35,842 bases of DNA from positions 1 through 35,842 of the forward strand of contig NZ_JAMJEZ010000023.1 of NCBI RefSeq assembly GCF_023544715.1, given 5' to 3'. Positions within the stretch are counted from its first letter, which is position 1, and each line of letters opens with the position of its first letter. Under the pieces are notes generated by a model. It was not told where the DNA came from, did no database searches, and saw only the letters and a program-made list of their open reading frames with translations. This document shows positions 1-35,842 of this stretch, piece after piece. The DNA comes from Pseudomonas eutrophicaquae. GTDB lineage: Bacteria > Pseudomonadota > Gammaproteobacteria > Pseudomonadales > Pseudomonadaceae. Made by a program: the position numbers and the translations under genes.

Positions 1-270
1 CGCAGCCGGCCAGTGCACTGTCGGAGCTGCTGCCGCATTGCTGGAAACCGGCCGGGGCGTGATGCCCGGACGGTTACGGCGGGCAAGAGGCTGCTCGGCA
101 ACATCAAGTACAGCAGTCAGATCATCCTGCAGAGACATAAAAAAATCCGGAGCCTGTGAAGACTCCGGATTCTTGAGCTCACCGTCTGCCATGGCAAGCT
201 GCTCTTAAGTGAACAGCATTGCGCATTCAGCGGGTTTTTTCATGGCCATCGGCAACGCCTCTGGCGGGAG
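1..270. other. Window end with no confident gene
   Basis: No gene is recognised here. On the minus strand an open frame runs from an ATG at 192 to the window edge (64 codons). It begins MADGELKNPESSQ, continues through an inner ATG at 138 (MSLQDDLTAVLDVAEQ), and has a weak AAGAG upstream. Its third-position GC is only about 50%, below the neighbours, and it reads through a terminator-like hairpin, so it is not called a gene. On the plus strand a short frame ends with TGA at 58-60 and could be the tail of a gene lying mostly outside the window. Neither resembles a family I know. Confidence 0.3.
139..171 (-). terminator. Rho-independent terminator downstream of tRNA-Ile2
   Basis: A 9-bp perfect stem (AATCCGGAG at 144-152 pairing with CTCCGGATT at 163-171) has a 10-nt loop and, read on the minus strand, is followed by a run of seven T. 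It lies about 100 nt beyond the tRNA 3' end, so it probably ends the rpoD-tRNA transcript. Confidence 0.65.
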
Positions 271-347
<77 letters not shown>

Positions 348-362
348 TTGTAGCAGAAAGAC

Positions 363-2210
<1,848 letters not shown>

Positions 2211-2258
2211 GTTCACCCTATCCACTGAAGGTCTTGGCGGGCTAAAAAGAAGCCGCGG

Positions 2259-2264
2259 ATTATA
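2259..2264 (-). promoter_or_regulatory. Probable rpoD promoter -10 (TATAAT)
   Basis: On the minus strand, between dnaG and rpoD, a consensus TATAAT sits about 50 nt upstream of the rpoD ATG, followed by CCGCGGCTTC. No good -35 lies 16-18 nt upstream (GGCACC or similar), so the promoter may be weak or activator-assisted. It would give rpoD expression independent of dnaG. Confidence 0.5.
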
Positions 2265-2278
2265 CCCGCAACTGCCTC

Positions 2279-4162
2279 TCAGGTGCCAGATGGCCCTGCG
2301 TTGCTGCAGGCGATGCTGCGCTGCAGGAGTTCGCGAAGGTGCTGTTTTTCCGCGGCATCCAGTTCACTGTCGCGGGCCTTGCGCAGCAGGTTTTCCAGCT
2401 GACGCTCATGCTGGCGGATGGCCAGCCGGTTGATGGTGTCGAAGAACTGTTGCTCGAGGTTGTCGGCGCGGATCAGCCATTCCTTTTCCGCCAGGCCGCG
2501 CAGCAGGCGGCCCTGTTCGGTGCCATGCCAGCGCGCCAGCAGTTGCAGCGAATCCTGCTGCGGCTGCTTTTGCAGCGATTCGAGCAGGGCGACCAGCAGC
2601 TGGGCGTAGGTGTCATCCTCACCGGCCAGCTGGCGGGCGTCGGCGACCTTGCTGGCCAGCTGCGGATGGTGCAGCAGGGTGCGCAGGGCGCTGAGGGTCG
2701 GCGGCTCGACGCCATTGCCGCTTTTGGGTGCGCGGATCGACGGCGCCTCCCGCGGGCCGCGCCACTCGCTGCGTGGGCGTGGTGCGGCGGCCGCGCTCCA
2801 GCCATCGCCCGGCCAGGCTTCGGCGCTCTCGTAGCTGGCCGGCGGCGGGGTGGCCTCGCTGGCGCTCAGCGCCTGCAGGCTGTCGCCATCCAGGCCGCTC
2901 AGCTCGCTCAGGCGCTGGCGCATCAGGGCGCGCAGGTTGGCGCCGGGGATGCGCTCGATCAGCGGCGCGGCGAGGGTGGCCAGATGGGCCTTGCCTTCCA
3001 GCGTCGCTGGGTCGGCTTCTTCCATTAGCTGCTGGAAGAAGTAGTCGGTCAGCGGGCGCGCCTGTTGCTGCAGGCGGGCGCGGAACGCATCGGCGCCCTC
3101 GCGGCGTACTAGGCTGTCCGGGTCTTCGCCATCCGGCAGGAACAGAAAACGCGCCCGGCGCCCGTCCTGCAGACTGGGCAGGCAGGCTTCCAGCGCCCGC
3201 CAGGCGGCCTTGCGCCCGGCATTGTCGCCATCGAAACAGAACAGGATGCTCGGCACCAGGCGGAACAGGCGCTTGATGTGCTCCTCGCTGGTGGCAGTGC
3301 CCAAGGTGGCCACCGCATTGCGCAGGCCCTGCTGGGCGAGGGCGATGACGTCCATGTAGCCCTCGACCACCAGAATCTCGTCAAGATCGCGGTTGTGTTG
3401 ACGGGCTTCAAACAGGCCGTAGAGTTCCTGGCCTTTGTGGAATACCGGGGTTTCCGGTGAGTTCAGGTATTTGGGCTTGTCATCGCCCAGCACCCGGCCA
3501 CCGAAGGCAATTACCCGGCCGCGGCTGTCGCGGATCGGGAACATCACCCGGTCGCGGAAGCGGTCATAGCGCTTGCCGCTTTCGGCGTTCTCGATCAAGA
3601 GGCCCGCATCGATCAGCGCCTTCTGCTGCAGGCTGTCGCCGCCCAGATGCTTCATCAGGTTGTCCCAGCCGGGCGGCGCAAAGCCGAGGCCAAAGTCGCG
3701 GGCGATCACGCCGGAGAGGCCACGGCTTTTGAGGTACTCGACCGCCGCCGGGCGTGCGGGATGGCTTTTCAGCGCCTGGCGGTAGTAGTCGGCGGCGGCG
3801 GCCAGCAGCGGATAGAGGGGCGAATCGACCGGCTGGCGGGTTCGCTGGCCGGGGCGCGATTCCTCGCGGGGGACGTCAAGGCCGGCGCGCTTGGCCAGCT
3901 CCTCGACCGCTTGGGGGAAGTCTAGGTGGTCGTGGTCCATCAGAAAACCCAGCGCGTTGCCGCCGGCGCCGCAGCCAAAGCAGTAGTAGAACTGCTTGTC
4001 GGGGCTGACGCTGAACGAGGGGGTCTTTTCCTGGTGGAAGGGGCAGCAGGCGCTGTAGTTCTTGCCGGTCTTTTTCAGCTGCACGCGCGAGCCGACCACC
4101 TCGACGATGTCGGTGCGGCTGAGCAGGTCGTCGATGAAGCGTTGCGGAATCAGGCCGGCCAT
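2279..4162 (-). CDS. dnaG: DNA primase DnaG
   Basis: Synthesises RNA primers for Okazaki fragments and acts with the DnaB helicase at the replication fork. The 627-aa protein has the three expected parts. The CHC2 zinc-binding domain shows C40, H43, C61 and C64. The TOPRIM catalytic core includes VVEGYMDV (E267) and [12 protein letters not shown] (D311, D313). The helicase-interaction domain is C-terminal, after a Pro/Ala/Ser-rich linker near residues 430-480. The start is the ATG beginning [14 protein letters not shown]. It lies between rpsU, from which a terminator separates it, and rpoD. The yqeY-like gene that I recall between dnaG and rpsU in P. aeruginosa is absent here. Confidence 0.98.
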
Positions 4163-4244
4163 CGGATCAGGCTGCGCAGGTCGTGTGAGTGGGGGGAATT
4201 ATGGCACAGGGTGCTGGTATTGCCCGGCAGGGTGCAGAAAAACA

Positions 4245-4268
4245 AACACCCGGCCTGAGCCGGGTGTT
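4245..4268 (-). terminator. Terminator between rpsU and dnaG
   Basis: A perfect 10-bp stem (AACACCCGGC/GCCGGGTGTT, CTGA loop) is followed on the minus strand by TGTTTTT. It sits 30 nt after the rpsU stop and upstream of dnaG. In the E. coli rpsU-dnaG-rpoD operon an internal terminator in this position lowers primase synthesis relative to S21, and the same role is inferred here. Confidence 0.85.
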
Positions 4269-4298
4269 GGTGCGAAGCATGACTGACTGAGTGGGAAC

Positions 4299-4514
4299 TC
4301 AGTACAGACGCTCGCGACGACGCTGCTCGCGCTGCACTTTCTTGGCGTGACGCTTCACGGCAGCCGCGGCCTTACGCTTGCGCTCGGCGGTGGGCTTCTC
4401 GTAGAACTCACGGCTGCGCACGTCGGCCAGTACACCGGCCTTCTCGCAGGAGCGCTTGAAACGACGCAGGGCTACGTCGAAGGGTTCGTTCTCTTTAACT
4501 TTGACGGCGGGCAT
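4299..4514 (-). CDS. rpsU: 30S ribosomal protein S21
   Basis: Small basic ribosomal protein of the 30S platform, needed for efficient initiation. The 71-aa product starts [18 protein letters not shown] and ends in the Lys/Arg-rich tail [12 protein letters not shown], which is full length for S21. The open frame continues upstream of this ATG, but only this start matches the family. First gene of the minus-strand rpsU-dnaG-rpoD group and divergent from tsaD across about 240 bp. Confidence 0.98.
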
Positions 4515-4682
4515 CCAGGTCGTACCTTCACTGATTTCCGAGTATGAATGGTGCGATCCTGCTTCAAGGCTCTGGAGGCACCGGTTCTCAAGGGTTGCGG
4601 ATGTTACCCGCTCGACCGGCGGAATGCAAAGCCTGCGCGGGAAAAAGCGTCGGACGGTCAGTGTCCGGCGGGCGGCGAATGC

Positions 4683-4711
4683 TTGGAGCGAGCCGGGCGG
4701 GCGCTTATGAT
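4683..4711 (+). promoter_or_regulatory. Probable tsaD promoter
   Basis: TTGGAG (4683-4688), 17-nt spacer, TATGAT (4706-4711), placing the start of transcription about 38 nt upstream of the tsaD ATG. It lies in the divergent rpsU-tsaD region. The sequence after the -10 (GCGCGATTCTTTC) closely resembles that at the argC promoter. Confidence 0.5.
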
Positions 4712-4755
4712 GCGCGATTCTTTCCTCAACCGATAGCCAACGGGACAAGTTGCCG

Positions 4756-5781
4756 ATGCGAGTGCTGGGCCTGGAAACCTCCTGCGATGAAACCGGCGTG
4801 GCGCTGTATGACAGCGAGCGCGGCCTCCTGGGTGATGCACTGTTCAGCCAGATCGACCTGCACCGCGTCTACGGCGGTGTGGTGCCTGAGCTGGCCTCCC
4901 GCGATCACGTCAAGCGCATGCTGCCGCTGATCCGTCAGGTGCTGGCCGAGGCGGGCTGCAGCGGACATGAAGTCGATGCGGTGGCCTATACCGCCGGCCC
5001 CGGGCTGGTCGGTGCGCTGCTGGTCGGTGCTTCCTGCGCCCAGGCGCTGGCGCTGGCCTGGGGAGTGCCGGCGGTCGGTGTGCATCATATGGAGGGCCAC
5101 CTGCTGGCGCCGATGCTCGAGGACACGCCACCAGAATTTCCGTTCGTCGCCTTGCTGGTCTCCGGCGGCCACACCCAGCTGGTGCGGGTTGATGGCATCG
5201 GCCAGTATCAGCTGCTCGGTGAGTCGCTGGATGATGCCGCCGGTGAGGCCTTCGACAAGACCGCCAAGCTGATCGGCCTTGGCTATCCGGGTGGGCCGGA
5301 AATCGCTCGGCTGGCTGCTCAGGGAACGCCTGGGCGCTTCGTGTTCCCGCGGCCGATGATCGACCGGCCGGGCCTTGAGTTCAGCTTCAGCGGCCTCAAG
5401 ACCTTCGCCCTCAATACCTGGAAGCAGTGCGAGCGCGAGGGCGGCGATCTGGAGCAGGCGCGTGCCGACATCGCCTTGGCCTTCCAGCAGGCGGTGGTCG
5501 AGACGCTGACCATCAAGTGCCGCCGTGCCCTCAAGCAAACCGGCCTCAAGCGGCTGGTGATCGCCGGCGGGGTGAGTGCCAATCAGGCGCTGCGCGAGGC
5601 GCTGGAGAAGATGCTCGGCGAGCTGCGCGGCCAGGTGTTCTACGCTCGCCCGCGCTTTTGCACCGATAACGGCGCGATGATCGCCTATGCCGGCTGCCAG
5701 CGCCTGCTGGCCGGTCAGCACGAGGGGCCGGCGATCGGTGTGCAGCCACGCTGGTCGATGGAGAGCCTGCCGGCGATCTGA
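4756..5781 (+). CDS. tsaD: tRNA threonylcarbamoyladenosine transferase subunit TsaD
   Basis: Transfers the threonylcarbamoyl group from TC-AMP to A37 of ANN-decoding tRNAs, acting with TsaB, TsaE and TsaC. The 341-aa protein shows the family signature [12 protein letters not shown] at the N-terminus, the metal-binding [10 protein letters not shown] motif, VSGGHTQL, the SFSGLKT segment and a C-terminal DNGAMIA motif. I start at the ATG giving [12 protein letters not shown]. An in-frame TTG two codons earlier is possible but does not improve the ribosome site. Older annotations call this gene gcp. Single-gene unit, convergent with plsY. Confidence 0.97.
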
Positions 5782-5790
5782 GCGATGAAT

Positions 5791-6360
5791 TCAGAACGGT
5801 CGTTCCTGCCCGCTGCGCAGGTCGCGCAGGTTGCGCCGGTGCCGCCAGAGGATCAGCGCACACAGCGCAGTGACCGGCAGCAGCAGGGCCGGCTGCTGCC
5901 AGGCCAGCAGTGGCAGGGTCAGTGGGGTGGCAATCAGCGCCGCCAGCGAGCTGATGCGGGTCAGACTGAAGACCAGCAGCCAGACCGCCAGTGCCAGCAG
6001 GGCGGCCGGCCAGTAGACGCCGAGCAGCAGGCCCGCGGCGGTGGCCACGCCCTTGCCGCCGCGCAGCTGGAAGTACAGCGGGTAGCTGTGGCCGAGCACG
6101 GCCGCCAGCCCGATCCAGGCCTGCTGCTCGCCGGGCAGGCCCAGCTGGCGCGCCAGCAGGACCGGCAGCAGGCCTTTGCTCAGATCCCCCAAGAGGGTCA
6201 GCGCCGCCGCCCGGCGCCCGGCCAGGCGCAGCATATTGGTGGCCCCGGGATTGCCCGAGCCACCCAGCCGTGGATCACCGCTGCCCAGCCAGCGACCAAG
6301 CAGTACCGCAAAGGACAGCGAACCGAGCAGGTAGGCAAGCAGCGCCAGTAGCCAGGACAT
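5791..6360 (-). CDS. plsY: Acyl-phosphate glycerol-3-phosphate acyltransferase PlsY
   Basis: Inner-membrane enzyme that acylates glycerol-3-phosphate at sn-1 using acyl-phosphate made by PlsX, the first committed step of phospholipid synthesis. The 189-aa protein is mostly hydrophobic, with about five membrane segments. The conserved cytosolic motifs are [12 protein letters not shown] near residues 34-45, a second motif around [12 protein letters not shown], and [12 protein letters not shown] near 98-109. It is convergent with tsaD (9-nt gap) and divergent from folB. Confidence 0.96.
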
Positions 6361-6411
6361 GGGCGATTCCGGGGCGAGAAAGCCCTGATTCTAGACAGCC
6401 GAGAGGGTAGC

Positions 6412-6768
6412 GTGGACATAGTTTTCATCAATGGGCTTGAGGTCGATACCGTAATCGGTGTCTATGACTGGGAGCGTGGCATCCGCCAGTGCCTGACCCT
6501 GGATCTGCAGCTCGGTTGGGATATTCGCCCCTCGGCGGTGGGCGATGAGCTGGCGCTGACGCTCGACTATGCGGCGATCAGCGCGCGCATCCAGCAGTTT
6601 GCCGATGCCAGCGATTTCCAGCTGGTGGAGACCTTTGCCGAGCGGCTGGCGGCCTTGCTGATGGCGGAATTTTCCATCGCCTGGCTACGCCTGCGGGTCA
6701 CCAAGCCCGGTGCGGTGCCGGCGGCCCGTGGCGGGGTGGGCGTGGAGATCGAACGCGGATGCCGCTGA
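6412..6768 (+). CDS. folB: Dihydroneopterin aldolase FolB
   Basis: Cleaves 7,8-dihydroneopterin to 6-hydroxymethyl-7,8-dihydropterin and glycolaldehyde in folate synthesis. The 118-aa protein begins MDIVFINGLEVDTVIGVYDWERGIRQ from a GTG start preceded by GAGAGGG. It carries the catalytic Glu in the VYDWERG segment and the active-site Lys in RVTKPGAVP near the C-terminus. The last 10 nt overlap folK, the next enzyme in the pathway, so the two are very probably translationally coupled. Confidence 0.96.
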   Translation: MDIVFINGLEVDTVIGVYDWERGIRQCLTLDLQLGWDIRPSAVGDELALTLDYAAISARIQQFADASDFQLVETFAERLAALLMAEFSIAWLRLRVTKPGAVPAARGGVGVEIERGCR

Positions 6769-7298
6769 ACAGGGTGTTTCTCGGTCTGGGCAGCAATACC
6801 GAGCGCGAGCGGCATCTGCAGGCCGGACTGGATGCGCTGGCGGCGCTGCTGATCGATCTGCGCTGCTCGCCGGTGTTCGAGAGCGCGGCGGTGGGCGAGT
6901 GCAGCGGCTATTTCTACAACCTGACGGTCAGCGCCTGGACCGAGCTGCCGCTGGCTGAGCTGGATCGCCGCCTCAAGGCCATCGAGGCCGATAACGGCCG
7001 CTATGCAGGCGAGCAGTGCGGGCTGCCGCTGGACATTGATGTGCTGCTTTTCGAGCAGCTGGTCGGCGATTTCGATGGCTTGCAGCTGCCCCGCCCCGAG
7101 GTGCTGCACAACGCCTTCGTGCTCTGGCCGCTGGCCCTGCTGGCACCGAGCCTCTGTCACCCAGTGGATGGGCGCAGCTTTGCCCGGCTCTGGCAGGAGT
7201 CGGGGATCGCGCAGTCGCTGTGGCCGGTGCCCTTTGTCTGGCGCGGCCAGCAGCTGACGCCGCCGGCGCTCTGTCAGGCCTTTCCCGCGCCGCGCTGA
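6759..7298 (+). CDS. folK: 6-hydroxymethyl-7,8-dihydropterin pyrophosphokinase FolK
   Basis: Transfers pyrophosphate from ATP to 6-hydroxymethyl-dihydropterin, making the substrate of dihydropteroate synthase. The 179-aa protein opens with the family signature VFLGLGSNTERERHL and contains NLTVSAWT and the metal-binding PLDIDVLLF motif, followed by LPRPEVLHNAFVLWPLALLAP. It is a divergent folK paralogue of the kind found next to folB in pseudomonads, and a second folK elsewhere in the genome is possible. Its start lies inside the end of folB. Confidence 0.9.
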   Translation: MPLNRVFLGLGSNTERERHLQAGLDALAALLIDLRCSPVFESAAVGECSGYFYNLTVSAWTELPLAELDRRLKAIEADNGRYAGEQCGLPLDIDVLLFEQLVGDFDGLQLPRPEVLHNAFVLWPLALLAPSLCHPVDGRSFARLWQESGIAQSLWPVPFVWRGQQLTPPALCQAFPAPR

Positions 7299-7349
7299 GT
7301 CCTCGTTAGGGTGACGCAATCGCGCGCCCGGTGATCGCGGTCTGGCTGC

Positions 7350-8585
7350 TCAGGGGGCCGAACGCTGCGCCTGGCGAAACGCCGTGAGGGCTGCCAGACG
7401 CGCAGCCTTGAGCGCTTCACCCAGCGCCGCGCCCTTGAAGCCCTGCGCCAGCAACGGCTGCACCGCAACGCCGCGTGCCACGTCAGCCGCCCGGCGCAGG
7501 TAGTCAGCCTGCGGATAGGCGCGCGACTCCAGCCCGAGGCGGCCGCGGGCATCCATCTCGCAGGCCGCGACGAACTGGGCAAAGCGCTCGGGACGGCGGT
7601 ACAGATCAAGGTGCTGGAACAGGCGGGCCAAGGTCTCGGCGCGCAGCTCCAGCGCGCGGTGGCTGTGGGTGTGGTATTCGCCGACCAGCAGCGCCAGTTC
7701 GGCGCAGTCGCGCGGGACCTTGCAGCGGTTGTTGACCGCCCCAATCAAGCGCAGGCCGCGCGTCTCATGGGCAATGTGCTGCGGCCAGTGCCGCGGGTCG
7801 GTCAGACCCTTGCCCAGATCGTGCAGCAGGCAGGCCCAGCGCACGCTCAGCGGCTGGTCATGCACGGCGCACTGCTGCAGCACCCGCAGCACATGCTCGC
7901 CGGTGTCGATCTCCGGGTGATGCTGGGGCGTCTGCGGTACGCCGAACAGCGCGGCGACCTCCGGCAGCAGCGCCGCCAGCGCGCCGCATTCGTGCAGCAC
8001 ACGGATGAACAGGTCCGGGCGCGGCTCCATCAGCGCGCGCTCGATTTCCTTCCAGACCCGCTCGGCACTGAGATCAGCCAGCTCGCCCGAGGCGGCGATC
8101 TCGCTCATCAGCGCCTGGGTTTCTGGGGCGATGCCAAAGCCCAGCGGGGCGTAGCGTGCGGCAAAGCGCGCCACCCGCAGCACCCGCAGCGGATCTTCGG
8201 CAAACGCCGGGGAAACATGGCGCAGCACCCGTGCCGCCAGATCGCGCTGCCCGCCGTAGGGGTCGATGATGTGCCCCTCGGCATCCTCGGCCATCGCATT
8301 GATGGTCAGGTCGCGGCGGATCAGGTCTTCCTCAAGGGTCACCTCGGGACTGGCATGGAAGGTGAAGCCGCCATAGCCGCGCCCGCTTTTTCGCTCGGTG
8401 CGCGCCAGGGCGTATTCCTCCCCGGTGAGCGGGTGCAGGAACACCGGAAAGTCCGCCCCGACCGGGCGAAAGCCCTGGACGGCCAGCGCTTCGGCGCTGC
8501 TGCCGACCACCACCCAGTCGGTTTCCGTCACCGCCCGGCCGAGCAGGCGATCGCGTACCGCGCCACCGACCTTGTAGATCTGCAT
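7350..8585 (-). CDS. cca: Multifunctional CCA-adding tRNA nucleotidyltransferase
   Basis: Adds or repairs the 3' CCA of tRNA. The 411-aa protein aligns from end to end with E. coli Cca (412 aa). It opens [17 protein letters not shown], has the nucleotidyltransferase segment ETDWVVVG, the [10 protein letters not shown] motif and the [22 protein letters not shown] core. The C-terminal HD phosphohydrolase domain has [10 protein letters not shown], which in the family gives 2'-phosphodiesterase and phosphatase activity. It is the last gene of the long minus-strand run and starts 9 nt after the glpE stop. Confidence 0.97.
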
Positions 8586-8594
8586 GGCGCCTGC

Positions 8595-8927
8595 TCAGTC
8601 GTCGAGGGCGCGGCGCTCGACCCGCTCCGGGTAGAGGCTGCGCCACAGTTCGAAACCGCCGTCCAGGCTGTACACCTCGCTGAACCCCTGATGGGCCAGG
8701 TACGCGGCAGCACTCTGGCTGGAGTTGCCGTGGTAGCAGACCACCACCAGCGGCACCTCGAAGTCGGCGGCGGCGATGAAGCTGGCCAGCGAGTGATTGT
8801 CCAGGTGCTGCGAGCCGCGCACGTGGCCCATGGCGAAGCTGTGCGGGTCGCGGATATCGACCAGCACCGCGCCGTTTTCGGCCAGCTGCAGCGCGGTGGC
8901 GGGGTCGATGCGTTTGAAGTCGCTCAT
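8595..8927 (-). CDS. glpE: Thiosulfate sulfurtransferase GlpE (single-domain rhodanese)
   Basis: Transfers sulfane sulfur from thiosulfate to cyanide or thiol acceptors such as thioredoxin. The 110-aa protein is one rhodanese domain, with [16 protein letters not shown] near residues 24-39 and the active-site loop CYHGNSS, where the Cys carries the persulfide. The length matches E. coli GlpE (108 aa). It follows apaH after 3 nt. There is no glp regulon gene nearby, so the name reflects homology only. Confidence 0.94.
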
Positions 8928-8930
8928 GGC

Positions 8931-9752
8931 TCAGGAAACCTTTTGACAGTGGCAGGTATGACGGATGCCGCGATCGACATCCAGCAGGGTCAGGGCGCCG
9001 CCCCACACGCACCCCGAATCCAGCGCCTCAACGCCAGGCTCGCTGCACTGGCCCTGCAGGGCCGCCCAGTGGCCGAACAGGATGCGCTCACCGCGCATCT
9101 TGCGTTCGGGATGGCTGAACCAGGGGGCATAGCCTTTGGGCGCACTGCCCAGGCCTTCCTTGCTCTTGAGGTCCAGACGTCCGTCGGCGGTGCAAAAGCG
9201 CATGCGCGTGAAGTAGTTGGTGATGGTGCGCAGGCGTGTCACGCCGCGCAGGCGGCTGTTCCATTGGCTGGGCTCGTTGCCGTACATGCCATCGAGAAAG
9301 GGCAGCAGCAGGGCATCATCGCGTAGTGCGGCCTCGACCTCGGCAGCCCGCTTGCGAGCCTTTTTCAGCGACCACTGCGGCGGGATGCCGGCATGCACCA
9401 GGGTAATCTGCCGCTCGGCATCGTGGTGCAGCAGCGGGCAGTGCCGCAGCCAGTCGAGCAGGTCGTCACAGTCCGGCGCGTCGAGGATTTCCTGCAGGGT
9501 GTCGCCCTTTTTCAGCCGCTCGATATTGTGCGCGACGGCCAGCAGGTGCAGGTCATGGTTGCCCAGCACCGCGGTCAGCGAGTCACGCATGGCGAACAGA
9601 AAGCGCAGGGTCTCCAGCGACTGCGGGCCGCGGTTGACCAGATCACCGACCAGCCACAGATGATCGTGGGCCGGGTCAAAATTCACCCGCTCCAGCAGGC
9701 ACTGGAGCGGTTCGAGGCAACCTTGCAGATCACCGACGGCGTACAGCGTCAT
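8931..9752 (-). CDS. apaH: Bis(5'-nucleosyl)-tetraphosphatase ApaH
   Basis: Symmetrically hydrolyses Ap4A to two ADP and can decap Np4-capped RNA. The 273-aa protein has the phosphoesterase metal motifs [16 protein letters not shown] and GNHDLHLLA. The frame is open for about 220 nt further upstream inside apaG, but the true start is [12 protein letters not shown], one base after the apaG stop. The apaG-apaH pairing next to ksgA is widely conserved. Confidence 0.97.
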
Positions 9753-9753
9753 C

Positions 9754-10137
9754 TCAGTGCAGGGCTCCGGGGACGGCCAGACGGAAGGCGCGGATCGGCG
9801 CATCAAAGTCGTGACCATCCTCGGCACGCATCTGGAAACTGCCTTGCATGCTGCCGACCGGCGTGGCCAGCAGGCAGCCGCTGGTGTAGGTGTGGCTCTC
9901 GCCGGGGGCAAGGGTCGGCTGCTCACCGACCACGCCGGCGCCGCGCACTTCCTGCACCTTGGCGTTGCCATCGGTGATGATCCAGTGGCGGCTGAGCAGC
10001 TGCGCGGTGACCGCGCCGTTATTGACGAGGGTCACCGTGTAGGCGAAGGCATAGCGATCCTGCTCCGGGCGTGACTGCTCGGGCAGGTGGCGGGAGACGA
10101 TGCTGACGTCGATCTGGTAACGCGGGTCTGTGGACAT
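9754..10137 (-). CDS. apaG: ApaG domain protein (Co2+/Mg2+ efflux protein ApaG)
   Basis: A 127-aa protein made of one ApaG/FN3-like beta-sandwich domain, beginning [18 protein letters not shown], with the conserved segments [15 protein letters not shown] and [17 protein letters not shown]. The molecular role is uncertain: it has been linked to cobalt resistance and magnesium efflux in enterobacteria, and the domain occurs in eukaryotic F-box proteins. It sits between ksgA and apaH in a conserved order. Confidence 0.95.
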
Positions 10138-10172
10138 CGGACGATCCGGCAGGCAAGGAAATTCGGAAAGGC

Positions 10173-10979
10173 TCAGGCGCTGGCCTGAGCGTCGGCCAGC
10201 TGGTCGGCCAGACGCACGAAGGCGGCCAGATCCAGCTGTTCGGGGCGCAGGCTGCCGTCCACGCCGGCGGCTTCGATCTGCTCGGCCGACAGCAGCTGCC
10301 TGAGGGTATTGCGCAGGGTCTTGCGGCGCTGGTTGAACGCCTCGCGCACCACCCGTTCGAGCAGGCGATGGTCGCGGGCCGGATGCGGCAGCTCAGCGTG
10401 CGGCACCAGGCGGACGATGGCCGAATCGACCTTCGGCGGCGGATTGAAGGCACCCGGCCCGACGTTGAACAGATGCTCCACGCGGCAGAAGTACTGCACC
10501 ATGATCGACAGCCGCCCCCAGTCGCCGCCACCCGGCGTGGCGGCCAGGCGCTCGACCACCTCCTTCTGCAGCATGAAGTGCATGTCCTCGATGATCGAAG
10601 CATGTGCCAGCAGATGGAAGATCAGCGGCGTGGAGATGTTGTAGGGCAGGTTGCCGACCACCCGCAGCTTCTCGCCGGGGCTCACCAGCGTGGCGAAGTC
10701 GAACTTCATGGCATCGCCCTGGTGCAGGGTGAAGCGCGGCTCAAGGCCAAAGCGCAGCTTGAGCAGCGGGATCAGGTCCTGATCCAGCTCGATCACGTCC
10801 AGCTGCGCGCCACTGCCCAGCAGGCCTTCGGTCAGCGCCCCCTGGCCCGGGCCGATTTCCAGCAGACGCTGGCCGGGACGGGCATGGATGGCGCGCAGGA
10901 TGCGGTGGATGACGCCGGCATCGTGCAGGAAGTTCTGGCCGAAGCGCTTGCGCGCACGGTGCTGGTACAGCTCGGACAT
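10173..10979 (-). CDS. rsmA: 16S rRNA (A1518/A1519-N6)-dimethyltransferase RsmA/KsgA
   Basis: Dimethylates two adjacent adenines in helix 45 of 16S rRNA late in 30S assembly; loss gives kasugamycin resistance. The 268-aa protein shows [11 protein letters not shown] at the N-terminus, the SAM-binding [15 protein letters not shown], and the catalytic [15 protein letters not shown]. The start [11 protein letters not shown] follows a GGAG site. The 124-nt gap after pdxA contains an extended -10 on the minus strand (TGG TAAACT, 11034-11042), so it may also be transcribed separately from pdxA. Confidence 0.98.
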
Positions 10980-11033
10980 GGGGCGGCTCCAAGCTCCGGG
11001 CCCAAGACCCCGAGCGAATACAGAAAGGGCGGC

Positions 11034-11042
11034 AGTTTACCA
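11034..11042 (-). promoter_or_regulatory. Possible ksgA extended -10 promoter
   Basis: On the minus strand TGG directly precedes TAAACT, 55-60 nt upstream of the ksgA ATG. No clear -35 is visible, as is common for extended -10 promoters. It is the only promoter-like element in the 124-nt pdxA-ksgA gap. Confidence 0.3.
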
Positions 11043-11103
11043 GTGAAACGCGCCAGGGTGCGGGGGGATGCGCGGCAGCGGAGCGGGTGCGGCTCAGGCG
11101 ATT

Positions 11104-12096
11104 TCAGTGTGCGCTGCCACTCATCTGATACGCCGTCTCCAGCGCCACCTGCAGGCTGCCGGTATCGACGTGGCCGGTGCCGGCCAGGTCGAGGGCGGTG
11201 CCGTGGTCGACCGAGGTGCGCACGATGGGCAGGCCGAGGGTGACGTTGACCGCCGCGCCGAAGCCCTTGTACTTGAGCACCGGCAGGCCCTGGTCGTGGT
11301 ACATGGCCAGTACCGCGTCGCAGTGTTCGAGGTGCTTGGGGGTGAACAGGGTGTCGGCGGGCAGCGGGCCGATCAGGTCGAGGCCTTCGCCGCGCAGCTG
11401 CGCCAGGGTCGGTTCGATGATCTCGATCTCTTCACGGCCCAGGTGGCCACCCTCGCCGGCGTGCGGGTTGAGGCCGCAGACCAGGATGCGCGGGCGGGCG
11501 ATGCCGAACTTGCCGCGCAGGTCGGCATCGAGGATGCGCGCCACGCGGCTAAGGCGCTCGGGCGTGATGGCGTCGGCCACCGCGCGCAGCGGCAGGTGGG
11601 TAGTGACCAGCGCCACGCGCAGGCCACGGGTGGCGAGCATCATCACCACCTGTTCGGTACCGGTCAGTTCGGCGAGGAATTCGGTATGCCCGGAGAAGGG
11701 GATGCCGGCCTCGTTGATCACGCCCTTGTGCACCGGGGCGGTGATCATGCCGGCGAAGTCGCCGTTGATGCAGCCGTTGCCGGCACGCAGCAGGGTTTCC
11801 AGCACATAGGCCGCGTTGCGCGGATCGAGCTGGCCGGCGCTGGCCGGGGCGGCCAGCGGGGTGTCCCAGACGTACAGGCTGCCGGCCGGGGCCGGGGCAT
11901 CCGGCCAGGCGCCGGGGCCGACATCGAGCAGCCCGATGTCCAGGCCGAGCCGGGCGGCGCGTCCGGCGAGCAGGTCGCGGCTGGCCACGGCGACCAGCGC
12001 ATGCGGCTGGGCCTCGCGGGCCAGCAGCAGGCACAGGTCGGGGCCGATGCCGGCCGGCTCGCCGGGGGTCAGGGCGAAGCGCCGGACTGCACTCAC
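11104..12096 (-). CDS. pdxA: 4-hydroxythreonine-4-phosphate dehydrogenase PdxA
   Basis: NAD-dependent oxidation of 4-phosphohydroxy-L-threonine in the deoxyxylulose-5-phosphate-dependent route to pyridoxal phosphate. The 330-aa protein contains the N-terminal [39 protein letters not shown] with metal-binding His, and [15 protein letters not shown]. Translation starts at GTG inside the surA stop region (GTGA overlap), so it is coupled to surA. The surA-pdxA-ksgA-apaG-apaH order is the same as in enterobacteria. Confidence 0.97.
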
Positions 12097-13388
12097 AGGC
12101 GGGTTTCCACGTAGGCTTCGTCGCGGATCTGGCGCAGCCAGTTCTGCAGTTCTTCCTCGTACTTGCGGTTGCGCAGCAGGTTGAGCGCCTGCTGTTCGCG
12201 GGCCTCGCCACTGGCGTCGCTGGTGCGGCGGTCGAGCACTTCCAGCACATGCCAGCCGAACGGGCTGCGGAACGGCCGGGACAGCTGGCCGATGGCGCTC
12301 TGTGCCATCACCTCGCTGAACTCGGGCACCAGCGCCTCGGGGGTGATCCAGTTCAGATCGCCACCATTGAGGGCCGAGCCCGGGTCTTCGGAGAAGCGCT
12401 TGGCCAGCTCGGCAAAGTCCTCGCCCTCGCGCAGGCGCTGGTAGAGACGCTCGGCCAGCTGGCGGGTTTCCTCGTCACTGCGGATTTCGCTCGGCTTGAC
12501 CAGAATATGGCGCACGCGCACTTCCTCGCGCAGTACGCTGCCCTCGCCGCCGCGTTTTTCCAGCAGCTTGACCAGCATGAAGCCCGGCGGGGTGCGCAGC
12601 GCCTCGCTGACCTCACCGACCTGCATCTCGCCGACCATCCGATCGAACGGCGGCGGCAGCTGCGCAGCCTTGCGCCAGCCGATCTCGCCGCCTTCCAGGG
12701 CGTTTTCGCTGGCCGAGTGGGCGGCTGCCAGGCGGGCAAAATCGCCACCGCGCTGGGCTTCGCGGCGAATATCCTGGGCGCGCTGCTCGGTGCGCTGGAT
12801 CTCTGCGGCCGAGGCGCCTTCGCTGACCGGAATCAGGATGTTGGCCAGGCGGAACTCCTCACTCAGCGCCAGCTTGCCGAGGTCCGAGGCGAGGAAGTTC
12901 TGCACTTCCTGTTCGCTGACCTGCACGCGCTCGGCGATGCGGCGCTGGCGCACCCGGTTGATGACCAGCTCGCGGCGCACCTGCTCGCGGGCGTTCTGGT
13001 AGGACAGCCCGTCACGCTCGAGGGTGGCCTGAAACTGGGCAAGACTCAGGTTGTTGCGCCGGGCGATGGTTTCCATCGCCTGCTCCAGCTCCTCGTCACT
13101 GACGCGGATACCGGTACGCTCCCCCAGTTGCAGCTGCAGGTTCTCGACGATCAGCCGGTCGAGTACCTGAGCGGCCAGCTCCCGCTCGGGCGGCAGTTCG
13201 CCACCGCGGCCGCTGATGTTCTGGCGCACCTCATCCAGGCGGCGCTGCAGCTGGCTGTACATGATCACGTCGTTGTCGACGATGGCCACCACCCGGTCCA
13301 GCGGACGCAGTTCGGCATGGGCCATGCCACAGAGCAGCAGGGTACTCAGCGCCAGGGGGCGCAGGCAGTCAGAAAGCTTGATCTTCAC
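12093..13388 (-). CDS. surA: Periplasmic chaperone and peptidyl-prolyl isomerase SurA
   Basis: Periplasmic chaperone that escorts unfolded outer-membrane proteins, LptD among them, to the BAM complex. From the GTG at 13388 the product is 431 aa ([25 protein letters not shown]), close to E. coli SurA (428). A signal peptide is cut after about residue 25. Then follow an N-terminal chaperone domain and two parvulin domains, the first with [16 protein letters not shown] and the second with VRHILVK and [16 protein letters not shown]. The start lies 20 nt inside the end of lptD, its own client, with AAGG about 9 nt upstream. The open frame extends further into lptD but lacks a signal peptide there. 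Confidence 0.97.
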
Positions 13389-16077
13389 GTTCGCGATAAC
13401 CTTGGATGCCTTGGTCGAGGAAGCTGTCGACCTTGTTGCCGACGACGCCACCGAGTCCCTTGAGGACGATTTGCAGGAAGATGCCGCGGTCGGCCTCGTC
13501 CTGGCGGGTCAGGTCGAACTCGTCGTTCTCGATCCAGTAGCGATTGATGAGGCGCAGCTTCCAGCAGCAGCTGTCGTATTCAAAGCCGCCGAAGGCTTCC
13601 AGGGTCCGACTGCGGTTGTAGTCGTACTGCCAGCGGGCGATGGCGCTCCACTGCGGAGCCAGCGGCCAGATGGTCGAAAGATCGGTCTGGTCGATCTTGT
13701 ATTCTTCGCCGGCAAACTCGAAGCGCCCGGTGCGCGGATTGAAGCGGCGGGTGTCGTTGCGGTAGCGGTAGCCGGCGTTGATCACCTTGCCCGGCGTCGC
13801 CTCGGGCTGGTAGTGGAACATCAGGTTGCCGGAGCGGGTGGTGCCGCTGTCGGTATCCCAGTTGAGAGCCGAGGACAGCCGCCAGTCGCGGTTGAAGCGG
13901 TACATGTATTCACCGGCCAGCGGTGAGGTAGAGGCGGTGTCGCGCATGTCCACACCCGGCAGCTGGACCTTGCGATCGGCAAAGTGCAGCGCCTGACCGA
14001 TGGACAGCCGCTGACGCTCGACGCCGTTGTCTTCCAGCCAGCGACTGGTCACGCCCAGCGACAGGCGGTTCTCATCGCCGATGCGGTCGTGACCGGTGAA
14101 GCGGTTGTCGCGGAACAGCGCGGCGTAGCTGAAGGTGTTCTCGCCGGTATCGAACACCGGCAGGTCATCCTGACGCTCGTAGGGTACGTACAGGTAGAAG
14201 GCGCGCGGTTCCAGGGTCTGGCGCGCGGCACGGCCGAACAGGCGGGTGTCGCGGTCGAAATACAGCCCGGAATCGAGGCTGTAGATCCCAAGGCCACGGT
14301 TCTGGCTGGAGCGGTAACGCTGCCCGGGCGCCAGGGTGTTGCGGCCAAGGCTGTCCAGGCTCAGGTCGTAGCGGGTCCAGGCGAATTTTGCTGCCGGGGT
14401 CAGGTAGCCCCAGCTGGTGCTCAGCGGCAGGCTGATGCCTGGCTGCAGGTGCACGCGATCGCCATTGGCGCGGCTCAGGCCGGTGAGCAGGCTGTCCGGG
14501 CTGGGGGTGCCGGCGAAGGCGTATTCGTCGAGGTTGCGTTCAAAGCGCACCACCTCGCCCTGGTAGTCGAGGCGCAGGCCGCTGGCGTGCAGGGCGCGGC
14601 CACCTTCGAGGGTGAACTGCGGCAGACGATCATAAGGCGTGACGTCGGTGACCGAGGCCATCTCGTAGGCGTGCACGTTGAGGCGTGCCGTGTAGCTGTC
14701 GCCGCGGTAGCTGAGCCCGGCGCGCTGATCAACGGCGATGCCGGTGCGCACGTCCAGTTCGCTGTTCAGGTCCTGGAAGTAGTAGGGGTCGCTGATGTCG
14801 GTGTAGTCGACTTCCGTCAGCCAGCGCGAATCCAGACCACCACGGTGCTGCAGGTTGTACAGGTAGCGCTGGTCGCGGTACTTGGGCTGATCTTTGCGCT
14901 CGTCGTCCTCATCGTTCAGCCAGGCGGCGCCGAGCTGACCCTCGCTGGAGGGGGTCATGTAGCGCAGTTCACCCTCCATCAGCAGGCCGCGCTCGGTCAT
15001 CAGGCGCGGATAGAGGGTTGCGTCGTAGTTGGGCGCAAGGTTGAAGTAGTAGGGGGTGAGCAGCTCAAAACCGCGATCCTTGGAGGTCGAGATGCTCGGC
15101 GCGAGGAAGCCGGACTGGCGGCGGTCATCGATCGGGAAGTAAATGTATGGGGTATAGAAGACCGGAATGTCCTTGACCCGCAGCGTGACGTTGGTGGCGC
15201 TGCCAAAGCCGGTTTCCGGATTGAGGGTGACGTTGTTGCCCTTCAGCTCCCAGGTGTTGCTGCCCGGTTCGCAGCGGGTATAGGTGCCGTCCTTGAGGCG
15301 GATCACCGCATCTTCTTCGCGCTTGACGTACAGCGCCTCGCCACGGGCCCGGGCGCTGTGTACCACGTACTCGGCGTTGTCGATCTTCGCCTCGCCGCTG
15401 TCCAGCTGCACATAGGCACTGTCGCCGACCACCAGAAAACCCTTGTCCCGCAGGCGGACATTACCGCTCAGGGTGCCGCGGTTGCTCGGCTGATCGAGGC
15501 TGACCTCATCGGCCTGTGCCTGCAGGCTGCCCTGGCGCAGCACCACATCGCCGGCCAGGGTGGCGACTTCGCGCTGCTGGTCATAACGCGACACCCGCGC
15601 CGAGACGAAGGTGGGCGACTGATCCGCCGGGGTGCGCTCATCGAGGCCCGGACGCTCAGGCTCGACGTAGCTGCCGGCGCAGTACGGCGCGATTTCTGCC
15701 AGTTGCTCGGCATTCAGGCGCTCGCGGGGCACCCAGTCGAGGTGGCTGTAGTCGGTGCTGCGGGCGGCGGGGGCCGGTGAGTCGGTACGCGCGCTGGACG
15801 CCACGGGCGCCGCGCGGGTGCTGGAGGGCTCTGGCGCGGTGGTGCGGGCGGTGGCGGCGGCCGGGCGCTCGACGCGCTGGGCGCTGCCGCTGACCTGCGG
15901 GCGCGGTGGCAGGGCCACACTGCTGGTGCGTGGCGCACAGGCCCAGCCGCCATCACTGCCGATTTTGCAGTCGAACTGCTCGGCGGCCAGCAACTGCGGT
16001 GCGGCCACCAGCGCCAGCAAGCTGCCAGTGACCAGAAGGGGGAATTTTCTGCGGAACAGGGGGGGATTAAGTGCCAT
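13369..16077 (-). CDS. lptD: LPS-assembly outer-membrane protein LptD
   Basis: Outer-membrane beta-barrel that, with the lipoprotein LptE as plug, inserts lipopolysaccharide into the outer leaflet. The 902-aa protein has an N-terminal signal peptide (cut near residue 32), then a Pro/Ala/Thr/Arg-rich stretch at about 48-105. The LptA-like OstA jellyroll follows ([19 protein letters not shown] and repeats), then a long C-terminal barrel rich in alternating aromatic residues. Cysteines C37 and C47 near the N-terminus and an adjacent Cys pair in [10 protein letters not shown] fit the interdomain disulfides known for LptD. First gene of the minus-strand lptD-surA-pdxA run, divergent from amgK. Confidence 0.97.
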
Positions 16078-16206
16078 CTTGTTGATGTCCGGACTTCCTG
16101 TGCGCCAACAGCCTATGCGGCCGCACGCCTGGCGATGGGCTGGAGTAAGATGCCGGATGATAAATCAATGCCCGATGCAACGGCTATAGATGAGGGGAGC
16201 TCGGTA

Positions 16207-17888
<1,682 letters not shown>

Positions 17889-17943
17889 GGCTCGCCGGGT
17901 TACAATCCGCGGCTTTCCGCCTGCCGCTCCTGCCGAGGTCCCC

Positions 17944-18618
17944 ATGCAGCCGTTCGCCATTGCCCCGTCGATCCTCTCCGCCGACTTCGCCCGTCTGGGC
18001 GAGGAAGTCGACAAGGTGCTCGCCGCCGGCGCCGACATCGTCCACTTCGACGTGATGGACAACCACTACGTGCCCAACCTGACCATCGGCCCGATGGTCT
18101 GCAGCGCGCTGCGTAAGTACGGCATCACCGCGCCGATCGACGCGCACCTGATGGTCAAGCCGGTCGATCGGATCATCGGCGACTTCATCGACGCCGGTGC
18201 CAGCTACATCACCTTCCATCCCGAAGCCTCCGAGCACATCGACCGCTCGCTGCAGCTGATCCGTGACGGCGGCGCCAAGGCCGGTCTGGTGTTCAACCCG
18301 GCCACCCCGCTGGACTGCCTGAAGTACGTGATGGACAAGGTCGACATGATCCTCTTGATGAGCGTCAACCCGGGCTTTGGCGGGCAGAAGTTCATCCCCG
18401 GCACCCTCGACAAGCTGCGCGAGGCGCGTGCGCTGATTGACGCCAGCGGGCGTGAAATTCGCCTGGAGATCGACGGCGGGGTCAACGTGCAGAACATCCG
18501 TGCGATCGCCAAGGCTGGTGCCGATACCTTTGTTGCCGGCTCGGCCATCTTCAATCAGCCGGACTACAAGACGGTGATCGACGCGATGCGCGCCGAGCTG
18601 GCCCAGGTTCGCGGATGA
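17944..18618 (+). CDS. rpe: Ribulose-phosphate 3-epimerase
   Basis: Interconverts ribulose-5-phosphate and xylulose-5-phosphate in the pentose phosphate pathway. The 224-aa TIM barrel shows [57 protein letters not shown] and [11 protein letters not shown], covering the metal and phosphate sites. The start [11 protein letters not shown] follows a GAGG site; the frame is open upstream into murU but that part is not family sequence. A TACAAT with CCGCGGCTTTC after it lies about 40 nt upstream and may be a promoter -10. The end overlaps gph by 4 nt (ATGA). Confidence 0.97.
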
Positions 18619-19310
18619 CGGCCGCGCGCGTGAGCCTGCTGCGCGAGCTGTTCGCCGGGCACCTGCCGCGCCTGGTGATGTTCGATCTGGACGGCACTCT
18701 GGTCGATTCGGTGCCGGATCTCGCCGCTGCCGTCGATCACATGCTGCTGGCCCTTGGCCGCGCGCCAGCCGGGTGCGAGCGAGTGAAGCTATGGGTCGGC
18801 AATGGCGCGCAGGTGCTGGTACGCCGCGCGCTGGCCGGCAGCCTTGCGCATGAGGGCGTCGATGCGGCGCTGGCCGAGCAGGCTCTGGCGCTGTTCATGG
18901 ACGCCTACGCTGGCAGCCACGCGCTGACTCGCGTCTATCCCGGCGTCACCGAAACCCTCGAGCGCCTGCGTGCCGAGGGCGTGGCGCTGGCGCTGATTAC
19001 CAACAAGCCTTCGCGCTTTCTGCTCGAGCTGCTCGCCGAGCAGGGCCTCGACGGCTACTTCCAGTGGCTGGTCGGTGGCGACACCCTAGCGCAGCAGAAG
19101 CCCGACCCGACCGCGCTGCACTGGGTGATGGACAAGGCCGGCGTAGCCGCGGGCGAGGCGCTGTTTGTCGGCGACTCGCGCAACGACGTGCGCGCCGCCC
19201 AGGCGGCCGGGGTGACCTGCGTGGCGCTGAGCTACGGCTACAACCACGGCGAGCCGATCGCCCGGGAAAACCCGGCGCGGGTGATCGATGACCTGCGCGA
19301 GCTGTTCTGA
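18615..19310 (+). CDS. gph: Phosphoglycolate phosphatase Gph (HAD family)
   Basis: HAD-superfamily phosphatase that removes 2-phosphoglycolate, for example from oxidative DNA repair. The 231-aa protein has motif [16 protein letters not shown] (nucleophile Asp), motif [10 protein letters not shown], the Lys in QKPDPTAL and motif [19 protein letters not shown]. The ATGA overlap with rpe and its place before trpE match other pseudomonads. HAD proteins are often misassigned: MupP, the MurNAc-6-phosphate phosphatase of the recycling pathway, is a close relative. The rpe-gph position favours Gph. Confidence 0.88.
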
Positions 19311-19347
19311 GTGTGGCCGGCGGCGGCGGCCTTCGCGGGCCTGCGGC

Positions 19348-19377
19348 TTGCGTCAGCGGGGGACGCTGCGCTAGTGT
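19348..19377 (+). promoter_or_regulatory. Possible trpE leader promoter
   Basis: TTGCGT (19348-19353), 18-nt spacer, TAGTGT (19372-19377). It is upstream of a Trp-rich leader peptide and would give a leader RNA of about 170 nt before trpE. The hexamers are weak matches, and the call rests mainly on position. Confidence 0.35.
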
Positions 19378-19443
19378 GCGCTAATACCCGTAGCAAACCC
19401 GCCGATAGAGATCAGATTCGTGGTGGTCACCTGCAAGCTGTGG

Positions 19444-19488
19444 ATGAACGTCGTCAAGGCGCTGGCCCGCTGGCGCTGGCGCGCCTGA
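19444..19488 (+). CDS. trpL: trp leader peptide (attenuator peptide)
   Basis: A 14-codon frame, [14 protein letters not shown], with two Trp codons separated by one Arg, ending 68 nt before the trpE ATG. An in-frame GTG at 19420 would lengthen it to 22 codons with a third Trp (LWMNVV). Clustered Trp codons in a short frame upstream of anthranilate synthase are the hallmark of ribosome-mediated attenuation, and attenuation of trpE has been reported in P. putida. The end of the frame (GGCGCGCC, 19478-19485) can pair with GGCGCGC at 19511-19517, which overlaps the 3' arm of a second hairpin. Ribosome stalling at the Trp codons could therefore switch structures. The ribosome site is weak. Confidence 0.65.
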
Positions 19489-19498
19489 CATCTCCCCT

Positions 19499-19537
19499 GG
19501 CCGGCTCGCCGGCGCGCTTTGCATACCGACCGTTTTT
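19499..19537 (+). promoter_or_regulatory. Candidate trp attenuator hairpin and T-run
   Basis: CCGGC (19501-19505) and GCCGG (19508-19512) form a tight hairpin, with a run of five T at 19533-19537, about 20 nt further on. The spacing between stem and T-run is larger than in a standard terminator, so which helix terminates is unclear. Its 3' arm overlaps the GGCGCGC that can pair with the trpL end. Confidence 0.35.
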
Positions 19538-19555
19538 AAGGCCCCGAGGCTGATC

Positions 19556-21034
19556 ATGACCCGTGAAGAATTTCTGCGTTTGGCCGCTGCCGGCTACAAC
19601 CGCATCCCGCTTGCCCGCGAAACCCTCGCCGACTTCGACACCCCGCTGTCGATCTACCTGAAACTGGCCGACGCGCCCAACTCCTACCTGCTCGAATCGG
19701 TGCAGGGCGGCGAGAAGTGGGGGCGCTACTCGATCATCGGCCTGCCCGGGCGCACCGTGCTGCGCGTGCACGGACACGAGGCGCGGGTGACGGTGGACGG
19801 CATCGAGACCGAGCGCCATGAGTGTGCCGATCCGCTGGCCTTCGTCGAGCAGTTCAAGGACCGCTACCGGGTGCCGACTCTGGCGGGTCTACCGCGTTTC
19901 AACGGCGGGCTGGTCGGCTACTTCGGCTACGACAGCGTGCGCTACGTCGAGCAGCGCCTGGCCGAGTGCCCGAATCCCGATCCGCTCGGTACTCCGGACA
20001 TCCTGCTGATGGTCTCGGATGCCGTGGTGGTGTTCGACAACCTGGCCGGCAAGCTGCACGCCATCGTCCTCGCCGACCCGAGCGAGGCGGGTGCCTTTGA
20101 AGCCGGGCTGGCGCGCCTCGATGCACTGATCGCCCGCCTGCGCCAGCCGATCACCCCGCGTCTGGGCGTGGATCTGGCTGCGCCGCTGGGTCCTGAGCCG
20201 GCATTCCGTTCCAGCTTCAGCCGCGACGACTTCGAGGGTGCGGTGCGCGCCATCAAGGAGTACATCCTCGCCGGCGACTGCATGCAGGTGGTGATTTCCC
20301 AGCGCATGTCGATTCCCTTCAAGGCGGCGCCGATCGACCTGTACCGTGCGCTGCGCACCATCAACCCGACGCCGTACATGTACTTCTTCAACTTCGGCGA
20401 CTTCCACGTGGTCGGCAGCTCGCCCGAGGTGCTGGTGCGCGTCGAGGACGGCGAGGTCACCGTGCGGCCGATCGCCGGCACTCGCCCGCGCGGCACGACC
20501 GAGGACGCTGATCTGGCGCTGGAAAAGGACTTGCTGTCCGATACCAAAGAGCTGGCTGAGCACCTGATGCTGATCGACCTCGGTCGCAACGACGTTGGCC
20601 GGGTGTCCGCTACCGGTTCGGTGAAGGTCACCGAGCAGATGGTCATCGAGCGCTACTCCAACGTCATGCACATCGTTTCCAACGTCACCGGCCAGCTCAA
20701 GCCCGAGCTGAGCGCGATGGATGCGCTGCGCGCCATCCTGCCGGCCGGCACCCTGTCCGGCGCGCCGAAGATCCGCGCCATGCAGATCATCGACGAGCTG
20801 GAGCCGGTCAAGCGCGGCGTCTACGGCGGCGCGGTCGGCTACTGGGCGTGGAACGGCAATATGGACACCGCGATCGCCATCCGTACCGCGGTGATCAAGG
20901 GTGGCGAGCTGCACGTGCAGGCCGGCGCCGGCATCGTCGCCGACTCGCAGCCGGATCTGGAATGGGAAGAAACCCTCAACAAGCGCCGCGCGATGTTCCG
21001 CGCGGTGGCTTTGGCCGAACAGAGCGTCGAGTGA
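19556..21034 (+). CDS. trpE: Anthranilate synthase component I TrpE
   Basis: Converts chorismate to anthranilate using ammonia supplied by TrpG, the first committed step of tryptophan synthesis. The 492-aa protein carries the feedback-site motif [16 protein letters not shown] near residue 41, with LLES contacting inhibitor Trp, and the chorismate-binding core with [24 protein letters not shown] and [18 protein letters not shown]. The ATG has GAGG 6 nt upstream. trpG follows after only 11 nt. In P. aeruginosa PAO1 trpE and trpG are separated by the R/F-pyocin cluster, so here the operon is uninterrupted. Probably controlled by the upstream leader. Confidence 0.98.
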
Positions 21035-21045
21035 AGGACTGAACC

Positions 21046-21639
21046 ATGCTGCTGATGATCGACAACTACGACTCCTTCACCTTCAACCTGGTGCAGTACT
21101 TCGGCGAGCTGGGTACCGAGGTCAAGGTGGTGCGCAACGACGAGCTGAGTGTGGAGGCGATCCGCACGCTGAATCCTGAGCGCATCGTTATCTCCCCCGG
21201 CCCCTGCACGCCCAACGAAGCCGGCGTGTCGCTGGCGGTGATCCGCGAATTTGCCGGCCAGCTGCCGCTGCTTGGTGTGTGCCTGGGGCACCAGAGCATC
21301 GGCCAGGCCTTTGGTGGCGAGGTGGTGCGTGCGCGGGTGGCGATGCACGGCAAGACCAGCCCGGTGTTCCACCGCGATCAGGGCGTGTTCGCCGGCCTGA
21401 CCAATCCGCTGACCGTGACCCGCTACCACTCGCTGGTAGTGCGCCGCGACAGCCTGCCGGAGTGCCTGGAAGTTACCGCCTGGACCCAGCGGGACGACGG
21501 CAGCGTCGATGAGATCATGGGCCTGCGCCACAAAACGCTGAACGTCGAGGGGGTGCAGTTCCATCCCGAATCGATCCTGACCGAACAGGGCCACGAGCTG
21601 CTGGCCAATTTCCTCAAGCAGAGCGGAGGCGTGCGCTGA
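21046..21639 (+). CDS. trpG: Anthranilate synthase glutamine amidotransferase TrpG
   Basis: Class I glutamine amidotransferase that delivers ammonia to TrpE. The 197-aa protein opens [18 protein letters not shown], has the nucleophile in [17 protein letters not shown] and the His-Glu pair in [15 protein letters not shown]. Its stop overlaps the trpD start by one base (TGATG). The position directly after trpE and before trpD supports the tryptophan rather than the PabA role, although amphibolic use with PabB is possible in this family. Confidence 0.97.
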
Positions 21640-22685
21640 TGCATATCAAGGAAGCCCTTGGCCGGATTGCCGGCAACCTCGACCTGAGTACCGCGGAAAT
21701 GCAGGCGGTGATGCGCCAGATCATGACCGGCCAGTGCACCGACGCGCAGATCGGTGCTTTCCTGATGGGCCTGCGCATGAAGAGCGAGACCATCGACGAG
21801 ATCGTCGGCGCCGTGCAGGTGATGCGCGAGCTGGCGACCCCGGTGCAGCTGGAGGGTGAGGGGCTGGTGGATACCTGCGGCACCGGCGGCGACGGGATGA
21901 ACATCTTCAATGTCTCCAGCGCAGCGGCCTTTGTGGTGGCGGCGGCAGGTGGTCAAGTGGCCAAGCATGGCAACCGTGCGGTGTCCGGCAAGAGTGGCAG
22001 TGCGGATCTGCTGGAAGCGGCCGGACTGTATCTGGAGCTGACCCCGGAGCAGGTGGCGCGTTGCATCGATACCGTGGGCGTCGGCTTCATGTTCGCTCCG
22101 GCGCACCACAGTGCCATGCGCCATGCCGCGGCGGCGCGCCGCGAGCTGGGCCTGCGCACCCTGTTCAACATGCTCGGCCCGCTGGCCAACCCGGCCGGCG
22201 TGCGCCATCAAGTGCTCGGCGTGTTCACCCGCGAGCTGTGCCGGCCGCTGGCCGAGGTGCTGCAGCGCCTCGGCAGTCAGCATGTGCTGGTGGTGCATGC
22301 CCAGGATGGGCTGGATGAAGTCAGTCTGGCGGCGCCGACCCATGTGGCCGAGCTGCATGAGGGGGTGATTCGTGAGTATCAGATCCGCCCTGAGGATTTT
22401 GGCATCAAGAGTCAGAGCCTGATCGGGCTGGATGTCGAGGGCGCCGAGCAGTCGCTGGCCTTGATCCGTGATGCGCTGGGGCGGCGCAAGACCGAAGCCG
22501 GTCGCAAGGCCGCCGACATGATCATCCTCAACGCCGGCGCTGCGCTGTATGCCGCGGACCGGGCGAGCAGTCTCGAGGAGGGGGTGCGCCTGGCCCACGA
22601 TGCTCTGCACACTGGGCTGGCGCGGGAAAAGATGGACGAGCTGGCGGCTTTCACCAACGTGTTTAAAGTGGAGAATGAGGCATGA
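21639..22685 (+). CDS. trpD: Anthranilate phosphoribosyltransferase TrpD
   Basis: Transfers phosphoribose from PRPP to anthranilate. The 348-aa protein has the PRPP-binding [19 protein letters not shown] and [19 protein letters not shown] motifs and [35 protein letters not shown] split across the anthranilate tunnel region. It is monofunctional, not fused to a TrpG domain as in E. coli. Overlaps trpC by 4 nt (ATGA), so trpG, trpD and trpC are translationally linked. Confidence 0.98.
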
Positions 22686-23485
22686 GTGTGCCGACCGTGC
22701 TGGAAAGGATCGTCGCCCGCAAGATCGAGGAGGTGGCCGAGGCCCGTGCCCGGATCAGCCTGGCCGAGCAGGAAGTGCTGGCCCGCACCGCCTCCGCACC
22801 GCGTGGCTTTGCCCGCGCCCTGCAGCAGCAGGTCGCGCAGCAGCGTCCGGCGGTGATCGCCGAGGTGAAGAAAGCTTCGCCGAGCAAGGGGGTGATCCGC
22901 GCGGATTTTGATCCGGCGCAGATCGCCGCCAGTTATCAGGCCGGCGGGGCGACTTGTCTGTCGGTGCTGACCGATGTGGATTTCTTTCAGGGCAGCAATG
23001 CTTACCTGCAACAGGCGCGTGCGGCCTGCACGCTGCCGGTGATCCGCAAGGATTTTCTCATCGACCCGTATCAGGTGATTGAAGCCCGCGCCATCGGCGC
23101 CGATTGCGTGCTGCTGATCGCTGCCTGCCTGGATGATGTGCAGATGGTCGAGCTGGCGCAGGTCGCCCGCGAGCAGGGCCTTGATGTGCTGATCGAGGTG
23201 CATGACGGCGAGGAGCTGGAGCGCGCACTCAAGCACCTGGACACGCCGCTGCTCGGTATCAATAACCGCAACCTGCACACCTTCGAGGTGTCGCTGCAGA
23301 CCACTCTCGAGCTGCTGCCGCGGATTCCGGCTGATCGTCTGGTGATCACCGAGAGCGGCATCCTCTCGCGCGCCGATGTCGAGCTGATGGAGCAGCATGA
23401 GGTGTGGAGCTTCCTGGTCGGCGAGGCGTTCATGCGCGCGCCGGAGCCGGGCGAGGAGCTGCGCCGGCTGTTCTTCCCGGGCTGA
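22682..23485 (+). CDS. trpC: Indole-3-glycerol phosphate synthase TrpC
   Basis: Cyclises 1-(2-carboxyphenylamino)-1-deoxyribulose-5-phosphate to indole-3-glycerol phosphate with loss of CO2. The 267-aa TIM barrel contains [18 protein letters not shown] with the catalytic Lys, the [13 protein letters not shown] strand, [14 protein letters not shown] and the phosphate-binding VITESGI. It is monofunctional with no TrpF domain. Last gene of the trpEGDC unit, ended by a strong terminator 17 nt downstream. Confidence 0.98.
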
Positions 23486-23502
23486 TCTGCGCTGCAGAAT
23501 GC

Positions 23503-23531
23503 AAAAGGCCGTCCACGAGGGACGGCCTTTT
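23503..23531. terminator. Bidirectional terminator between trpC and vfr
   Basis: A perfect 12-bp stem, AAAAGGCCGTCC with its complement GGACGGCCTTTT and an ACGAG loop, has T-runs on both strands. It ends the plus-strand trp operon and the convergent minus-strand vfr gene. Confidence 0.92.
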
Positions 23532-23546
23532 CGTTGGCGGTGCCGT

Positions 23547-24188
23547 TCAGCGGGTGCCGAACACCACCATGGTCTTGCCCTTGACGTGCACCAGACCCTG
23601 CTCCTCCAGCGCCTTGAGGACCCGCCCGACCATCTCCCGCGAGCAGCCGACGATGCGGCCGATTTCCTGACGGGTGATCTTGATCTGCATGCCATCGGGG
23701 TGGGTCATGGCATCGGGCTGCTTGCACAGCTCAAGGAGGGTGCGCGCCACCCGGCCGGTGACGTCGAGGAAGGCCAGATCGCCGACCTTGCGGGTGGTCT
23801 GGCGCAAGCGCTCGGACATCTGCCCGGCCAGGGTGTAGAGGATCTCCGGATCCTGCTCGACCAGCTCACGGAACTTGGCGTAGGTGATTTCCGCGACTTC
23901 GCATTCACTCTTGGCGCGTACCCAGGCGCTGCGTGCCGCGCCGCTGTCCTGGCCGAACAGGCCCATTTCACCGAAGAAATCGCCGGGGTTGAGGTAGGAG
24001 ATGATCATCTCGCGGCCATCATCATCCTCGATCAGGATGGTGACCGAGCCCTTGATGATGAAGAACAGACTCTCGCAGCGATCGCCGGCGTAGATGATGG
24101 TGGTCTTGGCGGCAAAGCGGCGGCGGTGGCAGTGCGCCATCAGCTTGTCGAGATGCCTGATCCTGGCGGTGTGGGTGATCGCAACCAT
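23547..24188 (-). CDS. vfr: cAMP-activated global regulator Vfr (CRP family)
   Basis: CRP-family transcription factor that in P. aeruginosa controls quorum sensing, type III secretion, twitching and exotoxin A. The 213-aa protein from the ATG at 24188 ([24 protein letters not shown]) is near-identical in layout to P. aeruginosa Vfr (214 aa). The cAMP pocket shows FFGEMGLF with G73 and E74, then R86 and S87 in RSAWVRAK, and the C-helix has [12 protein letters not shown]. The helix-turn-helix [26 protein letters not shown] lies near 171-196. The loop between GLF and RSAW is one residue shorter than in P. aeruginosa. The frame is open further upstream without family similarity. Confidence 0.96.
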
Positions 24189-24390
24189 TGCGGGTCCTGA
24201 AAAGTGAGAGCGCTTACGGCAGATACGACAGGGTGACAGCCGTCTCCCTGACCTTTCCAAGCTTAACAGAGAGCCTCCCGGCGCAAGCAGCCTGAATGCG
24301 TGGTGCAGTTCTCAGAGTGCAGCCGGGGGAGCGCTGCGTTGTGCTGTGGTAAGCTGCGCCGGTTTTTTATGCGAGTACGGAGTCTGTTGG

Positions 24391-24816
24391 ATGAAAGCGC
24401 GTATCCAGTGGGCCGGCGAGGCCATGTTCCTTGGCGAGTCGGGCAGTGGCCATGTGGTGGTGATGGACGGTCCGCCCGAGCATGGTGGCCGCAATCTCGG
24501 GGTTCGGCCGATGGAGATGCTGCTGCTGGGCCTGGGTGGCTGCAGCAGTTTTGATGTGGTGAGCATCCTCAAAAAGTCGCGTCAGGCGGTGGAGAGCTGC
24601 GAGGCCTTCCTCGAGGCGGAACGCGCCGACAGTGAACCCAAGGTATTCACCCGCATCGACATGCGCTTCGTGGTCAAGGGTCGTGGTCTCAAGGAGGCGC
24701 AGGTCAAGCGGGCGGTCGAGCTGTCGGCGGAGAAGTACTGCTCTGCCTCGATCATGCTCGAGCGCGCCGGGGTGGTGCTGACTCACAGCTACGAAATCGT
24801 CGAACTGGGTGCCTGA
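24391..24816 (+). CDS. OsmC family protein
   Basis: A 141-aa OsmC/Ohr-fold protein. The two conserved cysteines are visible in LLLGLGGCSSFDVVSILKK and AEKYCSASIMLERAGVV, the peroxidatic pair that gives thiol-dependent hydroperoxide reduction in characterised members. It is closer to the YhfA-like branch found beside crp in many gammaproteobacteria than to classical OsmC, and its physiological substrate is unknown. The start MKARIQWAGEAMFL follows GGAG and matches family starts; longer starts lack support. Divergent from vfr and 146 nt upstream of nspC. Confidence 0.85.
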   Translation: MKARIQWAGEAMFLGESGSGHVVVMDGPPEHGGRNLGVRPMEMLLLGLGGCSSFDVVSILKKSRQAVESCEAFLEAERADSEPKVFTRIDMRFVVKGRGLKEAQVKRAVELSAEKYCSASIMLERAGVVLTHSYEIVELGA

Positions 24817-24914
24817 GCGACCTTGGGCACGGTACCGGAGTGACCGGCGCTGCTGATCGGTCGCCGGATTTGCCCGGCGTCCCTCGTATCGACACAATTC
24901 GCCGCCATATTTGG

Positions 24915-24940
24915 CCGGGCAGGTCCCTCGGGCCTGCCGG
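24915..24940 (+). other. Strong hairpin in the nspC leader
   Basis: CCGGGCAGGTCC and GGGCCTGCCGG pair over 11 bp with one bulged G and a CTC loop, ending 22 nt before the nspC ATG. The tract after it (GCGCACTTGCATGGGTTTTC) has only four T, too late for a classical terminator. It could shield translation initiation, end transcripts from the OsmC gene inefficiently, or be part of a larger regulatory leader. Confidence 0.4.
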
Positions 24941-24962
24941 GCGCACTTGCATGGGTTTTCAG

Positions 24963-26060
24963 ATGATCAAAACGCCTTACTACCTCATCGACAAGCAGAA
25001 GCTGCTGGTCAACCTTGAGAAGATCGACTACGTGCGTAAACAGTCGGGTGCCAAGGCCCTGCTGGCGCTCAAGTGCTTCGCCACCTGGTCAGTGTTCGAT
25101 CTGATGCAGCAGTACATGGACGGCACCACCTCCTCGTCGCTCTACGAGCTCAAGCTCGGCCGGCAGAAGTTCGCCGGTGAGACCCATGCCTACAGCGTGG
25201 CCTGGGCCGATGACGAGATCGAGGAGATGCTCGCCAACTCTGACAAGGTGATCTTCAACTCGATCGGTCAGCTTGAGCGTTTTGCCGAGGCGACTGCCGG
25301 CGCCGTGCGCGGGCTGCGGGTCAATCCGCAGGTCAGCAGCTCCGATTATCTCTTGGCCGATCCGGCGCGGCCATTCAGCCGGCTGGGCGAGTGGGATCCG
25401 GCACGCATCGAGGCGGTGATCGATCAGATCTCCGGTTTCATGTTCCACAACAACTGCGAGAACGCGAGCTTCGAGCTGTTCGACCAGATGCTGGATCGTA
25501 TCGAGGAACGCTTTGGCCCTCTGCTCGAGCAGGTGTCGTGGGTCAGCCTCGGTGGCGGGATTCACTTCACCGGCGAGGATTATCCGCTGGATGCCTTCTG
25601 TGCCCGCCTCAAGGCCTTTGCTGAGCGCTATGGCGTGCAGGTCTATCTGGAGCCGGGTGAGGCGGCGATCACCCAAAGCGCGTCGCTGGAAGTCACCGTG
25701 CTGGACACCCTCTACAACGGCAAGCATCTGGCGGTGGTCGACAGCTCTATCGAGGCGCACATGCTCGACTTGCTGATCTATCGCCTCAACGCCAAGATGG
25801 CGCCCTGTCAGGGTGAGTACACCTATATGGTGTGCGGTAAATCCTGCCTGGCCGGGGACATCTTCGGCGAATACCAATTCGATCGTCCGCTGGCCATCGG
25901 CGATCGGCTGTCGTTCATCGACGCAGCGGGTTACACCATGGTCAAGAAAAACTGGTTCAACGGACTCAAGATGCCGGCCATTGCCGTGCGCCAACTCGAT
26001 GGCAGCATCGAGGTGGTTCGCGAGTTTGGTTTCGACGACTACCTGGCCAGTCTTTCCTGA
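24963..26060 (+). CDS. nspC: Carboxy(nor)spermidine decarboxylase NspC
   Basis: PLP-dependent decarboxylase that makes spermidine from carboxyspermidine or norspermidine from carboxynorspermidine. The 365-aa protein has the alanine-racemase-like fold III layout. The likely PLP lysine is K37 in LALKCFA. The Gly-rich WVSLGGGIHFTGEDYP lies at 193-208, with EPGEA at 230-234, and the second active-site loop CGKSCLAGDIFGEY has C295 and D299. The start MIKTPYYLIDKQKL matches the family; an ATG four codons earlier (MGFQM) is possible, and neither has a clear ribosome site. It is followed after 22 nt by the dehydrogenase that supplies its substrate. In P. aeruginosa this slot holds speD. Confidence 0.94.
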   Translation: MIKTPYYLIDKQKLLVNLEKIDYVRKQSGAKALLALKCFATWSVFDLMQQYMDGTTSSSLYELKLGRQKFAGETHAYSVAWADDEIEEMLANSDKVIFNSIGQLERFAEATAGAVRGLRVNPQVSSSDYLLADPARPFSRLGEWDPARIEAVIDQISGFMFHNNCENASFELFDQMLDRIEERFGPLLEQVSWVSLGGGIHFTGEDYPLDAFCARLKAFAERYGVQVYLEPGEAAITQSASLEVTVLDTLYNGKHLAVVDSSIEAHMLDLLIYRLNAKMAPCQGEYTYMVCGKSCLAGDIFGEYQFDRPLAIGDRLSFIDAAGYTMVKKNWFNGLKMPAIAVRQLDGSIEVVREFGFDDYLASLS

Positions 26061-26082
26061 GACTGGCGGCGAGGGAGATAAA

Positions 26083-27321
26083 TTGAAAAGAAACGTTCTG
26101 ATCATCGGTGCTGGAGGTGTGGCCAAGGTCGTGGCCCATAAGTGCGCGCAACACAACGATGAGCTTGGCCAGATAGCGATTGCCTCGCGCAGTATCGCCA
26201 AATGCCAGGCGATCATCGACAGCGTGCAGGCCAAGGGCAGCTTCAAGCAGCCGGCGCAACTCAAGGCCTATGCCCTGAATGCGCTGGATGTCGAGGCAAC
26301 CCAGGCGCTCATTCGTGAAACCGATTCGCAGATCGTCATCAACGTCGGTTCGGCGTTCCTCAACATGTCGGTGCTGCGCGCCTGCATCGAGACCGGGGCA
26401 GCCTACCTTGATACCGCCATCCATGAAGAGCCGGGCAAGATCTGCGAGACACCGCCCTGGTACGCCAACTACGAGTGGAAGCATCTGGCGGAGTGCGAGG
26501 AGCGCGGCATTACCGCGATCCTTGGCGCAGGCTTTGATCCGGGCGTGGTGAATGCCTGGGCGGCGCTGGCCAGTCGCCAGCATTTTGATCGGATCGATTC
26601 GATCGACATCCTCGATGTGAACGCCGGCTCCCACAGCAAGTACTTTGCCACCAACTTCGATCCGGAGATCAACTTCCGTGAGTTCACCGGGCAGGTGTGG
26701 AGCTGGCAGAACGGGCAGTGGACCAGCAACCGCATGTTCGAGGTCAAGCGTACCGATGACCTGCCGGTGGTCGGTGAGCAGAACCTGTACCTGACCGGTC
26801 ACGATGAAGTGCATTCGCTGTCGAAGAATCTGGGCGTGCCGAACGTGCGCTTCTGGATGAGCTTTGGCGATCACTACATCAATGTCTTCACGGTGCTGAA
26901 GAACCTGGGTCTGCTGTCCGAGCAGCCGGTACGCACCGCCGAAGGGCTGGACGTCGTGCCGCTCAAGGTAGTCAAGGCGGTGCTGCCGGATCCGGCCTCG
27001 CTGGCGCCGGGGTATACCGGCAAGACCTGCATCGCTGATCTGGTGCGTGGCGAGAAGGATGGTCGGCCGCGGGAGCTCTTGATCTACAACGTGGCCGACC
27101 ACGAGGAAGCCTACGCCGAGACCGATAGCCAGGGCATCTCCTACACCGCCGGGGTTCCACCGGTGGCGGCGGCGCGCTTGATCGCCCGGGGTGACTGGGA
27201 CAGCCGGCGGATGGTCAACGTCGAGGAGCTGGCGCCGGAGCCGTTCCTGCAGTTGCTGGACCAGATGGGACTGCCGACCCGCATCCGCGATGCAGCGGGG
27301 GATCGTCCCTGGGATCAGTGA
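26083..27321 (+). CDS. Carboxy(nor)spermidine dehydrogenase
   Basis: NADPH-dependent enzyme that condenses L-aspartate 4-semialdehyde with putrescine or 1,3-diaminopropane and reduces the Schiff base to carboxyspermidine or carboxynorspermidine. The 412-aa saccharopine-dehydrogenase-like protein opens KRNVLIIGAGGVAKVVAHK (Rossmann GAGGVA, residues 9-14). It has the family segments INVGSAFLNMSVLRACIETGAAYLDTAIHE (split around residues 86-115) and ILGAGFDPGVVNAWAA, and ends LPTRIRDAAGDRPWDQ. Translation starts at TTG after GGGAG, 22 nt past nspC. The amine substrate cannot be read from sequence. With no diaminobutyrate enzymes nearby, putrescine, hence spermidine, is the simpler guess. Confidence 0.93.
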   Translation: MKRNVLIIGAGGVAKVVAHKCAQHNDELGQIAIASRSIAKCQAIIDSVQAKGSFKQPAQLKAYALNALDVEATQALIRETDSQIVINVGSAFLNMSVLRACIETGAAYLDTAIHEEPGKICETPPWYANYEWKHLAECEERGITAILGAGFDPGVVNAWAALASRQHFDRIDSIDILDVNAGSHSKYFATNFDPEINFREFTGQVWSWQNGQWTSNRMFEVKRTDDLPVVGEQNLYLTGHDEVHSLSKNLGVPNVRFWMSFGDHYINVFTVLKNLGLLSEQPVRTAEGLDVVPLKVVKAVLPDPASLAPGYTGKTCIADLVRGEKDGRPRELLIYNVADHEEAYAETDSQGISYTAGVPPVAAARLIARGDWDSRRMVNVEELAPEPFLQLLDQMGLPTRIRDAAGDRPWDQ

Positions 27322-27350
27322 GGCGCGGCGCGTCGCTATCTGATCCACCA

Positions 27351-27386
27351 ACAAAAAGGGGTGCCCAGTGGGGCACCCCTTTTTGT
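27351..27386. terminator. Bidirectional terminator between the polyamine pair and coq7
   Basis: A perfect 16-bp stem runs from ACAAAAAGGGGTGCCC to GGGCACCCCTTTTTGT with an AGTG loop, giving T-runs on both strands. It serves the convergent dehydrogenase (+) and coq7 (-). Confidence 0.93.
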
Positions 27387-27399
27387 ATGGCGTCGCGCC

Positions 27400-28047
27400 T
27401 CAGAGGCGATAGGTACTGCTGGTCATCACCTTGGCCAGCAGACGCATGCCGAACTTGACCGAGGCCGGGAAGCGCAGGCCGCCGGCCTCCAGTGCATTGC
27501 TGGCATGTTCCAGCTCGTCATGGCGCATTTGCTCGAGAATGGCCCGCGAGCGCAGGTCGCTGCCTGGCAGCTCCTGCAGGTGACTGTCCAGGTGCCGGAC
27601 CACCTGATCTTCCGTCGCCGCGACAAAGCCCAGGCTGACCCGGTCGCTGATCAGCCCAGCGCCTGCGCCGATCCCCAGCGACAGGCCATAGAACAGCGGG
27701 TTGAGCAGGCTGGGGCGTCCGCCCAGTTCACGGATGCGCTGTTCGCACCAAGCCAGATGATCGATCTCCTCATCGGCGGCCTGCTCCATGGACTGGCGGG
27801 TTTCCGGCAGCTTGGCGGTCAGTGCCTGGCCCTGGTACAGCGCCTGGGCGCAGACCTCACCGGTGTGATTGATGCGCATCAGGCCGCAGACGTGACGCCG
27901 CTCGTGCTCGTCCAGTGGCGTATCGAGCAGTGCCTGGGCCGGGGAGGGGCGTGCCGGCTGGCCGCTGAACGGCAGCAGGGTGCGCAGCGCCGCATCGGCC
28001 TGCATCAGCAGGCGATCGGCGGGAGAGTACTGGCGTTGCAGGTTCAT
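27400..28047 (-). CDS. coq7: 2-polyprenyl-3-methyl-6-methoxy-1,4-benzoquinone monooxygenase Coq7
   Basis: Di-iron hydroxylase of ubiquinone synthesis, acting on demethoxyubiquinone; it replaces UbiF in organisms such as Pseudomonas. The 215-aa protein carries the carboxylate-bridged di-iron ligands in [32 protein letters not shown] and [14 protein letters not shown]. The overall helical bundle is four helices, with a hydrophobic Gly-rich segment in the middle ([18 protein letters not shown]) that contacts the membrane. It is last in the minus-strand hemJ-SDR-HIT-coq7 group, 36 nt after the HIT gene. Confidence 0.96.
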
Positions 28048-28083
28048 CGCGATCTCCTTGGTGGCCGGTTCAGGCGTGAAGGC

Positions 28084-28422
28084 TCAGCCCGGTGGCCAGT
28101 GCAGCTGGCGCTGACCGAGCACATGCAGGTGGATGTGATAGACGGTCTGCCCGCCGAGCGCGTTGCAGTTCATCACCACCCGGAAACCCTCCTCGCAGCC
28201 CTGCTCGCGGGCCAGTCGCTGGGCGGTATAGAGGATGTGGCCGAGCAGGGCGCGGTCTTCTTCGCTGGCGTCGTGCAGGGTGGCGATGTGTTTCTTGGGA
28301 ATGACCAGAAAATGCACCGGCGCTTGGGGGGCGATGTCGTGGAAGGCGATCACCTGATCATCTTCGTAGAGCATGCGGGCCGGGATATCACCGTTGACGA
28401 TCTTGCAGAACAGACAGTCCAC
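28084..28422 (-). CDS. HIT family (HINT-type) purine nucleoside phosphoramidase
   Basis: A 112-aa histidine-triad protein beginning MDCLFCKIVNGDIPARMLYEDDQVIAF. The catalytic HIHLHVLG triad (H96, H98, H100) lies near the C-terminus, which ends LHWPPG. HINT-type members hydrolyse AMP-linked phosphoramidates such as adenylyl-lysine. The physiological substrate is unknown. It is placed before coq7 as in P. aeruginosa. Confidence 0.93.
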   Translation of the reverse strand: MDCLFCKIVNGDIPARMLYEDDQVIAFHDIAPQAPVHFLVIPKKHIATLHDASEEDRALLGHILYTAQRLAREQGCEEGFRVVMNCNALGGQTVYHIHLHVLGQRQLHWPPG

Positions 28423-28493
28423 CGGGAGGCTCCTGATTGACGGGATGTGCCCCGATTCTACTGGCCAAGCCGCGCGGCGCCCAGCCCTGCGGC

Positions 28494-29282
28494 TCAGCGC
28501 GACAGCAGGCGGCGATTGAGTTGTCCGGCCAGGCGGCGCACCAGCGCGCGCGGCAGCAGGCGTACCAGCAGACTGGCCAGGCGATTGCGCCAGCCGGGAA
28601 TGATCACGCTCTGGCGCCGCGCAAGGCCGGCGAGCGCCTGCTGGGCGATCTGCTCTGCATTCATCAGCCAGGCGCTGCCTTGCAGGTGGCGGATGTCGAG
28701 CTGCGCGTTATGCCAGAACGAGGTGCGTACCGGGCCCGGGCAGAGGGTAGCGACATGCACCCCGTAGCCGGCCAGCTCGCTGTGCAGCCCTTCGGAAAAG
28801 TGCAGGACAAAGGCCTTGCTGGCGTAGTAGCTGCTCAGCCAGGGCCCTGGCTGGAAGGCGGCCAGCGAGGCGACATTGAGGATCTCGCCATGACCGCGGG
28901 CCGCCATCTGCGCACCCAGGGCATGGCAGAGCCGGGTCAGGGCCAGGATATTCAGCTCCAGCAGCTGGCGCTCGCGGCGCCATTCATGCGCCAGAAACTC
29001 GCCGGCGCAGGCGCTGCCGGCGTTGTTGATCAGCCGCTCGATCCGGTAACCGCATTGCTCGATCTCCAGAAGCAGGCCACTGAGCTGCAGGGGCTCGGTC
29101 AGGTCGCAGACGCGAAACATCACCTCGATCGCAAAGCGCTGGCTCAGCTCGCAGGCGATGCTTTCCAGCGCCGGGCGCTCACGGGCCACCAGGATCAAGG
29201 CCTCGCCCCGGCGCGCCAGCGCCTCGGCCAGCGCCAGGCCGAGGCCACTCGAGGCGCCAGTGATCAGGGTGTAGCTGGACAA
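28494..29282 (-). CDS. SDR family NAD(P)-dependent oxidoreductase
   Basis: A 262-aa classical short-chain dehydrogenase. It has the cofactor motif TGASSGLG (8-15), NNAG (86-89), catalytic S139 in NVASL, and Y152 and K156 in SYYASK. The C-terminal part is hydrophobic and arginine-rich (LASLLVRLLPRALVRRLAGQ), which fits the membrane-associated YqjQ/DltE-like branch. The substrate cannot be deduced. Related genes sit near this position in P. aeruginosa, between hemJ and the HIT gene. Confidence 0.88.
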   Translation of the reverse strand: MSSYTLITGASSGLGLALAEALARRGEALILVARERPALESIACELSQRFAIEVMFRVCDLTEPLQLSGLLLEIEQCGYRIERLINNAGSACAGEFLAHEWRRERQLLELNILALTRLCHALGAQMAARGHGEILNVASLAAFQPGPWLSSYYASKAFVLHFSEGLHSELAGYGVHVATLCPGPVRTSFWHNAQLDIRHLQGSAWLMNAEQIAQQALAGLARRQSVIIPGWRNRLASLLVRLLPRALVRRLAGQLNRRLLSR

Positions 29283-29311
29283 GGCGGGCCCTCCGCAGGC
29301 AGCGCTTATCA

Positions 29312-29346
29312 GGACGGGCGCGCAGTCTACCTGCGCCCCTGTCCTG
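29312..29346. other. Imperfect stem-loop between hemJ and the SDR gene
   Basis: AGGACGGGCGCGCAG (29312-29326) pairs with CTGCGCCCCTGTCCT (29332-29346) over 15 positions with two mismatches and a 5-nt loop. No T-run follows on either strand. It lies 20 nt from the hemJ stop and 30 nt from the SDR start, so it may stabilise an upstream 3' end or be a processing site. Confidence 0.4.
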
Positions 29347-29364
29347 TCGTAACCGTGCGAGGGC

Positions 29365-29793
29365 TCAAAACGGGCGAACGACGACCAGAATGACGATGGC
29401 CAGGAGGAAAATCACCGGCACTTCGTTGAACCAGCGATAGAACACATGCCCGCGATGGTTTTCGCCCCGGGCGAATTTCTTCAGCAGTGCGCCGCACATG
29501 TGGTGATAGCCCACCAGCAGCAGCACCAGGGTCAGCTTGATGTGCAGCCAGATGCCGGTGGCGAACAGCGACGGGTTGATGACCAGCATCCAGATGCCCA
29601 GCGCCAGGGTCGCGATCATCGAGGGGACCATGATGCCGCGATACAGCTTGCGCTCCATCACGCAGAAACGTTCGTGGCTGGGCGCGTCACTGCTCATCGC
29701 GTGATAGACGAACAGGCGCGGCAGGTAGAACAGGCCGGCGAACCAGCAGATGACGGCAATGATGTGCAAGGCCTTGAGCCAGAGGTAGAGCAT
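29365..29793 (-). CDS. hemJ: Protoporphyrinogen IX oxidase HemJ
   Basis: Membrane enzyme oxidising protoporphyrinogen IX to protoporphyrin IX in heme synthesis, in organisms lacking HemG and HemY. The 142-aa protein has four predicted membrane helices: residues 4-30, about 54-74, about 82-104 and about 123-141. It shows the conserved N-terminal LWLKALHIIAVICWFAGLFYLPRLFVYH with a key His at residue 10, and the family segment WLHIKLTLVLLLVGYHHMCG. First gene of a minus-strand group and divergent from argC across about 150 bp. Confidence 0.92.
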   Translation of the reverse strand: MLYLWLKALHIIAVICWFAGLFYLPRLFVYHAMSSDAPSHERFCVMERKLYRGIMVPSMIATLALGIWMLVINPSLFATGIWLHIKLTLVLLLVGYHHMCGALLKKFARGENHRGHVFYRWFNEVPVIFLLAIVILVVVRPF

Positions 29794-29875
29794 CGGAAGA
29801 TCCTTGGGTCAGTGGAGGGAAGGTGCGCATGGCGTGGCGATGGTAGTCGCCCGGGGCGGTGGCGTCATCCGGCGG

Positions 29876-29905
29876 TTGGCCGGCTGCTGGCGGCGGCCTT
29901 ATCAT
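29876..29905 (+). promoter_or_regulatory. Probable argC promoter
   Basis: TTGGCC (29876-29881), 18-nt spacer, TATCAT (29900-29905), 40 nt upstream of the argC ATG. The sequence following the -10 (GCGCGCTTCTTTT) resembles that at tsaD. No clear ArgR box is seen. Confidence 0.45.
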
Positions 29906-29945
29906 GCGCGCTTCTTTTGCACAGATCGCCCGCGGGGGAGAGGAA

Positions 29946-30980
29946 ATGATCAAGGTCGGCATTGTTGGGGGCACGGGGTATACCGGTGTCGAGTTGCTGC
30001 GGTTGCTGGCCCAGCATCCGCAGGCACAGGTCGAGGTGATCACCTCGCGCTCGGAAGAGGGCATGCGGGTGGTTGATATGTACCCCAACCTGCGTAGCCA
30101 CTATGACGCGCTGCGTTTCAGCGTGCCGGATGTCGCGCGTCTTGGCGCCTGTGATGTGGTGTTCTTTGCCACGCCGCACGGCGTGGCACACGCGCTGGCG
30201 GGCGAGCTGTTGGCGACCGGTACCCGGGTGATCGACCTTTCGGCCGATTTCCGTCTGCAGGATGCCGAAGAGTGGGCCAAGTGGTACGGTCAGCCGCACG
30301 GCGCGCCGGATCTGCTGCCGGAAGCGGTCTACGGTCTGCCGGAGGTCAACCGCGAGGCGATTAAAGGGGCGCGCCTGATCGCGGTGCCGGGTTGCTACCC
30401 GACCGCTACCCAGCTGGGGCTGATTCCGCTGCTGGAAGCGGGTCTGGCCGATGCGGGCAGCCTGATCGCCGACTGCAAGTCCGGGGTCAGTGGTGCCGGA
30501 CGCGGTGCCAGTGTCGGTTCGCTGCTCTGTGAGGCGGGTGAGAGCATGAAGGCCTACTCGGTCAAAGGGCATCGCCACCTGCCAGAAATCAGCCAGGGCC
30601 TGCGCCGCGCGGCCGGTGGCGAGGTCGGCCTGACCTTCGTGCCGCATCTGACGCCGATGATCCGCGGCATTCACGCCACCCTGTACGCGCGGGTCGCCGA
30701 TCGCAGCGTTGATCTGCAGGCACTCTTTGAGCAGCGCTATGCCGGCGAGCCGTTCGTCGACGTGATGCCGGCCGGTAGCCATCCGGAGACCCGTAGCGTG
30801 CGTGGTGCCAACGTCTGCCGCATTGCCGTGCATCGTCCGCAAGGCGGGGATCTGGTGGTGGTGCTGTCGGTGATCGACAACCTGGTCAAGGGCGCTTCTG
30901 GCCAGGCGGTGCAGAACATGAACATCCTGTTTGGTCTGGATGAGCGCATGGGGCTGTCGAGCGCAGCCCTGCTGCCTTGA
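29946..30980 (+). CDS. argC: N-acetyl-gamma-glutamyl-phosphate reductase ArgC
   Basis: NADPH-dependent reduction of N-acetylglutamyl-phosphate to the semialdehyde in arginine synthesis. The 344-aa protein from the ATG at 29946 ([21 protein letters not shown]) has the Rossmann GGTGYTG motif, the catalytic-Cys signature [20 protein letters not shown] near residue 150, and the His-containing [24 protein letters not shown] directly upstream is a strong ribosome site, so longer in-frame starts are rejected. Length equals P. aeruginosa ArgC as I recall it. Confidence 0.97.
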
Positions 30981-30986
30981 GCCTTG

Positions 30987-31020
30987 GTGCGCTCCATCGG
31001 TCACGACCGGTGGGGCGCAC
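30987..31020. other. 16-bp stem-loop between argC and erpA
   Basis: The arm at 30987-31002 pairs with the arm at 31005-31020 over 16 bp including three G-U pairs, with almost no loop. It starts 7 nt after the argC stop and is followed by AATAG rather than a T-run. It may end argC transcripts in a Rho-aided way or protect the 3' end. The erpA -35 begins 6 nt after it. Confidence 0.5.
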
Positions 31021-31025
31021 AATAG

Positions 31026-31053
31026 TTGACCGTTTCGCTCGGTTGACGATAAT
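31026..31053 (+). promoter_or_regulatory. Probable erpA promoter
   Basis: TTGACC (31026-31031), 16-nt spacer, GATAAT (31048-31053), placing the transcript start about 40 nt before the erpA ATG. It is a good sigma-70 match. No IscR site could be recognised with confidence. Confidence 0.6.
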
Positions 31054-31100
31054 GCCAAGCCTCTGTGCTGCAATATGGCCGCGCGCCTGGAGTTCCGGAC

Positions 31101-31451
31101 ATGAGTATTGAAACCTTCACCCCGACACCGCTGCTGTTTACCGAGAATGCAGCCAACAAGGTGAAGAGCCTGATCGAAGAAGAGGGCAACGAGCGCCTCA
31201 AGCTGCGCGTGTTCGTCACCGGTGGTGGCTGCTCGGGATTCCAGTATGGCTTCACCTTCGATGACGAGCTGGCCGAAGACGATACGGTCGTCGAGCGCGA
31301 TGGCGTGAGTCTGGTGGTGGACCCGATGAGCTTCCAGTACCTGGTGGGCTCTGAGGTGGATTATCAGGAAGGGCTCGAGGGTTCGCGTTTTGTTATCAAG
31401 AACCCGAATGCCACCACGACCTGTGGCTGCGGGCAGTCATTCTCGATCTGA
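31101..31451 (+). CDS. erpA: Iron-sulfur cluster insertion protein ErpA
   Basis: A-type carrier that delivers Fe-S clusters to apoproteins such as IspG and IspH. The 116-aa protein has the three cluster-ligand cysteines: C44 in [13 protein letters not shown], and C108 and C110 in [11 protein letters not shown]. The start [21 protein letters not shown] fits the family and follows GGAG. A monocistronic unit with its own promoter and terminator. Confidence 0.97.
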
Positions 31452-31468
31452 GCTGGCTGAGCTTCATG

Positions 31469-31502
31469 ACGACAACGCCGCGCTTTCGCGCGGCGTTGTC
31501 GT
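31469..31502. terminator. Terminator between erpA and anmK
   Basis: A perfect 15-bp stem (ACGACAACGCCGCGC / GCGCGGCGTTGTCGT) has a TTTC loop and sits between convergent erpA (+) and anmK (-). The T-tail is short on the plus strand (GTTTCC). Confidence 0.75.
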
Positions 31503-31517
31503 TTCCAGATCCAGCAT

Positions 31518-33990
<2,473 letters not shown>

Positions 33991-34027
33991 GGTGGGCGGG
34001 GTTCTTGAGAGTGCAATAACTGTCTAA

Positions 34028-34033
34028 ATTATA
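34028..34033 (-). promoter_or_regulatory. Probable M23 peptidase-anmK promoter -10 (TATAAT)
   Basis: A consensus TATAAT on the minus strand lies about 38 nt upstream of the peptidase ATG, with GGTTGC (17-nt spacing) or TTGCCT (15-nt spacing) as possible -35. It would drive the peptidase-anmK pair and is divergent from the tyrS promoter. Confidence 0.5.
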
Positions 34034-34104
34034 GTCAAAGTGTCCGCGAGGCAACCCTGGCGGGTGCCTTGGCGTGCCTGTGTGAAACGGCAGTGCCAGG
34101 CGTT

Positions 34105-34132
34105 TTGTAAATTCCGGGCGATCTTGTATCGT
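34105..34132 (+). promoter_or_regulatory. Possible tyrS promoter
   Basis: TTGTAA (34105-34110), 16-nt spacer, TATCGT (34127-34132), 37 nt before the tyrS ATG. No T-box or stem-loop leader is evident; the leader would be only about 30 nt. Confidence 0.4.
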
Positions 34133-34169
34133 TGGTGCCCCCTTGGTTCATGTCGTGATAGGCAGCTTA

Positions 34170-35378
34170 ATGAAGTCGGTTGAAGAGCAGCTGGCGCTGA
34201 TCAAGCGCGGTGCAGAAGAGATCTTGGTTGAGTCAGAGCTGGTGGCCAAGCTAAAGCGCGGGCAGTCCCTGCGTGTCAAAGCGGGTTTTGATCCGACCGC
34301 GCCTGATCTGCATCTTGGGCACACGGTGCTGATCAATAAGTTGCGGCAGTTCCAGGAGCTTGGGCATCAGGTGATCTTCCTGATCGGTGATTTCACCGGG
34401 ATGATTGGCGATCCGAGCGGCAAGAATGCTACCCGCCCGCCGCTGACGCGCGAGCAGGTGCTGGAGAACGCCGAAACCTACAAGGCGCAAGTGTTCAAGA
34501 TTCTGGATCCGGCTAAAACCGAGGTGGCCTTCAACTCTACGTGGATGGATAGCCTGTCTCCTGCCGACTTCATCCGTTTGGCATCGCACTACACAGTGGC
34601 GCGGATGCTGGAGCGTGACGACTTCCATAAGCGCTATACCGGCAGCCAGCCCATTGCCATCCACGAATTCCTTTATCCGCTGGTTCAAGGCTACGACTCT
34701 GTGGCGCTGCGTGCCGACATCGAGTTGGGTGGAACGGATCAGAAGTTCAACTTGCTGATGGGGCGGGAGTTGCAGCGCTCCTACGGCCAGGAGTCGCAGG
34801 TCATCGTGACCATGCCGCTGCTGGAGGGGCTCGATGGTGTCAAGAAGATGTCGAAGTCGCTGGGTAACTATGTAGGTATCCAGGAGGCGCCCGGTGTCAT
34901 GTACGGCAAGCTGGTTTCCTTGCCGGATGCCTTGATGTGGCGCTATTTCGAGCTGCTCAGTTTCCGGCCTATGGATGAGATTGAGGCGTTCCGGCGAGAT
35001 GTTGAGCGAGGTGCTAACCCGCGCGATATCAAGATCAAGCTGGCAGAAGAGATTGTGGCGCGCTTCCACGGTGAAGAGGCGGCGGCAACGGCCCATCGTG
35101 CCGCGGGTAACAGGCTCAAGGATGGAGAGCTGCCTGATGACTTGCCGGAAATTAGCCTCGAGTCCGAAGGCGACCTGCCGATCGCTGCCGTGCTGAACCG
35201 TGCCGGTTTAGTGCGTAACGCTGCCGCCGCGCGTGACCTGCTGGGGGCGGGTAGTGTGCGGGTTGATGGTGTTGTCGTGGATCGGGACTTCATCTTTGAG
35301 CAGGGCAAGACTTATGTATGTCAGGCAGGCAAGAAGGCATTCGCCAGAATTGCGATCTTGATGCCGAAAAGTGCTTGA
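34170..35378 (+). CDS. tyrS: Tyrosyl-tRNA synthetase, TyrZ type
   Basis: Charges tRNA-Tyr. The 402-aa class I synthetase has the HIGH-like HLGH at 48-51 in [13 protein letters not shown], the tyrosine pocket around [16 protein letters not shown], the KMSKS loop at 226-230 and a C-terminal S4 RNA-binding domain ([20 protein letters not shown]). The shift from HIGH to the HLGH form and its close match to P. aeruginosa PA0668 mark it as the TyrZ branch. The start [17 protein letters not shown] is chosen by homology; GGCAG lies upstream. Its third-position GC is lower than in the genes at 5-23 kb. The stop codon lies within the -35 of the rRNA operon promoter. Confidence 0.97.
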
Positions 35379-35403
35379 CGAGAGTTGGGGGGGCGTCTAT
35401 AAT
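35375..35403 (+). promoter_or_regulatory. rRNA operon promoter, upstream copy
   Basis: TTGACG (35375-35380), exact 17-nt spacer, TATAAT (35398-35403), followed by a GCGCCCC discriminator of the kind found at stringently controlled stable-RNA promoters. The -35 contains the tyrS stop codon. Its transcript would run about 440 nt before the window end. Confidence 0.8.
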
Positions 35404-35644
35404 GCGCCCCACTTCTGTAACGATGCCGAAAGTGCTTAGGAATCAATAAGTTGCGTCGTTGTTTTCTGGGTTGATGTGATTTCTTGGTTTTGCTTTTTGG
35501 TGCTGTAGTTGTGGTTCTCTGCTTGCTGTTCTCGTGTTTCGGGTTTGGCAAGTCTGGGTGGTGAGCGCAGTTGCTGTGCTGCTACCCAGTCAGGCGGCTT
35601 CGTTGATCGAAGCGCTGAGCTGAAAAGAAAAGCTCAGAAAGCGC

Positions 35645-35672
35645 TTGACAGGAAGCAAGGCTGCTGTAGAAT
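35645..35672 (+). promoter_or_regulatory. rRNA operon promoter, downstream copy
   Basis: TTGACA (35645-35650), 16-nt spacer, TAGAAT (35667-35672), with GC-rich discriminator CTGCGGCC. A-rich sequence directly upstream of the -35 (GAAAAGAAAAG) fits an UP element. Confidence 0.8.
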
Positions 35673-35763
35673 CTGCGGCCTCGGTTGATGCGAAGCGCCA
35701 AGCGCTCCGGTTGATCGAACCGGTTGTTCGGTTTTACTGTTCAACCCCGGCTCAGGCCGATAC

Positions 35764-35775
35764 GTTCTTTAACAA
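35764..35775 (+). promoter_or_regulatory. rRNA antitermination boxA
   Basis: GTTCTTTAACAA closely matches the boxA consensus (TGCTCTTTAACA) bound by NusB and S10 in rRNA leaders, which protects long untranslated transcripts from Rho. It lies about 85 nt after the downstream promoter. Confidence 0.8.
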
Positions 35776-35842
35776 GTTGAATCAAGCAATTCGTGTGGGT
35801 GCTTGTGGATAAGACTGACAGTCGCAAGATTATCAGCATCAC

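Follow-up and report, generated by a model that had tools for sequence, protein, structure and literature searches.

How did one genome of the Pseudomonadaceae come to carry the genes nspC and casdh at the chromosomal place that speD occupies in its sisters, and has one route to spermidine been replaced there or has a second one been added? The genome analysed (G000; small, at 2.55 Mb, 57 contigs, 99.85% complete) is a draft, and the window is its entire contig C15, of 35,842 bp. Its family is taken from the closest named nspC loci, which belong to Pseudomonas and Stutzerimonas. We consider it very probable that nspC and casdh are transcribed as a unit from a promoter of their own and make spermidine without SpeD and SpeE, and that this unit took the speD slot, with speE lost as well.

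The left side of the slot consists of vfr, for a CRP/Vfr-type cAMP-activated regulator (23547..24260, minus strand; NF008732, 361 bits against a cut-off of 266), which is a conserved neighbour with the same place in the sister slots, and of osmC, for an OsmC-family protein (24391..24816, plus strand; NF008009, 160.6 bits against 138; 87–94% identity to eight sisters), which forms the conserved left border. The conserved right border is coq7 (27400..28047, minus strand; NF033656, 299.6 bits against 180). Between them lie nspC, or casdc, for a carboxyspermidine decarboxylase of 365 aa (24963..26060, plus strand, with an ATG at 24963 and the stop at 26060), and casdh, for a carboxyspermidine dehydrogenase of the saccharopine-dehydrogenase superfamily, of 412 aa and with a TTG start (26083..27321, plus strand). 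An earlier note on this DNA had described nspC and a carboxy(nor)spermidine dehydrogenase gene, 22 nt apart, between a vfr/OsmC pair and coq7, and the coordinates, including the 22 nt spacing, and the profile matches bear this out.

NspC matched TIGR01047 over nearly its full length (406.1 bits, E 9e-122), missing the cut-off of 409.05 by 3 bits. In a profile search this cut-off was passed by 26 of 199 genomes of the family, indicating that it falls within the Pseudomonadaceae nspC group. The protein aligns over its full length with the solved members 3mt1, 9eaf and 3n29 and keeps the ALK and CLAGD stretches; 9eaf has AQK in place of ALK, with the lysine kept. We take ALK to be the PLP lysine site, and the roles of residues in both stretches are likewise presumed. 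CASDH scored 433.4 bits against NF043000 (with one codon more than the 412 aa), below a cut-off of 800 that none of the 199 family genomes passed in the profile search; we take NF043000, a carboxynorspermidine synthase family, to be of the Vibrio type. CASDH passes Pfam Sacchrp_dh_NADP (112.3 bits) and Sacchrp_dh_C (110.9 bits), and its solved relatives are 4ina and 8deb, the latter a 'Carboxyspermidine dehydrogenase' matched at E 1e-92. With NspC 3 bits under TIGR01047 and CASDH far under NF043000, neither assignment is thus a curated-equivalog call.

Genome-wide searches of G000 for SpeD (PF02675) and for the SpeE N-domain (PF17284) gave no match, and Escherichia coli and seven other genomes, used as positive controls in the SpeD and SpeE searches, all gave matches. 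A lone weak TIGR00417 match (32.3 bits against a cut-off of 249.55) fell on a 248-aa SpeE-like protein (L001) that is under every aminopropyltransferase cut-off; since no speD was found, this protein would be without decarboxylated SAM. Nine genomes of the genus (g1) were compared, G000 included. All eight sisters contain both speD and speE and show the order vfr-osmC-speD-coq7, G062 among them, and none gave a match for nspC (protein search) or casdh. The earlier note had given this arrangement for P. aeruginosa (PA0653-speD-coq7), and the sisters agree with it. It had also proposed replacement and asked for a genome search for speD and speE; neither gene was found in this nearly complete genome, both are present in eight of eight sisters, and no slot that we read holds the two gene sets together. 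The presence of nspC-casdh at the speD slot is therefore, at the gene level, a replacement of speD/speE and not an addition. The sister speD shares with the pair its chromosomal place and expected end product; it encodes an unrelated enzyme, an AdoMet decarboxylase whose partner SpeE uses decarboxylated SAM.

Blastn comparison of the slot edges with the sisters located both junctions. On the left (24809..24830), similarity to the sister slots ends at 24818–24830 in six of the eight, 2–14 nt beyond the osmC stop, and at 24809 in the other two, 7 nt short of where the stop codon ends. On the right (27322..27420, from the edge and the whole slot), it restarts at about 27351 in L054, at 27380 in L050, and at 27397–27420, at or inside coq7, in the remaining six. 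The stretch CGACACAATTCGCC upstream of the window nspC resembles one that precedes nspC elsewhere. Within 95 nt upstream of nspC, GGCACAAT was found in 75 of 80 named loci and GGCA[CG]AAT in 78; the window counterpart of GGCACAAT is GACACAAT. These 80 loci are the best of at least 592 candidates, a selection that may leave out records near G000. By eye, CACAAT (24893..24898, plus strand) is a candidate −10 element, and the pair looks like it carries its own promoter. From the halt and return of similarity at the junctions and the nspC-type upstream stretch, the speD leader and gene are gone from the slot, and the pair has taken their place with a promoter-like stretch of its own.

The presumed nspC leader contains a stable hairpin (24914..24945, plus strand), and the entire leader folds at −28.7 kcal/mol. 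Leaders of the window (24899–24962) and of named nspC loci have stable hairpins at a similar place with varying sequence. A regulatory RNA here is conceivable; the hairpins come from single sequences, a 30-row alignment of leaders gave no consensus structure or pair, and an Rfam search of window positions 24100–28200 returned three matches only, all under the gathering score. A terminator-like hairpin, recognised from the sequence and alignments, occupies the casdh/coq7 interval (27353..27384). The seven aligned sisters have their speD/coq7 hairpin at this position, and of the eight only L054 aligns with it over its whole length. A comparison for exact repeats gave no sign of a mobile element or of repeats at the junctions: the two gap regions share none longer than 7 nt, and those of 7 nt are inverted.

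By homology, CASDH would join putrescine and aspartate β-semialdehyde into carboxyspermidine by reductive condensation, and CASDC would decarboxylate this to spermidine. The genome contains three AR-fold decarboxylases (PF02784), which from their sequences we take to be LysA-, ODC (SpeC)- and ADC (SpeA)-like, and a 753-aa lysine/ornithine/arginine-type decarboxylase that lies under every cut-off. From the ODC-like and SpeA-like genes and the 753-aa decarboxylase, a supply of putrescine is probable, so that G000 can probably make it. The saving of SAM and methylthioadenosine that the earlier note had put forward is to be expected at the level of the pathway.

Among the sequences compared, the pair is closest to the rhizobial CASDC/CASDH, which makes spermidine from putrescine, not norspermidine, the likely product. 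It is improbable that the pair instead makes norspermidine or acts on agmatine. The NspC name does derive from norspermidine, G000 has a SpeA-like gene, and CASDH homologues vary in their preference for putrescine or agmatine according to PMC11999265; putrescine-route species described there are without ADC, whereas G000 has the SpeA-like gene. Against this, the casdh mutant of Sinorhizobium meliloti, whose CASDH is 73.8% identical, loses spermidine, the gene being needed for spermidine in vivo (PMC13293326); an ODC-like gene, the kind linked with the putrescine route in PMC11999265, is present in G000; and CASDH scores below the carboxynorspermidine synthase cut-off of NF043000.

Vibrio has homologous enzymes with homologous chemistry, in a norspermidine route whose dehydrogenase gene comes first. 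The decarboxylase-first order that the earlier note had contrasted with Vibrio is indeed seen at the window; it is not special to this locus, since all 140 loci that have the two genes, counting the window, show this order on one strand, and S. meliloti has it too. There, casdc-casdh (SMb21631/SMb21630) encodes the same two enzymes in a predicted operon with the decarboxylase first and the genes 43 nt apart (PMC13293326). The S. meliloti proteins are 71.8% (NspC) and 73.8% (CASDH; plasmid-borne in S. meliloti 1021) identical to those of G000. Unlike the G000 pair, the rhizobial one is plasmid-borne, near genes for β-oxidation and PAA catabolism, and S. meliloti also makes homospermidine (both from PMC13293326). 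Closer at hand, other Pseudomonadaceae (P. peli, P. guineae, Stutzerimonas, P. putida and others) contain the same pair, in the same order and with the promoter-like stretch, at 84–91% protein identity to G000 in the 80 named loci (the best of at least 592). These pairs differ from that of G000 in their surroundings, as vfr, osmC and coq7 are absent from the flanks (up to 7 kb) in 80 of those 80 loci. In 32 of them the pair adjoins an mksB-like gene, and in 28 of these also rimI; the names mksB, mks, rimI and pqi at these loci are our presumption.

Another 91 genomes bear the pair. The coq7 side of their speD slot was read in 58, and none of the 58 holds the pair, which answers the comparison across relatives proposed in the earlier note, the eight sisters having speD alone. 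In 52 slots osmC and coq7 are 10–428 bp apart, three hold another frame, and three are without osmC by coq7 (G089, G124 and G198); the slots of G089 and G124 were seen from the coq7 side only, and G198 has speD beside osmC, away from coq7. The slot of G096 (L159, osmC-coq7) contains a decayed speD fragment, with 207 bp matched at 80% identity, in a genome with the pair and an orphan speE. The gap in G035 holds a small open frame, and the 1.1-kb slots of G135, G167 and G191 (L169, L178 and L185) hold an opposite-strand frame of about 350 codons, membrane-protein-like by eye, and gave no match for speD. In a sample of 399 genomes, the 30 top-scoring casdh loci (flanks up to 1.5 kb) included no second in-slot case. 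The in-slot pair is thus peculiar to G000 among the genomes examined, a single case.

Of 199 Pseudomonadaceae genomes sampled, 92 have nspC together with casdh; in this tally the nspC of G097 is partial, and weak matches and G087, with a casdh-like frame containing one stop, were not counted. Cross-tabulation gave 104 genomes with speD and speE only, 70 with the pair only, 12 with the pair, speD and speE, 10 with the pair and speE, two with speE only (G037 and G104, both less than 90% complete) and one with none; speD without speE was found in none of the 199. The pair and speD/speE are nearly exclusive (Fisher's p 2e-38, n=199, a test that takes no account of kinship). A fewest-changes count on a tree of flank genes, whose 61 rows were picked for their loci and not at random, gave at least 11 changes for each trait, and across eight independent pairs a mean of 6.8 differed in opposite ways and none in the same way (sign test, median p 0.016); the species trees were built from 4–5 genes, all at the slot itself. 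All four states coexist in genus g15 (32 sampled), with 11 genomes bearing speD and speE, nine both routes, nine the pair and speE, and three the pair only; its rows lie mostly among Stutzerimonas in the NspC/CASDH tree, with G124 apart. Exchange of the spermidine route seems to have occurred repeatedly in the Pseudomonadaceae. The states seen, with the pair plus orphan speE present and speD without speE absent, suggest that speD is lost before speE. The ten genomes with an orphan speE, the pair and no speD are G015, G073, G082, G089, G096, G148, G152, G168, G183 and G186; unless it serves some other purpose or is in decay, the SpeE of these genomes (10 of 199) would be without substrate.

In the flank genes, G000 falls inside g1 (support 100/100), less firmly together with G062 (91/72), and g1 stands next to genus g16 (97/97). 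The pair groups with that of G016, of g16, on long branches (SH-aLRT 95, quick tree), at 89.6% protein identity; the other g16 genome, G032, has a weakly placed branch elsewhere in the NspC/CASDH tree. In its nspC-casdh spacer G000 is similar to both g16 genomes, G016 and G032, and unlike the three others compared. The ratio of pair to flank divergence between G000 and G016 lies at the 8.5th percentile of 741 pairs and is not clearly unusual, and GC3 is 0.81 and 0.80 in the two pair genes, with other genes at 0.78–0.87. A foreign composition was rejected, as the reduced GC of the two genes does not show at third positions and nspC has a GC below that of its locus in 14 of 14 named loci listed. 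With neighbour-like GC3 and ordinary divergence, the pair gives no sign of a recent transfer, and the data fit either descent from a g1+g16 ancestor that carried the two routes or an ancient acquisition from a relative of g16.

These data bear on the order of events. One serious candidate, if somewhat short of probable, is that the pair was added, that speD and speE were lost stepwise, and that the pair then moved into the vacated slot, so that the shared place would be partly coincidental. Intermediates of the kind it proposes occur among the 199 genomes (both routes in 12, the pair with an orphan speE in 10, speD but no speE in none), G096 retains a decayed speD fragment in its slot, closed-up slots are common (52 of 58 read), and the nearest tree relative of the pair is in the sister genus g16, as descent predicts. 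However, on this course the pair must have undergone losses within g1, where eight of nine genomes are without it, and must by chance have landed flush where speD had been. Relocation within G000 from the usual mks-rimI site is not supported, since its rimI region (L214, 9 kb, reaching 4.6 kb upstream of rimI) contains rimI, genes resembling pqi and one conserved gene, but neither mks nor the pair, and the pair is also absent from the five sister rimI regions read, of which L219 has mks; an old move is possible.

It is also quite conceivable, if not quite probable, that a casdc-casdh unit from a g16 relative entered the speD slot by recombination and displaced speD in a single step. The flush junctions, the terminator-like hairpin at its old place, the promoter-like stretch that came with the pair, the intact speD slot of the sister G062 and the affinity of the pair to g16 all favour such a swap. 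It is weakened by the lack of exact repeats longer than 7 nt between the gap regions and by a large divergence from G016, in the normal range; the loss of speE would also be needed, and the hairpin aligns in full with one of eight sisters only. An assembly chimera or contamination is very improbable: the genome is a 57-contig draft and the case is confined to it, yet osmC on the left and coq7 and hit on the right are closest to g1 within one 35.8-kb contig, the GC3 of the pair is like that of its neighbours, and speD and speE are, as an independent matter, missing from the rest of the genome, so that a cell to which the pair did not belong would have no way of making spermidine. Stepwise addition, loss and relocation and the direct swap are both compatible with the data and about equally likely. 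In either case the casdc-casdh unit would have taken the chromosomal speD slot, with speD and its leader lost from the slot and speE lost from the genome. A bolder reading, possible but less likely than not, is a one-step in-slot exchange in G000, together with a series in the family (speD and speE, both routes, pair and orphan speE, pair only) that recurs many times in one order, with speD going before speE.

The CASDC/CASDH route and its enzymes are already known, and the biochemistry is ordinary. New are the single exchange observed within the slot and the switching that recurs, with intermediates, across the family, neither of which we found in the literature searched; nor did this literature yield a description of CASDC/CASDH or of speD loss in Pseudomonas, of which older work may have one. 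One well-sampled family thus shows apparent stages of a swap between unrelated routes to the same polyamine, from the old route, through both and the new one with an orphan speE, to the new one alone, plus closed-up slots and one decaying speD fragment, and G000 is the one case found with the new genes in the place of the old. These stages make the gap-free exchange of an important pathway directly testable. If this family were annotated by speD/speE, the likely route to spermidine would be overlooked in about 40% of the genomes sampled (80 of 199).

Neither route was found in G132 (7.0 Mb, 100% complete), possibly a spermidine auxotroph or the bearer of a third route. The casdh-like frame of G087 (C23:4289-5467), interrupted by one internal TGA in a genome with speD and speE, is possibly a decaying copy. 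Finally, G126 (C1:5663510-5663827) and G154 (C1:5311504-5311821) contain, beside ordinary speD and speE, a second, distinct SpeD homologue (L032 and L033; 126–128 bits) with a SpeE-N match about 300 bp downstream.
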